DNA from: Anaerosoma tenue
GTDB taxonomy: Bacteria > Actinomycetota > Coriobacteriia > Anaerosomatales > Anaerosomataceae
Direction of reading: 5' to 3'
NCBI RefSeq assembly: GCF_023161965.1
Contig: NZ_JALNTY010000003.1
Location: 105,271 to 169,270 of the forward strand
Length of the DNA stretch: 64,000 bases
In this document: piece by piece, positions 1 through 64,000 of the stretch
Layout of the letters: each line of letters begins with the position of its first letter
Numbering within the stretch: position 1 is the stretch's first letter
The notes under the pieces: generated by a model
What the model was told of the DNA's origin: nothing
The model's input: the letters and a program-made list of their open reading frames with translations, nothing else
The model's database searches: none
Translations under genes and position numbers: made by a program

Positions 1-645
1 GGTCATGCGGGCCGACATGCCGAGAGAGGCGATCGTCTCGCCCGTGAACTCCATCGACTGGTAGAGCGCGCCGTCCACGCCGATCATGCCGATGATGTGC
101 AGGATGAGGTCCTTCGCGCCCACGCCGGGCTTGAGCTCACCGGTGACGTTGAACTTGAGGCTCTCGGGCACCTTGAACCAGGCGCGACCGGTAGCCATGC
201 CCACACCGGCGTCGGTGGAGCCCACGCCGGTGGCGAACGCCCCGAGCGCGCCGTACGTGCAGGTGTGGCTGTCGGCGCCGATGATCACGTCGCCAGCGCC
301 CACCACGCCCTGCTCGGGCAGGAGCGCGTGCTCCACGCCCATGCAGCCGATCTCGTAGTAGTGGGTGATGCCCTGCGCGCGAGCGAACTCGCGCACAATC
401 TTGGCCTGCTCGGCGCTCTTGATGTCCTTGTTGGGTGTGTAGTGATCGGGCACGAGCGCGACCTTGGCCGGGTCCCACACCTGCTCCACGCCGATCTTGG
501 CGAACTCCCGGATGGCGATGGGAGCCGTGACGTCGTTTGCGAGCACGATGTCCAGGTCGCACTCGATGAGCTGGCCGGGCACGACCTCTTCGAGCCCCGC
601 ATGAGCGGCGAGGATCTTCTCGGTGATGGTCATCGGTCGCGGCAT
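1..645 (-). CDS. leuC: 3-isopropylmalate dehydratase large subunit, C-terminus cut by window edge
   Basis: This is the N-terminal 215 residues of the aconitase-family large subunit that isomerises 2- to 3-isopropylmalate in leucine synthesis. It begins [20 protein letters not shown] and contains the family landmarks [24 protein letters not shown] and [14 protein letters not shown]. The ATG at 645 has an AAGGAGCG Shine-Dalgarno sequence 5 bases upstream. A TAGAAT -10-like box lies at 679-684 (minus strand). Only one of the three cluster cysteines expected for the family would lie in the visible part. leuA lies upstream on the same strand, separated by a plus-strand toxin-antitoxin pair. It is distinct from the second LeuC-like protein at 19161-20441, so this copy is the likelier leucine enzyme. 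leuD and leuB are presumably beyond the left edge. Confidence 0.93.
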
Positions 646-815
646 TGGGCGCTCCTTCGTGCCGAGTGTGGTTCGTGCATTCTACGCGATGGGACGAGGC
701 GAGGCCACAGGTCCATCCAAGGAGCCGTGGCGCCCGTCACCGCCACTGCCGCAGCAGGGCCGTTCGCACGCTATGCGGTCTTGCCGTTTTTCCCTTTTTC
801 CGTCATAGTGACATC

Positions 816-1046
816 ATGCCCAAGACCAAGACTACCGTGTATCTCGACGAAGACGTCCTCCGTGGCGCCAAAGTGATGGCCGCCCGCACCGGCAAGAAAG
901 ACTACGAGGTGGTCGAGGAGGCGCTCCGGGCGTACCTCGGCATGGAGGTCCTCGACCGGGTATGGAGTGCCGCCGACATGCCCGAGGACGAGGCGCTGCG
1001 CCTGGCGGTCGAAGAGGTGCATCGCTTCCGCTCCGGCTCCTCGTGA
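816..1046 (+). CDS. Ribbon-helix-helix antitoxin
   Basis: This 76-residue protein starts MPKTKTTVYLDEDVLRGAKV, the beta-strand and first helix of a ribbon-helix-helix DNA-binding domain. The second helix is around residues 25-45 (GKKDYEVVEEALRAYLG). The acidic C-terminal part would bind the toxin. Its stop overlaps the GTG of the PIN-domain gene by 4 bases, the usual layout of a VapBC-type type II toxin-antitoxin operon with autorepression. The pair is the only plus-strand transcription in the first 14 kb, inserted between leuC and leuA, which fits a mobile accessory module. I see no strong Shine-Dalgarno sequence at the ATG. Confidence 0.85.
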   Translation: MPKTKTTVYLDEDVLRGAKVMAARTGKKDYEVVEEALRAYLGMEVLDRVWSAADMPEDEALRLAVEEVHRFRSGSS

Positions 1047-1462
1047 TCCGAGGCGTCCTTGACACCAACGTCTACGTTGCCGCGCTGCTCTCGCGTAGTG
1101 GCGCCCCAGCGCGACTGATGCGCGCCCTCGGCGACGGGCTGTTCGATGCCGTCGCCTGCCCGCGCTTGCTCGCCGAACTGCGTGGCGTGCTTGCGCGCCC
1201 CAAGATCGCCGAGCGCGTGGACGCCGAGACCGCGGCCGCCTTCGTTCTCTGGCTCGAGCGGGTGACCGTCTCCGTCCCTGACCCCGAGACCATCCAACAC
1301 GTCTGCCCCGACCCTGACGACGATTACCTGCTCGCTCTCGCACTCATCGGGCGCGCCCAGGTGATCGTCTCGGGCGCCGCGCATCTCCTCGGACTCCGGG
1401 ACTCGACACCGCGTACCATCTCACCTGCCGTCTTTGCCGAGCTCGTGGAGGGCTTGCGCTAA
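1043..1462 (+). CDS. PIN-domain toxin component (COG1569 type)
   Basis: This 139-residue PIN-family ribonuclease-fold protein is the toxin partner of the preceding RHH gene. The start is a GTG in a GTGA overlap. The N-terminus VIRGVLDTNVYVAALLS carries the first catalytic Asp (D7) and Asn9. Later motifs are LLAELRGVLARPKI (Glu) and PDPDDDYLLALAL (acidic site). The usual final acidic motif of this family reads SGD-x-x-LL, but here residues 110-116 read SGAAHLL, so the last conserved Asp is Ala112. Activity could therefore be weakened, or the protein may act as a binding partner only. The toxin assignment rests on fold motifs and gene order; the RNA target is unknown. Confidence 0.84.
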   Translation: MIRGVLDTNVYVAALLSRSGAPARLMRALGDGLFDAVACPRLLAELRGVLARPKIAERVDAETAAAFVLWLERVTVSVPDPETIQHVCPDPDDDYLLALALIGRAQVIVSGAAHLLGLRDSTPRTISPAVFAELVEGLR

Positions 1463-1467
1463 GCGCC

Positions 1468-3069
1468 CTACACCTCGGCGGGCAGCTGAGGCCGTTCTGC
1501 CGCCACGAGCAGCCGGTTGAGCGCGTTCACGTACGCCTTGGCGCTAGACACGACGATGTCGGGGTGCGCGCCGCGGCCCGTGAAGGTGCGGCCGTCCTCG
1601 CTCTTGATGCGGATGGTGACCTCGCCCACCGCGTCGATGCCGCGGGTGATGGACTGCACGCTGAACTCGGTGAGGTCGTTGGGCTCGCGCACGATGCGGT
1701 TGATGGCGTTGTAGACCGCATCCACCGGACCGTTACCGTGGCTGGAGTCGATGAAGCTCTCGCCGTCACGGTCGATGAGCTCCACGGTGGCCGTGGGGAT
1801 GCCGGGCTCGCCGCAACTCACGTGCACCTGCTCCAGGTGGAAGACCTCGCCGATCATCCGCTCGGCCTCGCCTACAAGCGCCTCGAGGTCCTCGTCGTAG
1901 ACTTCCTTCTTCTTGTCCGCGAGGTCGAGAAATGCCTGGTGGATGTGCTCGAACTCGTCGTCTTCCATCACATAGCCGAGTTCCGCCAGCCGGTGGCGGA
2001 GCGCCGCCCGGCCGCTCCGCGCGGTGAGCACGATGCTTGAGCCGCCCGCCCCTACTTCTTCAGGGTCGATGATCTCGTACGTGGAGCGCTGCTTGAGCAC
2101 GCCGTCCTGATGGATGCCGCTCGAGTGTGCGAACGCGTTGGCGCCCACGATCGCCTTGTTGGGCTGTACGAGGATGCCAGTGATGCTCGAGACCAGGCGC
2201 GAAGCACGCACGAACTCGCGGGTGTTGATGCCGCTGGTCACGCCGAAGACGTCGGGGCGCATCTTGAGCGCCATGACGACCTCTTCCATGGCGGTGTTGC
2301 CCGCGCGCTCGCCGAGGCCGTTGATGGTGCACTCTATCTGCCGCGCGCCCGCCTTCACACCGGCGAGCGAATTGGCCGTGGCCATGCCGAGGTCGTTGTG
2401 GCAGTGGACCGAGACGGTCACGTCCTCGATGCCGCGCACGTTCTCCATCAAACCGCCGATGAGCTCGCCGAAGACCTCCGGGTATGCATAGCCGGTGGTG
2501 TCGGGGATGTTCACCACCGTGGCGCCTGCTGCGATGGCCGCCTCGATCATGCGGTAGAGGAACTCCGGCTCGGCGCGGCCGGCGTCCTCAGCGTAGAACT
2601 CCACATCCTCCACGAAGGAGCGCGCCAGCTTCACGGCTGCGACGCCGCGTTCGAGAGCCTCGTCGCGCGAGATCTTGAGCTTGTCGCGCAGGTGGCTCTC
2701 GCTCACACCGATCCCTGTGTGGATACGCGGCCGCTTAGCGCCCTCCAGCGCCTCGGCGGCGCGCTCGATGTCCGCCGGAACGGCGCGTGAGAGCGCGCAG
2801 ACGGTGGCGGCGTCGCCCACCTCGCCGGCGATGCGGCGCACGCTCTCGAAATCACCGGGGGACGAGATCGGAAAGCCGGCCTCGATGACGTCCACGCCGA
2901 GACGGACGAGCTGTCGGGCGATCTCGAGCTTCTCGGCGGTGTTCATGCTTGCGCCGGGACTCTGCTCCCCGTCGCGCAACGTGGTGTCGAAGATGAAGAC
3001 GCGGTCAGCCGGGGCGGCGGGTATGCCGGGTGCGGTGGAGGCGCCGGGTGCGGCAGGATTCGTGCTCAC
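1468..3069 (-). CDS. leuA: 2-isopropylmalate synthase
   Basis: This 533-residue enzyme condenses acetyl-CoA with 2-oxoisovalerate, the first step of leucine synthesis. The catalytic TIM barrel begins [17 protein letters not shown], with the metal-binding HCHNDLG and the downstream NGLGERAGN. The C-terminal LeuA dimer domain for leucine feedback ends near residue 525. I chose the GTG at 3069 because AAGGAG sits 7 bases upstream; an in-frame extension to 3222 has no ribosome site and instead overlaps a promoter and leader. Residues 1-20 are Ala/Pro-rich and probably disordered. The homologous synthase at 20438-21622 lacks the regulatory domain and belongs to another pathway. Confidence 0.95.
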
Positions 3070-3120
3070 GGGATGCTCCTTGGGTTCGAACGCGGGTACG
3101 GGCGGGGTGCGCCGGCACGA

Positions 3121-3207
3121 GCCGTCGGTCAGACGGCGGCCGGCTGGATAAGTCGCCCGGATAGACCCAGAAGCATGTGAGCTGGCGCGTTCATGTGCGG
3201 CAGTATA
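3121..3207 (-). promoter_or_regulatory. leuA promoter and possible leader-peptide attenuator
   Basis: A TATACT -10 box lies at 3202-3207. Only about 7 bases later an ATG at 3194 opens a 21-codon ORF (3129-3194) containing four Leu codons, three of them within the stretch MLLGL, so the leader ORF may be leaderless. Its stop lies in a 6-bp hairpin GCCGTC-TGACC-GACGGC (3121-3137). Leader-peptide attenuation of leuA is known in Actinobacteria; whether it operates here is inference, since I see no competing antiterminator. Confidence 0.45.
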
Positions 3208-3264
3208 GCGCATGAGCGGCACGACCGCAGCACTGGGGTCACTCCGCGCGCGACTCCGTGCACG

Positions 3265-3654
3265 CTATCGGCGGTTCAGCTCATCCCAGTCGACGAGGTC
3301 AAGGATGTCCACCTCGGGGGGTGGAGGCGGCTCAACGTATGGGACGAGGCGGACCTCGACAGTGCAGCCCACCGCTCGAGCGTAGCGCAGCAGCGTGGCG
3401 GTGGACGGCATGTGTGCGGAATGAGTCTCGAGACGGCATACGACGCTCCTGGTCGTGCCCATGTAGGCTGCAACCTGCTCTTGGCTCAGCCGCGCCTTTC
3501 GTCGCGCACGATAGAGCTGTCTCGCTATCTCCCGCTGCAGACTCTCAAGCGCCGCGGCATCCAGCGCGCCGCGAGGAGGCCCGGGGAACTGACGCTGGCG
3601 TGCACGATCAAGTCTCTCCTGCACCTCATCCGCCCACGAACGAGGCAGCTCCAC
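3265..3654 (-). CDS. XRE-family helix-turn-helix regulator, HigA-like, without a partner toxin
   Basis: The protein has 129 residues. A helical N-terminal part is followed by an XRE domain (about residues 45-100) with RLSQEQVAAYMGTTRSVVCR as the helix-turn-helix, then VEVRLVP and an acidic C-terminal tail (ILDLVDWDEL). This layout matches HigA-type antitoxins and their solo relatives. I chose the GTG at 3654 because AGGAGG lies 6 bases upstream; a longer reading to 3708 would run through an inverted repeat that looks like its operator (3690-3705). No HigB-like gene lies in the 447 bases upstream. Target genes are unknown; self-repression is the simplest guess. Confidence 0.8.
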   Translation of the reverse strand: MELPRSWADEVQERLDRARQRQFPGPPRGALDAAALESLQREIARQLYRARRKARLSQEQVAAYMGTTRSVVCRLETHSAHMPSTATLLRYARAVGCTVEVRLVPYVEPPPPPEVDILDLVDWDELNRR

Positions 3655-3689
3655 CTTCGGCCTCCTCTCTGGCACCCATCTCCAACCGT

Positions 3690-3705
3690 TTCGCACGAAT
3701 GCGAA
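3690..3705. promoter_or_regulatory. Inverted repeat TTCGCA-N4-TGCGAA, probable operator
   Basis: This 6-bp inverted repeat with a 4-base spacer lies 36 bases upstream of the GTG of the XRE gene. The same arms and spacing recur at 3995-4012, which argues for a specific dimeric binding site, most simply of the XRE protein. Confidence 0.5.
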
Positions 3706-3893
3706 CATCCGTTGCGGGGAATGCAGTGCCGCTCGACGTCATGTCAGCCCCGATGCTCTCACGCGGGCATGAACGAGACCCTTCCGGAGTCCAACCGCAC
3801 GTGCATTCGCGACAGAACCGAACCCGGGATCCACGGGATCGAAGCGGCACCCGAAACGTGAGCAGGCGTCACCGAACCCTCGGGTGCGACCCC

Positions 3894-3994
3894 GCAGCCT
3901 GCCCTGGGCGACCCTGTAGCCTGCCCTGGGCGACCCCGGAGCCTGACCTGGGCGACCCCGCAGCCTGACCTGGGCGACCCCGCAGCCTGACCTT
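3894..3994. repeat. 22-bp tandem repeat, about 4.6 copies
   Basis: Four full 22-base units (3894, 3916, 3938, 3960) and one partial unit (3982) follow the pattern GnAGCCTGmCCTGGGCGACC plus CC or CT; the second unit has T in place of C at position 2. A degenerate half unit precedes at 3881-3893. Units differ at one to three positions. There are no spacers, so this is a minisatellite and not a CRISPR. It lies in the gene-free stretch between serA and the XRE gene, bounded on the right by an inverted repeat. Confidence 0.8.
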
Positions 3995-4012
3995 GTTCGC
4001 AAACGTGCGAAC
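3995..4012. promoter_or_regulatory. Second inverted repeat GTTCGCA-N4-TGCGAAC
   Basis: This repeat has 7-bp arms and the same core and spacing as 3690-3705, 305 bases away, directly abutting the 22-bp tandem repeats. The rest of the 3655-4101 interval holds no convincing gene; readings through the repeats give only Arg/Gly-rich low-complexity translations. Confidence 0.45.
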
Positions 4013-4050
4013 CACGACAAAGAGACATCCCCCGGCCAGAAGAACAGTGC

Positions 4051-4076
4051 AGAAGGGGCCCCGCGGGACCCCTTCT
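4051..4076 (-). terminator. Hairpin downstream of serA
   Basis: AGAAGGGG pairs with CCCCTTCT around a GC-rich centre (one mismatch), 26 bases past the serA stop. There is no clear U-tract, so termination efficiency is uncertain. Confidence 0.5.
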
Positions 4077-4101
4077 GGTCACGTGGCTGCTTAGTGCTCC
4101 C

Positions 4102-5685
4102 TTACAGCTCTACGCTCCACGCCTCGGACACTTCGGCCTTGGCGTTGACGCGGTCCATCAACGCATCCGGGATCGCACTGTCCACGTTGATGCCCATGAG
4201 CGCCGTGCCTCCCTCGCCCGTGCGGCCCACCTGCATTGAGGCTATGTTGATGCCGTTCTCACCAAGCGCGGTACCCACCTTGCCCACAACGCCGGGCACG
4301 TCGGTGTACTCGAGGAACAACATATGGTGCGACGGCGCCATATCGATCGCGAAGTCGTTGAACACGACCACTCGCGGCTCGTTCCTCTTGCCCATGAGTG
4401 TGGCGCCGAGCTTGAACTCGCGGCCGCCGGCCTTGGCCACAACGACCATGAGGCTCACGTAGTCGGTGCTCTCCACGCGCTTGTTCTCGGTGACCGAGAT
4501 GCCGCGCTGTTCCGCGTAGTGGTTGGCGTTGACATAGTTGACCATGTCCTGGCCTACCACGCTCAGCAGCCCCTTGAGCATGGCCGTCTTGAGGATGCGC
4601 GTGTCCTGCTCGGCGAGATGCCCGATGAAGTGAACCTCGATCTCGCTCACCGGACCGCGGGCGATCTGCCCGATACCGGTCCCTAGAGCCTCGGCCACCG
4701 ACAGGAACGGCCCAACGGCCTCCATCACCTCGGGCGCCACCGGCGCGATGTTCACGGCAGTGTCCACCATCTCCCCGCACAGGCCGGCCGCCACGAGATC
4801 GGCTATCTGGTCGCCTGCGCGGTCCTGCGCCTCTTCCGTTGAGGCGCCGAGGTGCGGCGTGAGCACCACGTTGTCCAGTTCGTGCAGCGGCGACTCCGTG
4901 CACGGCTCGGTCTCGAACACGTCGATACCCGCCGAGGCCACCTTGCCGCTCTTGAGCGCGTCCACGAGCGCGTCCATCTGGTAGATGCCGCCGCGAGCGG
5001 TGTTCACGAGCCGCGCGCCGTCCTTCATCCTGGCGAACTGCTCGGCGCCGAACATGCCGATGGTCTCCTTCGTCTTGGGAAGGTGCACCGTGAGGAAGTC
5101 GGCCAACGGCAGGAGCTCGTCGATCGTCTCATAGAGCGTCACGCCAAGCGCCGCGGCGCGCTCCTCGCTCGTGTACGGATCGTAGCCGATGAGCTTCATA
5201 CCCAGACCCCGCGCCCGCTCGGCCACCAGCGTGCCGATGCGGCCCAGGCCCACGATGGCGAGCGTCTTCTCGTACACCTCGGTACCGGTGAACTTGGAGC
5301 GCTCCCACTTGCCCTGCTTCATGCTGGCGTTGGCCTGCGCGGTGTTGCGCGCGGTGGCGAGCATGAGCGTGATGGTCTGCTCGGCGGCGGAGACGATGTT
5401 CGACGTGGGTGCGTTGCACACGATCACGCCTCGCTCCGTGGCTGCGGCCACGTCCACATTGTCGATACCGACACCCGCGCGGCCGATGATCTTCAACCGC
5501 TCGCCTGCCTCGATGATCGGACGCGTGGCCTTGGTGGCCGAGCGCACGATCATGGCGTCGTACTCGGGGATGATCGCCACGAGTTCTTCCTCGGCGAGGC
5601 CCGTCTTCACGTCGACCTCGTACCCCCCGGCGATGAGCTTCTCGATTCCGCTATCCGAGATCTTGTCTGCAACCAGTACTTTCAT
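4102..5685 (-). CDS. serA: D-3-phosphoglycerate dehydrogenase
   Basis: This 527-residue long-form SerA oxidises 3-phosphoglycerate to 3-phosphohydroxypyruvate, the first step of serine synthesis. The N-terminal substrate domain begins MKVLVADKISDSGIEKL, the NAD-binding domain has VGLGRIGTLVAERARGLG, and the catalytic region has NTARGG and LTPHLGASTEEAQ. The allosteric-substrate-binding domain occupies roughly residues 310-450. The C-terminal ACT domain (DVPGVVGKVGTALGENGINI) would sense serine. GGGGGAG precedes the ATG by 8 bases. It follows the class V aminotransferase by 4 bases, so the two are cotranscribed and probably supply consecutive steps. Confidence 0.96.
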   Translation of the reverse strand: MKVLVADKISDSGIEKLIAGGYEVDVKTGLAEEELVAIIPEYDAMIVRSATKATRPIIEAGERLKIIGRAGVGIDNVDVAAATERGVIVCNAPTSNIVSAAEQTITLMLATARNTAQANASMKQGKWERSKFTGTEVYEKTLAIVGLGRIGTLVAERARGLGMKLIGYDPYTSEERAAALGVTLYETIDELLPLADFLTVHLPKTKETIGMFGAEQFARMKDGARLVNTARGGIYQMDALVDALKSGKVASAGIDVFETEPCTESPLHELDNVVLTPHLGASTEEAQDRAGDQIADLVAAGLCGEMVDTAVNIAPVAPEVMEAVGPFLSVAEALGTGIGQIARGPVSEIEVHFIGHLAEQDTRILKTAMLKGLLSVVGQDMVNYVNANHYAEQRGISVTENKRVESTDYVSLMVVVAKAGGREFKLGATLMGKRNEPRVVVFNDFAIDMAPSHHMLFLEYTDVPGVVGKVGTALGENGINIASMQVGRTGEGGTALMGINVDSAIPDALMDRVNAKAEVSEAWSVEL

Positions 5686-5689
5686 CTGT

Positions 5690-6835
5690 CTACTCCCCCA
5701 TGAAGACGGCTTCGGCGGCCTTGATGCCCTCGCCGCGCTCGAACTCGTAGCCCAGTTCCGCGAGCGTCATCTCAAGACCGGCAAGCGTGGTGATGATGTC
5801 GAACTCGCCGAAGTAGCCCAGGTGCCCGACGCGGAAGATGCGACCTGCGTAGTCGTCCTGGCCGCCAGCGATCGTGATGCCGTACTTGTTCTTGAGGATG
5901 CTCACGATCTTCTTGCCGTCCACGCCCTCCGGCACCCACACCGGCGTGACCGCGCTGCCGCGACCCTCGGCGGGGGCGAACAGTTCGAGTCCCAGCGCCT
6001 CGCAGCCCTTGCGGGTGGCCTCGGCCAGCCTGCTGTGGCGTGCGATCGTGTTCTCGATCCTCTCTTCGCGGATCATGTTCAGCGCTACGTTGAGCCCGAG
6101 CACGAGCGAGACAGCCGGGGTGAACGGGGTGGTGTCCTTCTCGATGTTCTTCTTGTACTTCATGAAGTCGAAGTAGTACTTGGGCAGCGTGGAGCGCTCG
6201 TACGCCTTCCACGCCTTCGCGGAGACCGTGCACGCGGCGAGGCCCGGCGGGAGCATGAGCCCCTTCTGCGAGCCCGTCATCACGATGTCCAGACCCCACT
6301 CGTCGGTCTTGCAGTCCACCGCGCCGATACCGGTGATGCTGTCGACGATGAGGATGGTGTCGGGGTGCTCGCGAACGATGGCGCCGATCGCCTTGACGTC
6401 GTTGAGCACGCCCGAAGACGTCTCGCTCTGCGTGACGATGACCCCGCGCACACCGGGGTTCTCGGCGAGGGCTGTGGCCACGTCGGCAGGGTCGACCACG
6501 CTGGTCCACTCGTACGCGAGATCGATCACGTTGAGTCCGTATACCTCGGCGATCTGCTTCTGACGGTCACCGAACTTGCCGTTGCGGCACACGATGACAC
6601 TGTCGCCCGCGCAGAACGAGTTGGCGATGGCCGCTTCCATCACACCCGTGCCCGAAGAGGCGAACAGCAGCACGTCGCTCTCGGTCTGGAACACGTATTT
6701 CAAGCCCTCGATCGCCTGCTTGAATGCGGCCGAGAAGTCCGGCGTGCGGTGGTGGATGATCGGCGCGGCCTGGGTGAGCAGGACCTCGGCAGGGACCGGG
6801 GTCGGGCCCGGCGTCATCAGGTACTTCTTCTGCAT
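5690..6835 (-). CDS. Class V aminotransferase (serine-pyruvate/alanine-glyoxylate type)
   Basis: This 381-residue PLP enzyme starts MQKKYLMTPGPTPVP, the hallmark of the alanine-glyoxylate/serine-pyruvate aminotransferase group. GTGVMEAAI binds the cofactor phosphate, VDSITGIGAVD holds the pyridine-stacking Asp, and TGSQKGLMLPPG carries the Schiff-base lysine. The C-terminal part includes FRVGHLGYFGEFDI. Because it lies 4 bases upstream of serA and no SerC is visible, it may transaminate phosphohydroxypyruvate to phosphoserine, or interconvert serine/glycine with glyoxylate. The family alone does not settle this. Confidence 0.9.
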   Translation of the reverse strand: MQKKYLMTPGPTPVPAEVLLTQAAPIIHHRTPDFSAAFKQAIEGLKYVFQTESDVLLFASSGTGVMEAAIANSFCAGDSVIVCRNGKFGDRQKQIAEVYGLNVIDLAYEWTSVVDPADVATALAENPGVRGVIVTQSETSSGVLNDVKAIGAIVREHPDTILIVDSITGIGAVDCKTDEWGLDIVMTGSQKGLMLPPGLAACTVSAKAWKAYERSTLPKYYFDFMKYKKNIEKDTTPFTPAVSLVLGLNVALNMIREERIENTIARHSRLAEATRKGCEALGLELFAPAEGRGSAVTPVWVPEGVDGKKIVSILKNKYGITIAGGQDDYAGRIFRVGHLGYFGEFDIITTLAGLEMTLAELGYEFERGEGIKAAEAVFMGE

Positions 6836-6899
6836 CGTGACTCTCTTCCTTTCTCAGGGGTATCGTCGTCGCCCCCCATGGACGACGTGGTGACGCTAT

Positions 6900-6919
6900 C
6901 GCCGCCCCGGCAGGCGGCG
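6900..6919 (-). terminator. GC hairpin between ilvC and the aminotransferase gene
   Basis: A 7-bp stem CGCCGCC/GGCGGCG with a 6-base loop lies in the 163-base gap after ilvC. No U-tract follows, so this could be a weak terminator or a processing site. The rest of the gap shows nothing I recognise. Confidence 0.35.
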
Positions 6920-6998
6920 CTTGGTACCGCAAGGCCACGCATGAGCGGCGCGCGTCCGCTCGATGCGCGGTGCGTGGCTGCGCAGGAATGGCCGAAGG

Positions 6999-8491
<1,493 letters not shown>

Positions 8492-10240
8492 CTACTCCCA
8501 CACCTCCTCGAAGAGCTCCTCATCGAGCATGTCCGATACGGGGCCGCCGGGGATGCCACCGAGCATCTCGTCGATCGAGCCGCCGGGCGCCACCATCGGG
8601 AACACGTTCTCCTCGCGCTCCACCCGTACGTCCACGATCGCAGGGCCGTCGTAGGCGAACGCCGCCACGAGAGCATCGTCCAGCTCGGCGGGCGTGGTGG
8701 CCCGGATGCCGAAGCAACCGTAGGCCTCGGCGAGCTTCACGAAGTCGGGGCAGTCCTGCGGCAGCGTGGAACTGGAGTAGCGCCTGTCGTAGAAGAGCTC
8801 CTGCCACTGACGCACCATGCCGAGGTACCCGTTGTTGAGGATGACCACTTTGACGGGCAGCTTGTTGATGGCCGCCGTGGCAAGCTCCTGCGAGTTCATC
8901 TGGATCGAACCGTCGCCGGCGATGTCGATGACCATGTGCTCCGGCCGGCCGAGTTGCGCGCCGATCGCCGCAGGCAGTCCGAATCCCATCGTGCCGAGGC
9001 CCCCGGAAGAAACCCACGTGCGCGGCTCGGTGATGCGGAGGTACTGGCACGCCCACATCTGGTTCTGGCCCACCTCCGTGGTGAACACCGTGGGCTTGCC
9101 CTTGGTGAGCTCACGGACACGCTCCACCACATGCTGCGGCATGATCGCCGTATCGCTCGTGTGGTAGTGGAACGGATAGCGCGCGCGCCAGTCGTCGATC
9201 ACGCGCATCCATGCGTCCGTGCGGGGCTCGGCGCCCATCTTGCGAAGCTCCGCCGTCATCCCCGAGATGACCGTTCGGGCGTCGCCCACGATCGGCACGT
9301 CCACCGAGCGGTTCTTGCCGATCTCCGCCGGGTCGATATCCACGTGGACGATCTTCGCTTTGGTGGCGAAGGTGGCAAGCTTGCCCGTCACACGGTCGTC
9401 GAAGCGCACGCCCACCGCGAGAAGCAGGTCCGTCTCGGTGATCGCGTAGTTGGTGAACTTGCCGCCATGCATGCCCGGCATCCCCACGAAGAGGTGATGG
9501 TCTTCAGGGAAGGCGCCCTTGCCCATGAGCGTGGTGACCACCGGCAGCTGCATGAGTTCGGCGAGCTCCTTGAGCTCCCTGGCCGCATCACTCGCGAGCA
9601 CGCCTCCGCCCACGTACAACAGCGGCTTGCGCGCCTTGGCGATGAGCGCTGCAGCCTGGTGCACCTGCTTGGCGTGACCCTTCACGGTGGGCTTGTAGCC
9701 GGGCAGGCTCAGCCGCTCGGGATACTTGAAGTCCAGCTCGCCGCGTGACACGTCCACAGGCAGGTCGATGAGCACGGGGCCCGGACGGCCGGTGGAGGCG
9801 ATGTGGAACGCCTCGGCCATGATCTGAGGGATGTCCTCCGCGTCGTCGGCCAGGTAGTTGTGCTTGGTGATGGGGATGGTGATCCCCGTGATGTCGGTCT
9901 CCTGGAACGCGTCGGTGCCGAGCACGTGCGTGGCTACCTGACCGGTGATCACGACCATCGGTACCGAGTCCATGTACGCGTTGGCGATACCCGTGACCGT
10001 GTTTGCCGCGCCGGGACCGCTCGTCACGATCACCACGCCGGGCTTGCCGGTCACTCGGGCGTACGCGTCGGCCGCATGCGCTGCTCCCTGCTCGTGCCTC
10101 GTGAGCACCACGCGAAGGCCCTCGGCCTCGTACAGAGCGTCGAAGAGCGGCAGCACCACGCCGCCGGGATAGCCGAAGACCACCTCGACGCCCTCGGCCT
10201 GAAGCGACTTCACGATGGCTTCTGCGCCGGTCACTCTCAT
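8492..10240 (-). CDS. ilvB: Acetolactate synthase catalytic (large) subunit
   Basis: This 582-residue thiamine-diphosphate enzyme condenses pyruvate with pyruvate or 2-oxobutyrate. The Pyr domain starts [20 protein letters not shown], with the catalytic Glu in [18 protein letters not shown] central FAD-binding domain follows. The PP domain has [15 protein letters not shown], the Mg/ThDP motif, with [12 protein letters not shown]. Its ATG overlaps the ilvD stop by 4 bases and it abuts ilvN, so this is a tight operon. Confidence 0.97.
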
Positions 10241-11901
10241 TCCAACACCGCCCCTCGTTCAGCACCTGTGACGAAACGCGCGTAGCGGGCGAGGTAGCCC
10301 CGCGCGACCTTCGGCTCCGGCGCCTTCCATGCTGCACGCCTGGCCTCGAGCTCGGATCCCGGCACCTCGAGCGTGAGCGAACCGGTGTCGATGTCGATGG
10401 AGATGGTGTCGCCCTCGCGCACGAGCGCGATCGGGCCGCCGGCGGCCGCCTCCGGGCTCACATGGCCGATGGACGCACCCGAAGTGGCGCCGCTGAAGCG
10501 GCCGTCGGTGATGAGCGCAACGCTCGTGGCGAGTCCCATTCCCTTGACGGAGGCTGTGGGCGAGAGCATCTCGCGCATCCCCGGGCCGCCTTTGGGACCC
10601 TCGTAGCGGATGACGATCACGTCACCCGCCTCGATGCGACCGCCGAGGATCGCCTCGCTAGCCGCCTCTTCCGACTCGAACACCCGCGCCGGACCGCTGT
10701 GGTGGCGCATCTCCGGCGCAACCGCCGACTGCTTCACCACGGCGCCCGCCGGAGCGAGGTCGCCCTTCATCACGCGCAGACCGCCGAAGGGCGCGTACGG
10801 GTCATCGAGCGGACGGATCACGGTGCCGTCGGCGCCTTGCACCGCTGCGAGATTCTCGCCCACGGTCTGTCCGGTGACCGTACGCGCCGCCGTGTCGATC
10901 AGGCCGCCCTTGGCGAGCTCCGCCATGATCGCGGGGATACCGCCTGCGAAGTACAGGTCCTCGATGTGTATCGCGCCCGCCGGCGAGACGCGCACGAGGT
11001 TGGGGGTGCGCTCCGAGACCGCCTGCCAGTCGTCAAGCGTGATCGGCGCGCCTGCCTCGGCGGCTATGGCGGTGAGATGGAGGACCGTGTTGGACGACCC
11101 ACCAAACGCCATGTCGAGCGTCATCGCGTTGGCGATGGCGGCGGGCGTCATGATCTGCCGTGCGGTGATGCCGCGTTCGAGCATCGTCATCACCTGCATG
11201 CCGGCGCGCTTGGCCAAACGGATACGCTCGGAGTAAACGGCCGGCACGGTGCCGTTGCCCGGCAGACCCATGCCGATCGCCTCGGTGAGGCAGTTCATGG
11301 AGTTGGCGGTGAACATGCCCGCGCAGCTTCCGCAGGTAGGGCATGCGTTGTTCTCGAGCTCGAGGAGCGACTCGTCGCTCACCTCGCCCTTGGCGTGGGC
11401 GCCAACGGCGGTGAAGACGGTGTCCAGGTCGACGTGCCGATTCTCCCAGCGACCGGCAAGCATCGGTCCGGCCGACACCACCACGGTGGGCAGGTCGAGG
11501 CGCGCGGCGGCGATGAGCATGCCGGGGATGATCTTGTCGCAGTTGGGGATGAGCACGACCGCGTCGAACGCGTGGGCCGAGACCGCGATCTCCACCGAGT
11601 CGGCGATGACTTCGCGGCTCGCCAGGGAGTACCTCATGCCCTGGTGACCCATCGCGATGCCGTCGCACACCCCGATGGTGGAGATCTCGAGCGGAGTGCC
11701 GCCGGCCATACGCACGCCGGCCTTCACGGCGTCGGCGACCCGGTCCATGCCCACATGACCGGGGATGATCTCATTGGCGGAGTTGATCACGGCAACAAGC
11801 GGGCGCGCGATCTCCTCGTCGGTGAGGCCGTCGGCCTTCAAGAGGCTGCGATGAGGCGCCCGTGCGGGGCCGCTCTTCATCAGGTCGCTTCGATACTCCA
11901 T
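10237..11901 (-). CDS. ilvD: Dihydroxyacid dehydratase
   Basis: This 554-residue Fe-S dehydratase forms the 2-oxoacids of valine and isoleucine. Cluster cysteines are visible in [13 protein letters not shown] and [20 protein letters not shown]. Other signatures are [11 protein letters not shown]-like ([15 protein letters not shown]) and [15 protein letters not shown] chose the ATG at 11901 ([20 protein letters not shown], the normal N-terminus of the family). A longer in-frame reading would run into the leader RNA. It is the first gene of the ilv operon and is preceded by a 350-base leader with T-box features. Confidence 0.95.
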
Positions 11902-12050
11902 GCTCAGACCCTGCCTTCCTGGGCGGGGACCCGTTGTGCCGCATGGAGCGAGGTGAGAGATGCAGAGGATCGGCTCGCAGCCGTCCGCATCCATGGAGAC
12001 GGCACGTATGCCCGGATCGGGCGATGCCATCACACTCATGCGGCAGGTAA

Positions 12051-12250
12051 CGGATGCCGCCGACCCGTCCTACTTGGTCCAGCCCCTGCGGAGGTCGTCC
12101 GCACCGGGTACCGGATCGTTCTTCCGGGTGGCTCTGGGGTGGGTTTCGAAGCGTCCCGCGCCGGGTTTCCACCGTCCCCGACTCTCTATTGCTGGGATTG
12201 ACCTCTACTGTTCCCCGTCTACGCCGATCGTGCTCTGCGCTTGTGAGGCT
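12051..12250 (-). promoter_or_regulatory. T-box-like leader of the ilvD-ilvB-ilvN-ilvC operon
   Basis: Stem I landmarks appear in order on the minus strand. GGGGAACAGTAGAGG, with the AGTA S-turn, is at 12202-12216. AGAGAGTCGGGGACGG begins a distal-loop block, continued by TGGAAACCCGGC, at 12160-12187. CCCCAGAGCC closes the stem at 12130-12139. AAGTAGG and CCGTTACC downstream resemble the stem II/III linker. The 8-base specifier strand reads GAAACCCA (12140-12147), so the codon is CCC or ACC, not a Leu, Ile or Val codon. The tRNA-acceptor-binding T-box sequence is degenerate: CGGCACAACG close to the ilvD start is the best match to TGGnACCrCG. The aptamer call is fairly secure from motifs; the cognate tRNA is not. 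Confidence 0.65.
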
Positions 12251-12253
12251 GCG

Positions 12254-12259
12254 AGTATA
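12254..12259 (-). promoter_or_regulatory. -10 box of the ilvD leader transcript
   Basis: TATACT lies a few bases upstream of the T-box-like region and identical hexamers precede leuA and the gene at 57629. A matching -35 is unclear: TTGTGC lies 19 bases upstream, inside the adjacent hairpin. Confidence 0.5.
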
Positions 12260-12267
12260 CACGAATG

Positions 12268-12297
12268 CTGAAGGGCCTGCACAAGCAGGCCCTTCAG
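12268..12297. terminator. Perfect 13-bp hairpin after the cytochrome gene
   Basis: CTGAAGGGCCTGC pairs with GCAGGCCCTTCAG around a 4-base loop, 100 bases past the cytochrome stop and just upstream of the ilvD -10 box. There is no U-tract on either strand, but the stem is very strong. It probably insulates the ilv promoter. The remaining 12298-12396 segment shows nothing else. Confidence 0.6.
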
Positions 12298-12396
12298 CCC
12301 CTCAACGAGATCCCATGGGTCCCCCCGGACCTCGGACTCCCCTGCTCGTCGCGGCCGAGCCCCTACCCTCTCGGGCAGGCTCCCGGCCGGGCACAT

Positions 12397-13737
12397 CTAC
12401 CAGCGGCTCGGACGATCACGGTGCCGCGCAGGGTGACACGCATCGCACGTGCCGTCCCAGGGCGCCGTGAACGAGTCCACATACGTCTCGTGACACTCCA
12501 CGCAGCCAACGGCGACGGTGGGCTTGAAGTGCTCGGTCTTGAGGTCCATGGAGTGGCAGTTGGGACAACCATTGCTCAAGGGCACTGACGCGTGAACGTC
12601 CACCGGGTAGTGCTGTGTCTCGACCGGCTGAAGCGCCCCGTGGCACGACGCGCACTCGATCGTGGCTGTGGACCAGTCGATCCGTCCGGCGGGCGCCCTG
12701 TGGCACAGTGCGCAGTCGGCAGAGCCGTCTGCAGCCACGTGCAGCGCGAGCGTGTCGCCCGTCTCGTGGCAATCCACGCAACCCGCGCTGTCGATGGCCG
12801 TATGGATCACGGACACATCGCCGTGGATCTCGTGACAGTCGTCGCAACCGGTAAGGCCGGCTGCGATCTCATCGGCATAGAGCGCGTTGGCGTGGCAACC
12901 CACACACCCGAACTCGCCCTCCTCGACGGTGCGATGCTCCTCATGGATGGTCATGAGGTCTCCCGAGGAATCATGGCACCCGTCGTCACTGCACCCGGAC
13001 ATCGGCGCCCAGGAACTGGTGTGCCGCTCGGCCCCGTAATGCTCCTCGAAGGTGAAGTGGCACGTAGCGCACTGCGGGATGAACTCGACCACGGCCACCT
13101 TGGCGAGATCGTGACAGGCCGGGTTGACGCACGTGGAGGGCTCGGTGACCGTACCGGTCCCGGTGGCCTGCACGTAGCTGACGCCCGGATAGCCGGAGAC
13201 CGCGTGGTCCCCGTGTGGCACGGCATCAGAGTGGCATGCCGAGCAGGCTGCTGCCGCGTGACAACTCTGGCATTCGGCGGTGCTGCCCACCTTGAACACC
13301 AGCGAGTTGACCCAACCCTCGCCGGAGTGCGCCGCATGGAGCGTCTGCGGAGTACTGCTGAGGGAAACGGACGTCTTGAAGGTGCCGTAGACCGGATCGA
13401 TGTACGTGGAAGTGAAGCGCTGCGTCAGATCCCGGATGATCGGCAGCATGCCACTATGGCAGTCGCTGCAGCGCGTGAACAGGAACGATGGGTTGTGCCA
13501 GTGCTGGCTCGTGTTGATCGCACCATGGCAGGTCGAGCACCTCGTGTAGTCCACGGCACCGACGCGGAAGTCCACGACGCGCACGCCGCTGACGGCGTCC
13601 ACGCCGTGACAGACGTAGCACTCTTCCGAGCCGCTCGAGTACGTGGTGTCACCGGTCTCCTCGGCAATGGCCACACCTGCAGCGAGTGCGACAGTGACCA
13701 GAGCGAGGACCAGCACGGGCATGATACGAGGACGCAT
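12397..13737 (-). CDS. Secreted multihaem c-type cytochrome, 14 CxxCH plus two CX4CH sites
   Basis: The precursor has 446 residues with an export signal (MRPRIMPVLVLALVTVALAA, cleavage near AIAEE). I count fourteen CxxCH haem sites (first CYVCH, last CDACH) and two CX4CH variants, CVNPACH and CSDDGCH, so up to 16 haems, about one per 27 residues. There is no C-terminal membrane anchor, so it should be free in the cell-wall space or an outer-surface electron carrier. The ATG at 13737 has AGAGGTGG upstream. It is a single-gene transcript with a promoter and a terminator-bearing leader. I cannot place it in a named cytochrome family; a role in respiratory or extracellular electron transfer is inferred from the haem count. 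Confidence 0.92.
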   Translation of the reverse strand: MRPRIMPVLVLALVTVALAAGVAIAEETGDTTYSSGSEECYVCHGVDAVSGVRVVDFRVGAVDYTRCSTCHGAINTSQHWHNPSFLFTRCSDCHSGMLPIIRDLTQRFTSTYIDPVYGTFKTSVSLSSTPQTLHAAHSGEGWVNSLVFKVGSTAECQSCHAAAACSACHSDAVPHGDHAVSGYPGVSYVQATGTGTVTEPSTCVNPACHDLAKVAVVEFIPQCATCHFTFEEHYGAERHTSSWAPMSGCSDDGCHDSSGDLMTIHEEHRTVEEGEFGCVGCHANALYADEIAAGLTGCDDCHEIHGDVSVIHTAIDSAGCVDCHETGDTLALHVAADGSADCALCHRAPAGRIDWSTATIECASCHGALQPVETQHYPVDVHASVPLSNGCPNCHSMDLKTEHFKPTVAVGCVECHETYVDSFTAPWDGTCDACHPARHRDRPSRW

Positions 13738-13831
13738 ACGGATCGCCACCTCTTCTTCGGCACCGACATGTCGAAAAAGCCCACATGGGCGGCCCGGCCG
13801 CATCCCCCGTCCGCCCCTAGGGCGGGAAATG

Positions 13832-13861
13832 AAAAAACCGGCCGAACACGATCAGCCGGTT
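13832..13861 (-). terminator. Intrinsic terminator inside the cytochrome leader
   Basis: The stem AACCGGC/GCCGGTT is followed by six T residues on the minus strand, about 95 bases before the cytochrome ATG and 90 bases after the predicted transcription start. Its position inside the 5' leader suggests conditional termination. A weaker GCCC/GGGC hairpin with five T residues follows at 13774-13790. Confidence 0.7.
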
Positions 13862-13960
13862 GCGCCACTCGCTCCCCGTCATCCAGGCGCCCAATCACAG
13901 ATGGCGGTTCATCGCTTCGGATCGGCCCGGCACTCCCCCATATCCACCGGGCGATTGTGA

Positions 13961-13989
13961 ATTATGAACGCTCTTGTACCGATTCGCAA
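13961..13989 (-). promoter_or_regulatory. Promoter of the cytochrome transcript
   Basis: TTGCGA (13984-13989) and CATAAT (13961-13966) are separated by exactly 17 bases. The predicted start near 13953 leaves a leader of about 215 bases. The leader carries a 21-codon ORF (13817-13882) that overlaps the terminator. Nothing recognisable lies in 13990-14157 except the ribosome site of the next plus-strand gene. Confidence 0.6.
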
Positions 13990-14157
13990 CCTTGTTGTGA
14001 CACGCAACACATTAATGCCCATTCACACTGATGAGCGGCAGCACGTGACGATCAGACGCCGCACTCAGCCGCTCGGCACATCTGGGGACATATGAAGTAA
14101 CCGTTGGTCCCTCGATCGAGTCCTTCCATACGTGCCATCCGCTGGACAGGAGGCTCC

Positions 14158-15306
14158 GTGCGCCCGGTCATCGTGTACGACACCTTGCTTGGCGCATACG
14201 ACCTCGCGCCCTGGCACCCGCTCCGTCCCGAGCGGGTGACCCTGACACTCGATCTGATCGCCGCGTACGGCCTCATCGCCACCGGCGACGACCCTGGGCC
14301 GGGACGGTTCTCGCTCCTGCCACCCCGGGCGATCGACCGCGAGGCGCTGGCGCTTGTGCATGATGAGACGTACATCGAGGCCGTCGAGAGGGCCTCCATC
14401 GACCCGGATGCGCGGGTCGGGCACGGGATCGGCACCGGGGACGACCCGGCGTTCGCGGGGATGCACGAGGCCGCCACGCGCGTGGTAGCCGCCACGTGTA
14501 CCGCATTGGACCACGTGCTTTCCGGTGTCTCAGTGCGGGCGTTCGCGCCAGCGGGCGGGCTACACCATGCGCACCGAGACCGTGCCGCCGGCTTCTGCAT
14601 CTACAACGACGCCGCCGTCGCGATGGTACGCGCTCTATCCGAGCGGCCCGATCTCCGTATCGCCTACATCGACATCGACGCCCACCATGCCGACGGCGTG
14701 CAGGAGGCGTTCTGCAACGAGCCGCGGGTGCTTGTGGCCTCGATCCACGAGGACGGCCGGTACCTGTTCCCGGGCACCGGCTCCTATCGAGAGCGCGGAG
14801 CAGGTGATGGCCTCGGCACGACGATCAACGTGCCGCTGCCGCCGTACGCGGGACCTGACGGTTATCGGCTCGCCTTCGACAAGGTGGTGGATCCGCTGGT
14901 GCGCTCCTTCGCGCCCGACGTGATCGTCACCCAGAACGGCGCGGACGCACATTGGAGCGACCCGCTCACCTCGCTCGGCATGACCGTGCCCGGATACGAG
15001 ATGCTGTTCACCCGGCTGAGCACGCTGGCCGACCGGGTCTGCGGCGGTCGGCTCGTCGCCCTTGGCGGAGGCGGGTATTCCTGGCTCACCGTGGTGCCCC
15101 GTGTGTGGACGCTGCTCGCCGCCTCGCTCCTGCGCCTTGACCTGTCCGATGAGATCCCCGCTGCATGGCAGGAACGGGTACGCGCACTCGGCGGGGAACC
15201 ACCGACACGGCTCCGAGAGGACCCCGGTCCCGACCTGGACGACGACACGGTCGCGCGTGTCGAGCACGACACCGCCCATGTGATCTCACGCATCATGGCC
15301 GGATGA
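14158..15306 (+). CDS. AcuC-like histone-deacetylase-fold enzyme
   Basis: This 382-residue zinc hydrolase belongs to the class that includes AcuC and acetylpolyamine amidohydrolases. Catalytic and metal motifs are in order: GGLHHAHRDRAAGFCIYND (active-site His pair), IDIDAHHADGVQ (zinc Asp/His), QNGADAHWSDPLTSLGMT (zinc Asp) and LGGGGYS. I chose the GTG at 14158 because AGGAGG lies 4 bases upstream. AcuC proteins deacetylate acetyl-CoA synthetase in other bacteria. No acs, acuA or pat gene is nearby, so the substrate here is unknown. It is monocistronic, flanked by minus-strand genes. Confidence 0.88.
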   Translation: MRPVIVYDTLLGAYDLAPWHPLRPERVTLTLDLIAAYGLIATGDDPGPGRFSLLPPRAIDREALALVHDETYIEAVERASIDPDARVGHGIGTGDDPAFAGMHEAATRVVAATCTALDHVLSGVSVRAFAPAGGLHHAHRDRAAGFCIYNDAAVAMVRALSERPDLRIAYIDIDAHHADGVQEAFCNEPRVLVASIHEDGRYLFPGTGSYRERGAGDGLGTTINVPLPPYAGPDGYRLAFDKVVDPLVRSFAPDVIVTQNGADAHWSDPLTSLGMTVPGYEMLFTRLSTLADRVCGGRLVALGGGGYSWLTVVPRVWTLLAASLLRLDLSDEIPAAWQERVRALGGEPPTRLREDPGPDLDDDTVARVEHDTAHVISRIMAG

Positions 15307-15321
15307 CGACCGGCAGCCGAG

Positions 15322-16491
15322 TCATCGAACGCCGAGGTCCACGAGCGCACGGCGCATACCGTCCCCGAGGATCACGGAGACGAGCCATGTCGGCTCGCCC
15401 TGCATCGCGTTCCCCTCGATGAGGTAGACGGCAGAGCCGTCACCGCTCCACATCAGCGGGTAGCAGTCGCGACGCCCGGACAATTCCACCAACCGCCCAC
15501 CCGCCGCCGGCAGCGCGAACGCGCGAGAGTACCCGTCGTCGCCGCGCTCGGCGAAGCACACCCACGAACCGTCCGGCGAACGGAGCAGATCGGCGTATGC
15601 GACGGGCCGCGCCGACTGTGCCCGCGTCAACTCGGCCCGGTCCCCTCTGCCGTCGAGTCTCATCGAACGCAGCGACACCGCACCGGAGACGTCGGGGCCG
15701 CTTCCGTAGTAGACCCGCTCATCGGTGCAGCAGACGCCGGAGACGGGGGCGCTGGTGATGTAGCGCCGCGTGCCGTCATCCTGCCAGACCGCGATCTCGC
15801 CGCGACGTGCAGCGTCGATGACCGCCACCACCGTCCGCCCATCCGGAGAGACCACCGGCATCGTCCCCGCCATGAGCAACGTCGCGGCCGCGCCGCTGCG
15901 GTCGGCGCGCATCACACGGGAGCCGGATGCGGCGTAGACCAGCCAGCCCGAGTCGGGAGCCCACGCAGGAGGGTCGTCGATGGCAGGACCCACGGACACC
16001 CGATCGCCGCTATCGACATCCACCAGCACCAGCTGACCCGATCCGCCGTCGATCAACGCGAGGGTGCCGCCATCAGGCGAGAGCGTGAACGCACCAGAGC
16101 CCGACTCGGCCACGCGCCGCTCGTCCGCGCCATCCTCCGTAACAACGCATAGCCACCCGTCGCGACGGTACGCGACGGAGCCGGAAACGTTCCCTGCCGT
16201 GTCCTGCGCCGGCGCCGGAGCATCGGGAGAGGCCGCGACCTCCTCCCGCCCCTCCTCTCCGATGAGGGCGGAGTCGTACCCGGGCGCCGGTGAGATTGTC
16301 TCGGTGGTCTGCTCGGCAGGCGTGATCGTAGGGGTGGTCTCACCGCCCGGCACGACGGCAGGTTCGCCACCGAGCAGCGCGACCAACCCCGCGGCGGCGG
16401 CTACGAGCACGACGGCGGCACCGAGCAGGATCCCCGCCCGATGCCGCCGGTCGATATCGTGCCAGTCTGACGGTGTAGTGCCCCCGGCCAC
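15322..16491 (-). CDS. Membrane-anchored TolB/WD40-like beta-propeller protein
   Basis: This 389-residue protein has a short cytoplasmic N-terminus, one transmembrane helix (about residues 20-41, ILLGAAVVLVAAAAGLVALL) and a Thr/Pro/Glu-rich linker to residue 100. Propeller blades follow, with repeated SPDG motifs (FTLSPDGGTLAL, PVVSPDGRTVVAV, RSPDGSWVCF). The propeller faces outside. Only two Cys pairs are seen (VCCTD and isolated Cys). It starts 21 bases after the isocitrate dehydrogenase stop and may be cotranscribed with it. No enzymatic motif is visible; such proteins usually bind ligands or partners at the cell surface. Confidence 0.75.
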   Translation of the reverse strand: MAGGTTPSDWHDIDRRHRAGILLGAAVVLVAAAAGLVALLGGEPAVVPGGETTPTITPAEQTTETISPAPGYDSALIGEEGREEVAASPDAPAPAQDTAGNVSGSVAYRRDGWLCVVTEDGADERRVAESGSGAFTLSPDGGTLALIDGGSGQLVLVDVDSGDRVSVGPAIDDPPAWAPDSGWLVYAASGSRVMRADRSGAAATLLMAGTMPVVSPDGRTVVAVIDAARRGEIAVWQDDGTRRYITSAPVSGVCCTDERVYYGSGPDVSGAVSLRSMRLDGRGDRAELTRAQSARPVAYADLLRSPDGSWVCFAERGDDGYSRAFALPAAGGRLVELSGRRDCYPLMWSGDGSAVYLIEGNAMQGEPTWLVSVILGDGMRRALVDLGVR

Positions 16492-16512
16492 CGGCGGCCC
16501 GCCTTCCAGTCG

Positions 16513-17604
16513 CTACAAGCGCTCGATCAGCGCATTCGCGTACGCTTGCGTGCCCACGCAGCCGTCGGTACTGCCCGTGACCGAGCGTTTGATGTCATAG
16601 GTGACCTTGTCGCCCTCGCCGATGACTCCGCGCACGGCCGCGAGCACGCGGTCGGCCGCGTCGCGCTCGCCGAGGTGGTTCAACATCAGGACCGCCGAGA
16701 GAATCTCGGCCGTGGGGTTGGCCATGTCCTTGCCCGCGTATTTGGGCGCGCTGCCGTGCGTGGGCTCGAAGACCGCACAGTCGGCGCCGATGTTGGCGCC
16801 CGGCGCGATGCCGAGCCCGCCGATGAGCCCCGCGGCAAGGTCCGAGAGGATGTCGCCGTACAGGTTCGGCAGCACGAGCACATCCCACCACTCCGGGTGC
16901 AGCACCAGCTGCATGCAGGTGGCGTCCACTATGTAGTCCTCGAACTGGATGCCCGAGTCTTTGTACTCGGCGGCCACCTCGCGCGCGACCTTGAGGAAGA
17001 GGCCGTCGGAGTACTTGAGGATGTTAGCCTTGTGCACGGCCGTGACCTTCTTGCGACCGTTGGCTATCGCATAGTCGAAGGCGTACTTCACGATGCGCCG
17101 GCTGCGCTCGATGCTGATCGGCTTGAGCGAGATGCCCGAGTCGGGGCGGATGATGCCCGCGCCCTCGGCGGCCGCGAACTCGATGAGCTTGCGGGCGCCC
17201 TCGCTGCCCTGCTCGAACTCGATGCCCGCGTACAGGTCCTCGGTGTTCTCACGCACGATGACGAGGTCGATGTCATCGTAGCGGGCGCCGTTACCGGGGA
17301 TCGAGAATGCCGGACGCAGACACGCGTACAGGTCGAGCTCCTTGCGGATCGAGACGTTGACGCTGCGGAAGCCGGTGCCCACTGGCGTGGTGATCGGGCC
17401 CTTGATGGCGACCTTGTTCGTGCGGATGGAGTCGAGCACGTGCTCGGGAAGCGGCGTACCGTACTTCTCCATCACGTCGGCGCCTGCCTCGGCGACCTCC
17501 CACTCGATGTCGACGCCGGTGGCCTCCACCACGCGCGTCATCGCGGTGGTGAGCTCCGGCCCGATGCCATCACCGGGGATCAGAGTCACGGTGTGCTTAG
17601 CCAT
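16513..17604 (-). CDS. Isocitrate dehydrogenase (isocitrate/isopropylmalate family, short form)
   Basis: This 363-residue metal-dependent beta-decarboxylating dehydrogenase carries the isocitrate-type substrate signature [19 protein letters not shown]. Ser81, Asn83, Arg87 and Arg97 match the Ser113/Asn115/Arg119/Arg129 set of E. coli Icd, whereas leucine- and homoisocitrate-type enzymes differ at these positions. [15 protein letters not shown] and the metal-site aspartates ([13 protein letters not shown]) are present. The cofactor segment [17 protein letters not shown] has Lys-Tyr after APK as in NADP enzymes, so NADP preference is possible but unproven. With the synthase/hydratase operon at 18657-21622 it would complete citrate to 2-oxoglutarate. 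An AbrB/Doc module separates it from that operon. Confidence 0.88.
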
Positions 17605-17846
17605 TCAGGTGTACCTCCAGTGTTCGCGGACGGCTCACGCGGCGCGCCCTCGGACGGGTGGATGCGACGCCTGGGCGTCGCATGTGTGCCCGGTGATTGT
17701 ACGGCAGGGGAGCGCCACGGGGAGGAAATCGGAGCCGAGAAGACACCGGAAGGCCGAACCATACACTGTTGGTTTAACTTGGGTTATCATTTTGGTATAC
17801 GTTCGGTAAGTACATTACTCTACGCTTGCGCGTGGAGGTGAGGCCG

Positions 17847-18095
17847 ATGGGATGTGCGACAGTGATGCGCAAGAGACTCGTGAAACATGGCAACAGCAGG
17901 GCGCTGGTCATCGACAAGGCGATCCTCGAACTCCTCAACCTGGGAGACGACGAGGAAGTGATCGTCAGCACCGATGGCCGCTCGCTCACGATCACACCGG
18001 TCGCCGATATCGACGCGCGCCGGGCGCGGATCGATGAGGCATTGCTGCGTGTCGACGAGCGATACTCGACGACCCTGGACAGGCTTGCCAGATGA
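17847..18095 (+). CDS. AbrB/MazE-fold antitoxin of a Doc module
   Basis: This 82-residue protein has a swapped-hairpin DNA-binding domain: RKRLVKHGNSRALVIDKAIL and DEEVIVSTDGRSLTITP are the standard AbrB/SpoVT elements. A helical C-terminal tail (residues 55-82) would wrap the toxin. GGAGG lies 8 bases before the ATG. The stop overlaps the Doc start by 4 bases. The 240 bases upstream are AT-rich compared with the region (around 17762-17815) and contain likely promoter and operator elements, including GGTATACG, but I cannot assign hexamers confidently. Confidence 0.85.
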   Translation: MGCATVMRKRLVKHGNSRALVIDKAILELLNLGDDEEVIVSTDGRSLTITPVADIDARRARIDEALLRVDERYSTTLDRLAR

Positions 18096-18487
18096 ACCGT
18101 CCCGTCTTCCTTTCGATCGACGAGGTCGAGTATCTCCATCAACATGAAGTCGAACGTCGCGGGGGTTCGCATGGCCTCCGCGACAGAGGCATGCTTGAGT
18201 CTGCAGTGGCGATGCCTCAGGCAGGACTCGGCGATGAGTACCTCCACGAGGACCTCTTCGAGATGGCCGCCGCGTATCTGTTCCATATCGTCATGAACCA
18301 TCCGTTCATCGACGGTAACAAGCGCGCAGGTTTCGTGGCCGCCGTAGTGTTCCTGGATCTGAACGGCCTCGAGCTCATCATATCCGAGGAGGCGGCCTAC
18401 GAACTCGTGATCGGCGTCTGCGAGGGAACCGTCACGAAGAAGGCACTGGCCGCCGCGTTCCGCGAGAACGCCGAGGCGTTCGAGTAG
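18092..18487 (+). CDS. doc: Doc/Fic-family toxin
   Basis: This 131-residue Fic-fold protein has the Doc active-site motif HPFIDGNKRAGF, with catalytic His and the NKR anion-binding end. The helices MLESAVAMPQAG and LFEMAAAYLFHIVMNH precede it. Doc of phage P1 phosphorylates elongation factor Tu; the same activity is inferred here. Full length suggests an intact toxin neutralised by the overlapping AbrB-type gene. It is convergent with the hydratase small-subunit gene, with a long inverted repeat between them. Confidence 0.9.
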   Translation: MNRPVFLSIDEVEYLHQHEVERRGGSHGLRDRGMLESAVAMPQAGLGDEYLHEDLFEMAAAYLFHIVMNHPFIDGNKRAGFVAAVVFLDLNGLELIISEEAAYELVIGVCEGTVTKKALAAAFRENAEAFE

Positions 18488-18535
18488 TAGCGCCTGGGGG
18501 CCGCGTGCGGGTGAGGGCCCGGCAGATGGTCGCAG

Positions 18536-18646
18536 CGCTCCATTTGCGAGGCTCGAGCACAGGGTACCCAGACGCGAGTCACCCCGGGGTATGGCCTAAG
18601 CGCTCCATTTGCGAAGCTCGAGCGCGTGGCCATACCCCGGGGTGAC
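18536..18646. repeat. Direct repeat and 19-bp inverted repeat between doc and the hydratase gene
   Basis: A 23-base direct repeat CGCTCCATTTGCGAnGCTCGA (plus GC) occurs at 18536-18558 and 18601-18623 with one mismatch. The second copy lies in the loop of a perfect inverted repeat, GTCACCCCGGGGTATGGCC at 18578-18596 with its complement at 18628-18646. The stem could act as a bidirectional terminator for two convergent genes; the repeat design also fits a dispersed REP-like element. Confidence 0.7.
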
Positions 18647-18656
18647 CTTGGTGCCG

Positions 18657-19157
18657 CTATACCGCGAACCCTCCATGCTTGCGGAAGTGCGCCGCGAGAC
18701 CGCCGTCGGCCAGCAGCTGCGCCATCACGGGCGGCAGCGGCGCGAACGGAATCTCGGTACCCTGCGTGATGTTCTTGAGGACGCCGCCCTCGAGGTCGAG
18801 CGAGAGCTCATCGCCGTCGGCGATCAGGTCGGTGTCGCACTCCACCACGGGAAGGCCGGTGTTGATCGCGTTGCGATAGAAGATGCGCGCGAAGCTCTTG
18901 GCGAGCACCGCCTTCGTGTTGGAGTGGATGAGCACGAGCGGAGCCTGCTCGCGGCTTGAACCCATACCGAAGTTCGTACCGGCCACCAGGAAACCGCCGT
19001 CGGGCTTCACCTTGCTGTAGTAGTCGGGGTCGAGGTCCTCCATGGCGTGCACAGCCATGGCCTCCATGTCGGCCGACTTGAACTTGTACTTGCCGCTGAT
19101 GATGTAGTCGGTGTTTATATCGTCACCGTACTTGAACGCCTTCGCGGTCATCGCCAT
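18657..19157 (-). CDS. LeuD/HacB-like hydratase small subunit, probable aconitase-type partner
   Basis: This 166-residue swivel-domain subunit of a two-subunit aconitase-family enzyme has GTNFGMGSSREQAPL and SFARIFYRNAINTGLPV, which are diagnostic. The specificity loop after NTDYIISGK reads YKFK (residues 24-27). Isopropylmalate isomerases and homoaconitases of this family usually carry a YL-x-x tetrad there, so this enzyme's substrate is probably not isopropylmalate. It starts 3 bases after the large-subunit stop. Given the neighbouring synthase and isocitrate dehydrogenase, citrate/isocitrate is the leading candidate, with homocitrate second. Confidence 0.85.
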   Translation of the reverse strand: MAMTAKAFKYGDDINTDYIISGKYKFKSADMEAMAVHAMEDLDPDYYSKVKPDGGFLVAGTNFGMGSSREQAPLVLIHSNTKAVLAKSFARIFYRNAINTGLPVVECDTDLIADGDELSLDLEGGVLKNITQGTEIPFAPLPPVMAQLLADGGLAAHFRKHGGFAV

Positions 19158-19160
19158 CGC

Positions 19161-20441
19161 TTAGGCCCCCTCTCCCGTGAAGTACTTCCGTGGATCGGTG
19201 ATCGCGCCCTCGATGACCGATGCCGCCACGGTGGCCGGACTGCCGAGGTAGATGAACGCGTTGCTGTTGCCCATGCGGCCCTTGAAGTTGCGGTTGGCCG
19301 TGGAGATCACGTTCTCGCCGTCGCTCGGCACACCGTTGTGCGTCCCCACGCAAGGACCGCAACCTGGCGTCACGAACGCGGCGCCGGCCTCAACGAGGTC
19401 GCGCACGTACCCGGCCTCCATGGCGTTCAGGAAGATCTGCTTGCTCGCCGGGGCCACGATGAGCCGCACATCGGGGTGCACCTTCCGCCCGCGCAGGATG
19501 TCGGCTGCGATCCTCAGGTCCTCGAGGCGCCCGTTGGTGCAGGTGCCGATGAAGCCCTGTGCGATGGGCGTACCGGCGACCTCCTCGATCGGCGAGACGT
19601 TGTCCACGGCATGCGGCTTGGCGACCTGCGGACCAATGGCCGAGGCATCGAGCGTGACCTCCTCGGCATAGACGGCGTCGGCGTCCGGATCCACCGGCTG
19701 CGGAACGCGGCCGCCTCGGCCCTCGTACCACGCGAGCGTCTTCTCGTCGGCGCGCATCAGACCAGCCTTGGCGCCCACCTCGATCGCCATGTTGGAGATC
19801 GTCATGCGCGCGTCGACCGAAAGCGCGTCGATGACGGGACCGTGGAACTCGAGCGCCATGTAGGTGGCGCCATCCGCGCCGATGTGACCCGCCAGCGCGA
19901 GGACGAGGTCCTTGCTGAAGACGCCCGGCTGAAGCTCGCCGTTGTAGGTGACCTTCATGGTGTCCGGCACCTTGAACCACAGCTTGCCGGAGGCCATGGC
20001 GGCCGCCCCGTCGGTGGAGCCCACGCCGGTGGAGAACACGTTCACCGCGCCGTACGTGCACGTGTGGCTGTCGCAGCCCACCATGAGGTCGCCCGGCACC
20101 ACGTGGCCCGCCTCGGGGATGAGCTGGTGGCACACGCCGCAGCCCACGTCATAGACCTTCGCGCCGGTCTTCTTGCCGAACTCGCGCATCATCGTGTGGA
20201 GCGCCGAGACGCCCTCGATAGGACTCGGCGACGAGTGGTCCATCACCACTGCGACCTTGGCCGGATCGAAGACCTCGTCCACGCCCATGCTCTCGAGCGC
20301 GCGGATGGCAAGCGGCGTGGTGCCGTCCTGCCCCATCACGAAGTCGATGTCCGCAACCACGATATCGCCCGCGGTCGCGTCGCTTCCTGAGTGTGCCGAG
20401 AAGATCTTCTCGGCGATCGTCTTGCCTGGAATCGTCCTCAC
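19161..20441 (-). CDS. HacA/LeuC-like hydratase large subunit, probable aconitase-type
   Basis: This 426-residue Fe-S subunit is complete. [42 protein letters not shown] and FVTPGCGPCVG supply the catalytic Ser and three cluster cysteines. VYDVGCGVCHQLIPEAG resembles the GVCHQ motif of archaeal HacA/AksD proteins more than the IGCMGVEH of the leucine-type LeuC at 1-645. Its start overlaps the synthase stop by 4 bases (ATGA). It pairs with the small subunit at 18657-19157. Specificity among citrate, homocitrate and related acids cannot be read directly from sequence. Confidence 0.87.
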   Translation of the reverse strand: MRTIPGKTIAEKIFSAHSGSDATAGDIVVADIDFVMGQDGTTPLAIRALESMGVDEVFDPAKVAVVMDHSSPSPIEGVSALHTMMREFGKKTGAKVYDVGCGVCHQLIPEAGHVVPGDLMVGCDSHTCTYGAVNVFSTGVGSTDGAAAMASGKLWFKVPDTMKVTYNGELQPGVFSKDLVLALAGHIGADGATYMALEFHGPVIDALSVDARMTISNMAIEVGAKAGLMRADEKTLAWYEGRGGRVPQPVDPDADAVYAEEVTLDASAIGPQVAKPHAVDNVSPIEEVAGTPIAQGFIGTCTNGRLEDLRIAADILRGRKVHPDVRLIVAPASKQIFLNAMEAGYVRDLVEAGAAFVTPGCGPCVGTHNGVPSDGENVISTANRNFKGRMGNSNAFIYLGSPATVAASVIEGAITDPRKYFTGEGA

Positions 20442-21622
20442 CCCTTGTCCTTCTCCGCTTTCCAGTCGTTGTAGATGTAGATGAGCTCCTTATCGAAGAG
20501 CGCGCGTTTGAGTTCGATCGCCATCGTGCGCACGCGTGGAAGGAGCTCGCTCGCCTCCTCCTTCGTCACCTGGATCCCGTACTCCTCGAACTTGAGCTCG
20601 AGCGCGCGCGACCCGGAGTGCTTCCCGATCACGATCTGCCGCGCCAGACCTACCTCGGCAGGTGCGAAGACCTCGTACGTGCTCGGGTTCTTGATCACGC
20701 CATCGGCATGGATGCCGCTCTCGTGCGCGAACATGTTCGTGCCGATGACCGACTTCCACACCGGTATCTGCCTGCCTGCCGCGGCCATAACGTATTCGCC
20801 CAGCTCACGGAAGCGCGTGGTGTCCATCTCGAGGTCGAACCCCTCGATGTGCTTGAGCGCCATGGCGACCTCTTCGAGCGCTGCATTGCCGGCGCGCTCG
20901 CCGAGTCCGCCGACCGTGACGTTGACCCATGTTGCGCCCGCGTGAACGCCTGCGATGGCATTGGCCACCGCCATCCCGAAGTCGTTATGCGTGTGCATCT
21001 CGACCTCAAGGCCGCTTTCTTCACGCAGGTGCCGCACCACCTCGTAGGTGCGGAACGGCTCCATGAGCCCGATCGTGTCGCAGAACCGGATGCGGTCCGC
21101 ACCCTCCGCCTGTGCCGCCTTGGCGTACTCGATCAGGAACGGAAGCTCGGTGCGCGACGCGTCCTCGGCGTTCACCGACACATACAGGTCGGGATCGGCC
21201 GACTTGGCGAAAGCGACGCTCTCCCGGATGGTGTCGAGCACCCAGGCGCGGTCCTTCACGAGCTTCGTCTGTATGTGGATGTCCGACGTGGCGAGCGAGA
21301 TCGCTATCGCGTCCACACCGCAGTCGAGCGATGCCTGGATGTCCTGCGTGTTCGCGCGGTTCCATCCCAGAACGGAGGCCTTCAGCCCCAGGTGCGCGAT
21401 CTCCTCGATGACGTCCCGTTCGTCTCCACCCATCGCGGGGATGCCCGCCTCGATCTGATGGACGCCCACTTCGTCGAGCAGACGCGCGATGCGCACCTTC
21501 TCGCGATTCGCGAAGACCACGCCGGCGGTCTGTTCCCCGTCGCGCAACGTGGTGTCGTCGATCATCACGCGCCCGACCCCCAGGCTGCTCTCAACCGGGA
21601 AGTCTTTCGCGGTCTGATTCAT
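20438..21622 (-). CDS. NifV-like acyltransferase: homocitrate synthase or Re-citrate synthase
   Basis: This 394-residue HMGL-like TIM-barrel synthase lacks the LeuA regulatory domain. [34 protein letters not shown] and MHTHNDFGMAVANAIAG are NifV-type motifs. NifV makes homocitrate from 2-oxoglutarate and acetyl-CoA; close relatives in anaerobes are Re-citrate synthases acting on oxaloacetate. No nif gene is in the window, and an isocitrate-type dehydrogenase lies nearby, so the citrate reaction is my preferred reading. The ATG at 21622 has AAGGAG 9 bases upstream. It is the first gene of a three-gene operon with the hydratase subunits. Confidence 0.85.
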   Translation of the reverse strand: MNQTAKDFPVESSLGVGRVMIDDTTLRDGEQTAGVVFANREKVRIARLLDEVGVHQIEAGIPAMGGDERDVIEEIAHLGLKASVLGWNRANTQDIQASLDCGVDAIAISLATSDIHIQTKLVKDRAWVLDTIRESVAFAKSADPDLYVSVNAEDASRTELPFLIEYAKAAQAEGADRIRFCDTIGLMEPFRTYEVVRHLREESGLEVEMHTHNDFGMAVANAIAGVHAGATWVNVTVGGLGERAGNAALEEVAMALKHIEGFDLEMDTTRFRELGEYVMAAAGRQIPVWKSVIGTNMFAHESGIHADGVIKNPSTYEVFAPAEVGLARQIVIGKHSGSRALELKFEEYGIQVTKEEASELLPRVRTMAIELKRALFDKELIYIYNDWKAEKDKG

Positions 21623-21716
21623 GGACCTCGGCTCCTTAGTGTCCCGGACCCCCGGCCTGAGGGTCAGACGGCCGCACGGGACCGGCGGTACGACCCCCCG
21701 GCTCGACGGAAGTGAT

Positions 21717-21745
21717 AGTGTACGGCACCCGCCGATGAGCGTCCA
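21717..21745 (-). promoter_or_regulatory. Promoter of the synthase/hydratase operon
   Basis: TGGACG (21740-21745) and TACACT (21717-21722) are spaced 17 bases, giving a start about 85 bases before the synthase ATG. The divergent acetyltransferase gene begins at 21828. Confidence 0.45.
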
Positions 21746-21827
21746 CGAAGGGGCGGCTCTCCTCGACCTGACGCCGGGCGTCCGTTGCCGTAGGATACCC
21801 ACGTCGGCCGTGGATTGGATGGGATAG

Positions 21828-22331
21828 ATGCTGATACGTGACGCCACCATCGCGGACGCTGGCGCGATCGCCTCGATCTACAGCCGCGCGGTCCTCACCA
21901 CCACCGCCAGCTTCGATGTCGAGCCGGTCAGCGCCGAGGACCGTGAGCGCTGGTTGAAAGCCCGCTCCCCGGTGCACCCGGTGCTCGTGTGCGAAGCCGA
22001 TGGCGTAGTGGCCGGATGGGGCGCACTGTCGCCCTATTCCGAGCGCCGGGCGTACGCCGCAACGGTCGAACTGTCGGTGTACGTGGATGAGGCGTTCCGG
22101 AAGCGTGGCATCGGCCGCTCTATCACCGCAGCCTTGATCGAGAGAGCCGAGTCGGCACAGATCCATGTCCTCCTCGCCCGGATCTGCACCGAGAACACGC
22201 CGAGCATAGAGATGGTGCGCGCGCTCGATTTCGCGTACGTGGGAACGATGCACGAAGTGGGCCGGAAGTTCGACCGGTGGCTCGACGTGGCCACATGGGA
22301 GTACATCGTCTGCACTCCGGACGCGTCGTAG
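21828..22331 (+). CDS. GNAT N-acetyltransferase, phosphinothricin acetyltransferase-like
   Basis: The protein has 167 residues. MLIRDATIADAGAIASIYS and VELSVYVDEAFRKRGIGRSI, which includes the acetyl-CoA binding R-x-x-G-x-G/A segment, place it in the Pat/Bar-like GNAT group. ENTPSIEMVRALDFAYVG and the Trp-rich end complete the fold. Relatives acetylate phosphinothricin, methionine sulfoximine or other amino-acid analogues; the natural substrate here is unknown. It is divergent from the synthase operon and followed by a ferredoxin gene. Confidence 0.85.
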   Translation: MLIRDATIADAGAIASIYSRAVLTTTASFDVEPVSAEDRERWLKARSPVHPVLVCEADGVVAGWGALSPYSERRAYAATVELSVYVDEAFRKRGIGRSITAALIERAESAQIHVLLARICTENTPSIEMVRALDFAYVGTMHEVGRKFDRWLDVATWEYIVCTPDAS

Positions 22332-22388
22332 GGGCGCGAACAGGGGACACACTGTGGTGAAGGAGAAGCCACGGGAAGGAGGCGTCCT

Positions 22389-22583
22389 GTGAAGGCCATC
22401 GTGGACCGCGATCTGTGCATCGGTTGTGGGTTGTGCGAAGACACCTGCCCGGAGGTGTTCCGGATGGGCGAGGACGGTCTCGCCATGGTGATCGATGATG
22501 ACCCGCCTGCCGAGACCTACCCCGACATCGAGGCCTGCGTGGAACTCTGCCCCGTGGCCGCGATCAGCGTGACGGCCGTCTGA
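22389..22583 (+). CDS. [4Fe-4S] ferredoxin, small
   Basis: This 64-residue ferredoxin binds one cluster through CIGCGLCEDTCPEV and the distal C-x-x-x-C-P of ACVELCPVAA. The start is GTG with GGAGG 6 bases upstream. The sequence matches the monocluster ferredoxins of anaerobes and actinobacteria that carry electrons to P450s or oxidoreductases. No dedicated partner is adjacent. Confidence 0.93.
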   Translation: MKAIVDRDLCIGCGLCEDTCPEVFRMGEDGLAMVIDDDPPAETYPDIEACVELCPVAAISVTAV

Positions 22584-22611
22584 GTCTCCAACGCCTGACC
22601 GCCACGCCGGA

Positions 22612-23925
22612 CTACCCGGAGCGTCGGCCGGAGACCTCGGCGTAGATCTGCTCGAGACGCGTGACGATCGAAGGCAGCGCGTGCTTCTTGACGTCGGTCT
22701 GTCCCGCCGCCCCCATGCGCGAGCGAAGAGCCTCGTCGCCCAGCAACCCGTCGAGCGCATCGGCGAACCCGTCCACGTCACCGGGCTGCACCAGCACGCC
22801 GGCCCTCCCCTCGCCCACGAGCTCAGGCACGGCGAGCGCGCGCACAGCCACGATAGGCAGCCCGGCCGCCATCGCCTCGAGCAGGACGATCCCCTGCGTC
22901 TCGATCGTACTGGCCGTGAGGAACGCGTCGTAATCGCGGTAGATCCTGCCGAGAGCAGCGCGGTCCATGAAGCCGCGCATCCGTACACGGTCCCCCACCC
23001 CGAGCCGCGCCGCGAGTCGCTCGATGTGGTCCTTTGCCGGGCCGTCTCCCACGATGTCGAGCGTGTACTCCGGACGCCGCGCCAACAGCCGCGCGAACGC
23101 CTCCACCACCACGTCGACGTTCTTCTCGAACCCGAGTCGCCCAGCATGCAGGAGTCGCCCTGCGGGAGCGTAGGAGAGCTTGGATGCCACGGTGGAGTCG
23201 TCGATACCGTTGCTGAGGTACTCCACGGGAACGGTGACACCGTGCTCTTCCAACTCGCGTTTCAGCGTGAGCGACGGCGTGAGCACCAGGTCGGCGCGGT
23301 TGTACACGGTTCGTGTGAACTGCCAGGCGAAGCGTGTCGACAGCTCTGGAGACTGATCGCGCTCGAGTCCGCCCCGCACGTCCTCCGCAACGGCCGCGAC
23401 CTCCTCGATCGCCCGGTCTCCTCCGCTGATGAGCGAGGCAAGCGTGTGGAACATGCCCGACTCGAACATCCGCTCGAACACCAGCGAGTCGACGATGCGA
23501 TCCTGAAGACTGTCGAGGCGCAGCAGCCGGTGCAGCTCCACGTACTGCATGAAGTCGGGGATGTACGTGTGGTAGGTCTCCACTATCGGGAGCCGCATCA
23601 TGCGGGCGGTCGCAAGACCCACCACGCCCACCGAAAGGGGTGTGTGGATGTGCACGACATCGGGGTCGAAACGCCGCAGCGTCGCCGCGACCGAGGCCAT
23701 CGACGGGAGCGCGAGACGTGTCGCGCGGTTCGATGAGACGCTGAGACTCCGGTAGCGCTTGATCTGCACGTGCGGCACAACGTGCAGGATCGGTCTGCGG
23801 TACTTGGGGCAGATGATGAGCACCTGATGGCCCCTGGCGCCGAGCAGGCGGGAGTGAGAATCGATGCTCGTGACCGCGCCGTTGACCTCGGGCAGATACG
23901 TGTCGGTGAACACCGCTATCCGCAT
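22612..23925 (-). CDS. GT4-family glycosyltransferase
   Basis: This 437-residue GT-B glycosyltransferase has an N-terminal acceptor domain beginning MRIAVFTDTYLPEVNGAVTS and DVVHIHTPLSVGVVGL. Its C-terminal nucleotide-sugar domain has LHAGRLGFEKNVDVVVEAF, VGDGPAKDHIERLA and the E-x7-E motif in STIETQGIVLLEAMAAGLP. This is the subgroup of PimB/diacylglycerol glycosyltransferases and related mannosyltransferases. A lipid or cell-envelope acceptor is likely, but sugar and acceptor cannot be stated. Its stop is convergent with the ferredoxin gene. Confidence 0.9.
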   Translation of the reverse strand: MRIAVFTDTYLPEVNGAVTSIDSHSRLLGARGHQVLIICPKYRRPILHVVPHVQIKRYRSLSVSSNRATRLALPSMASVAATLRRFDPDVVHIHTPLSVGVVGLATARMMRLPIVETYHTYIPDFMQYVELHRLLRLDSLQDRIVDSLVFERMFESGMFHTLASLISGGDRAIEEVAAVAEDVRGGLERDQSPELSTRFAWQFTRTVYNRADLVLTPSLTLKRELEEHGVTVPVEYLSNGIDDSTVASKLSYAPAGRLLHAGRLGFEKNVDVVVEAFARLLARRPEYTLDIVGDGPAKDHIERLAARLGVGDRVRMRGFMDRAALGRIYRDYDAFLTASTIETQGIVLLEAMAAGLPIVAVRALAVPELVGEGRAGVLVQPGDVDGFADALDGLLGDEALRSRMGAAGQTDVKKHALPSIVTRLEQIYAEVSGRRSG

Positions 23926-23940
23926 CGATGCGTCACCAGC

Positions 23941-25059
23941 CTAGGTGCGGGGAGCCGCTCCGGCGCCGTCCGCGAAGTACCCGCCGAACGCCGTCGGCAG
24001 CGAGTCAGGATCTCGACCTTCTGTGACGGCCGAGAAGTCGTGGGAATCGAAGGTGTTCCAGAACAGCACACGCGTATCCGTGAGATCACCCGTGGCGGCA
24101 TCCGCCATCAGCGCCGCGAACGCCCGCCCTGTGTACGTGGCGTCGAGGACCAGGCCGGCCGTGCGGCCGAGTTCGATTGCCGCACTGGCGGCCTCAAGAG
24201 GCTCCCCATACCCGTCGCCGTAGAACCCTTCCAGCAAACGCGCCTTCGGCTCGATCTCAACGGTGCAGCCGCACGAGCCATCCATCGCGCATACGAGATC
24301 CTGCACCTCGGCGATCAGCGAATCGAGGCCCTGCTGGGAGGCCACCTCCGGCGGGGTGACGCGCACCGCCCGAACCTCAGCCTCACAGCCACCTGCCGCC
24401 AGGCCGACAGCGATACCGGCTGCGGTCCCCATCGAGCCCGCTGCCACATAGACCAGATCCGGCTCAGGCAGTTCACCCTGGAACGACTGCATCACGAGCT
24501 CCAGCCCGGCGTCGATCATCCCGGTGACCGAGAGCGCATTGGTGCCGCCGTACGGGATCACATACGGTGCCACACCGGTCTCTGCCGTGCGCTTGGCCAC
24601 GTGCGCGGCAGCGGCGCTCGCCGCCTCCCCGGCGTCAGCAGCGTGATGAAGGCGCGCGCCGAACACGTCGTCGAGCAGGAGGTTGCGGCGGACGTGGTCG
24701 GAAGCGGGCTGCGGCGTGAGGAACAGGTCCACGGACAGCCCTAGCCGTTTGCCGTAGACGGCGGTAGCGAGAGCGTGGTTCGAACCCGCGGCCCCGAAGG
24801 TCACGACCTCTGTCGCGCCTGTGCGAAGCGCGTCGGCCAGAAGGACCTCCAGCTTACGGACCTTGTTGCCGCCGTAGATCTCGCCCGAGAGGTCATCGCG
24901 CTTGACCCACAGCTCGCCCACGCCCAGGCGCGCCGCAAGCTCGTCGTGCCGCTCCACGGGCGTAGGGAACGTGCCAAGTGGCACGTGCGGCAGCGACTCC
25001 CGCAGCGCGGGGCAGCGGGAGAAGAGCGGGTGTGCGCTCGGGCCGGAGAGGATCGTCAT
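23941..25059 (-). CDS. PLP-dependent D-cysteine desulfhydrase/ACC deaminase family protein
   Basis: This 372-residue fold-type II PLP enzyme starts with FPTPVERHDELAARLG and carries the Schiff-base lysine in EIYGGNKVRKLE. GAAGSNHALATAVYG and AAGSMGTAAGIAVG bind the substrate carboxylate and the cofactor phosphate. Family members release H2S from D-cysteine or deaminate 1-aminocyclopropane-1-carboxylate; the exact substrate is unclear. The ATG at 25059 overlaps the stop of the NYN gene by 4 bases, so the two are translationally coupled. Confidence 0.87.
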   Translation of the reverse strand: MTILSGPSAHPLFSRCPALRESLPHVPLGTFPTPVERHDELAARLGVGELWVKRDDLSGEIYGGNKVRKLEVLLADALRTGATEVVTFGAAGSNHALATAVYGKRLGLSVDLFLTPQPASDHVRRNLLLDDVFGARLHHAADAGEAASAAAAHVAKRTAETGVAPYVIPYGGTNALSVTGMIDAGLELVMQSFQGELPEPDLVYVAAGSMGTAAGIAVGLAAGGCEAEVRAVRVTPPEVASQQGLDSLIAEVQDLVCAMDGSCGCTVEIEPKARLLEGFYGDGYGEPLEAASAAIELGRTAGLVLDATYTGRAFAALMADAATGDLTDTRVLFWNTFDSHDFSAVTEGRDPDSLPTAFGGYFADGAGAAPRT

Positions 25060-25859
25060 CGTTTCTCCGCGAATCCGACCACGACCCACGTCCCCGAGCG
25101 CTGGTCGGCTCTGAGCGTGATGATCCCCATCCGCTCCGCGTCCTGCAGGAACTCGGAGAACGACCTGTACCCGTAGCTCGACTCGGAGAACTGCGGCTGC
25201 TTGCGGCGCATGGTGTCCTTGACCATCGAGGCGAGCATGACGTCCTTGTTCTCGCGCTGCAGCGCCTGGACCGCCTCGATCATGAGGTTCATCGCTGGGC
25301 GCTTCGTCCGCGGGATGTCAGCAACAGGGACCGGCGGCTTGGCGGGACCTTTCACGATATCCTCGTAGTAGATGAACTCATCGCAGCTGGCGGCGAGCAG
25401 GTCGCTCGTGGAGTCCTTGATGCCGAGACCGATCACACTCTTGCCGTTCTCCTTGAGCTTGGAGACGAGCGGCGTGAAGTCGGAGTCGCCCGACACGATC
25501 ACGAACGTGTCGATATGCTCCTTGCTGTAGCACATGTCCATCGCATCCACGCAGAGTTGTATGTCCGCATGGTTCTTGCCGGTCTTCCCTCTCTCGGGGA
25601 TCTCCATCATCTGGATCCCCGAGTCGTGCATGACCTCGCGGTACGAGTTGAAGCGCCCCCAGTCCGCATAGGCGCGCTTGACGATGACCTTGCCCTTCTC
25701 CACCAGCCGCTCGAGAACCAGCTTGATGTCGAAGGTGTCAGTGGTCTTCTTCACGCGGGACGTCCGTCCCGAAGACGGCTTGCCGGACGGACGCTCTATG
25801 CCGAGCGCCAGGTTCTCGAAGTCGATCAAGACTGCGAGCGAGTGTGATTCATCGGCCAT
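25056..25859 (-). CDS. NYN-domain nuclease with C-terminal LOTUS/OST-HTH domain
   Basis: The protein has 267 residues. The NYN (PIN-like, LabA/DUF88) domain spans roughly residues 8-170, with acidic site residues in LAVLIDFENLAL, VDAMDMCY and VIVSGDSDFTPLV. A Lys/Arg linker precedes the C-terminal OST-HTH fold (YGYRSFSEFLQDAERMGIIT and GTWVVVG). This combination binds and probably cleaves RNA. It overlaps the desulfhydrase-like gene downstream. The cellular target is unknown. Confidence 0.88.
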   Translation of the reverse strand: MADESHSLAVLIDFENLALGIERPSGKPSSGRTSRVKKTTDTFDIKLVLERLVEKGKVIVKRAYADWGRFNSYREVMHDSGIQMMEIPERGKTGKNHADIQLCVDAMDMCYSKEHIDTFVIVSGDSDFTPLVSKLKENGKSVIGLGIKDSTSDLLAASCDEFIYYEDIVKGPAKPPVPVADIPRTKRPAMNLMIEAVQALQRENKDVMLASMVKDTMRRKQPQFSESSYGYRSFSEFLQDAERMGIITLRADQRSGTWVVVGFAEKR

Positions 25860-25971
25860 GGAGGCACGACCTTCCCCTCAGGATCCAACGTGCACCCCAA
25901 TCATGCCACACACGTGGCCGGGTAGGACATGGCGAAGACGAAGCGCCTCCGTTGGTGTCACCCGCACACGC

Positions 25972-26002
25972 TGATGGGCGGCCCCGGTGGGACCGCCCAT
26001 CA
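25972..26002 (-). terminator. Terminator hairpin after the secreted Gly-rich protein gene
   Basis: A 10-bp stem TGATGGGCGG/CCGCCCATCA with an 11-base loop lies 47 bases past the stop at 26049. No long U-tract follows. Confidence 0.6.
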
Positions 26003-26048
26003 TCAGTGCCATGCGTAGCGCCAGAGGACGGCGCGGATCCGTCACGCG

Positions 26049-26600
26049 TTACAGCGTCGTGGCGCAGGAGCCGTCACGCAGACCCATGCCACCCTGGCCA
26101 CCGCCGGCGCCCATGCCGCCACGGCCACCCTGACCGCCGCCCATGCCGCCGCCCTGGCCGGCCCATTCGGGACGACCGGTCTCATCGGTGGTCACGCGGT
26201 CGCTCAGGCGCTCGGTCATCCGGTCGTAGGCCAGGTCGGCCTGCTCCTGGGAGATCGTGCCGTCAGCGACCTTCGCGTCGAGGATCGCCTTGCGCTCATC
26301 AAGCGCCTTGGCTACGACGTCTTCCGTGGCAACGCCGTTGGCCTCGGCGATGTCAGCCACCGAAGCGCCTTCCGCGCGCTCAGCCTGGACATCCTCGACC
26401 GGGAGACCGGTCAGGTCGGCCACGATATCGATGAGCCTGGCGCCTGCGTCGCGGATGGACTGCCCCATCCTCGCCCCGGCGCACACGACCGGACTCGTGC
26501 TCTCCGTGTCGGTCGCGGCGTACGAGACGCCGACGCTGCCCAGTACGAGCCCGGCCGTCAGGCCGAGCGCTACAAGTGCGAGTGTCTTACCCTTCTTCAC
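26049..26600 (-). CDS. Secreted small helical protein with Gly/Met-rich tail
   Basis: The precursor has 183 residues. The GTG at 26600 has AGGAGG 8 bases upstream. The signal peptide is TLALVALGLTAGLVLGSVGV with cleavage after SYA. The mature part holds two charged helical segments (about residues 45-130) with AKVADGTISQEQADLAYDRM, a DUF2680-like motif. The tail from about residue 143 is Gly/Met/Gln-rich, repeating GGMGGGQGGRGG-like units and ending DGSCATTL with a lone Cys. Function is unknown; the tail resembles metal- or surface-associated low-complexity tails. Confidence 0.75.
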   Translation of the reverse strand: MKKGKTLALVALGLTAGLVLGSVGVSYAATDTESTSPVVCAGARMGQSIRDAGARLIDIVADLTGLPVEDVQAERAEGASVADIAEANGVATEDVVAKALDERKAILDAKVADGTISQEQADLAYDRMTERLSDRVTTDETGRPEWAGQGGGMGGGQGGRGGMGAGGGQGGMGLRDGSCATTL

Positions 26601-26842
26601 AGTGCACACCTCCTACGGTGTTCTCGATGATACGGCACGGCATCGGTTGATGCCTTACAGTGATGAGTATCACCGGGGGGTTTGAAGAAGATGTGAACGC
26701 GAAGCGCGCCTCACGTGAACATCGCGCAGACAGGCACGGCGCCACAGACCTGCGCCCACGATGAGGATGCCCTTCAGCGGTGTGCGCACCACTCCGGTGG
26801 TGCATAATCTGAGTACTGTTCCGCATACTGATTGGAGCCGAG

Positions 26843-28192
26843 ATGTCCGAACGACGCATCGTGATCATGGGGGCCGCGGGACGCGACTTCCACGACTTCC
26901 TCGTCCGGTACCGCGACGATGAGACCGTACGCGTGGTGGCGTTCACCGCGACACAGATCCCGGGCATCGACTCTCGGACCTTCCCCGCAGACCTCGCCGG
27001 ACCCCGGTACCCCGACGGCATCGGGATAGTCCCCGAGAGCCGCCTGCTCGACCTGATCGCGGAAGAGGACGTTGACGAGGTGGTCTTCGCCTACAGCGAC
27101 GTGAGCCACGAGTACGTCATGCATCACGCCCAGGCGGTCATAGCCGCGGGGGCGGACTTCACCCTTCTTGGCGCGGAACCGACGATGATCCCCTCCACCA
27201 AGCCTGTCATCTCCGTGTGCGCCGTCCGTACCGGCGTGGGCAAGAGCGGCATCAGCCGTCACCTCTTCAAGCTGCTCCGTGAACGCGGCCTCAAGGCCGT
27301 GGATATCCGACATCCCATGCCATACCGCGACCTCACCGCCATGGCGGTGGAGCGCTACGCCTCACTCGAGGACCTCGACCGGCTCGGCTGCACCATCGAG
27401 GAGCGCGAGGAGTACGAACCGCTCATCGAGGAAGGCGCCGTGGTGATGGCGGGCGTCGACTATGAGCGCATCCTGCGTGAGGCCGAGAAAGAGGCGGATG
27501 TGATCGTCTGGGATGGAGGGAACAACGACCTCCCCTTCTACCGCTCAGACCTTGAGATCGTCGCGCTCGACCCTCACCGGGCCGGCCACGAGCGCCTATA
27601 TCATCCCGGGGAGGCCAACTTCCTGCGCGCCACGGTGCTCGTGATCAACAAGGTCGACAGCGCCGATCCCGACGACGTGGCCGCCGTGCGGGCCGCCGCG
27701 CTCGAACACAACCCCACAGCGATAGTGATAGAGACCGACTCGGTGATCGACGTGGACACCTCCGCGCTCGAAGGCAAGCGCGTGCTCGTGATCGAGGACG
27801 GCCCCACCGTGACCCACGGCGGCATGCCCTACGGTGCCGGCGCGGTAGCCGCCAGGCGCTCCGGCGCGGCCGAGCTCGTGGACCCGCGTCCGTTCGCCGT
27901 GCGCAGCATCAAGGCCACGCTCGACAAGTTCCCGCACCTCACCGAGGTGCTTCCCGCCATGGGCTACTCCGAAGACCAGCTCGCCGATCTCGAGGCAACG
28001 GTACAGGCCTGCGATGCCGACGTCGTGCTTGTGGCCACCCCTGTCGACCTCTCCCGCCTGCTGGACCTGGGCAAGCCCTCCGTCCGGGCCCGGTACAGCA
28101 TCGCCGAGCGGGGCACGAGCCTCCCCCTTTCGCATGTCATCGAGATGTTCTGCACGAAATTCAGCCTCAAGACGAAGCCGATGGTGCGCTGA
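26843..28192 (+). CDS. Cyclic 2,3-diphosphoglycerate synthetase-like GTPase-fold protein
   Basis: The protein has 449 residues. The N-terminal Rossmann domain starts MSERRIVIMGAAGRDFHDFL. The middle domain has a P-loop-like CAVRTGVGKSGISRHL, then VWDGGNNDLPFYRSDLEIV, and VLVINKVDSAD resembling an NKxD motif. The C-terminal part has DGPTVTHGGMPYGAGAVAAR, typical of the family. Archaeal members (CpgS) cyclise 2,3-bisphosphoglycerate to the thermoprotectant cDPG. Bacterial members are common in anaerobes and mostly untested. No 2-phosphoglycerate kinase partner is near. It is monocistronic with a strong terminator. Confidence 0.82.
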   Translation: MSERRIVIMGAAGRDFHDFLVRYRDDETVRVVAFTATQIPGIDSRTFPADLAGPRYPDGIGIVPESRLLDLIAEEDVDEVVFAYSDVSHEYVMHHAQAVIAAGADFTLLGAEPTMIPSTKPVISVCAVRTGVGKSGISRHLFKLLRERGLKAVDIRHPMPYRDLTAMAVERYASLEDLDRLGCTIEEREEYEPLIEEGAVVMAGVDYERILREAEKEADVIVWDGGNNDLPFYRSDLEIVALDPHRAGHERLYHPGEANFLRATVLVINKVDSADPDDVAAVRAAALEHNPTAIVIETDSVIDVDTSALEGKRVLVIEDGPTVTHGGMPYGAGAVAARRSGAAELVDPRPFAVRSIKATLDKFPHLTEVLPAMGYSEDQLADLEATVQACDADVVLVATPVDLSRLLDLGKPSVRARYSIAERGTSLPLSHVIEMFCTKFSLKTKPMVR

Positions 28193-28215
28193 CACACGCG
28201 TTGCGGCGTCGACTC

Positions 28216-28247
28216 CACGAACGGCCGGCACATGTCGGCCGTTCGTG
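28216..28247 (+). terminator. Strong hairpin after the cDPG synthetase-like gene
   Basis: A 12-bp perfect stem CACGAACGGCCG/CGGCCGTTCGTG with an 8-base loop lies 23 bases after the stop, between convergent genes, so it may serve both strands. Confidence 0.7.
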
Positions 28248-28252
28248 TGCTG

Positions 28253-29110
28253 TCAGGGCGCTGTCACGTCCTCGAGCCATGCGAGCATCGTCGGCGTCAG
28301 AGAAGATGTGCCGAAGAAGACCCTGATGAGGTCCGAGTGGTGACCCTTCGGGTCGGCTGCGAAGACAGCATGGTCCCCCTCGGCCCCATTGGCGCGTAAC
28401 ACGAACGACGCCGCCACCTCCACGGGCACGAGCGGATCACGAGAGCCGTGAAGCGCAAGCACGGGGATCATGGGGCCACCGTGCACGAACCGGGCGGGGT
28501 CGGCGCACTCCCACCCGTCATCCCCGCCCATGAGATCCCGCACCAGAGGGCACGCCGATCGATCCGGACACAGCACCTCCAGGTCGAGGACACCGCTGAC
28601 GGCAAGGACACCCGACAGCGGCAGGTCGCCGAGCCCCCGGCTTCGCCGGGTCTCCACGTCGAAGGCCGCCAGCGCGGCAAGATGCGCTCCCGCCGACTGG
28701 CCGGCGAGCACCACGGCTGCCGGCGGGCGGCCCGTATCCTTGAGATGACGCACCGCCTCAGCCATCCCGTCCACCGCGTCGTGCAGCTGTGCGGGGAACA
28801 CCGAGCCAGGGAGGAGGCGGTACCCGCCGAGCGCGGTGACATAGCCGTTACGCGCGAGGAACCTGCCCACGGCCCTGAAGTCGCCCGGGGAGCCATGCCG
28901 CCAGCTTCCACCGTGCAAGAAGTAGACGAGCGGCGCACCGGGGCGAACGTTCCGAGGGCACACGAGCAGGACATGCTGCTCCGCCGAAGGGCCGAACGAC
29001 AGCGTCTCCTCCGTGAAGGCGGAAGCCGCCCCGGAGCCGCGAGCCCTGAGCTCCGCGTACAGCAGCGGGAGCGAGAGCCGTTCCGCGATCTCCCACGCCC
29101 GGGAAGCCAC
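28253..29110 (-). CDS. Alpha/beta-hydrolase, esterase/lipase HSL-like
   Basis: This 285-residue hydrolase has the oxyanion motif YFLHGGSWRHG, nucleophile elbow AGQSAGAHLAAL (Ser in G-Q-S-A-G), Asp in HGSRDPLVPVE and His in PKGHHSDL, a complete catalytic triad. Small carboxylesterases and kynurenine formamidases share this layout; the substrate is unknown. The GTG at 29110 has GGAGG upstream and lies 5 bases after the DegV gene, suggesting a fatty-acid-related operon, which is inference. Confidence 0.85.
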   Translation of the reverse strand: MASRAWEIAERLSLPLLYAELRARGSGAASAFTEETLSFGPSAEQHVLLVCPRNVRPGAPLVYFLHGGSWRHGSPGDFRAVGRFLARNGYVTALGGYRLLPGSVFPAQLHDAVDGMAEAVRHLKDTGRPPAAVVLAGQSAGAHLAALAAFDVETRRSRGLGDLPLSGVLAVSGVLDLEVLCPDRSACPLVRDLMGGDDGWECADPARFVHGGPMIPVLALHGSRDPLVPVEVAASFVLRANGAEGDHAVFAADPKGHHSDLIRVFFGTSSLTPTMLAWLEDVTAP

Positions 29111-29115
29111 CCTGC

Positions 29116-29970
29116 CTACGCCTCCCCCCAGAACACCACCGCAAGCATGCCCGGTCCGGTATGCGCGCCGATCACGGGGCCTGTCTGCATGGTCATGACG
29201 TCGGCGACATCAACGCGTTCCGCGATCAGGGCTTTCAGCCGGTCGGCGTCGTCGGGGACGTCGGCGTGCGCCACCGCGATCGTCTGCGATGACGGGTCGA
29301 CCGCCCGCTCGGCAACCAGGTCGGCGAGCGCGCGCATCGACTTCGCTCGGCCACGGATCGACCGCTTGAGCTCGAGGCGCCCATCGCTCGTCACGTGCAG
29401 AAGCGGCTTCACGTCGAGCAGCGTGCCGGCGGCGGCAACGGCCCCGTTGAGCCGTCCCCCACGCCTCAGAGTCTCAAGGTCGTCCACGATGAACCAGCCG
29501 TTGAGGCGGGGACGCTGCGCGGCGATCCACGACTCGAGAGCATCGAAGTCCATACCATCGCGCCAGCGCCTGGCGGCCTCGTAGACGAGAAGGCCCTCCG
29601 CCACCGCGGCCGCCTTGGTGTCCACCAGCCTGATGTCCGCATCGGGATACTGTTCCAGGACCTCCCTGCGCGCCACCCAGGCGGTGTCGAAGGTGCCCGA
29701 CAACGCCGAGGAGAAGCCGATGTACATGATGGGCTCTCCGGCGGACGCGTACCGGGTGAACACGTCGATGAACGTCTGACGAGGGACCTGGATCGTGGTG
29801 GGATGCTCGCCCTCCCGCATCGCGGTGTAGAACTCGCGGTGCGACTGGGTGCGGCCGAAGTCATCCCGGAGCTCGACGCCTCCGAACGTATACGGAAAGT
29901 GCAGGACCTCGACGCCGAGCTCCTCGGCGAGTCCGGCCGGCAGATCCGAGCAGGTGTCGATGAGTAGCAC
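29116..29970 (-). CDS. DegV-family fatty-acid-binding protein
   Basis: This 284-residue DegV-fold protein has DTCSDLPAGLAEELGV at the start, TIQVPRQTFIDVF, IGFSSALSGTFDTAW, ETLRRGGRLNGAVA and IGAHTGPGMLAVVF. FakB proteins of this family present fatty acids to fatty-acid kinase FakA; no FakA is in the window. I chose the GTG at 29970 (AGGGAG 6 bases upstream); the longer frame to 30099 overlaps the neighbouring gene's end. It lies 64 bases downstream of a paralogue on the same strand. Confidence 0.9.
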   Translation of the reverse strand: MLLIDTCSDLPAGLAEELGVEVLHFPYTFGGVELRDDFGRTQSHREFYTAMREGEHPTTIQVPRQTFIDVFTRYASAGEPIMYIGFSSALSGTFDTAWVARREVLEQYPDADIRLVDTKAAAVAEGLLVYEAARRWRDGMDFDALESWIAAQRPRLNGWFIVDDLETLRRGGRLNGAVAAAGTLLDVKPLLHVTSDGRLELKRSIRGRAKSMRALADLVAERAVDPSSQTIAVAHADVPDDADRLKALIAERVDVADVMTMQTGPVIGAHTGPGMLAVVFWGEA

Positions 29971-29994
29971 GGCGTGCTCCCTACAGCGTATTGG

Positions 29995-30017
29995 CGCGGT
30001 CCACCCCCGGGACCGCG
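29995..30017 (-). terminator. Hairpin between the two degV-type genes
   Basis: An 8-bp stem CGCGGTCC/GGACCGCG with a 7-base loop lies in the 64-base gap. It could terminate or attenuate transcription from the upstream paralogue. Confidence 0.45.
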
Positions 30018-30034
30018 TGCGGTACATGCATGGC

Positions 30035-30907
30035 TCAGCCCGACTTGTGCATCGGGCCATTCGTATAGTAGACGACGCCGACCGTTCCCGGGCCCACATG
30101 CGTGCCGATCACCGGACCGATGTCGATCAGGTCGACCGGTCTGTCGGCGACTTCAGCGATGCGGTCCGCGAACCGCTGTCCGGCAGCCGGGTCGTTGATG
30201 TGATGCACACAGACGCCACCCAGACCGCCCTTCTCGCGGATGTCGCTCACGAACGTGTCCACTATCATGTCGTGCGCCTTCTGAACGGTGCGCACCTTGG
30301 CGAAGGTATCGGTGACACCGTCGGCCACGGTGAGGATGGGCTTGATCTGCAGGAGCGTCGCCAGCAGGGACTGCGCGTTCCCGATCCTCCCGCCACGGCG
30401 CAGATACTCGAGCGTGAGGGGCGTGAAGAGGAATCTCGTGTGGAGCGTGCGCTCGTGAGCCGCTTCCGCAACCTCGGCGGCATTCCCGCCGTCGGCGGCC
30501 TTCTCGGCTGCTGCGAGCACCGCGTACCCGAGCTCCATGCAGTTGCTCATCCCGTCCACCACCTCGATCCGGGCGTCGGGATACCGCTCAAGGACCATGT
30601 CACGCGCGAGCAGCGCCGTGGAGTATGTACCGCTCATGCGCTCCGAGATGAAGACGCCTACCACCGCATGACCCGCCTTCACGCGCCCCTCCATCATGTC
30701 CACGACATCCTGCACCACCGGCTGCGATGTCGTTGGAAACGAATCCGACGCTGCGAGCGCCGCATAGAAGGCCGAGCAGTCGTTAGGATCGTCGGGGTAT
30801 GTCACACCATCGAGAAGCGACGAGAGTGTCGTGACGCCGATATCGAGCGATTCGCGCTGAGCACGCGGGATGTACGACGTGCTGTCGGTGATCACCTTCA
30901 CGTCCAC
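30035..30907 (-). CDS. DegV-family fatty-acid-binding protein, second paralogue
   Basis: This 290-residue DegV protein has VKVITDSTSYIPRAQRE, FPTTSQPVVQDVVDMM, VFISERMSGTYSTALL, LEYLRRGGRIGNAQSLL and GTHVGPGTVGVVYYT. The two neighbours differ clearly in sequence, so they may bind different acyl chains, as do paired FakB proteins elsewhere. The GTG at 30907 has GGAGGAG 7 bases upstream. The product is cytosolic with no signal peptide. Confidence 0.92.
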   Translation of the reverse strand: MDVKVITDSTSYIPRAQRESLDIGVTTLSSLLDGVTYPDDPNDCSAFYAALAASDSFPTTSQPVVQDVVDMMEGRVKAGHAVVGVFISERMSGTYSTALLARDMVLERYPDARIEVVDGMSNCMELGYAVLAAAEKAADGGNAAEVAEAAHERTLHTRFLFTPLTLEYLRRGGRIGNAQSLLATLLQIKPILTVADGVTDTFAKVRTVQKAHDMIVDTFVSDIREKGGLGGVCVHHINDPAAGQRFADRIAEVADRPVDLIDIGPVIGTHVGPGTVGVVYYTNGPMHKSG

Positions 30908-30974
30908 GAGCGGCTCCTCCCCGGGACAGCGGGACCATGCCCGCACAGACTACCACGTACACACGGGCGTGCGA

Positions 30975-31006
30975 CGGCTCCCTGCCGAGGGTCCGGCAGG
31001 GAGCCG
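30975..31006 (-). terminator. Strong terminator of the MMPL operon
   Basis: A 13-bp perfect stem CGGCTCCCTGCCG/CGGCAGGGAGCCG with a 6-base loop sits 31 bases after the stop at 31037, with no pronounced U-tract. Confidence 0.7.
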
Positions 31007-31036
31007 CATGCCGCACTGGAGAGTGCCACGCCGAGA

Positions 31037-32998
31037 CTAAGGCGCCGACACCCCGTCGATCTTGAACAGGAAACTGAGGCGTCCCACGGCGCCATCGGGT
31101 GACCCCAGGAACGACGTGTAGCCGTCTGCCGCACGCTTCATGGCGTCCGTGAGCGCTTCGCCCTCCCTCGCCTCGGCGATACCGTCACCGAGGCCTGCGC
31201 CCATCTCATCAAGCGCCCCGATCGTCGTATCGATCCCCGGCAGCTCGGAGCCTTCCACCGTCCCGCCATCGGCCAGCGCGCTCAGGACCGACTGCAGCTC
31301 GGCCATCATCGCGGGCACCTCATCGAGCATCTCGAACTGGCCGGACGAGCCGGCGAGCCCCGCCGCGGCCTGACCGATACCGTCGGCCAGCCCGGCAAGG
31401 CCGTCCCTGGTGGCCTCCAGGCCCGGCATCACCGGCGCGGGTCCGGCGCCGTCGGGGTCACCGCCGTCGCGCAAGACGATCAACGCGCCTTTCATCTGCT
31501 CGAATGCTCCGGGGACCGCGCTCAGCGACCCCGCCTGTGCCTCCAGGGCCTCAAGTCCTTGCCGCAGCCCGGTGAGTCCGTCACGGATCTGCGCGAGCGA
31601 GTCGCGCGCATCGCGGAGTCCGGGCATCGCCGGCTGTGGTCCCGGGCCGTCCGGGTCGCCGCCGTCGAGCAGGATGCCCAGCAGGTGGTCCTGCGCGCCG
31701 AGCCCGCTCGCAAGGCTCGCGAAGTCGCCGGCCGCCGCGAGCGCCGTGGCGTCGGTGCTGTACGCGCCATACTCGGCTGCGTATCCCGATGCCTCGGCCA
31801 ACAGACCGGCGTTGGAAGCCTTCACCGACTCGGCCAGGGCGATCTGGCCATCGAGAAGCGTCACCAGGCCGGCGGTGCCTGTCTCAAGCTGTGACGCGGC
31901 CGCCCGCATGTCGGAGATCGCCACGCCCAGCTGTCCGAGCTGGTCGAACTGCGACGTATCGATCGACCCGATCACACCATCGAGATAGGCATACTGACCG
32001 GCCGAGAGCTGCGCGAGACCTTCCGCGCCGACGGTCAACTCATCAAGTCCGCTCCGGAGCGCGCTCAGGCCGTCGGCAGCGTCCGTCATCGACGAGAGGT
32101 CGTACGCGGCCAGCTCGCCGCTGATGCGTTGCGCCACCGTGCGGTGCCCCGACGACAGCTCCTCCAGAAGCGACAACGAGTCGCGCAACTGCACGAGCTC
32201 GTCGACCATGGAGAAATCGGGCGAGGCGGAGAGCGAGGGGAACACCGAGACGATCGTGGGCGCCAACTCGATGTCGCGCGCGTCCATCTCGATCGCCACC
32301 GAAGCCTCGGGCATCGGCATCATCGGGATGGCGTACGTCATCGTCTGGCCCGCGATGGCGAGCTGCGACCCCTCCGGAGGCACGACGCCTGTCATACGCG
32401 TGCCGTCGAGTTCGAGTTGCGGGATACACAAGAGCGGCACGGTGTAGGTGACCTCGGACGACGCCGGGGCGCCGTCGGCATCCAGGTACTCGACGACCTC
32501 GGTGCGCTCGAGACGGTTCACGACCTCGAACTCGATGCGGAGACGGCCGCTCTTACCCGCGATCTCGTCCGGCGCCATCTCCTCGCCATCGAGGACGTAG
32601 GTGACGGAGATATCGATCGGCAGAGGGGCGTCGGTCTCGGCGCGGTAGAAGAAGTCGCCGTATCCGTCCACGTCCACCGTGGCGGCCACGGTATCACCGC
32701 TCTTCACGGGGTCGAAGCCGTCGGTGAGCGACTCTATCGCCCCAGCGTCCGGCGCAGGATCGGCGATCTCGAACGTGCCGTGTCCCTCGACTTGCAGCCA
32801 ATCGACGACGACCGCGGTCTGCGGCGTGCCGGACGCGTCGGCGACCACGTACACCGTCTCGTTGTCCACCAGCGAATCAGGAACGCCCGGCGCCGGAGCC
32901 GATGAGGCTACCGCGGCGGACATCAGCGTCACGGCCGTCAGCACCGCGACGACGGAGGCCCGGCGGGTCACGCGGACGATCTTCAGGGGCTGTGCCAT
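31037..32998 (-). CDS. Secreted coiled-coil accessory protein of the MMPL transporter
   Basis: This 653-residue exported protein has N-terminal signal RASVVAVLTAVTLMSAAVAS. Residues 40-260 are beta-rich. The rest is a series of amphipathic helices of the kind seen in YhgE/Pip-type proteins. Two copies of a module, DGGDPDG followed by a GP-x-P-x-MPGL turn and a helix, lie about 65 residues apart (near residues 442 and 507); the acidic loops could bind calcium. No transmembrane helix is seen at the C-terminus. It starts 3 bases after the MMPL gene, so it probably works with the pump outside the membrane. I do not recognise a named family. Confidence 0.75.
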   Translation of the reverse strand: MAQPLKIVRVTRRASVVAVLTAVTLMSAAVASSAPAPGVPDSLVDNETVYVVADASGTPQTAVVVDWLQVEGHGTFEIADPAPDAGAIESLTDGFDPVKSGDTVAATVDVDGYGDFFYRAETDAPLPIDISVTYVLDGEEMAPDEIAGKSGRLRIEFEVVNRLERTEVVEYLDADGAPASSEVTYTVPLLCIPQLELDGTRMTGVVPPEGSQLAIAGQTMTYAIPMMPMPEASVAIEMDARDIELAPTIVSVFPSLSASPDFSMVDELVQLRDSLSLLEELSSGHRTVAQRISGELAAYDLSSMTDAADGLSALRSGLDELTVGAEGLAQLSAGQYAYLDGVIGSIDTSQFDQLGQLGVAISDMRAAASQLETGTAGLVTLLDGQIALAESVKASNAGLLAEASGYAAEYGAYSTDATALAAAGDFASLASGLGAQDHLLGILLDGGDPDGPGPQPAMPGLRDARDSLAQIRDGLTGLRQGLEALEAQAGSLSAVPGAFEQMKGALIVLRDGGDPDGAGPAPVMPGLEATRDGLAGLADGIGQAAAGLAGSSGQFEMLDEVPAMMAELQSVLSALADGGTVEGSELPGIDTTIGALDEMGAGLGDGIAEAREGEALTDAMKRAADGYTSFLGSPDGAVGRLSFLFKIDGVSAP

Positions 32999-33001
32999 GT
33001 G

Positions 33002-35080
33002 CTACTCACCCTTCACGGTATGACGCGGCCAGCCGATGCTGAGCCGTTCGTACAACGGTTGCCCGACGACAAGGATCGCGGGCAGGATCACCAGCACGAC
33101 GAAGAAGCTCACCAGCGCACCGCGGGCGATGAGCATCGTGAGCGACGAGATGATCCCGATGCTCGACATCACGGCGAGCGCGATCGTCGCCGCGAACATC
33201 GTTGAAGCGCTCACCAGGATGGACTGGCTCGACTCGGACACGGCGACCGTGATGGCCTCCACCCTGTCCCGCGTACGCTTGAGTTCCTCTTCGTAGCGCG
33301 TGGTGATGAGGATCGCGTAATCGACGGTCGCGCCGAGCTGGATGGCTCCGATCGCGAGCGATGAGACGAAGATGAGCTCGCCGCCGCCGAACGCCTCGAA
33401 GCCCTGGTTGACGAGGATCGCAAGCTGGATCACCGCCACCAACGCCACCGGGATGGCCACCGACTTGAACGCGATGCCGATGATCACCACGATCGCCACG
33501 ATCGAGATGAGGTTGATGCGCACGTCGTCGCCCTCGGACACCCGCTCCATGTCGTTCATCAGGACCGACTGCCCCGTGACGTACGACGCGCCCGGCCACT
33601 CCTCATCGGACACCGCACGCACGGCCTCGATCGTCTCGGTGAGCCGCGGGTCGGCCATGTCGTATGAGACGTCCAGCGTGAGGTATGTGTAGCCGCCCGA
33701 GAAGAAGGACTCCCGCGCCTCCGCTGGCACGAACTCGACGGGGATCCGCGGATCCACGAGGGACCCGTACCCGAAGGCCCGTGTGACCCCCTCGACGCCC
33801 TCCAACCGGTCGCTCAGCCGCTCGAGGTCCACAGCGCTGCCCGTATCCTCGAGGGCGACGATCATGGTGCCCTCCCGGCCGAATGCCTCCGAGATGGCCT
33901 CGTCGGCCTGCACCGACGGCATGTCGTGCGGAAGGCTCGTGTTGAGGTCGTACGTGATGGATATCTGCGAGTTCGCCCAGAGAGCCGGCACGAAGAGCAG
34001 CAGTCCCACCACCGACACAACGCCTGCGTGCTTCGCGATGAAGTGGCCGAGCCTGGAGAAGTCGAACGACGGGGTCTTGTGCCTGATCCGGTCGATGAGG
34101 GGAAGCGCGGTGAGGATCAGAGCGGGCAGCAGCGTCACCACCGCCACGAGGGTGATCAGGACACCCCGTGCCAGCGTGACGCCGAGGTCCTCGCCGAAAC
34201 CGAGGTGCATCACCATCAGCGCCAGGAAGCCCGCGAACGTCGTGATGGCCGCGGCCGAGATCGACTTGAACGTCGTGGCCACCGCGGTGATCATCGCCTC
34301 TTCGGGCTCGGAGCGACGGCGCTCCTCATCGAAGCGGTGGTACAGGAAGAGCGCGTAGTCCATGGTGACAGCGAACTGCAGTGCGAAGACGATCACGCCT
34401 GTAATGTACGACATCTGTTGGTCGAGGTAGTGCGACAGTCCCAGGTTGAGCACCACAGCGGCGCCGATGGTGAGCACGAAGAGCAGCGGCACCACGATCG
34501 ACGGGATCGTCAGCAGCAACACGATCGTGACGAGCACGAGAGCCGCGAGCGCGAACCGCACCGTGTCCTGGCTCATCACCTCTTCGAGCTCCAGCTGCTG
34601 GTGCCCGGTGAGCAGCGTGTCGTAGCCGTCCAGCAGGTCGCGTATCTGCCTGATGGCCTCCTTCACGTGCGGGTCGTTGGAGCCTCCGTCGAACGCTACC
34701 TGGAGCAGCGTGCCTCCCTCGGCGTAGTAGTTCGACACCACCTCTTCGTCACGGAACTCCGTGGGCTGCGTCACGGGCGCCAGATCGGTGACCCAGTGCA
34801 CGGCCTTCACGCCCTCGACCTCGCGTATCCGTTCGGCGATCGCATCCACCGTGGCGTCGCTCTCGTCGTACACCATGATCTGCACCATGGTGCCGAGGGC
34901 GAACTCCTCGTCCACGATCTCCAGACCCTGCATCGAATCCAGGTCGGCGGGCAGGTACGACATGAGGTCGTAGTTGATGCGGTTGTTCATCATGCCCCAG
35001 ATGCCGGCGATCACCAGCAACGCGGTGATGGCCATGACCGCCCTGCGGCCCCGGACGATCGTCTGAGCGATCCTCAGCAT
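33002..35080 (-). CDS. MMPL/RND-family transporter
   Basis: This 692-residue membrane protein has the duplicated 12-helix RND architecture. Each half has an extracytoplasmic domain followed by five to six helices, the first near residue 16-30 (VMAITALLVIAGIWGMM). GVIVFALQFAVTMDYALFLYHRFDEE and AIGAIQLGATVDYAILITTRYEEE are the paired helix-4-like segments, with the proton-relay Asp in each. Members export lipids, siderophores or hydrophobic drugs. The gene overlaps the TetR repressor gene by 7 bases and is followed by its secreted partner, making a self-regulated efflux operon. Confidence 0.92.
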   Translation of the reverse strand: MLRIAQTIVRGRRAVMAITALLVIAGIWGMMNNRINYDLMSYLPADLDSMQGLEIVDEEFALGTMVQIMVYDESDATVDAIAERIREVEGVKAVHWVTDLAPVTQPTEFRDEEVVSNYYAEGGTLLQVAFDGGSNDPHVKEAIRQIRDLLDGYDTLLTGHQQLELEEVMSQDTVRFALAALVLVTIVLLLTIPSIVVPLLFVLTIGAAVVLNLGLSHYLDQQMSYITGVIVFALQFAVTMDYALFLYHRFDEERRRSEPEEAMITAVATTFKSISAAAITTFAGFLALMVMHLGFGEDLGVTLARGVLITLVAVVTLLPALILTALPLIDRIRHKTPSFDFSRLGHFIAKHAGVVSVVGLLLFVPALWANSQISITYDLNTSLPHDMPSVQADEAISEAFGREGTMIVALEDTGSAVDLERLSDRLEGVEGVTRAFGYGSLVDPRIPVEFVPAEARESFFSGGYTYLTLDVSYDMADPRLTETIEAVRAVSDEEWPGASYVTGQSVLMNDMERVSEGDDVRINLISIVAIVVIIGIAFKSVAIPVALVAVIQLAILVNQGFEAFGGGELIFVSSLAIGAIQLGATVDYAILITTRYEEELKRTRDRVEAITVAVSESSQSILVSASTMFAATIALAVMSSIGIISSLTMLIARGALVSFFVVLVILPAILVVGQPLYERLSIGWPRHTVKGE

Positions 35081-35673
35081 GCGCGGATCCCTTCCAGGAA
35101 CAGCCCGGTCATGGACCGGGCGCGTTCCTCGATCGATGCGCCACCCGTCTGGCCGAGAGGCGTGTCGAGGACGCGAGCGGTGATCAGGGTGTTGACGAGA
35201 GCGAACAGCGCCGTCGCCGCGAGGTGGGTGTCGACCGGCCTGAACTCGCCCGACGTGACGCCCTCTTCGATCACCGACTGAAGCCGGTCGATCGTCACGG
35301 CGCTGCGCGTGAGCACTTGTCCCGGAGCGGGGCTGCTGACATCGGTGACGCTCCGGATGAGCAGACGCATGAGTGCAGGGTGGCCTTCGAGGAGGGTCAT
35401 GTAGGAGTGGATGAACGACTGGAGCCGGTCGGTGGGATGCCCCTCCACGCCGAGCGTGCCGACGGCTGTCTCCTCAAGCAGGTGGAGCCCCGCCCTCACC
35501 ACGCTCTCATAGAGGCTCTCCTTGTCCTTGAAGTGGTAGTACACAAGGCCGGTGGAGATACCGCTGGCGGCAGCGATGTCCGCGATGGACACGCCGTTGT
35601 AGCCGCGGTCGGCGAAGAGCTCGCCTGCCGTGCCGAGTATGCGCTCACGTGCGGAGAGACCGTCGGGTGCCAT
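35074..35673 (-). CDS. TetR-family repressor of the MMPL operon
   Basis: The protein has 199 residues. The helix-turn-helix spans residues 10-55: ARERILGTAGELFADRGYNG, then SIADIAAASGISTGLVYYHF. The C-terminal ligand domain includes MTLLEGHPALMRLLIRSV. A 38-bp perfect palindrome lies 16 bases upstream of its ATG and is the obvious operator. The inducer is probably a substrate of the pump. The order tetR-mmpL-secreted protein indicates autoregulation of the whole operon. Confidence 0.92.
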   Translation of the reverse strand: MAPDGLSARERILGTAGELFADRGYNGVSIADIAAASGISTGLVYYHFKDKESLYESVVRAGLHLLEETAVGTLGVEGHPTDRLQSFIHSYMTLLEGHPALMRLLIRSVTDVSSPAPGQVLTRSAVTIDRLQSVIEEGVTSGEFRPVDTHLAATALFALVNTLITARVLDTPLGQTGGASIEERARSMTGLFLEGIRAC

Positions 35674-35688
35674 GGATCGCTCCCTGGG

Positions 35689-35726
35689 GCGAAGGTACTG
35701 ACTGAACGTTCAGTCAGTACCTTCGC
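35689..35726. promoter_or_regulatory. 38-bp perfect palindromic TetR operator
   Basis: The sequence reads GCGAAGGTACTGACTGAAC followed by its exact complement. The core TGACTGAACGTTCAGTCA matches the common TetR/AcrR operator style. The site lies just upstream of the tetR start and probably overlaps the promoter. The surrounding 35727-35863 segment contains nothing else that I recognise. Confidence 0.75.
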
Positions 35727-35863
35727 AGACCGCCTCGGACCGCGTCAAGGCACGGTCGGTCCCGAAGGGGTCTCCGCCTCCGCCAGACGTCGGCGAGCCG
35801 GTCACACACATGGAGGCCGGCGCCCTCGCGGGACACCGGCCTCCATACCCGAGGTCGTACGGC

Positions 35864-36487
35864 TCACATGTTCTCAGGAGCCGCATCCCCCTCTGTCTCT
35901 CCACCGTCACCGGAGCCATCGTCGGGCTGCACGGTGATGCTCGTCTCCACGGTACCGCTCGTCTCCTCGGAGCCGTCCCCGTCATCCGGAAGCGGCGACT
36001 CGTCGGGAGCCTCGATACCCAGCCACGACATGAACTTGGCGATGACCCTCTGCAGTCCGGGCGGCAGCGAATCGCGGGTCCCCGCGTCCAGGTCCTCCTG
36101 CATCCTCGCGAGGTTGGCCTGGAGACGGTCGAGCGCGTTGGCGATCCCCGTCCGCTTCATCGACACGGTACCCGAAGCCTCCTGGCTCCGGACCCGCTCC
36201 CGATCCTGCACGGTCTCACCGTCACCGGGGGCTTCCTCCTCGGAGCCGCCCGCGTTGGCGCCGGCAACCGCGCGACCGTTCCCGCGCGGTTCTTCGCCTC
36301 GAGCCGCCTCGCTCACGTCTTTGCCGCGAGCGCCCTTCTCCTCGACATCGCGATCCGCCTTCGCAGCCGCAGCCCCTTTGCCGTTCTCGCTCGACGGGAC
36401 GCCGCCACGGCCAGCCATGGCTGTCGCCGGCAGCAGCATCGCGAAAGCGAGCGAGAGAGCGAGCGCCGTCGTCAGTATCCGTCTCAT
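35864..36487 (-). CDS. Secreted acidic low-complexity protein
   Basis: This 207-residue precursor has signal MRRILTTALALSLAFAMLLP and cleavage after AMA. The mature part is highly charged: an Arg/Lys/Glu/Ala-rich stretch (residues 30-105), one probable amphipathic helix with NALDRLQANLARMQEDLDAG, and an Asp/Glu/Gly/Thr-rich tail. No Cys and no domain that I recognise. The ATG at 36487 has GGAGG 6 bases upstream. A wall-associated or spacer role is a guess. Confidence 0.7.
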   Translation of the reverse strand: MRRILTTALALSLAFAMLLPATAMAGRGGVPSSENGKGAAAAKADRDVEEKGARGKDVSEAARGEEPRGNGRAVAGANAGGSEEEAPGDGETVQDRERVRSQEASGTVSMKRTGIANALDRLQANLARMQEDLDAGTRDSLPPGLQRVIAKFMSWLGIEAPDESPLPDDGDGSEETSGTVETSITVQPDDGSGDGGETEGDAAPENM

Positions 36488-36620
36488 CCGACACCTCCAC
36501 ACAGGTCAGTCCCTCATATGCCCCTGGTGGTGATATCGGCTGCCGTGTCCGGGTCCAGAAGCCCGAGATGACGGACGGCGTGCCCGTGACAGATGACACG
36601 CGTCGACGATGGGCGGGTTC

Positions 36621-37202
36621 TTAGCGGTGTGCCGCCGTGTGCTCCAACAGCCACGCCATGTTCCTGCCGAGCGTGTCCATCGTCCTCATGCCCTCTTCGT
36701 CTTCCTCCACGTCGCCCGGCAGTCCACCGATGCCAAGGTTCCAGTACGTGGATCCGGCGATGATCATCTGGCGGATGAGGAACATGTGCATGATCGAGTC
36801 GAACGCGTGGACGGCGCCGGCGCGTCGCTCCGCGACCACCGCGGCGGCGACCTTCCGTTCCAGCATGCCCGGATTGGCGCCCGCCACATAGCCCAATCGG
36901 TCTATGAGCGCTTTCGTCTCGGCAGATATGTCCGCGAAGTACACTGGCGAGCCCACGATCACGCCGTCCGCCTCGTCAACCTTGGCGATGCACTCGTTGA
37001 TGGCGTCGTTGCGGCCATGACACCGCCGATCCTTGCGCTCTCGGCACTTGAGGCATGCGGTGCACCCCTGCGCCTTCTTCCCTGCCAGTTCGATCAGCTC
37101 GGTCTCCACGCCCTCGGCCTCGAGGGAAGCCAACACGCGTCGGAGCATCCGGGCCGTGTTGCCGTTCTTGCGCGGGCTACCCGCTATCGCTACCACCTTC
37201 AT
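36621..37202 (-). CDS. Iron-sulfur flavoprotein (NADPH-dependent FMN reductase family)
   Basis: This 193-residue flavodoxin-fold protein has the FMN phosphate loop VAIAGSPRKNGNTARML and SPVYFADISAETKALIDR. Between them lies a compact cysteine cluster, GCTACLKCRERKDRRC (CX2CX2CX7C), the arrangement that binds [4Fe-4S] in archaeal and clostridial Isf proteins. It would shuttle electrons between ferredoxin and low-potential acceptors. It is followed on the same strand (upstream) by the NAD salvage genes, 11 bases away, so cotranscription is likely. Confidence 0.88.
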   Translation of the reverse strand: MKVVAIAGSPRKNGNTARMLRRVLASLEAEGVETELIELAGKKAQGCTACLKCRERKDRRCHGRNDAINECIAKVDEADGVIVGSPVYFADISAETKALIDRLGYVAGANPGMLERKVAAAVVAERRAGAVHAFDSIMHMFLIRQMIIAGSTYWNLGIGGLPGDVEEDEEGMRTMDTLGRNMAWLLEHTAAHR

Positions 37203-37213
37203 GAGTGTCCTCC

Positions 37214-37828
37214 TCAGATCAGATCCGCCAGGGCGATCGTACGGGCTCCCGCGCTTCGCATCTGCGCGAACGCCCGCTCGCTGTCACCATCCTGCATCTC
37301 CACTCCCCGGCAGCCATCGATGATGACCGTCACCGCGAAGCCGAGACCGCACGCGTCGAGGACCGTCGCCTTCACGCAGTAATCGGTGGCCAGACCCATG
37401 ACCACGAGGTCCTCGGCTACCCGCTCCTCGAGGAATGCCGCCAATCCCGTGTCCGTTCGGTGGTCGTTGTCGAAGAAGGCGCTGTAGCTGTCCACCGCCG
37501 GGTCGGCGCCCTTGCGGATCACGTGGTCCACACCGCCTACGTCGAGCGCCGAGTGGAACGAGGCTCCCGGCATGCCCTGGACGCAATGGTCGGGCCAAAG
37601 GACCTGCTCGACGCCGAAGAGGTCCACCACGTCCCCGGGCGATGCACCGGGATGGTTCGAGGCGAAACTCCCGTGGCTCGACGGGTGCCAGTCCTGCGTG
37701 GCCACCACGAGAGAGAACCGCTCCATCAGCGCGTTGGCCACAGGTATGACCGCATCACCATCGGCCACCGGCAACGCGCCGAACGGCATGAAATCGTTCT
37801 GCAGGTCCACGAGCAACAGTGCGCGCAC
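37214..37828 (-). CDS. pncA: Nicotinamidase
   Basis: This 204-residue isochorismatase-fold amidase deamidates nicotinamide to nicotinate. The catalytic triad is visible: Asp in LLVDLQNDFMPFGAL, Lys in VIRKGADP, Cys in GLATDYCVKATV. The metal ligands lie in DWHPSSHGSF. I chose the GTG at 37828 because AGGAGG lies 9 bases upstream; upstream GTG codons sit on the ribosome site itself. It follows pncB by 13 bases, so the two consecutive salvage steps are one operon. Confidence 0.9.
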   Translation of the reverse strand: MRALLLVDLQNDFMPFGALPVADGDAVIPVANALMERFSLVVATQDWHPSSHGSFASNHPGASPGDVVDLFGVEQVLWPDHCVQGMPGASFHSALDVGGVDHVIRKGADPAVDSYSAFFDNDHRTDTGLAAFLEERVAEDLVVMGLATDYCVKATVLDACGLGFAVTVIIDGCRGVEMQDGDSERAFAQMRSAGARTIALADLI

Positions 37829-37841
37829 GGCCCTCACCCTC

Positions 37842-39314
37842 CTAGCGTCCGGCTGCCGAACCACGGGCCTTGAGGATGAGCGCCGTCTTGCGCTCATACA
37901 GGCCTATCTCCATCCCCACCTTGTAGACATGCGGATTGAGCAGACGCACGTGGCTCGGGTCGAGCCGCCCGATCTGCTCGCTCGCCCGCGCGCGCGACGA
38001 CTCGATCTCCGGCGCGTCGTAGACGAGATCCCCCTCCTCGAAGACCGGCACCAGCAGATCGTCGTAGGAGTCGGAGCCACAGTACGAGGTCCGTCTCGTC
38101 GCATCGGCGGGATCCACCATCAGACACTCCGCGTCGGGCGGCGCCAGCTCGTCGTACACCATGTCGCCGATGAACCGGCCGTCCGCGTCGGTGAAGCGCC
38201 GCACGCCCAGCAATCCCGGCGTCGTCACCTTGGCAGCCTGCTCGGACACCTTGACACGCGGCTCCCACTCCCCGCCCGGCTCGCGGACCGCCGAGAGCTT
38301 GTACACCCCGCCGAGTGCGGGCTGGTCGTATGCGGTCACCAGCTTGGTCCCCACACCCCACACGTCGATCGCCGCGCCCTGCTCCTTGAGGCTCTCGATG
38401 GTGTGCTCGTCGAGCTCGTTAGAGGCGTAGATGCGGGTGGCCGCGAAGCCGCTGGCGTCGAGGATCTCCCGCGCCCGTATCGAGAGCCACGCAAGGTCGC
38501 CCGAGTCGATCCGGATGCCCGCGAGATCGTGGCCGAGCTCGCGGAGCCGCTCCCCCGCGCGCACGGCGTTCCGGACCCCTTCGAGCGTGTCGTACGTGTC
38601 GACGAGCAGGACGGCGTTGTTCGGCATCGCCTCGGCATAGGCCATGAACGCCTCGATCTCCGAGTCGAACAGCATCACGAGACTGTGCGCATGCGTGCCG
38701 CCCACCGGGACCCCGTACCGCTGCCCGGTAAGGACGTTCGACGTTCCGGCGCAACCGCCGATGTACGCCGCCCGTCCGGCCGACAGGCCTCCGTCGGGCC
38801 CCTGCGCGCGCCGGAGCCCGAACTCGAGCACCGGGTCTCCCTCGGCCGCCCTGCACACACGCGCGGCCTTGGTGGCGATGAGCGTCTGGAAATTGATGAT
38901 GTTCAGCAGGGTCGTCTCAACGAGCTGACACGTGGTCACCGGGCCCGTGATGCGCAGCAACGGCTCGCCGGGGAACACCACCGTGCCTTCAGGCACAGCA
39001 TGCACGTCGGCGTCGAACCGCATCGAGCCGAGCCATTCCAGGAAGCCGGACGAGAACAGCGGCCTGCCGTCGTTGCCCGTGAGCGTCGAGAGGTACGCGG
39101 TGTCCTCGGCGGCGAACCGCATGGTCTGCAGATACTCGATCGCCTGGGCGAGACCACACGCGACCGTATAGCCGCCGTCGAAGGGGTTGCCCCGGAAGTA
39201 GAGGTGGAAGCACGCCTCCGTGTCGGCCACGCCCGCTTCGCGGTATGCGTGCGCCATCGTGAGCTGGTAAAGGTCCGTGAGCATCGCCGGCGGACCGGTG
39301 CGGGCTCCGTGCAT
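37842..39314 (-). CDS. pncB: Nicotinate phosphoribosyltransferase
   Basis: This 490-residue enzyme makes nicotinate mononucleotide from nicotinate and PRPP. The N-terminal MLTDLYQLTMAHAYREAG and FHLYFRGNPF are typical. VEFGLRRAQGPDGG-like (LEFGLRRAQGPDGG), the active-site His in GGTHAHSLVM, and RIDSGDLAWLS and VWGVGTKLVTAYD in the phosphate-binding barrel follow. GGGAGGAG precedes the ATG but lies inside a 13-bp hairpin. It is the first gene of the pncB-pncA operon, for NAD recycling. Confidence 0.94.
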   Translation of the reverse strand: MHGARTGPPAMLTDLYQLTMAHAYREAGVADTEACFHLYFRGNPFDGGYTVACGLAQAIEYLQTMRFAAEDTAYLSTLTGNDGRPLFSSGFLEWLGSMRFDADVHAVPEGTVVFPGEPLLRITGPVTTCQLVETTLLNIINFQTLIATKAARVCRAAEGDPVLEFGLRRAQGPDGGLSAGRAAYIGGCAGTSNVLTGQRYGVPVGGTHAHSLVMLFDSEIEAFMAYAEAMPNNAVLLVDTYDTLEGVRNAVRAGERLRELGHDLAGIRIDSGDLAWLSIRAREILDASGFAATRIYASNELDEHTIESLKEQGAAIDVWGVGTKLVTAYDQPALGGVYKLSAVREPGGEWEPRVKVSEQAAKVTTPGLLGVRRFTDADGRFIGDMVYDELAPPDAECLMVDPADATRRTSYCGSDSYDDLLVPVFEEGDLVYDAPEIESSRARASEQIGRLDPSHVRLLNPHVYKVGMEIGLYERKTALILKARGSAAGR

Positions 39315-39322
39315 CGAGCGCT

Positions 39323-39354
39323 CCTCCCGTATCGTCCCCCTACGATACGGGAGG
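39323..39354 (-). promoter_or_regulatory. 13-bp hairpin that buries the pncB ribosome site
   Basis: CCTCCCGTATCGT pairs perfectly with ACGATACGGGAGG around a 6-base loop. On the mRNA strand the 3' arm contains GGGAGG, the pncB Shine-Dalgarno core, 9-14 bases before the ATG. It lies in the 46-base gap after the anti-sigma gene, so it may terminate that transcript or restrict pncB translation. Confidence 0.55.
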
Positions 39355-39360
39355 CGGCGT

Positions 39361-40149
39361 TCAGGCGTCCATGCCCATGAAATCGACGAGATAACGGTCG
39401 CCCTCCTTCACGATCTCGAAATCCTCCTGGTACTGGCTGTCGGTCCACTCCTCGGAATCCGACAGCCGCACGAAGACGAGATACGTCCCATCGTCGGTCT
39501 GCGCGGCCTCCGTCATCTGCGCGAACACTATCTCGGCGCCCTGCGCCCGCAGGTAGTCCTCGGGGTGCGCCTCGATGTCGGCCTTGAGCCGGTCGGTCCC
39601 CATCGCGGCGAGCGCTTCGAGGTCTCCCGCGTACTGAGCCCGCACGAACTCCATAGCGAGCGTCTGGACGGCGGTGTTCACCTCGGCAGGAAGGTCGCCG
39701 GGGGTCGTATCGACGATCGGCACCTCTTCCCCGCCGACGGTCTCGAGCCTCACGGTCAGGTCATCGACTTCTTCCTGGAGTGCGGCGTTCTCACCCTCCA
39801 GGCGCTCGATCTCCGAGGCGAGCGGCACCGGCAGCTGCCGGGCGAGCGCCGACACCGTGAGCGCGCTCACCGACACCGCCGCCAGAAGCGCCGCAGCCGC
39901 GGTGGCGACACGCCATCCCCAGCCGGCGCGACGCGCGACGGTGGCGGGCGCCGGCGCGACGAACCGCTCCACCGGCACGAACGACTCGGCGATACCCCGC
40001 ATGCCGCCGATCAGCGTGCGCAGGCGTTCGTACTCGGCAGCGCATCCGTCGCACGTGGCGAGGTGGGCGGCGACGTCGAGGGACTCGCTCTCGTCAAGGT
40101 CTCCCGCGATGTACATCTCAAGGGCGTCCATGGCCTCGTGGCAGTTCAT
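39361..40149 (-). CDS. Zinc-finger anti-sigma factor, membrane-anchored
   Basis: This 262-residue protein opens with an anti-sigma zinc finger: MNCHEAMDALEMYIAGDLDE and HLATCDGCAAEYERLR, giving His-x3-Cys-x2-Cys. One transmembrane helix follows (about residues 80-102, ATAAAALLAAVSVSALTVSAL). A short coiled coil (IERLEGENAALQEEVDDLTV) and an extracytoplasmic domain of about 120 residues that may sense the signal complete it. Its ATG overlaps the sigma stop by 1 base. It should hold the ECF sigma factor inactive at the membrane. Confidence 0.88.
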   Translation of the reverse strand: MNCHEAMDALEMYIAGDLDESESLDVAAHLATCDGCAAEYERLRTLIGGMRGIAESFVPVERFVAPAPATVARRAGWGWRVATAAAALLAAVSVSALTVSALARQLPVPLASEIERLEGENAALQEEVDDLTVRLETVGGEEVPIVDTTPGDLPAEVNTAVQTLAMEFVRAQYAGDLEALAAMGTDRLKADIEAHPEDYLRAQGAEIVFAQMTEAAQTDDGTYLVFVRLSDSEEWTDSQYQEDFEIVKEGDRYLVDFMGMDA

Positions 40150-40676
40150 CAGCGCACCTCCTGAAGGGTCGGATGGTCCATCTCGGCACGCATCGCGCCG
40201 AGGGCCCGGTTGATGCGCGACTTCACCGTACCGGCGGGGCAGCCGAGGACGCGCGCTATGTCCTCCAGCTTGAGGTCGCGGAAGTACCTGAGGGCGAGGA
40301 CCTCGCGGTGATCCGGGGTCAGCCGCTGGAGCGCATTCATGAGGTCCATCCCGTCTTCCGGCCCGTCCCAGCGGAAGGCGGCGGGCTCGGGAGGCTCGGC
40401 CACCGGCACCGTCCTCGTACGCGACCGCAGCATCGAGTTGCAGCGGTTCACGAGTATCCGGCTCAGCCAGGCGCCGAAGCGGTCCGGGTCACGCAGCGTT
40501 CGCAGCTTGGCATGGGCAGTCATCAGCGCGTCCTGCACGGCATCCGCCGCGTCCCATTGCGACCTCGTCATCGCGTACGCGGTCGCGTACAGTGTCCGCT
40601 CGTGACGTCGCACGAGCAGCGTGAACGCCTGCCCGTCTCCCTGCTGAGCACGGGCCACCAGGTCGTGGTCTTCCAC
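40149..40676 (-). CDS. ECF RNA polymerase sigma factor
   Basis: This 175-residue group IV sigma factor has region 2 in LLVRRHERTLYATAYAMTRS, DAADAVQDALMTAHAKL and RFGAWLSRILVNRC. Region 4 is LTPDHREVLALRYFRDLKLE followed by DIARVLGCPAGTVKSRINRA. The start is GTG with AGGAGG upstream. It is cotranscribed with the zinc-finger anti-sigma gene. The target promoters are not evident in this window. Confidence 0.93.
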   Translation of the reverse strand: MEDHDLVARAQQGDGQAFTLLVRRHERTLYATAYAMTRSQWDAADAVQDALMTAHAKLRTLRDPDRFGAWLSRILVNRCNSMLRSRTRTVPVAEPPEPAAFRWDGPEDGMDLMNALQRLTPDHREVLALRYFRDLKLEDIARVLGCPAGTVKSRINRALGAMRAEMDHPTLQEVR

Positions 40677-40831
40677 GATCCCCTCCTCTCGGTCACCCTG
40701 TTAGATGACCGGGACGACCAGAAGGTTCCCTTGCATACGGCATCGGTGACGCCGGAGCCGACGATGACTTTGAACGTCACCCATCTGCACGGGTACCCTG
40801 TGAGGGACGACGCCAACCACCGGGAGGAACC

Positions 40832-41791
40832 ATGGCCGGGATCTACGACCGCGTGGATCGAACCATAGGCGGCACGCCGCTCATCCGGCTGAGCCGCATC
40901 GCGGCCGGACTCCCGGCCAGCGTGGCGGTCAAGCTCGAGTCGCGCAACCCGGGGGGTTCGATCAAGGACCGGATCGCCCGGGCCATGATCGACGACGCCG
41001 AGGAGCGCGGGCTCATCGAGCCCGGCCGCTCGGTCATCATCGAGCCCACTTCGGGGAACACGGGCGTGGCGCTGGCCATGATCGGAGCCGCGCGCGGGTA
41101 TCGTGTCGTGCTCACGATGCCGGAGTCGATGTCCCGCGAGCGGCGGGCGCTGCTCGCCGCGTATGGCGCCGAGCTCGTCCTCACGCCGGCGGCCGAGGGT
41201 ATGGCGGGCGCGGTGGCCGAGGCGGAGGCGATCGCCGGGCGCACACCCGGTGCCCACCTCACACGGCAGTTCGAGAACCCCGCCGGTCCCGCCGCCCACT
41301 ACGAGACCACGGGGCCCGAGATCGACGAAGCGCTCGGCGCGCAACAGCTCTTCGCGTTCGTGGCCGGCGTGGGCACCGGAGGGACCGTGACCGGCGCGGG
41401 GCGCTACCTCCGGGAGCGGCGGCCGGGGTGCAGGATAGTGGCCGTGGAGCCCGAGGAGTCGCCGATCATCACTCAGACCCTCGCCGGACGGCCGCTCCAG
41501 CCGGCTCCTCACGGCATCCAGGGTATCGGCGCCAACTTCGTTCCCTCGGTGCTCGATGCCTCTGTGCTCGACTCTGTGGAGACGATCACCACCGGCGACG
41601 CCATCTCCATGGCCCGCAGACTCGCGGCCGAGGAAGGTCTCTTGGTGGGCATCTCCACCGGAGCGAACGTCGCTGTCGCGCTGAGGCTCGCACGCATGGC
41701 GGAGGCTGATGGCATGACGGTCGTGACGGTTGCGCCATCCACCGGAGAGCGATACCTCTCCACTCCTCTGTGGGAGGGGTACGGAGCGTAA
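40832..41791 (+). CDS. cysK: Cysteine synthase (O-acetylserine sulfhydrylase)
   Basis: This 319-residue fold-type II PLP enzyme forms cysteine from O-acetylserine and sulfide. The Schiff-base Lys lies in RNPGGSIKDRIARAM, and PTSGNTGVALAMIG is the substrate loop. GVGTGGTVTGAGRYL binds phosphate, and HGIQGIGANFVPSVL is typical of CysK. GGGAGG precedes the ATG by 4 bases. It reads divergently from the sigma-factor operon and alone, with no cysE nearby. Confidence 0.94.
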   Translation: MAGIYDRVDRTIGGTPLIRLSRIAAGLPASVAVKLESRNPGGSIKDRIARAMIDDAEERGLIEPGRSVIIEPTSGNTGVALAMIGAARGYRVVLTMPESMSRERRALLAAYGAELVLTPAAEGMAGAVAEAEAIAGRTPGAHLTRQFENPAGPAAHYETTGPEIDEALGAQQLFAFVAGVGTGGTVTGAGRYLRERRPGCRIVAVEPEESPIITQTLAGRPLQPAPHGIQGIGANFVPSVLDASVLDSVETITTGDAISMARRLAAEEGLLVGISTGANVAVALRLARMAEADGMTVVTVAPSTGERYLSTPLWEGYGA

Positions 41792-41810
41792 GCACGACGG
41801 CTCGCTCCTG

Positions 41811-41829
41811 GCATATCGGTTGCATATGC
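41811..41829. promoter_or_regulatory. Inverted repeat GCATAT-N7-ATATGC upstream of the copper module
   Basis: This 6-bp inverted repeat lies 38 bases before the first gene of the copper module and is a candidate operator for a metal-responsive regulator. No csoR or copY gene is nearby, so the assignment is tentative. Confidence 0.35.
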
Positions 41830-41866
41830 ACCGCTCAGGATCGCGGACCTGCGTCAGCGAGGAACG

Positions 41867-42214
41867 ATGGTGCATGCGGCACAGATCATACGGTTGCTCA
41901 CGACGGTGTTCGTCGCCGTCGTGTTGGTGAGCGCCGCCACGCCCGTGTGCGCCATGCCTGACTGCGGCGACGTGGCCGCCGGGACGTGCTCGGACTTCAT
42001 GCCGGCGTGCGACGACTGCCCCGAGTCGATCGTGATGAAGCATTCGCACGACGACGCGACCGCTCTTCAGGGCCACATGGTCGAGCCCGCTCTCGTCGTC
42101 GCGCACCTCGATCCCCTTGACGCCCCGGTGCAGGTCCACCGCTTCCTGACGCAACCGGAAGCCACGGCGTCGCCTCCCCCGCTCGACCCGCTCGGAATGC
42201 GTCTCTCGATCTGA
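41867..42214 (+). CDS. Small secreted Cys/His-rich protein of the copper module
   Basis: This 115-residue protein has a signal peptide IIRLLTTVFVAVVLVSAATP. It carries six cysteines in 24 residues (CAMPDCGDVAAGTC, then CDDC and one between), followed by a His/Met/Asp segment MKHSHDD. The C-terminal half is low-complexity and Pro-rich. The Cys, His and Met content and position, 83 bases before the SafE-cupredoxin gene, suggest a periplasm-side copper-binding protein. I know no named family for it. Confidence 0.65.
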   Translation: MVHAAQIIRLLTTVFVAVVLVSAATPVCAMPDCGDVAAGTCSDFMPACDDCPESIVMKHSHDDATALQGHMVEPALVVAHLDPLDAPVQVHRFLTQPEATASPPPLDPLGMRLSI

Positions 42215-42297
42215 CAGCACCCCTCATCGATGCGAGCCGGCCGGACGCCGCTCGCGGGTATGCGTATGCGTATCTCTCGACATGAGGAGTGCTCTCT

Positions 42298-43719
42298 ATG
42301 GAACTGTTCATCCCGTCTTTGATGCTGGGGCTTGTCACCAGCCTCCACTGCGTGTCCATGTGCGGACCGATGGTGGTGACCTACGCCCTCAAGGGCGCCG
42401 AGGACGGCACCGTCGTCCAGCGCCTGGTTCCCAACCTCGCCTACCAGGCGGCCAAGATCGCGAGCTACGTGCTCGTGGGCCTGCTGCTGGGCGCGGCCGG
42501 CTCGGCACTGGATCTCGATGCCGTGCGGCCGTACGTCATGCTCATCGCTGGCGCATACATGATCGTGCTCGCGCTTTCCATGACCGGCCGGGCACGCTGG
42601 GCCGCCCGCCTCACGCCGAGACCGCCCGCGTTCCTGCTGCGCGCGTTCACGGCCGTGCGCCGCAAGGCTGTGGATGACGCGGAGCACGGGCGCTCAACCA
42701 TGGCCACGCCCGTCACCTTCGGACTGCTCACGGGCCTCATGCCGTGCGCTCCCCTCATGGCCGCGCAGCTCAACGCAGCGGCGAGCGGCAGCGCGGTGAG
42801 CGGTGCGGTCGCCATGTTCGCGTTCGGACTCGGCACGGCTCCGCTCATGCTCGGCTTCGGTACGGCATCGGGTCTCCTTCCCCGCCAGTGGAAGGAACGC
42901 ATGATGACGGCGCTCGCGGTCGTTGTGATCGTCTTCGGGGTGACCTACCTGAACCGCGGCGCCATGCTGCTCGGCTCGCCCGTCACGCTGCAGTCCGCAC
43001 GCAACGCCGTCTTCGGTCAGAGCGAGGGCGTGGACGCCGCCGGGTACGCGATCGCGCCCGACGGCGTGACCGAGGTATCGCTGGTGATCGAAGGCACGCG
43101 CTTCGTTCCGGAAACGCTCTCGATCCCGGCCGGCACTCCCGTGCGACTGATCGTGGACCGGCGCGAGTCGAGTCCTTGCTCGGACCAGCTCGCCGTGCCC
43201 GCGCTCGGCGTGCTGGCCGACCTTGCCGACAACGCGACCACGGTGGTGGAACTCCCGGCGACCGCGGACGGCCGGTACACCCTCACGTGCGGGATGGGCA
43301 TGATGTCCGGCAGTCTGGTGGTCGGAGGCTCCGGCTCCGCGACCGCGCCGACGGCGAGCACGGCCACACCGGCTGAGACACCCTCCATTCCCGCGTGCGC
43401 ATGCTGCGGTAACAGCGGTACCGACGAGACGATCGAGGGCGCCGCGAGCGTTGAGGGCGACGTCCAGCGCATGAGCGTGGACGTCACCAACGGGTATGAC
43501 CCCAACGTGATCCGCCTGACAGCGGGTGTGCCTGCGGAGATCACCTTCTCGCAGGCAAGCGGTTGCATGGCCGAGGTGATGAGCGAGGACCTCGGCTTCT
43601 ACGAGGACCTGACCGGCGGCCCCAAGACCATCCGCATCGAGGCCGACGCGCTGCAGCCCGGCGAGTACTCGTTCTCGTGCGGCATGCGGATGGTGTTCGG
43701 CACTATCATCGTCGAGTAA
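42298..43719 (+). CDS. SafE/DsbD-type membrane protein fused to two cupredoxin-like domains
   Basis: The protein has 473 residues. Residues 1-235 form about six transmembrane helices of the TauE/SafE-DsbD transmembrane group ([19 protein letters not shown] and [13 protein letters not shown], each with a conserved Cys near a Pro or Met). Two cupredoxin-like domains follow (about residues 255-345 and 390-473). They share candidate copper ligands: SSPCSDQL with [10 protein letters not shown], and ASGCMAEVM with [11 protein letters not shown] Cys cluster ACACCG lies between. The ATG at 42298 has GAGGAG 8 bases upstream. Its position before copA indicates a role in delivering or reducing copper outside the membrane. 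Confidence 0.85.
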
Positions 43720-43741
43720 CGATCGGACTCTGGAGATGACC

Positions 43742-46438
43742 ATGACACACACCTACCGGGTCGCCATCGACGGCATGCACTGCCATGCCTGCGAGCGGCT
43801 CGTCACGATGAACCTGTCGGCGATACCCGGCGTGACGGTGCTGACCGCCGACGCGCAGGAGGGCTTCGCCGTGTTCTCCGCCGAGGGTGCGGTGGACGCC
43901 GCATCCGTGGAGTCGGCCATCGTCGCCGCGGGGTTCACGCCCCGCGGTGGCGCGGTCACGCTCGAAGAGATCGAGCGGGGGGCGCCCGAGGCGGCTGCCG
44001 ACGCCGCATCCGCCGACCCGCCTCCGGCTGCGACCGCGACCGGTGAGGCCGAGGCCCCCGACGCCTGCGAGACCGGTGCCTGCCCCACGGTGCCGCCCGC
44101 ACCCGACCCCGCGATCATGGCGGCAAGCGCGGCCGCAGCCACCGCAACCGCCTCGCTCGGCATCATCGGCATGACGTGCTCGTCGTGCCAGGCGGTGATC
44201 GAGCGGACGCTCCAGCGCATGCCCGGCGTGGGCAGCGCCGTGGTGAACCTTGCCGCCGAGACCGCCACCGTTGCGTACGACCCCCATACGCTCACGGTCG
44301 ACGACCTTGTCGCGGCTGTACGCTCGGCGGGCTACGACGCCGTGCCGCGCGACGAGGACGCCGCTCCCGGCACCGCCGGCGATGCCCAGCGTGAGGCGCA
44401 GCAGGAGCACATCCGCGGGCAGAAGCGGCTGTTCGTCTTCTCACTCGCGTTCTCGATCCCGCTGCTGCTCCTGATGGTCCCGTCCATCATGGAATCGGTA
44501 CCGCTCATCGTCTCCGAATGGCTCGCCAAGACCTTGGGTGGCACGTGGGACCCGATGATGGTCTTCAAGTACATCAGCTTCGCGCTGGCAACGCCGGTGC
44601 AGCTGATCGCCGGGGCGCAGTTCTACCGCGGCTTCTGGCATGCGCTCAAGCGTCGCACCGGCAACATGGACACGCTCGTGGCCATCGGCACCTCGGCGGC
44701 GTACTTCTACTCGCTTGCGGCCACCTTCGTCCCCTCGCTCATGGGCGAGCCGGTGTTCTTCGAGACGAGCGCCCTCTTGCTCACGTTCGTCATCCTCGGC
44801 AAGCTCCTCGAGGCGCGCGCCAAGGGCAGGACGTCCGACGCCATCAAGAAGCTGATGGGGCTGCAGGCCAAGACCGCGCGCGTGGTGCGCGACGGCGCTG
44901 AGGTCGACGTACCCGTGGAGCAGGTCCTCGCCGGCGACATCGTCGTGGTGCGTCCCGGCGAGAAGGTCCCGGTGGACGGCGTGGTGACCGAGGGCTCCTC
45001 GGCTGTGGATGAATCCATGCTCACCGGCGAGTCGATCCCGGTGGAGAAGCGCGAGGGCGACACCGTCATCGGCGCCACGCTCAACAAGCTCGGCTCCTTC
45101 CGCTTCCGCGCCACCAAGGTCGGTGCGGAGACGGCGCTCGCGCAGATCGTGAAGCTCGTGGAGGAGGCCCAGGGCTCCAAGGCGCCGGTGCAGCGGTTCG
45201 CCGACCGCATCTCGGCCGTGTTCGTACCGGTGGTCGTGGCGCTTGCGGTGCTCACGTTCCTCGTGTGGCTTCTCGTGGTGCCGAGGTTCGCGGACCCGTC
45301 CTTCTATGCCGATGTGACCCCGTTCGTGAAGGCGCTCCTGGCCGGCACGGCGGTCGTGGTCATCGCGTGCCCCTGTGCGCTCGGCCTGGCCACTCCCACC
45401 GCCATCATGGTGGGCACCGGCAAGGGTGCCGAGAACGGCATCCTCATCAAGAGCGGTGAAGCGCTCGAAACCGCGTACAAGATCAAGGCCATCGTCTTCG
45501 ACAAGACCGGCACGCTCACACACGGCAAGCCCGTGGTGACCGACATCGAGCTCGCCGATGGGCACGACACAGACCGCGTATTCATGCTCGCAGCAGCGCT
45601 CGAGCGCGGGAGCGAACATCCGCTGGCCGAGGCGATCATCGCGCACGCCAAGGAGCGCGCGATGCACCTGCCTCAGGTGGAAGGTTTCGCAGCTGTGCCC
45701 GGTCACGGCGTGGAGGGCACGGTCGACGGCATGCGAGTGGCGTTCGGCAACCGGCGCCTGATGGCCGCCGAGGGTATCGACATCGCCCGCTTCGAGGAGC
45801 GCATCAACACGCTCGAAGGTGAGGGCAAGACGGTCATGCTCGTTGGCGTGGACGGCGCCAGGCTCGCCGGCATCGTCGCGGTGGCCGATACGCTCAAGGA
45901 GAACTCGAAAGAGGCGGTGGAGCGACTCACCGGGATGGGCGTCGAGGTCTACATGATCACCGGCGACAACCGCCGCACGGCCGAGGCCATCGCGGCGCAG
46001 GCGGGCATCGCGCCCGACCACGTGCTCGCCGAGGTGCTCCCCGAGCACAAGGCCGAGGAGGTCGCGAAGCTTCAGGCGCGCGGCCTCACGGTGGCGATGG
46101 TGGGCGACGGGATCAACGACACGCCGGCGCTGGCGCAGGCCGACGTGGGTATCGCCATGGGCGCAGGCACCGACATCGCCATGGAGACCGGCGGTATCGT
46201 GCTCATCAAGAACGACCTGCGTGACGTGGTGACGGCCATCGAGCTCTCACGCGCCACCATCAGGAAGATCCACCAGAACTTCTTCTGGGCGCTCGGCTAC
46301 AACTCGCTCGGCATCCCGGTGGCCGCCCTCGGCCTGCTCAAGCCCGAGCTCGCCGGCGCCGCGATGGCGCTCTCGTCCGTAAGCGTCGTGACCAGCTCGC
46401 TCATGCTGCGGCGTTTCCGGCCGAGCATGTCGCAGTAG
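43742..46438 (+). CDS. copA: Copper-translocating P1B-type ATPase with two HMA domains
   Basis: This 898-residue P-type ATPase has two N-terminal metal-binding domains, GMHCHACE (Cys14, Cys17) and GMTCSSCQ (Cys146, Cys149), separated by an unusually long Ala/Pro-rich linker. CPC (543-545) lies in the membrane, [13 protein letters not shown] holds the phosphorylated Asp587, and [24 protein letters not shown] and [15 protein letters not shown] complete the family. It exports Cu(I). I prefer the ATG at 43742 over 43736 because GGAG is then 6 bases upstream. It starts 22 bases after the SafE-cupredoxin gene. Confidence 0.94.
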
Positions 46439-46440
46439 TG

Positions 46441-46540
46441 GACGCCGGAGCCGGCGAGGGTAGACCACGCTCGCTGTCCTCGGCGCACAGGTCGCGCCTG
46501 CGGAGGCATCGCTTAGGTCTCCCTCGCCGGCTCCGGCGTC
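46441..46540. terminator. Long inverted repeat between convergent genes
   Basis: The 20-bp perfect arms GACGCCGGAGCCGGCGAGGG (46441-46460) and its complement (46521-46540) extend inward about 5 bp past one bulged T, leaving a loop of about 50 bases. The right arm covers the last codons of the TIGR04076 gene. It probably acts as a bidirectional terminator. Confidence 0.6.
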
Positions 46541-46829
46541 AGTCCGTCACGCGCAACCGGAACACCACGGGGTTCGCCGGGTCGGGGCAGCACACGAGCG
46601 CCTCGCCCTCGGCCTCCCAGGGGAAGCTTCCACCAAAGCGGAGCGGCTGCAGGAACGGCAGCATCGCCGCGTACGCCCAGCCGCATATGCCGGCGGGAAC
46701 GAGCGCGGAGTCGACCTCCCATCGGTCGCCGACCGCATGTCCGATCGAGCACGCGCCGGTACCCTGGATCTCCGTGATCTCGATCGTCACACGCCGGCCC
46801 TCCGGCGGTGCCGTCCGCCGCTCGGTCAC
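46539..46829 (-). CDS. TIGR04076-family small protein
   Basis: This 96-residue protein matches the TIGR04076 pattern: VTIEITEIQGTGACSIGHAV, GDRWEV, a Cys/Trp segment PAGICGWAYAAMLPFL, LRFGG and ALVCCPDPANPVVFRL near the end. Four conserved Cys may bind metal. The family is widespread in anaerobes and functionally uncharacterised. Its GTG overlaps the AIM24-type gene stop by 4 bases, so the two are translated together. Confidence 0.8.
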   Translation of the reverse strand: MTERRTAPPEGRRVTIEITEIQGTGACSIGHAVGDRWEVDSALVPAGICGWAYAAMLPFLQPLRFGGSFPWEAEGEALVCCPDPANPVVFRLRVTD

Positions 46830-47536
46830 GACCCGCCCCCGCTTGCGGCCACGACCTCCTCGTACGGCTGCACCACCACGAAGCCTTGGCCGTCGAAACG
46901 CATCTGGAACGTCTCACCGCTCGCTCGGCCGATGAACGTCTTCAGGTTCACGTCGGTCTTCACCGAGGTCTGCATGCCCTCCGACCACGCAACCGTGGCG
47001 TTCGGGTCGGTGAAGAGCGGGTAGTTGGGCGCCACGCCGAGGACGAGCGGCCTGCCATGCGTTGTGATCGCCACGTAGCCGGTGCCCGACAGCTTCAGCG
47101 AGAACAGACCGCCCGCCATCATGCTCGCTCCGCCCGTCAGCACGATGTCCCATGCCAGCGAATCCGAATACGCCAGGCAGTCGCTCCCGTTCACGAAGAT
47201 CGACTCGTTGTCCAGGTACAGGATCGTGATCTCCTTGCCCTGGTCGGCGCAGTACAAGATGCCCGAACCGGTGACCTTGGTGGTCGCAGCCTTCTCGCCC
47301 GTCGCCATAGTCTTCAGGAACTTGCCCGCGCTGCCCGCACCGGCGCGCTCGAAACCGAGTTGCCCGTAGTACCCGATCATCGCGCCCATCTTCGTGAACA
47401 CCGAGCCGTTATCGAGGTGGATCTCGAGCATCTTCTTGCTCTCGAGTTGCCATGTGCCGCCGGTGTCCTGCTGTGCGTGCGCGGCAACGAAGTCGCCAAG
47501 CCGGACCGCCACGCCTGCTCCAACGCTGTCGCCCAT
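46826..47536 (-). CDS. AIM24-family protein
   Basis: This 236-residue beta-rich protein of the AIM24/TIGR00266 superfamily has Gly-rich strands such as TWQLESKKMLEIHLDNGSVF, GSGILYCADQGKEITILYL and LTGGASMMAGGLFSLKLSG. Members form trimeric beta-prisms; the mitochondrial homologue affects inner-membrane organisation and the bacterial role is unknown. It is the first gene of a two-gene operon with the TIGR04076 protein. Confidence 0.85.
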   Translation of the reverse strand: MGDSVGAGVAVRLGDFVAAHAQQDTGGTWQLESKKMLEIHLDNGSVFTKMGAMIGYYGQLGFERAGAGSAGKFLKTMATGEKAATTKVTGSGILYCADQGKEITILYLDNESIFVNGSDCLAYSDSLAWDIVLTGGASMMAGGLFSLKLSGTGYVAITTHGRPLVLGVAPNYPLFTDPNATVAWSEGMQTSVKTDVNLKTFIGRASGETFQMRFDGQGFVVVQPYEEVVAASGGGS

Positions 47537-47604
47537 CACAGACCCCCTGTCCCGTGTGCCGGTGGATGTCCACCTGGCACGCCACGATGCGTACGCCTAT
47601 GCGG

Positions 47605-48492
47605 CTATATCCCCACATCCCTGTTCTCGTAGAGCAACCACAGCGCCTGGGTGCCGAGTTCGGCTCCATCGTGTTCCATCAGACGCGTGTACAGCCTCTC
47701 GGCAAGCTCCAGACCGGGCAGAGCAAGTTCGAGACGATGCGCCTCCTCGATGGCGATGCGGAGGTCCTTCACGAAGTGCTTCACGAAGAAGCCCGGGGTG
47801 AAGTCGCCTGCGATGATCCGTGGACCGTACGCACCCCACGACCATGAGTTCGCGCCCCCTCCTGAGAGTGCCGCGTGCGCCTTCTCCAGGTCGAGGCCGG
47901 CGGCCTTCGCGTACTGCAGCGCCTCCACCAGGCCGAGCATCGTACCCGCGATCCCGATCTGGTTGGCCATCTTGGTGTGCTGGCCCGCGCCCGGCCCACC
48001 CATATGGGAGTAGGTCTTACCCATGACCTCGAAGAGCGGGAGCGCCCGCTCGAACCCTGCGCGCTCCCCGCCCGCCATGATCGTGAGCGTCCCGTTGCGT
48101 GCGCCCACGTCGCCGCCGGACACCGGCGCATCCAGCGCGGTGAGACCCCGCGCAGCGGCGGCCCCTGCGATGCGCATGGCCAACGACGGAGTCGACGTGG
48201 TCATGTCCACGAGCAGAGCCCCTTGCACCGCGCGATCCACGATGCCGTCCGTGCCCAGATAGACGTGCTCGACATCGTGCGGATATCCAACGATGGTGAT
48301 GGTGATCTCCGCCCTGGAAGCCGCCTCGCCCGCGGAGTCGGCCCACGTCGCCCCGGCAGCCAGGAGCGGCTCGGCTTTCGCCCGGCTCCGATTGTGGACC
48401 ACGAGCGGATACCCCGCCTGCATGAGATTGTCCGCCATCGCGGCACCCATGACCCCGGTGCCGACGAAGGCGACGGTAGGATGAGCGGCCAT
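47605..48492 (-). CDS. Beta-hydroxyacid dehydrogenase (3-hydroxyisobutyrate dehydrogenase family)
   Basis: This 295-residue NAD(P)-dependent enzyme has the Rossmann motif VAFVGTGVMGAAMADNLMQA and NRSRAKAEPLLAAG. The substrate motif is LDAPVSGGDVGARNGTLTIM, and the catalytic Lys lies in GAGQHTKMANQIGIAG. Relatives reduce tartronate semialdehyde, oxidise 3-hydroxyisobutyrate or reduce succinic semialdehyde. The substrate here is undetermined. AGGGAG precedes the ATG at 48492. Confidence 0.9.
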   Translation of the reverse strand: MAAHPTVAFVGTGVMGAAMADNLMQAGYPLVVHNRSRAKAEPLLAAGATWADSAGEAASRAEITITIVGYPHDVEHVYLGTDGIVDRAVQGALLVDMTTSTPSLAMRIAGAAAARGLTALDAPVSGGDVGARNGTLTIMAGGERAGFERALPLFEVMGKTYSHMGGPGAGQHTKMANQIGIAGTMLGLVEALQYAKAAGLDLEKAHAALSGGGANSWSWGAYGPRIIAGDFTPGFFVKHFVKDLRIAIEEAHRLELALPGLELAERLYTRLMEHDGAELGTQALWLLYENRDVGI

Positions 48493-48570
48493 GACGGTCT
48501 CCCTTCTCACGCGTGCGTGCTCCACCAGTATAGCGAGCGACAGGGCTTGACCGCCGCCCGCGATCCGCCG

Positions 48571-49419
48571 TCAGATGTGCTTGGGCAACTCCATCGTCAC
48601 CCGCGTGTACGCCACCCGGAACCCAGCCCGCTGCTGGTTGCGCTCCGACGTGCCGCCGGGTGAGGCCTCGATCACCGCAAGGTCACACCCGGCCTCGACG
48701 GCCAACTGCAGCCGCGTGCGGAGCAACGCCGTCTGTACTCCCTTGTTGCGGAACGCCGGAAGCGTGGCGTCCCCGTTGAGCATCGCTGCACCATCGCCGA
48801 TCACCAGCATCCCGGTGCCGGCGGGCTGCCCGTCCACGTAGCCGACGAGATGCATCGCATCGCGCCTCAGGGCGATCGCCCGCGCGAGCGCCATATCCTC
48901 ATCGGTCACCGCACCGTCCTTGAACCCGCGCGCCTCCAACTCCGCCCAGAGCTCCCGGTCCCCGGCGCTCATCGCCTGACGCACCGTCACCAACGGTCCG
49001 TCCGGACCGACGGGCCCGCACGAGTGGTCGATGCCGTCCTCCCCATCGCCGAGTCGCTGCAGCAGTACGGTCTCGAATCCCGTCGCAACGAAGCCATACG
49101 TGGCCAGCCAGCGCATCAGGGAGGCATCCGCATACGGACACACATCGATCCGCGCCTGTTCATCACGCTCGGCGAAGAAGGCGATGAGCGCCGCTACCTC
49201 CTCCTGCTCGACCGGACCGCTCATGCCGAGACCGAACGCGGAGTTCACGATGTTCCCATGGGAGTACCAGAAGGCTCCCCCACCGCCGACCCTGAAGGTG
49301 GTGGCCTCAGGGTAGATGGCGCTCGCGCGTGCCTCGTCCACATATCGCGCAAGATCGGACACGCCTACCGCCTCGACGCGGCGAACAAGGTCCGACTCGA
49401 TCAGCAGATCCTGTGTCAT
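48571..49419 (-). CDS. GNAT-family acetyltransferase
   Basis: This 282-residue protein is larger than single GNATs. An N-terminal GNAT-like part (residues 1-125) lacks an obvious CoA loop. The C-terminal catalytic GNAT domain has TLPAFRNKGVQTALLRTRLQ (CoA loop) and VIEASPGGTSERNQQRAGFRV. The ATG at 49419 overlaps the transporter stop by 4 bases, so this enzyme and the UMF1 transporter likely share a substrate or function. The substrate is unknown. Confidence 0.85.
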   Translation of the reverse strand: MTQDLLIESDLVRRVEAVGVSDLARYVDEARASAIYPEATTFRVGGGGAFWYSHGNIVNSAFGLGMSGPVEQEEVAALIAFFAERDEQARIDVCPYADASLMRWLATYGFVATGFETVLLQRLGDGEDGIDHSCGPVGPDGPLVTVRQAMSAGDRELWAELEARGFKDGAVTDEDMALARAIALRRDAMHLVGYVDGQPAGTGMLVIGDGAAMLNGDATLPAFRNKGVQTALLRTRLQLAVEAGCDLAVIEASPGGTSERNQQRAGFRVAYTRVTMELPKHI

Positions 49420-50687
49420 GCGGCCTCCTCCGGCGCTGGTCGCACCTCGACCCCGTCGGAGCGTGGCGGCTCGACCGGCCGCAGCACGAACACTGCCGCA
49501 ACGATGAACACCCCGAGCGACGCGAGCGCCCACGTGCGTCCAAGACCCATCCCGTCGGCCACCAGCGCCCACATGAACGGGCCGAGCACCGTTGCGAAGC
49601 GGCCGACGATCGCGTACAGGCCGAAGAACTCGCCGAGTTTCGCCGGAGGCGACAGTTGCGTCATGAGCACGCGGTCCGCCGCCCAGGCGCCGCCGATGCC
49701 GGCGCCGCCGCCGACCGCCACAAGCCAACCGACAGCCTGCACGCCGCTCACCGCCGCGATGATGGCCGCAGCCAATCCCACCAGTTGCGACCCGAGCGCG
49801 GCCATGAGCAGACGCTTGGAGCCGTACCGGTCGGCGAGCCGCCCCGCCACCATCGCGCCGAGCCCTGCGCAGGTGATGCCCAGGAGCGCGAGGCGGTCGG
49901 TCTGTGCGTCGGTGAAACCGAGCTCCATCTTCGCGAACACCGCGTTGAACAGGAAGACCGTGTTGATGGCATCCGTGTACAGGAACCGCCCGATGAGGAA
50001 CCTCACCACACCCTTGTGTTGCGCCGCACTCTTCCACGCGTCGCCCATCGCAATGAACACGGATCCAAGACCGGGCGGCATCCCCGGAAGCCGGGGCCGC
50101 GGACGCTCACGGATCCATACGAACGCCGGTAGCGCGAACACGAGGAACGCCACAGCAAGCGCCCGGAACACGGCGGCGTATCCTGCCCTTGGCAGCAGGT
50201 AGACGCCGATGCCCAGAGCGAGGGCTGAACCGATGTAGCCGATCGCCACTCCGATACCCGAGACGAGTCCTCGCGTCCGCTCGGTGCTGACATCGGGAAG
50301 CAGCGCGTCGTAGACGAGGGCTCCCAGGTGGAATCCCACCGTGCCTATCGCGTAGAACACGAGCGAGGGCACGACCCCCCATGTGGCCAGGAGCGCCGTG
50401 GCAGCGACGCAGACGAGCGTGGAGACAGCCAGGTAGGGGACGCGCCGACCCCGGTGGTCGGTGAGGGCGCCGAGCCACGGACCCAGCACGATGACCGCGA
50501 CCATGGCCGGGATGATGGCCGCACTCAGCATCCAGTCGGAGCCGCCGCGGTGCTCGACGAGCCACAGACCGAAGTACCTGCTGCCGACGCCGAGCGCGAA
50601 CGTCGTGTTGGCGAGATCGTAAAGGACCCATGCCGCCACGCTCCTGCGTGCGGGTGTCCAGCCCGACCCCTGCCCGTGTGCGTCCAT
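49416..50687 (-). CDS. UMF1/Atg22-type MFS transporter
   Basis: This 423-residue 12-helix transporter has SVAAWVLYDLANTTFALGVG near the N-terminus, the UMF1 signature. GPWLGALTDHRGRRVPYL is the MFS loop 2-3 motif, and LADRYGSKRLLMAALG repeats it in the second half. In yeast, the family exports amino acids from the vacuole. The ATG at 50687 starts MDAHGQGSGW. It is translationally coupled to the downstream acetyltransferase. Confidence 0.88.
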   Translation of the reverse strand: MDAHGQGSGWTPARRSVAAWVLYDLANTTFALGVGSRYFGLWLVEHRGGSDWMLSAAIIPAMVAVIVLGPWLGALTDHRGRRVPYLAVSTLVCVAATALLATWGVVPSLVFYAIGTVGFHLGALVYDALLPDVSTERTRGLVSGIGVAIGYIGSALALGIGVYLLPRAGYAAVFRALAVAFLVFALPAFVWIRERPRPRLPGMPPGLGSVFIAMGDAWKSAAQHKGVVRFLIGRFLYTDAINTVFLFNAVFAKMELGFTDAQTDRLALLGITCAGLGAMVAGRLADRYGSKRLLMAALGSQLVGLAAAIIAAVSGVQAVGWLVAVGGGAGIGGAWAADRVLMTQLSPPAKLGEFFGLYAIVGRFATVLGPFMWALVADGMGLGRTWALASLGVFIVAAVFVLRPVEPPRSDGVEVRPAPEEAA

Positions 50688-50820
50688 CAGCCTCCCGCCC
50701 GTGTGCCGTCGTGGGAAGTGTAGCGTATCGGCCCCGCACAGAACGCGGGGGCGGCGATGAAGGCCGCTCGGGAGGGAACATAGAGAGTACGGACCTGACG
50801 ACGGATACGAGGAGGTGCGG

Positions 50821-51156
50821 ATGATGGAAGCCATCGACCGGTGGCGCGAAGCCGTTCCGGAGGAGTCGCGCGTTGAGACCGGGCTCGCAGCGGGGTTCGT
50901 GGCTGGCGGCCTTCTTGCCGCAGCAGTCATGCTTATGAGCAAGCGCCGCGGGTTCTTCGCGTGGGCGATCCCCGGCGCCATCTTCGCCGTGGGCGCCGTC
51001 CTGCTGTCGGATGTCGTGATCGATGTCCGCGCGGAGCGGATCATGGAAGCCGAGGACCTCATCCACCACGAGCTCGCCTCGCTCGATCCACTTGCGAGAG
51101 CGCAGGTGCTGAAGTCGGTGGGCGAGCGCGAAGTGGACGCGGTGCTGGGAGACTGA
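50821..51156 (+). CDS. Small membrane protein of unknown function
   Basis: This 111-residue protein has two predicted transmembrane helices (about residues 22-39 and 47-67: GLAAGFVAGGLLAAAVMLMS and FFAWAIPGAIFAVGAVLLS), flanked by charged N- and C-terminal helices. AGGAGG lies 5 bases before the ATG pair at 50821. A strong terminator follows, so it is monocistronic. No family recognised. Confidence 0.7.
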   Translation: MMEAIDRWREAVPEESRVETGLAAGFVAGGLLAAAVMLMSKRRGFFAWAIPGAIFAVGAVLLSDVVIDVRAERIMEAEDLIHHELASLDPLARAQVLKSVGEREVDAVLGD

Positions 51157-51165
51157 CGCGGTACG

Positions 51166-51212
51166 GCACAGACGAACGCCCGGTCTCAGGCAGGCCGGGC
51201 GTTCGTCTGTGC
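51166..51212 (+). terminator. 18-bp perfect terminator hairpin
   Basis: GCACAGACGAACGCCCGG pairs with its exact complement around an 11-base loop, 10 bases after the stop at 51156. No U-tract follows on either strand. Confidence 0.7.
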
Positions 51213-51543
51213 GCTATTGGTCTCAGAATAGAGGTGTCCCGAGAAACCTCACCAGCGAGACCCACTACTCCGCGACTTCCCGTTTCACACCGTTGGGGCC
51301 TGCAAGGCTCTGACCAGCTTTCGCGAAGCCATCCGCCTACACACCCCGCCGGCAGCTACTGGTACGCCGCTTTTGGCGGTTCGCCCGGTTCGACCTCTCG
51401 GGACGACCCCACTCTACGACACCTGCTCGGTCGCTGCAAGCGAATTTCGCACGATTGCAGAGATTGCCGCCGAACGGTCGTTCTGTAGCCCCGAATGGCA
51501 CATAGAGGATGCTGAACGGCTTCTCCTGGGTCCGAACGGACCA
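51213..51543. other. 331-base gene-free interval with nested inverted repeats
   Basis: No convincing gene on either strand. Near its left end GGTCTC, GAGGT, ACCTC and GAGACC are nested (about 51218-51266), which would fold as one stem-loop on the minus strand. The remainder includes GCCGC/GCGGT-type short stems but no tRNA, SRP, RNase P or 6S signature that I recognise. It may hold the far 3' end of the minus-strand 51544 transcript. Confidence 0.4.
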
Positions 51544-51828
51544 CTACACACGTGTCGGGGCGTTCGCTTCTCCCTCGACCCCCTCGGCAACGAGTTCGAT
51601 CACGGCGTCAAGAGCGGCCACAGCCTTCGCGAGGGCCACCAACTCAGTGCCATCGATGTCTGGATGCGCCACCCTTGTGCGGATCTCCGACACGATGGAG
51701 GCATGTGCCTCCAGCAACGTGTCCAGATGCTCGGGCGTGCGGAACGTGGCGTGCTGCAGATCAGAAGGCGCTCCTCTCGCCTGCGACTCCGGATCCCGCC
51801 CCCGTGCGTCGTGCTGATACATGTCCAT
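51544..51828 (-). CDS. Small helical hypothetical protein
   Basis: This 94-residue acidic protein starts MDMYQHDARGRDPESQARGA. Two amphipathic helices follow (TPEHLDTLLEAHASIVSEIR and TELVALAKAVAALDAVIELV), suggesting a helical hairpin or dimer. The ATG at 51828 has GGGGAG 7 bases upstream. No signal, membrane segment or known family. It is monocistronic upstream of gatB on the opposite flank. Confidence 0.6.
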   Translation of the reverse strand: MDMYQHDARGRDPESQARGAPSDLQHATFRTPEHLDTLLEAHASIVSEIRTRVAHPDIDGTELVALAKAVAALDAVIELVAEGVEGEANAPTRV

Positions 51829-51925
51829 GACACCACTCCCCTGGATCGGCGGCCGTCCAGCCGCACTACTCCTGGCCCCTGACAGGACCCTAGCAGGGGG
51901 GTATGACACGGACGCCGCAGCGTAC

Positions 51926-53491
51926 TCAGCCGAGGAGGCGCAGGAGGACCTCGTTCACGACGGCCGGATTGCCCTGGCCGCGCATCTCGCGCATGACCTG
52001 GCCCACGAAGAACCCTATGACTGCGGTCTTGCCCGCGCGATAGCTGGCCACTTCGTCCGGATGCGCCGCAAGCACCGCCTCGGCGACCGTTTCGATCGCG
52101 CCGGTATCCGAGACCTGCTTCATCCCACGCGCTTCGACGATCGCGCCAGGCGCGTCACCGGTCCCGGCGGCCTCGGCGAAGACCTGCTTGGCCTGCTTGC
52201 CGCTGATGGCCCCGTCCTCGACGAGCCCGATGAGCTCGGCCAGCATCGCTGGCGTCACACGCGCCTCGCCGATGGCGATCCCCGCGGCATTCAGGTGCGC
52301 CGTCAGGTCACCGAGCATCCAGTTGGCCACCTGCTTGGCGCGGTCGGCGCCGGCGATCTCCACGGCGGCGTCGAAGTAGCAGCCCGTCGCGGTATCCGCG
52401 GCGAGCATCGTCGCGTCGGCCTTGGGTAGGACGTACTCGGCCATGTACCGGTCGCGGCGCGCGTCGGGCAGCTCAGGCAACCGCGCCGCCAGCGACGCGA
52501 TCCACTGGGGCTCGAAGCTGAACGGCACCATGTCTGGCTCGGGGAAGTACCGGTAGTCGTGCGCCTCTTCCTTGCTGCGCAGGCCGCTCGTGCGGCGCGC
52601 GGTTGCGTCCCAGTGGCGCGTCTCCTGGACCACGGCCTCCCCGGCGTCCAGCAGGTCCGCCTGACGCACGATCTCGTAGGCGAGCGCGTCGTGGAGCGCC
52701 TTGAACGAGTTCATGTTCTTGATCTCGGTCTTGGTGCCGAACTCGGCCCGGCCGCGCGGCCTGATCGACACGTTGCCGTCCACGCGCATGGAGCCTTCCT
52801 CCATGCTGCAGTCGCTCACACCGAGCGCGAGCCAGATGCTCCGCAGCTTCTGGGCAAAGCGCCGCGCCTCCTCCGGCGTGCGGATATCGGGCTCGCTCAC
52901 GAGCTCCATGAGCGGCGTGCCAGCGCGGTTGAAGTCCACAAGCGAGTGCGTGGCGCCAGCGATGCGGCCTTCCGAGCCGCCCACGTGCACCATCTTGCCC
53001 GTGTCCTCCTCGAGGTGGATCCGCGTGATGCCGATCGGCACGCGATAGCCACCGTCCTCGGCCACAGGCGTCGGACCGTCGGCCGCAACGCCGCCGCCCA
53101 GGTCCAGCCGCTCGGCCACACCCGGCCCGTCGACCTCGACATCGATCACGCCACCCGAGCAGAACGGCAGGTCGTACTGGGAGATCTGGTAATCCTTGGG
53201 CATGTCGGGATAGAAGTACTGCTTGCGGTGGAACTGGCTCCAGAGCGCGATATCGCACTCGGTGGCGAGCCCGGCCAGAACCGTCCACTCGATGGCCGCC
53301 TCGTTGGGCACCGGCAGTGCGCCGGGCATGCCGAGGCACACCGGGCACACCCGCGTATTGGGCTCGCCGCCGAAAGCGACCGGGCATCCGCAGAACATCT
53401 TCGTGTCCGCGGCGGTGATCTCGGTATGGATCTCGAGACCGATGACGGCCTCGTAGCGTTCGAGCACGTCGAGCAGACGGTCTTTCGGCAA
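51926..53491 (-). CDS. gatB: Aspartyl/glutamyl-tRNA amidotransferase subunit B
   Basis: This 521-residue GatB carries the kinase-type ATP domain (YEAVIGLEIHTEI, then CGCPVAFGG and CPVCLGMPGALP, the zinc Cys pairs). YFYPDMPKDYQISQYD and HLEEDTGKMVHVG are family motifs. The tail domain (YqeY-like, from about residue 370) ends MREMRGQGNPAVVNEVLLRL. The start is TTG at 53491 with GAGGGGAG 7 bases upstream. With GatA and GatC it converts misacylated Glu-tRNA(Gln) and Asp-tRNA(Asn). A surface-protein gene separates it from gatCA. Confidence 0.95.
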   Translation of the reverse strand: MPKDRLLDVLERYEAVIGLEIHTEITAADTKMFCGCPVAFGGEPNTRVCPVCLGMPGALPVPNEAAIEWTVLAGLATECDIALWSQFHRKQYFYPDMPKDYQISQYDLPFCSGGVIDVEVDGPGVAERLDLGGGVAADGPTPVAEDGGYRVPIGITRIHLEEDTGKMVHVGGSEGRIAGATHSLVDFNRAGTPLMELVSEPDIRTPEEARRFAQKLRSIWLALGVSDCSMEEGSMRVDGNVSIRPRGRAEFGTKTEIKNMNSFKALHDALAYEIVRQADLLDAGEAVVQETRHWDATARRTSGLRSKEEAHDYRYFPEPDMVPFSFEPQWIASLAARLPELPDARRDRYMAEYVLPKADATMLAADTATGCYFDAAVEIAGADRAKQVANWMLGDLTAHLNAAGIAIGEARVTPAMLAELIGLVEDGAISGKQAKQVFAEAAGTGDAPGAIVEARGMKQVSDTGAIETVAEAVLAAHPDEVASYRAGKTAVIGFFVGQVMREMRGQGNPAVVNEVLLRLLG

Positions 53492-53572
53492 GACGGGACT
53501 CCCCTCATGGGTGCGAGATGTGCGGCGTACGGCTCCGATTCTACCTGAGCGGACCGACGTCTGGCCCATACG

Positions 53573-53610
53573 ACGCGGCAGGCCGGCCACCAAGGACCGA
53601 CCTGCCGCGT
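53573..53610 (-). terminator. Hairpin downstream of the surface-protein gene
   Basis: A 10-bp stem ACGCGGCAGG/CCTGCCGCGT with an 18-base partly paired loop lies 23 bases past the stop at 53633 and upstream of gatB. Confidence 0.55.
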
Positions 53611-53632
53611 CCGAGCGCTGAGAGAATCGGCG

Positions 53633-55555
53633 TCACCAGAGGAGAGCGCGCGCCGAAGCACGGACCGGTCCGGTGAGAACCTGCGCTCCGCCCAGGTATC
53701 TGATCTCGTAGATCATGTCCTTGTGCTCCGAGAGCACCGCGCCCGCATCCGGACTGAGGCTGGTGCCGCGCGTGAGAAGCACCGGGCAGCAGTCGTTGCC
53801 CTGCAGCACCCCGCCGGCGAGCGCGTCGGGGAAGTCCTCGCCTGTCGTGAGCGCCGGGCGCGACATCAGCATGCCGAGACCATCGAAGCCCACCGTTGCG
53901 ACCTCCGCGGACGTCGCATAGCGGTTGGGACCCCAGATGCGCATGAAGCCCATGAACGGCGATGCGTCGAGCGTGTCGGCCACCCCCGTGCTCACGACCG
54001 CCGTGCCTCCGATGATGTAGCCGTGGTTCGACGGATTGCCGCCCCAGTCGTTACGGATCATGGCGTCAGCCACATCACCCGGAAGGGCGTCCGTGGGCGT
54101 GAGGTAGATCGGCCAGCCGTTCGCCGCCGCTATCGGTGCGGCCGACAAGGCGTCGGGGAAGTCGGCGCCCGTGCACACGAACGCGGTCCCGTCGTAGAGA
54201 GAGCCGCGCATCGCCTTCACCTCGGCCGCGATCTCGATGGCGGTCTCGTAGCGGTCGGCGCCGTCGAGCCGCGTGGCGATGTCCATGGAGGTGAGCGCCT
54301 TGGCGGCCTTCAGCACGTCATCGCTCACCGCCGCGGTACCGCCGAGGACGTAGACCCGCTTCGGGGCGAGCCGCGTGATCTCGGCTGCAACCGCCGAAGG
54401 CAACGCGTCCGGAGGCGTGAGCAGCAGCGGGCCCTGGACCGTGCCGGCCAATGCGGTGCCCCCGAGGGCGTCGGGCCAGTTGAACGCGGTGGCCAAGACC
54501 ACGATGTCGACACTTCCATCCACCGGATACGCCATCCGTGAGGCCTCCACCGCCGTCAGGAAGCGATCCGCTCCCGCCACCTCGGTCTCCTCGGTAGCCA
54601 CCGCAACGCTCCACTTGGAGATGCGGTGGTTCGCCGTGTCGGCGATGTAGACCGTCCGGTCGGGACCGAGGGCGATGCCACGCGGATGCGAGACCTGCAC
54701 GTCACCGGAGCCGAAGGAGGCGAAGACCCGCTCCGTCCCTCCTGCGGCATCGAACACCTGGACGCGGTGCCCGTCGGTCTCCACCACGAACGACCGGCCG
54801 ACGGGGTCGACCGCCACGCTCGCAGGCGTCAGGAAGTCACCGTACGCGATGCCGTGGCCACCCCAGCTGAGCACCGGCACGAGCGGATCCCCATCGTAGA
54901 CGACCACCGACTCGGTCAGGCCGCCCATCGTCCCGGTGGTGGTGTGGATCAGCCCGTCCTCCGAGACGTCGATACCGGTGGTGGGGGTGCCCTCGGGAAG
55001 CCATGTCCCGCACCCGTCTCCGTACGTGTTCCAGATCTGGAGGTTGCCGAGCAGCGTGTCCGTAAGATACACATGACCGTCAAGCGAAGCCCCGAGACCC
55101 ACGGGGGCGTCGATGGTCGTTCAACTCGCCGCCTCGTCGAACGGCGGACTCGGATTCGCAAGCAGCGCCTGATAACGGTTGACCAGCCCCCCGTTGCCCA
55201 TCTGCCCCACGTACACGTTCCCCCAGCGGTCGCACGCGAGCGACCTCGGCGATGAGAGCGGCTGCCCCGCCCATCCCACCGACGTCTTGCCAAGGAACGC
55301 GCCGTCGGGATCGAAGACCTGCACTCGCCGGTCCGCGGGATCCGACACACCGGTCACGTAGACGTGGCCCCACTTGTCCACCTCGACGTCCAGCGGACCG
55401 CTGAACTGCCCGTCGAGCGCGCCCTCGCTACCCCAGTTCCGTTCCCAGGTCACACCCGTAACCGGCACCGCGACGGCCCCGGGGGCAGGCATCACCGCGA
55501 ACATGACCGTGGTGGAAAGGAACGACAGTGCCAGAAGGCGAAGCGATCGCTTCAT
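53633..55555 (-). pseudogene. NHL-repeat and CWB2-repeat surface protein interrupted by an in-frame TGA
   Basis: The frame is continuous from the ATG at 55555 to 53633 except for one TGA at 55121-55123 (codon 145). The first part has a signal peptide (RSLRLLALSFLSTTVMFAVM) and NHL propeller repeats (VDKWGHVYVTG). The second part continues the propeller (SLDGHVYLTDTLLGNLQIW, DRTVYIADTANHRI). It ends in three CWB2 cell-wall-binding repeats, such as VAGADRFLTAVEASRMAYP and RVYVLGGTAAVS. Either the gene is inactivated, the TGA is read through, or a base is misread. A GTG at 55102 could restart translation but has no ribosome site. The intact protein would be a wall-anchored sugar- or protein-binding propeller. 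Confidence 0.8.
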
Positions 55556-55681
55556 GACGCACCCCCATGCCCAGGCGCCCGCGCACGCGGGTGCACCCAA
55601 CCCCTATGGGTGATGTACCCGCATCGCACATGCTCCAGGCACTGGAGCGCTACGTCGAACGTCCGGTTTCCCGGCGTCGCA

Positions 55682-57166
55682 TCAGGCCAGCGCGCGCACC
55701 GTTGGCGGAACCGGATCGAAGCCCGTGGCCGCCTCGAACGCCGCAGCCGCACGCAGGATCGTCGTCTCGGCGAAGTGGTCGCCGATGATCTGCAGCCCGA
55801 TCGGCAGTCCTGTCCCCGGACAGACTCCGCTTGGCACACTGATCGCGCAGTTCCCGGCAAGGTTCACCGGTATCGTGTACACATCGTTGAGGTACATCGT
55901 GAACGGATCAGACTTCTCGCCGAAGGTGAACGCCACCTCAGGCGTGGTGGGGGTGAGAAGCACGTCGAAGCGCTCGAACGCCGAGCGGAAGTCCTCGATG
56001 ATCCGTGTCCGGGCCTTCTGCGCCTGCCCGTAGTAGGCATCGTAGTAGCCCGCCGACAACGCATACGTGCCGAGCATGATCCTGCGGATGGTCTCCGGAC
56101 CGAACCCTTCGGCGCGTGAACGCGCGTAGAGGTCCGTCACGTCCTCCGCATCGGGAACGCGCAGACCGTACCGGATGCCGTCGAAGCGAGCGAGGTTGGA
56201 TGAGGCCTCTGCCGGCCCGATCACGTAGTATGCGGACAGCCCGTGCTTCGCACTCGGCAGATCCACCTCTCCCACCTCGGCGCCGAGCGAAGCGAAGGTC
56301 TCCGCGGCGGCCGCGACGCTCGCACGTATCTCCCGGCCGCAGCCGTCCATCTCGAGCATGTCGGTGACGAGACCCACGCGGAGTCCGGCAACGCCCCCCT
56401 CGAGGAGAGACCCGTACGGAACGACCGGCTCCGGTGACGACGTGGCGTCCATGGGGTCTTCGCCGGCGATCGCCTCGAGCGCCAGTGCCACGTCCTCCAC
56501 CGACGTGCCGAACGGTCCGATCTGGTCGAGCGAAGAGCCGAACGCCACGATGCCGTAGCGGCTGACGCGTCCGTACGTGGGCTTCAGGGCAACGGTCCCG
56601 GTGAGCGCGCCGGGCTGCCTGATCGAGCCGCCCGTGTCGCTGCCGAGAGAGATGCTGGTCATCCCTGCCGCCACGCACGCGGCGCTCCCGCCCGAGGAGC
56701 CCCCGGGCACGCGATCCAGGTCCCATGGGTTGCGTGTGGGCCCGAACGCCGAGTTCTCGGTCGACGAGCCGAACGCGAACTCGTCCATGTTGCACTTCCC
56801 AATGGGAAGCGCGCCCGCGTCGAGCAGGCGCCTGACGGCCGTGCAATCGTACACGCTCTCGTAGGTCTCGAGCATGCGGCTCCCGCAGGTCGTACGCGTA
56901 CCGAGCAGGTTCATGTTGTCTTTGAGGCCCGCGGGCACACCAGCGAGCGGCGGGAGCGGATTCCCGGCGGCGCGGGCGGCGTCGACACGCTCGGCCGCCT
57001 CGTACGCCAGCTCCGGCGTGAGCTGCAGGAACGCGTGCACGCGGTCATCCAGCGCCTCGACGCGTGCGTACGCGGCGTCCACCACCTCGCGTGCGGAGTG
57101 ATCGCCAGCGACGATCCCATCACGGACCTGCCGCGCACTGAGAGCCGAGAGGTCGAGGGTGCTCAT
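55682..57166 (-). CDS. gatA: Aspartyl/glutamyl-tRNA amidotransferase subunit A
   Basis: This 494-residue amidase-signature subunit releases ammonia from glutamine. The Ser-cisSer-Lys triad is visible: Lys in PAGLKDNMNLLG, and the Ser pair in VPGGSSGGSAACVAAG and LGSDTGGSIRQP. Its ATG overlaps the gatC stop by 4 bases. gatB is on the same strand but beyond the surface-protein gene. Confidence 0.96.
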   Translation of the reverse strand: MSTLDLSALSARQVRDGIVAGDHSAREVVDAAYARVEALDDRVHAFLQLTPELAYEAAERVDAARAAGNPLPPLAGVPAGLKDNMNLLGTRTTCGSRMLETYESVYDCTAVRRLLDAGALPIGKCNMDEFAFGSSTENSAFGPTRNPWDLDRVPGGSSGGSAACVAAGMTSISLGSDTGGSIRQPGALTGTVALKPTYGRVSRYGIVAFGSSLDQIGPFGTSVEDVALALEAIAGEDPMDATSSPEPVVPYGSLLEGGVAGLRVGLVTDMLEMDGCGREIRASVAAAAETFASLGAEVGEVDLPSAKHGLSAYYVIGPAEASSNLARFDGIRYGLRVPDAEDVTDLYARSRAEGFGPETIRRIMLGTYALSAGYYDAYYGQAQKARTRIIEDFRSAFERFDVLLTPTTPEVAFTFGEKSDPFTMYLNDVYTIPVNLAGNCAISVPSGVCPGTGLPIGLQIIGDHFAETTILRAAAAFEAATGFDPVPPTVRALA

Positions 57167-57465
57167 GAAGCATCCTCCCCGCCCGTGATCGCGGGCACCA
57201 CGAAGGCGGTACCGTCAGTCTCCGGCGCGTTCCTGAGCGCGTCCTCGCGCGAAAGGCCCGGCCGCACCACGTCAGCGCGCGTCCTGTTGGTCATCGCAAG
57301 CGGATGCGCGGTCGGCTCGACCCCCTCGAGGTCCAGTCTCCGCAACTCGTCGATATGGCCCAGCAGCGAATCGAGCTCGGCCGTCAGCGTATCCACCTGC
57401 TCGTTCGTCAGCGCCAGACGGGCAAGCATCGCTACGTGACAGACATCCGACTCGGTGATCGCCAT
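57163..57465 (-). CDS. gatC: Aspartyl/glutamyl-tRNA amidotransferase subunit C
   Basis: This 100-residue subunit stabilises GatA and links it to GatB. It has the family start VCHVAMLARLALTNEQVDTL, the helix LDSLLGHIDELRRLDLEGVE, PTAHPLAM and the C-terminal DVVRPGLSREDALRNAPET. It is first in the gatC-gatA operon. Confidence 0.94.
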   Translation of the reverse strand: MAITESDVCHVAMLARLALTNEQVDTLTAELDSLLGHIDELRRLDLEGVEPTAHPLAMTNRTRADVVRPGLSREDALRNAPETDGTAFVVPAITGGEDAS

Positions 57466-57550
57466 ACGGGGAGCCTCCTGTAGGTGGTACGCAACCGCAC
57501 GGGCTGCGGTGATGAACGCGTCCCATCATACCCGAGCCAGCCACATGGAA

Positions 57551-57589
57551 GAACGCCCGGCGGTCCGTATCGGGACCACCCGGGCGTTC
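57551..57589 (-). terminator. Terminator hairpin after the first Cys-rich miniprotein gene
   Basis: The outer stem GAACGCCCGG/CCGGGCGTTC and inner GGTCC/GGACC form a long hairpin in the gap between the miniprotein stop (57629) and gatC. It ends the miniprotein transcript before gatC. Confidence 0.65.
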
Positions 57590-57628
57590 GGCACTGCAAG
57601 CGCACCACGACGCAGTGAGATCGATGTG

Positions 57629-57856
57629 TTACCGCCCCGCGAGGATCCTGTCGGCACGCCCCGCTTCCGACGGGTACAGGTCCGACGGTACGCCGTCGCG
57701 GCCCAGCACCACGAAGACCATGTGCCGCGCGCACTTCATGTTGTCGGCGTTCGGTCCCGAGCAGTACTGCTTCTTCACCAGCTCGGCTGTCGAGGGCATG
57801 TTGCTCATCTGGTCATGAAAGAACGGGCACTTGGGCAGGCATTCGCAGTCGGCCAT
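57629..57856 (-). CDS. Cys-rich miniprotein, first of two tandem paralogues
   Basis: This 75-residue protein starts MADCECLPKCPFFHDQMSNM. Cys4, Cys10, Cys32 and Cys42 and His14 are shared with the neighbour at 57939. Common motif: C-x5-C-x-FFHD-x5-MPS, then YC-x4-ADN-x2-CAR and VP-x-DLYP-x-E/A. Four conserved Cys suggest a metal or Fe-S site. It has its own promoter (57904-57932). I recall similar short proteins in sulfate reducers but know no name or function. Confidence 0.75.
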   Translation of the reverse strand: MADCECLPKCPFFHDQMSNMPSTAELVKKQYCSGPNADNMKCARHMVFVVLGRDGVPSDLYPSEAGRADRILAGR

Positions 57857-57903
57857 CGGGGTCCCCCCTGTCGGTCTCGGCTCAGACATTCCGGCTGACC
57901 CTT

Positions 57904-57932
57904 AGTATACGGGAATACCCCGATTACCCCAA
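57904..57932 (-). promoter_or_regulatory. Consensus-like promoter of the Cys-rich miniprotein gene
   Basis: TTGGGG (57927-57932) and TATACT (57904-57909) are spaced exactly 17 bases, the best promoter match in this half of the window. GGGAATACCCC inside it is a short palindrome that could be an operator. Confidence 0.65.
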
Positions 57933-57938
57933 GCAAAA

Positions 57939-58220
57939 TCAGAGGTCGTCTTCACCTCTTCCAGCACCCGGCCCTCCACGCACGATCGTGCTCGCCGGCA
58001 CGCCGGTGATGCCTTTCACCCGGTAGACCTCCGCCGGGTACAGGTCGTCCGGCACATCGCCGAGACCCACCTTCACGGCCACGATCCGCCGGGCACACCG
58101 CGTGTTGTCGGCCCACTCGCCCTCGCAGTACCGCTGTCTGAGCATGAGCGACATCGAGGGCATCTTCGCCAGTCGGTCGTGGAAGAACGCGCACGTGACG
58201 AGATGCTCGCACTCCGTCAT
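57939..58220 (-). CDS. Cys-rich miniprotein, second of two tandem paralogues
   Basis: This 93-residue protein starts MTECEHLVTCAFFHDRLAKM, with the same four Cys and His14 as its neighbour and a longer charged C-terminal tail ending GRGEDDL. The start at 58220 has AGGGGGG upstream. The two paralogues are 82 bases apart, separated by the promoter of the first, so they are a tandem duplication with independent control. Confidence 0.75.
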   Translation of the reverse strand: MTECEHLVTCAFFHDRLAKMPSMSLMLRQRYCEGEWADNTRCARRIVAVKVGLGDVPDDLYPAEVYRVKGITGVPASTIVRGGPGAGRGEDDL

Positions 58221-58269
58221 GACGGCCACCCCCCTGGAGAGCAAGGACACTCCATAAGCTATATCCCCG

Positions 58270-59346
58270 TCAGGCGGCGCCCGACACCAGGAACACGGCA
58301 GCCACGGTGATAGCGTTGTAGAGCGCATGGAGCGCGATCGGCGGCCACAGGCTGTCGGTCCGCTCGGCCAGCCACCCCAAGACCACACCGAGCACGAACA
58401 TCGGGAACAGCAGCCACCAACTGCGGTGGAAAGCCGCGAACAGCGCCGCCTGAAGGACGATCCCGGGCCACATGCCCGCTCGCGCCGCGATGCCCTCCTG
58501 CAGCGCGCCCCGGAACACCGCCTCTTCCACCACGGGACCCACGAGCACCACCATGAGGATCGCCAGGACGAGGCCCACCTCGTCGTTGCCGAAGAGCGTC
58601 AGCATGTCGGTGCCCGAGCGCGGGAGCAGCCCGATCTCACGTGTGACGTAGGCGTACGCCGAGGCCACCGAACGCGTGAGGGCGAGACCGCCGATCACCA
58701 GGCCGACCGAGACGGCCACACCGCGGAACGTCCGCGACTCATGCCGGAGGCCGAGCGCGGCCAGAACGTCCCCTCCCCTTCGTCGCACAAGCCAGACGAT
58801 CACCCCGATCTGCGCGGCGTAGTAGAGCGCAAGGACCGACACCCGCAACGGCAATCGGGCGCCCGGCCCGAGCGTCTCGACCCACCCGATGCTCGACAGC
58901 GCCTCCTTCACCATGAACATCGAGAAGGTGACCGATAGCATCGCCGCCGCCTCGAGAAGCGTCCACTGGAAACCGCCGCGCGACCCGCCCCTGGAAGTTC
59001 GCTTCACGGCGGCCGCCTCTTTCCGCGCGGCCGTCTCCTTCCGGGCCTGGGCGCTCCTCGCGCGCGGCGTGCCTGATGCCGTTGCTGTCGCGCCGCTTCT
59101 CTTGCGCGGCGCGGGCTCCGGGCGCGACCGCTCCCCGCCCGCACCGGCGGTCCGCTGTTCCGGCCTCGACACGATCGCGCGACGAGGGCATGCCTTCGCG
59201 CAGGCGCCGCACCCGTCGCACCGCTTCCAGTCGACCTGCAGGTACGTCCTGCCCACCCGGAGAGCGTCATGCGGGCAGACGGCGAGACACGCGCCGCAAC
59301 GGTCGCACGCGCGTGGGTTGAGCGAGAGCGGTGGCCTCTGCTTCAC
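58270..59346 (-). CDS. Ferredoxin-CPBP intramembrane protease fusion
   Basis: This 358-residue protein has residues 10-57 as a two-cluster ferredoxin (Cys14/17/20/24 and Cys43/46/49/53, each CX2CX2CX3C with Pro after the last Cys). Residues 61-125 are a positively charged Ala/Arg/Lys linker. Residues 128-358 are a CPBP (CAAX/Abi-type) membrane protease with about seven helices. Catalytic residues are EEAVFRG (Glu274, Glu275, Arg279), FAAFHRSW (His307) and HALYNA (His340, Asn344). The ferredoxin lies on the cytoplasmic side. CPBP proteins cleave within membranes or act as scaffolds. Redox control of the protease, or an electron input to the membrane part, is inference. Both ends lack a frame break, so the fusion looks real. 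Confidence 0.85.
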   Translation of the reverse strand: MKQRPPLSLNPRACDRCGACLAVCPHDALRVGRTYLQVDWKRCDGCGACAKACPRRAIVSRPEQRTAGAGGERSRPEPAPRKRSGATATASGTPRARSAQARKETAARKEAAAVKRTSRGGSRGGFQWTLLEAAAMLSVTFSMFMVKEALSSIGWVETLGPGARLPLRVSVLALYYAAQIGVIVWLVRRRGGDVLAALGLRHESRTFRGVAVSVGLVIGGLALTRSVASAYAYVTREIGLLPRSGTDMLTLFGNDEVGLVLAILMVVLVGPVVEEAVFRGALQEGIAARAGMWPGIVLQAALFAAFHRSWWLLFPMFVLGVVLGWLAERTDSLWPPIALHALYNAITVAAVFLVSGAA

Positions 59347-59386
59347 GACGCCCGCACCCGGTCACATCGTCGGGCGAGAGGCGACA

Positions 59387-61522
<2,136 letters not shown>

Positions 61523-61816
61523 CTACTCCTCGCCCTTGAGCGTCTGCACGTGCACGTCGTTCACCGAGTAGATGACGGCCTCGGGAACGAAACGGTTCAT
61601 CCGCTCCGCTTCGTAGATCCACACGTCCGTGAGCGTGACCTTGAAGTACAGCCCGCCCGGACCGTTCACGGGCTCCACATCCACACCGTTGGCGAGGTAT
61701 GCGCGGAGCTCCGTCTCGATGTAGTAGGTGAAGACACGAGCGGCATCTCGGTACTCGTTGTACAGGGCAAGCCGCCGGTCGGCCTCGAACATATCCAGCT
61801 CGTCGATGCTGTCCAT
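61523..61816 (-). CDS. DUF2469-type small protein
   Basis: This 97-residue acidic protein follows the pattern of DUF2469: LALYNEYRDAARVFTYYIET, RAYLANGVDVE, GGLYFKVTLTDVWIYEAERM and VNDVHVQTLKGEE. The family is almost confined to Actinobacteria and its function is unknown. In many actinobacteria it sits near rnhB; here it precedes ligA. AAGGGG lies upstream of the ATG. Confidence 0.72.
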   Translation of the reverse strand: MDSIDELDMFEADRRLALYNEYRDAARVFTYYIETELRAYLANGVDVEPVNGPGGLYFKVTLTDVWIYEAERMNRFVPEAVIYSVNDVHVQTLKGEE

Positions 61817-61857
61817 CTGTCCACCCCTTAGTCGTGTAAGACCACGGCCGGTCCTGC

Positions 61858-62589
61858 TCAGCGGTCAGCGGGCCCCACGTTCACACGGCCGCGGAAGCCC
61901 ACGCGGTCGCCCGCGATCACCACTGCTCCCCGCACGCCTCTCACGCTCATCGCCCGGTCGAGCGCGCGCTCCACATCGTCGGCGCCGTGCACCACGTTCC
62001 CGGCGGCCGTGGCCACCGCGTCCGCCAGCGCGCCGTCATCGGCAAGCACCGTCACCGCGTGCGCAGTGCCGAGGCTCACACTATGCCCTACTTTCCCCGA
62101 TGATGTGCATACGGCCACCGGGAGGTCGGCGGCATCGAGATGGACGGCGACCCTGCCCGAGAGCGGGGAGCCGCCCGCCACCACGAGGACACGCCTCGGC
62201 ATCTCCCCGCAGAGGTACAGATCGCCACCGTTCTCCACGATCACCTCACGCGAACGCGTCTGCAGACCCCGGGCGACCCGCTCAGCGATCGCGCCCGCGA
62301 CCGCTGCCATCGGACCGGTCCCGGCTTCCCGCGCGGCGGCTGACATCGCTCGGACTATCTCAGGCGCCCCCTCCCCGGCGTCGACCGGCACGTAACTCTC
62401 GGCCCAACGGGGGTGAGCCGAGATATGGCCCTCGAGGTCGGCCCGGAGCCCCGCTACGAGCGTCTCCGTCTCACCGCGCAGGTCGGTGCGGGCGCTCACA
62501 TGAAGGTCCGTCTCGCCCTGCGCGCAGGTGAACGAGACGAGGCCGGCGGCGTCCATGTCCAGGCGGTATGTCCTTGGCTCCCATCGCAT
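61858..62589 (-). CDS. UPF0280/ApbE-like protein
   Basis: This 243-residue protein has the UPF0280 features GTGPMAAVAGAIAERVARGL, VIVENGGDLYLCG, VCTSSGKVGHSVSLG and AAGNVVHGADDVE. The fold resembles ApbE flavin transferases, with which it shares a Gly-rich region. Family members occur next to methanogenesis and redox genes in other organisms. Its function is unknown. Confidence 0.8.
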   Translation of the reverse strand: MRWEPRTYRLDMDAAGLVSFTCAQGETDLHVSARTDLRGETETLVAGLRADLEGHISAHPRWAESYVPVDAGEGAPEIVRAMSAAAREAGTGPMAAVAGAIAERVARGLQTRSREVIVENGGDLYLCGEMPRRVLVVAGGSPLSGRVAVHLDAADLPVAVCTSSGKVGHSVSLGTAHAVTVLADDGALADAVATAAGNVVHGADDVERALDRAMSVRGVRGAVVIAGDRVGFRGRVNVGPADR

Positions 62590-62655
62590 GGGTTCATGGT
62601 ATCAGTCCTGCGGGGATACACTGGACAGAAGAGGTGTCGACGAAGGGCTCCTGAC

Positions 62656-63699
62656 ATGCGAGAGATCCTGGACGTGTGCGTGAAGATGGACCGGTTCGCC
62701 GAGCGGCTCTACGCGGCACTTGCCGAGCAGTGCCCGGAGCCCGGGCTCGCCACTACCTTCTCACGCCTTGCCGCGGACGAAGCCCAGCACACCGGATGGT
62801 GGGAAGGGCTGCTCGAGGCATGGGAGCACGGGCTCCTCCCCGACCTCGTGAACGACACCACCGGACTCGCGGAGCGCCTGACCGACGTGCACGACGAACT
62901 CTCACGTATCGACCTCGGCTCGATCGGCGAGCTCGACGTGGAGAGGATGCTCGCACTCGCCGCGCGTGTGGAGTTCTTCATGATCGACCCGGTCTTCAGC
63001 GAACTCATCGAGTTGACCGAACCCGCACAGTCGGAGCATCGCCACGCGGCCTACCAGGCGCACATCCAGCGGCTCGTGAACGAGATCGCCGCGCGCTACC
63101 CCGACGACTCCCTTGCCGCGCTCCTGGCATCCTCGTTGTCGCGCTCCTGGAGGGACAACCGGCGGCTGTCCGTCTACGCCACCCACGACGCGCTGACGGG
63201 ACTCTACAACCGCAGAGCGCTCTACACGCACCTGCCACAGTGGACCGCATGGTCGGCCCGGTACGGGCACCCTCTCGCGGTGCTCCTCATCGACATCGAC
63301 CGCTTCAAGGACATCAACGACACGCACGGCCACGCCGTCGGCGACCGCGCGCTCGCGTCGATCGCCCAGGCCATGCGCCATGTCACACGGGCGTCCGACC
63401 TCGTCGTCCGATACGGCGGCGACGAGTTCGCCGTGATCGCCCCGGAGACCGGCGTCAGCGAATGCGTGGATCTTGCGAACCGTATCGTCGAGGCGATCCG
63501 GCAGGTGAGCGTCAGCGCCGATGATGGCTCTGCCATCCCGCTCACGGTGAGCATCGGCAGCGCGGTGGCGCACGACGTCGCCGGCAGCCCGCCGTACCGT
63601 GTAGAGAGCCTGCTCGCGGCGGCCGACCAGGCACTCTACAGCGCCAAGAGCGCCGGCCGCGACCGGGCGGCCGATCCGCTCACCGTCGAACGGGTCTGA
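62656..63699 (+). CDS. Diguanylate cyclase with N-terminal ferritin-like domain
   Basis: This 347-residue protein has residues 1-150 as a four-helix ferritin/rubrerythrin-like domain. Asp12-x6-Tyr19 and Glu42-x2-His45 (in ADEAQHTGWW) resemble the first diiron half-site, and Glu127-x2-His130 (QSEHRHAAY) the second. A linker (150-175) leads to a full GGDEF domain with GGDEF at 254-258 and an inhibitory RxxD at 245-248. It should make c-di-GMP in response to a redox or iron/oxygen signal; the sensor role is inference. The ATG at 62656 has AAGGG 8 bases upstream. It stands alone on the plus strand. Confidence 0.85.
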   Translation: MREILDVCVKMDRFAERLYAALAEQCPEPGLATTFSRLAADEAQHTGWWEGLLEAWEHGLLPDLVNDTTGLAERLTDVHDELSRIDLGSIGELDVERMLALAARVEFFMIDPVFSELIELTEPAQSEHRHAAYQAHIQRLVNEIAARYPDDSLAALLASSLSRSWRDNRRLSVYATHDALTGLYNRRALYTHLPQWTAWSARYGHPLAVLLIDIDRFKDINDTHGHAVGDRALASIAQAMRHVTRASDLVVRYGGDEFAVIAPETGVSECVDLANRIVEAIRQVSVSADDGSAIPLTVSIGSAVAHDVAGSPPYRVESLLAAADQALYSAKSAGRDRAADPLTVERV

Positions 63700-63709
63700 A
63701 CGACAGCCG

Positions 63710-64000
63710 TCACATCTCCGCGAGCTCGGCCGCGTGATAACTCGAGCGCACGAACGGCGCGCTCGCCACACCCGCGAATCCCAGGCGGCGGGCCTCACGC
63801 GCCAGGGCGGTGAATTCGTCAGGCTCCACGAACGCGGCCACTGGCAGGTGCCGGGCGCTCGGACGCAGATACTGGCCGAGCGTCAGGAGATCGCATCCGG
63901 CCTCCCGCAGGTCGCGCATCACGTCCACGACCTCGTCGTGGGTCTCCCCGAGGCCGAGCATCATCCCCGATTTGACCGGCATGTCCGAGGCGCGCGAATG
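63710..64000 (-). CDS. lipA: Lipoyl synthase, N-terminus beyond window edge
   Basis: The last 96 residues of a radical-SAM lipoyl synthase are visible: [50 protein letters not shown] and the C-terminal VRSSYHA motif, which supplies the conserved Ser that ligates the auxiliary cluster. The cluster-binding cysteines are outside the window. It inserts sulfur into octanoyl groups of 2-oxoacid dehydrogenases and the glycine cleavage system. Confidence 0.93.

Follow-up and report, generated by a model that had tools for sequence, protein, structure and literature searches.

The leader of the gene for a secreted 14-haem cytochrome in Anaerosoma tenue is very probably a c-di-GMP-II riboswitch, which would act as a transcriptional ON switch. 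It lies on the minus strand of the window, i.e. the whole 64-kb stretch of DNA that was analysed, and its features are collected in Table 1. A covariance-model scan against Rfam identified the c-di-GMP-II family (RF01786) in the leader with a score of 61.4 bits, for a gathering threshold of 53.5 and an E-value of 3.2e-11 over the whole window, and no other Rfam family passed its gathering threshold anywhere in the 64 kb. An initial annotation had taken the arrangement here for a riboswitch or an attenuator without being able to match it to GEMM (c-di-GMP) or to any other class. It turns out to be a riboswitch, and the match is to the second c-di-GMP class, c-di-GMP-II, instead of GEMM-I. The scan gave no match to c-di-GMP-I/GEMM (RF01051) in the leader or in the window, and c-di-GMP-I and the other Rfam classes were accordingly rejected for this leader.

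Table 1. Features of the cytochrome leader and its gene, in window coordinates.
Feature	Position	Strand	Basis or remark
CRP/Rex-like palindrome TGTGTTGCGTGTCACA	13996..14011	-	9 of 10 positions of TGTGA-N6-TCACA
Sigma-70-type promoter TTGCGA-N17-CATAAT (TTGCGA 13989-13984, CATAAT 13966-13961)	13961..13989	-	sequence scan
5' hairpin, stem GCCCGG/CCGGGC (13952-13947 / 13930-13925), loop with AUGGGGGAG	13925..13952	-	degenerate form of the G-rich hairpin
c-di-GMP-II riboswitch aptamer, 84 bases	13845..13928	-	RF01786, model 1-84 of 84
Pseudoknot 5' strand GGGCGCC	13886..13892	-	pairs with 13866-13858
Pseudoknot 3' strand GGCGC-AA-CC, two-A bulge 13861-13860	13858..13866	-	alignment
Intrinsic terminator, stem 13861-13836, U-run to 13832	13832..13861	-	scan; -16.7 kcal/mol
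Terminator 5' arm AACCGGCUGA	13861-13852	-	aptamer 3' end
Terminator 3' arm UCGGCCGGUU	13845-13836	-	pairs with AACCGGCUGA
Shine-Dalgarno-like AGAGGTGG	13746..13753	-	sequence; identical in 7/9 leaders of alignment A2
Secreted multihaem cytochrome, 446 aa, 14 CXXCH, Cytochrome_C7 / MtrC-like domains	12397..13737	-	sequence

The core of the window aptamer does not differ from that of canonical c-di-GMP-II. Its bulge reads GCAACC and not GAGACC, the bulge of the GAG variant (c-di-GMP-II-GAG, RF03169), whose model gives it 50.4 bits as against the 61.4 of RF01786, and in the alignment of canonical aptamers the whole window aptamer is identical to that of locus L016. All the tests applied to it show an ordinary member of the c-di-GMP-II class.

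RF01786 matches were found in 25 of the 27 genomes of the window's family and, in a draw of 296 genomes from its class, in 51 (E <= 0.001), all 51 belonging to the same order as the window or to closer groups. Of the 109 matches that the order has, 106 were read, namely 52 of 55 in the family (G011:C28, G009:C7 and G005:C99 were left out) and 54 of 54 elsewhere; sorted by their bulge, 35 are canonical (GCAACC) and 71 are GAG (GAGACC). A cmscan of 20 loci agrees with this sorting, the GAG loci scoring as RF03169, with the exception of L023, which is canonical by its bulge yet passes the RF03169 threshold only. The initial annotation had made its reading depend on structural conservation among homologues, and the pairs of the aptamer do covary. 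In an alignment of 34 distinct canonical aptamers, 83.7% of the cells are paired against 73.7% in shuffles, both-sided changes occur in 20 of 29 pairs, and covariation scores 0.354, compared with 0.181 for shuffled and at most 0.115 for slid alignments; since the aligned sequences are related, these shuffle comparisons are not probabilities. The seven pseudoknot pairs are paired in 100% of the cells (34/34 sequences), one pseudoknot pair being A-U in 21 sequences and G-C in 13, and the TGGGC and GCAACC core residues are invariant throughout.

It is the covariance-model match, together with this conservation in relatives, that sets the leader above chance, and not its promoter and terminator alone. 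Indeed, shuffles of the region led us to expect 1.2 promoters and 2.8 terminators in 10 kb where one and two were found, which is the chance level, and the folding energy of the leader is ordinary (z of -0.94 and -0.19 in two tests). The promoter, the strong terminator of 10 pairs and the GC stem proposed by the initial annotation are all in place, and its leader of about 215 bases agrees with the roughly 217 bases obtained if transcription starts near 13954, the cytochrome ATG being at 13737-13735. On the other hand, its second, weaker terminator, at about 13793-13777, did not come up in our scan and lacks the U-run in most of the nine leaders of alignment A2; we rejected this hairpin as a terminator.

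The terminator starts at 13861, which is aptamer position 68 and the first bulged adenine of the pseudoknot. As it begins exactly at the bulge, its 5' arm AACCGGCUGA is made of the bulge, pseudoknot and P1 sequence, and we take the two-A bulge, from the solved structures of the class, to be in contact with the ligand. Aptamer and terminator are mutually exclusive, which is the layout of a c-di-GMP ON switch, and the ON direction is well supported by their anatomy. In the mechanism that we propose, RNA polymerase would start near 13954 and make the 84-base aptamer. With c-di-GMP bound, the pseudoknot and helix P1 would hold AACCGGCUGA, the terminator hairpin would be blocked, and read-through would allow transcription of the 14-haem secreted cytochrome. 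Without ligand, AACCGGCUGA would pair with UCGGCCGGUU and transcription would end at the U-run. The gene would thus most likely be read only in the presence of c-di-GMP.

The leader has, ahead of the gene, an expression platform that shares sequence with the aptamer, as a c-di-GMP-II switch should. The window terminator (10 pairs, 6 T of 8) gives a p-value of 0.02 against shuffled downstream sequence, and the corresponding values are modest in most single leaders. With a stem of at least 6 pairs and at least 4 T of 8, a terminator on the same aptamer segment was found in 13 of 23 canonical leaders of the family and in 6 of the 11 others examined in the order, the conserved tail of L067 not having been located in this survey. 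The minimum-energy fold of the leader is the terminator and not the aptamer, whose energy, with the pseudoknot left out, comes to only -8.6 kcal/mol; such a fold would be expected of an unbound ON switch, without being a proof of it.

One could also assume that control is exerted mainly by translation or by Rho-dependent termination, the hairpin being incidental and the conserved region near the Shine-Dalgarno sequence being the controlling element. In the nine A2 leaders, GGRCCGCC and GGCGATCC (window 13807-13735) are near-invariant and could pair across the ribosome-binding site, and no clear shared-segment terminator is seen in L010, L011, L012, L018, L015, L020 and L027, so that the expression platform either differs there or escapes our view. 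However, invariant pairs are uninformative on structure, with no covariation by which to judge the pairing, and the window terminator is strong and uses the ligand-bulge segment of the aptamer. We consider this mode of control unlikely and retain a ligand-controlled terminator.

As to the ligand, the genome of A. tenue has 11 GGDEF matches, among which five have both GG[DE]EF and NDxxGHxxGD intact; a GGDEF domain with an intact YGGDEF is also encountered at the end of the window (63178-63666, i.e. G000:C3:168448-168936). A serine at one GGDEF position is the mark of the cGAMP-making Hypr enzymes, and none of the five intact domains has it at the position taken to correspond. As far as these motifs tell, the genome is shown to possess c-di-GMP-type cyclases, and since its intact GGDEF domains are devoid of the Hypr serine, c-di-GMP is the likely ligand of the window aptamer. 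The same fold could instead have another cyclic dinucleotide, such as cGAMP, as its natural ligand. Two aptamer variants do exist side by side in the order, and the cytochrome riboswitches of Geobacter (GEMM-Ib) respond to cGAMP according to PMC6456294; but the window core is the canonical c-di-GMP-II core and, with the serine missing, we regard another ligand as improbable. An ordinary attenuator, in which ribosomes would read the 21-codon ORF that the initial annotation saw overlapping the terminator, can hardly be entertained: the ORF exists (ATG at 13882, to 13817) and does overlap the terminator, but it sits within the covarying aptamer, its ATG is found in 3 of the 34 aligned aptamers (L016, L006 and L055), no ribosome-binding site precedes it and no conserved, translatable leader ORF emerged, so that it was rejected as an attenuator peptide.

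The cytochrome is secreted according to a signal peptide judged by eye, and presumably plays a role in extracellular electron transfer. A sequence search for homologues of solved structure gave 0 matches, and three loci turned up when the named genome collection was scanned with this protein. In the order, a multihaem cytochrome follows 27 of the 31 canonical aptamers that have a readable downstream ORF (the others being L057, L064, L067 and L077), the downstream gene being taken mechanically as the longest ORF, of 60 aa or more, with a start no further than 500 bases away. These 27 ORFs come from 16 genera and contain 8 to 34 CXXCH motifs. By contrast with them, none of the 69 readable ORFs after GAG aptamers has four or more CXXCH. 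All 27 cytochromes match that of the window by blastp, mostly at identities of 25-46% and in some cases along a part of the protein. To judge from these matches, they form a single old gene family that has stayed under the switch and has duplicated here and there (two copies in G006 and two in G078), and the association must therefore be counted as few events and not as 27 independent ones.

In a draw from the phylum, RF01786 matches were found in 118 of 396 genomes, four of the window's family included. Outside the class, 46 matches were read, with the aptamer tail found by motif search in six of them (L123-L128) and the downstream ORF allowed to start within 600 bases; 44 had an ORF and none of these was a multihaem cytochrome. 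For this reason, the link between canonical aptamer and cytochrome looks particular to the window's order. A literature search that covered few subscription papers returned no paper linking c-di-GMP-II, riboswitch and cytochrome, and the searches on c-di-GMP riboswitches in Coriobacteriia and on riboswitches in OPB41 gave none either. What is new and unusual here is the target gene; the aptamer class is already known.

The cytochrome leaders share further elements upstream of the aptamer. A promoter of the pattern TTGN3-N16..18-NATAAT occurs in 17 of the 27 cytochrome leaders, where 0.065 would be expected, and the same sigma-70-type pattern in 1 of 69 GAG leaders. Within 45 bases ahead of the aptamer, 20 of the 27 cytochrome leaders contain the segment [AT]GGGGC, for an expectation of 1.6, as do 3 of 69 GAG leaders and 0 of 4 canonical leaders without a cytochrome. 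A stem around this G-rich segment reaches a combined p of 3e-9 over 26 leaders, which are related to each other, with 9 of 26 at p <= 0.05 and a slight bias towards the real leaders, since the best motif position was chosen for them and fixed in the shuffles; the motif is absent from L008, L013, L016 and L017. The folding energy of the 5' hairpin region is not unusual (mean z of -0.73 over 35 canonical and -0.45 over 71 GAG leaders). A hairpin with an unpaired AGGGGC lies directly before the aptamers of L055, L056, L058, L061, L062, L065, L005, L009 and others, and is almost confined to cytochrome leaders. An Rfam search with the G-rich hairpin of one relative (L055) gave no match, and a leader peptide starting from this hairpin was rejected, the start codons, read by eye, being inconsistent.

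A CRP/Rex-like palindrome is common to the leaders of c-di-GMP-II, GAG and c-di-GMP-I genes. When 8 or more of the 10 positions of TGTGA-N6-TCACA are required, the family has the box in 17 of its 23 canonical leaders and in 17 of its 29 GAG leaders, for 5-7% in simulated or shuffled controls, and it is present in 5 of 12 canonical and 7 of 42 GAG leaders elsewhere in the order. There are only five perfect sites in the genome of A. tenue, one of which (C4:119096-119111) lies 100 bases upstream of a c-di-GMP-I aptamer. Two Rex-type and three CRP-type proteins above the cut-off could be the readers of the box. In L006, L015 and L020 the palindrome overlaps or follows the -10 element, which suggests that it is the site of a repressor. 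Another palindrome, TTAGAGTTCTCTAA, recurs upstream of the GAG aptamers L025, L026, L029, L037 and L039, all from one genus.

In the order, the GAG variant precedes surface proteins. One GAG aptamer of A. tenue (C4:115334-115421) is followed by an 866-aa adhesin with SpaA/SdrD_B domains and a C-terminal LPFTG, and a second one (C1:1001117-1001208) by a large ORF whose start resembles a signal peptide. The only RF01051 copy of the genome, the c-di-GMP-I aptamer C4:118905-118996, precedes a 210-aa secreted HExxH ORF (HEVGH), for which a Pfam search gave no match. The adhesin and HExxH units adjoin (L032:1335-4066 and L032:4215-4997, both on C4), the c-di-GMP-I aptamer being 0.8 kb past the end of the adhesin gene on the opposite strand. 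At another locus, a molybdenum cofactor riboswitch (L046:127-248; RF01055, 71.8 bits) and a GAG aptamer lie some 300 bases apart on opposite strands. Many c-di-GMP-II-like aptamers elsewhere in the phylum (L137, L140-L143, L147-L154, L161 and others) carry GTGAAACC or GTGAACCC as the bulge, unlike both the canonical and the GAG type, and the genes after them look like surface proteins.

A tentative hypothesis, which we hold at low confidence, would be that canonical aptamers serve cytochromes through sigma-70-type promoters and GAG aptamers serve surface proteins through other promoters, with different ligands or c-di-GMP thresholds, which would allow electron transfer to be switched independently of attachment; the AGGGGC hairpin could act as a further sensor or as the site of a protein. 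In the literature searched, 'c-di-GMP-II-GAG' was found in one paper, as a model name only. The canonical/GAG split, often seen within single genomes, provides a natural test of the GAG ligand. The two variants have the overall fold and the shared-segment terminator in common and differ in the bulge and in the genes that follow.

A parallel can be drawn with Clostridioides difficile, whose four class II c-di-GMP riboswitches are described as ON switches in PMC6366702; Cdi-2-4, which precedes pilA1, terminates without ligand. The window has the same aptamer class, and its ON logic, by prevention of a terminator, would match theirs. Their targets are pili and adhesins, whereas that of the window is a 14-haem cytochrome in an actinobacterial order. 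The same source reports an adhesin and the protease ZmpI as a pair under c-di-GMP riboswitches, to which the likeness of the LPFTG adhesin and HExxH protein on C4 is suggestive. Among the first isolates of Anaerosomatales is an obligate Fe(III) reducer, and 17-18 multihaem genes are reported for isolates of the order in PMC9686372, the main text of which does not contain the word 'riboswitch'. If our reading is true, a c-di-GMP RNA switch directly controls a multihaem cytochrome in an order with an Fe(III) reducer. The use of this switch class for proteins of electron transfer seems to be peculiar to this single, little-known order. The closest working parallel would be the cGAMP switch system of the Geobacter cytochromes (PMC6456294). 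There, in the leaders of pgcA, OmcAHG and OmcST, GEMM-Ib riboswitches, which are likewise of a dinucleotide class, work through a terminator in the ON direction, which we infer for the window, and precede multihaem cytochromes, which are extracellular in Geobacter. The Geobacter switches belong to the GEMM-I aptamer family and bind cGAMP, unlike the window leader with its c-di-GMP-II aptamer, and the two systems would thus represent a case of convergence.

What the first reader, a model, noticed from the sequence alone, without database searches (positions are those of the whole stretch)
58270..59346. Ferredoxin fused to a CPBP intramembrane protease
One frame joins two intact CX2CX2CX3C clusters to a CPBP domain with all expected catalytic residues (Glu274/Glu275/Arg279, His307, His340/Asn344). 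I do not know a described redox-linked CPBP enzyme. The ferredoxin part could gate the protease by oxidation state or feed electrons to a membrane reaction.
Basis: partly seen in the sequence, partly recalled or inferred. Interest (0 to 1): 0.75.

Follow-up and report, generated by a model that had tools for sequence, protein, structure and literature searches.

The report
Ferredoxin fused to intramembrane protease
In one order of mostly uncultured actinobacteria, a complete iron-sulfur electron-carrier domain is permanently joined to a complete membrane-embedded protease, which suggests a membrane protease controlled by the redox state of the cell; no such enzyme was found described in the papers that could be searched.

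Summary
Window 58270-59346 (-) is one 358-aa frame. It holds a clostridial-type 2[4Fe-4S] ferredoxin (Cys 14/17/20/24 and 43/46/49/53), a basic linker, and a CPBP/Rce1-like membrane domain with E274, E275, R279, H307, H340 and N344. It is neither an artefact nor a singleton. Of 69 genomes of the same order, 63 hold the orthologue and 56 carry the whole ferredoxin in the same frame; in 3 more genomes the evidence is cut by contig ends. All six catalytic residues and the exact 29-residue cluster register hold in 56/56. The ferredoxin is under purifying selection (dN/dS about 0.1) while the linker drifts. Orthologues at the same ligA-gatC locus in other orders of the class lack it, so one gain plus a few losses fits. 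No fusion was found in 45 genomes sampled from the rest of the phylum. The gene usually abuts or overlaps ligA. The membrane part has no conserved Cys and no conserved His beyond the catalytic ones, so an electron-accepting site there is unlikely. Redox gating of the protease, or recruitment of redox clients to it, fits better than electron delivery. Cluster binding, activity and substrate are untested. New variant of a known kind; worth a bench test.

The parts
58270..59346 (-). ferredoxin-CPBP fusion gene, 358 aa, GTG start
59167..59331 (-). 2[4Fe-4S] ferredoxin domain, residues 6-60
   Evidence: Pfam Fer4 1.2e-14; profile matches Clostridium ferredoxin 1clf and other solved 2[4Fe-4S] proteins
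59275..59307 (-). first CX2CX2CX3C motif, Cys14-Cys24
59188..59220 (-). second CX2CX2CX3C motif, Cys43-Cys53, 29 residues after the first in 56/56
58966..59166 (-). basic, low-complexity linker, residues 61-127; variable in length and sequence
58273..58965 (-). CPBP/Rce1-like membrane domain, residues 128-358; Pfam core 258-346
58510..58527 (-). EExxxR motif (E274, E275, R279)
58426..58428 (-). catalytic H307 (FxxxH motif)
58315..58329 (-). HxxxN motif (H340, N344)
59387..61516 (-). ligA (NAD-dependent DNA ligase), conserved upstream neighbour
   Evidence: Pfam; 50 of 60 loci
57163..57465 (-). gatC, conserved downstream neighbour
55682..57166 (-). gatA, conserved downstream neighbour
   Evidence: (38 of 60 loci)

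Best explanation
A membrane-embedded glutamic protease of the CPBP/Rce1 family whose cytosolic N-terminus is a 2[4Fe-4S] ferredoxin on a flexible basic tether. SHOWN: both parts complete, co-conserved, gained once in the order's ancestry (or lost in its sister lineages) and kept under selection, in tight linkage with ligA. INFERRED: the clusters assemble; the domain sits in the cytosol, on the side of the catalytic Glu-Glu (positive-inside pattern); and its redox or cluster state controls access to, or activity of, the protease, so that a membrane protein is cut according to the state of the low-potential electron pool or to oxidative damage. The substrate is unknown.
For: All eight Cys with exact clostridial-type spacing and all six catalytic residues in 56/56 proteins as little as 34-40% identical to the window's. 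Ferredoxin dN/dS about 0-0.2 against mostly 0.13-0.9 in the linker, so the domain is used. Orthologues at the same ligA-gatC locus in other orders have all catalytic residues and no ferredoxin, so the protease does not need it for catalysis and it was added, as a regulatory domain would be. No conserved Cys, and no conserved His beyond the catalytic two, in the membrane part. Positive-inside pattern: N-terminus and linker about 23 K/R per protein, alternate loops poor. The two cultured Anaerosomatales, probably this order, are obligate anaerobes with pyruvate:ferredoxin oxidoreductase and autotrophic CO2 fixation (PMC9686372).
Against: No experiment. No substrate, anti-sigma factor or redox gene is conserved beside it; the conserved neighbours are housekeeping genes. 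Five genomes of the order have lost the ferredoxin but kept the protease. The linker is not conserved, so a defined allosteric interface is not visible. The structure model is too poor to show any contact between the domains.
Confidence: 0.4

Rival explanations
1. The ferredoxin is a recruiting arm: it docks onto ferredoxin-using enzymes or membrane redox complexes and brings the protease to them, for quality control or maturation of a subunit. The clusters are needed for the fold, not for sensing.
For: Long flexible tether; ferredoxins dock transiently on many enzymes (established knowledge). Rhomboid intramembrane proteases do quality control of orphan membrane subunits (title and abstract of PMC7232013).
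Against: No conserved neighbour is a redox complex.
Confidence: 0.22
2. A tethered electron carrier: the ferredoxin delivers electrons to a reaction at the membrane, with the CPBP domain as anchor or substrate channel.
For: Two intact clusters in the exact clostridial-type register are what electron transfer needs.
Against: Membrane part has no conserved Cys, no conserved His beyond the catalytic pair, and all protease residues are invariant. Orthologues exist without the ferredoxin.
Confidence: 0.15
3. A structural metal-binding knob: the domain folds around clusters (or zinc) and stabilises or localises the protein, with no redox role.
For: Some lineages lost it without losing the protease.
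Against: Both clusters with all eight ligands and exact spacing are kept in 56/56 across about 15 families; a structural role would need only one metal site.
Confidence: 0.15
4. The CPBP part is not a protease but a chaperone-like or acyl-transfer helper, as argued for LnsB.
For: LnsB, remotely like CPBP, works in lipoprotein N-acylation (PMC7387801).
Against: LnsB has lost the CPBP motifs (same paper); here every catalytic residue is invariant.
Confidence: 0.08

Closest known systems
CPBP glutamic intramembrane proteases (Pfam PF02517; MmRce1, Rce1)
   Same: EExxxR, FxxxH, HxxxN motifs and multi-helix membrane domain
   Different: Rce1-type proteins have no ferredoxin; this one carries a complete 2[4Fe-4S] domain on a tether
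C-terminal sorting proteases MrtX / MrtJ / MrtS (CPBP)
   Same: Same catalytic motifs; NCBIfam MrtJ 54.2 bits, MrtS 47 bits
   Different: Both below their curated cut-offs (75 and 130); no ferredoxin; no sorting-tag substrate beside it
Clostridial-type 2[4Fe-4S] ferredoxins and polyferredoxins (1clf, MvhB, RnfB)
   Same: Two CX2CX2CX3C motifs 29 residues apart; profile aligns with 1clf residues 6-51 without length change
   Different: Here fused to an intramembrane protease; Pro after the fourth Cys often missing

Membership tests
CPBP/Rce1-like glutamic intramembrane protease (PF02517) | Sequence match over Pfam gathering score | tested here: met
   80.2 bits against 22.4; 55 of 55 aligned members match at E<=0.001
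CPBP/Rce1-like glutamic intramembrane protease (PF02517) | Catalytic EExxxR, FxxxH, HxxxN | tested here: met
   E274/E275/R279, H307, H340/N344; the six residues invariant in 56/56
CPBP/Rce1-like glutamic intramembrane protease (PF02517) | Polytopic membrane domain with motifs in helices | tested here: met
   About seven hydrophobic segments, alternating charge; fold itself not confirmed (poor model)
CPBP/Rce1-like glutamic intramembrane protease (PF02517) | Proteolytic activity | not testable with these tools
   needs purified protein and substrate
2[4Fe-4S] ferredoxin (clostridial type) | Two CX2CX2CX3C motifs in the short spacing | tested here: met
   29-residue register in 56/56; same length as 1clf over the match
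2[4Fe-4S] ferredoxin (clostridial type) | Binds two clusters of low potential | not testable with these tools
   needs EPR/UV-vis
MrtJ / MrtS / MrtX C-terminal sorting proteases | NCBIfam score over curated cut-off | tested here: not met
   MrtJ 54.2 of 75, MrtS 47 of 130; MrtX model not among the 25 families shown
MrtJ / MrtS / MrtX C-terminal sorting proteases | Substrates with a shared C-terminal tag | tested here: inconclusive
   No shared tail in 49 long ORFs of the window; the rest of the genome was not scanned

The most novel reading that the evidence does not exclude
The first redox-switched intramembrane glutamic protease: a covalently tethered 2[4Fe-4S] ferredoxin reports the reduction state of the cell's ferredoxin pool (or oxygen damage) straight to an intramembrane active site, so that regulated cleavage in the membrane follows low-potential electron supply in strict anaerobes.
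Probability: 0.35. Interest if true: 0.85.

Novelty: new variant of a known kind. Interest (0 to 1): 0.55.

Why it matters
How bacterial CPBP proteases are controlled is largely unknown, and prokaryotic members are described as largely unexplored (PMC11980579). A single-chain protein that carries both a redox cofactor domain and the protease makes redox control of intramembrane proteolysis directly testable with one purified protein. It also gives uncultured, ferredoxin-dependent anaerobes a candidate redox-to-membrane signal.

Tried and rejected
Assembly artefact or frameshift junction: rejected, 56 genomes. Chance Cys motifs: rejected. Split ferredoxin gene beside ferredoxin-less orthologues: none found in the fetched loci. 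Electron-accepting Cys or His in the membrane part: none conserved. Tandem CPBP partner as an obligate subunit: absent from this genome, which has one PF02517 protein only, and it forms a separate ferredoxin-less clade. AlphaFold2 with three sequences: pLDDT 41.6, pTM 0.22, so no fold search was run on it. Four large class or phylum searches gave no answer; smaller ones did. Plasmid collection: no fusion.

Full report
WHAT IS THERE. The frame 58270-59346 (-) has an in-frame stop five codons before its GTG and encodes 358 residues. Pfam gives Fer4 at 1.2e-14 and Rce1-like (PF02517) at 1.4e-22. It is the only PF02517 protein of its genome.

CONSERVATION. Of 69 genomes of the same order held, 63 have the orthologue at E<=1e-18. 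I fetched the loci and read the frames: 56 carry both clusters in the same open frame as the protease. Three more genomes show contig-end cases: in G012 and G030 the ferredoxin part and the CPBP part lie at the ends of different contigs, and in G053 a ferredoxin with its linker ends at a contig end without a CPBP hit beside it. Five lack the ferredoxin: G038, G056, G042, G045, G058. None of the fetched members has a half or decayed ferredoxin by the motif. In the 56, all eight Cys, the 29-residue register between motifs, and E274/E275/R279/H307/H340/N344 are invariant. In an alignment with 40% mean column identity the invariant columns are the eight Cys, these six residues and seven others: M1, A57, W128, G253, G258, P315, G320. 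Caveat: members were called fused by the Cys motif, and the frame reading anchored on EExxxR, so the Cys invariance is partly by construction; that of H307, H340 and N344 is not.

SELECTION. In 14 pairs of relatives (Nei-Gojobori), dN/dS of the ferredoxin is 0 to 0.22, close to or below the membrane part (0.05 to 0.29), while the linker runs mostly from 0.13 to 0.9 (some dS values near saturation, one linker undefined). The ferredoxin is thus kept for use.

ORIGIN. The gene sits between ligA and gatC/gatA in most loci. The same ligA-CPBP locus occurs in other orders of the class, with gatC-gatA beside it in some of them, but there the CPBP protein has no Cys motifs. A maximum-likelihood tree of the CPBP part puts the eight other-order proteins on one side of a strong branch, and a tandem ferredoxin-less partner (present in 16 loci, 14 used in the tree) in another clade; the ferredoxin label needs 7 changes, two of which are the contig-end cases. 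One gain in the stem of the order and a few losses is the simplest reading; loss in the sister orders is not excluded. In 45 genomes of the rest of the phylum the protease matches never include the ferredoxin. Other phyla were not sampled.

COUPLING. In loci without the partner, the gap from ligA stop to the start of this gene is mostly -4 to +40 bases, and from partner stop to this gene mostly exactly -4. In the window it is 40. Co-transcription is likely (inference).

HOW IT MAY WORK. Average hydrophobicity gives about seven membrane segments. Basic residues are rich in the N-terminal part with linker (about 23 per protein), the loop 181-214 and the loop after EExxxR, and poor in the alternate loops. 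This places the ferredoxin in the cytosol, on the side of the catalytic Glu-Glu. The membrane part has no conserved Cys (at most 9 of 56 in any column) and no conserved His other than 307 and 340, so it has no visible site to take electrons for redox chemistry of its own. The protease site is equally conserved with and without the ferredoxin. A regulatory or recruiting role of the ferredoxin is therefore more likely than a catalytic one. Redox gating is my first choice; recruitment to ferredoxin-using complexes is second.

ORGANISM. Public MAG relatives are titled Actinomycetota. Class and order by inference: Coriobacteriia, probably Anaerosomatales (formerly OPB41; lineage), whose two cultured strains are obligate anaerobes with pyruvate:ferredoxin oxidoreductase and autotrophic CO2 fixation (PMC9686372).

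LITERATURE. Five searches of open-access full texts for CPBP/CAAX/PF02517 with ferredoxin, 4Fe-4S, iron-sulfur or Fer4 found no description of such a fusion or of a redox-linked CPBP enzyme. Absence from that library is not proof of novelty, and database architecture pages could not be consulted.

VERDICT. A real, conserved, lineage-restricted domain fusion of two known families; function inferred only. New variant of a known kind, moderately high interest because it is directly testable.

Noticed in passing
57939-58220 and 57629-57889 (-): Two small, similar Cys-containing proteins (CxxLxxCxFFHD...YC...CAR type), no Pfam match, between the fusion gene and gatC.
   Followed up: partly
62413-63699 (+): GGDEF protein with a weak rubrerythrin/ferritin-like match at its N-terminus: a possible iron- or oxygen-responsive diguanylate cyclase.
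   Followed up: no
L047-L054, L060, L064, L067, L068, L070, L073, L089: A second CPBP protease without ferredoxin lies just upstream of the fusion gene, mostly with a 4-base overlap, and forms its own clade.
   Followed up: yes
53633-55102 (-): Secreted-looking repeat protein (NHL-like repeats followed by what look like cell-wall-binding repeats), possible surface protein; read by eye only.
   Followed up: no
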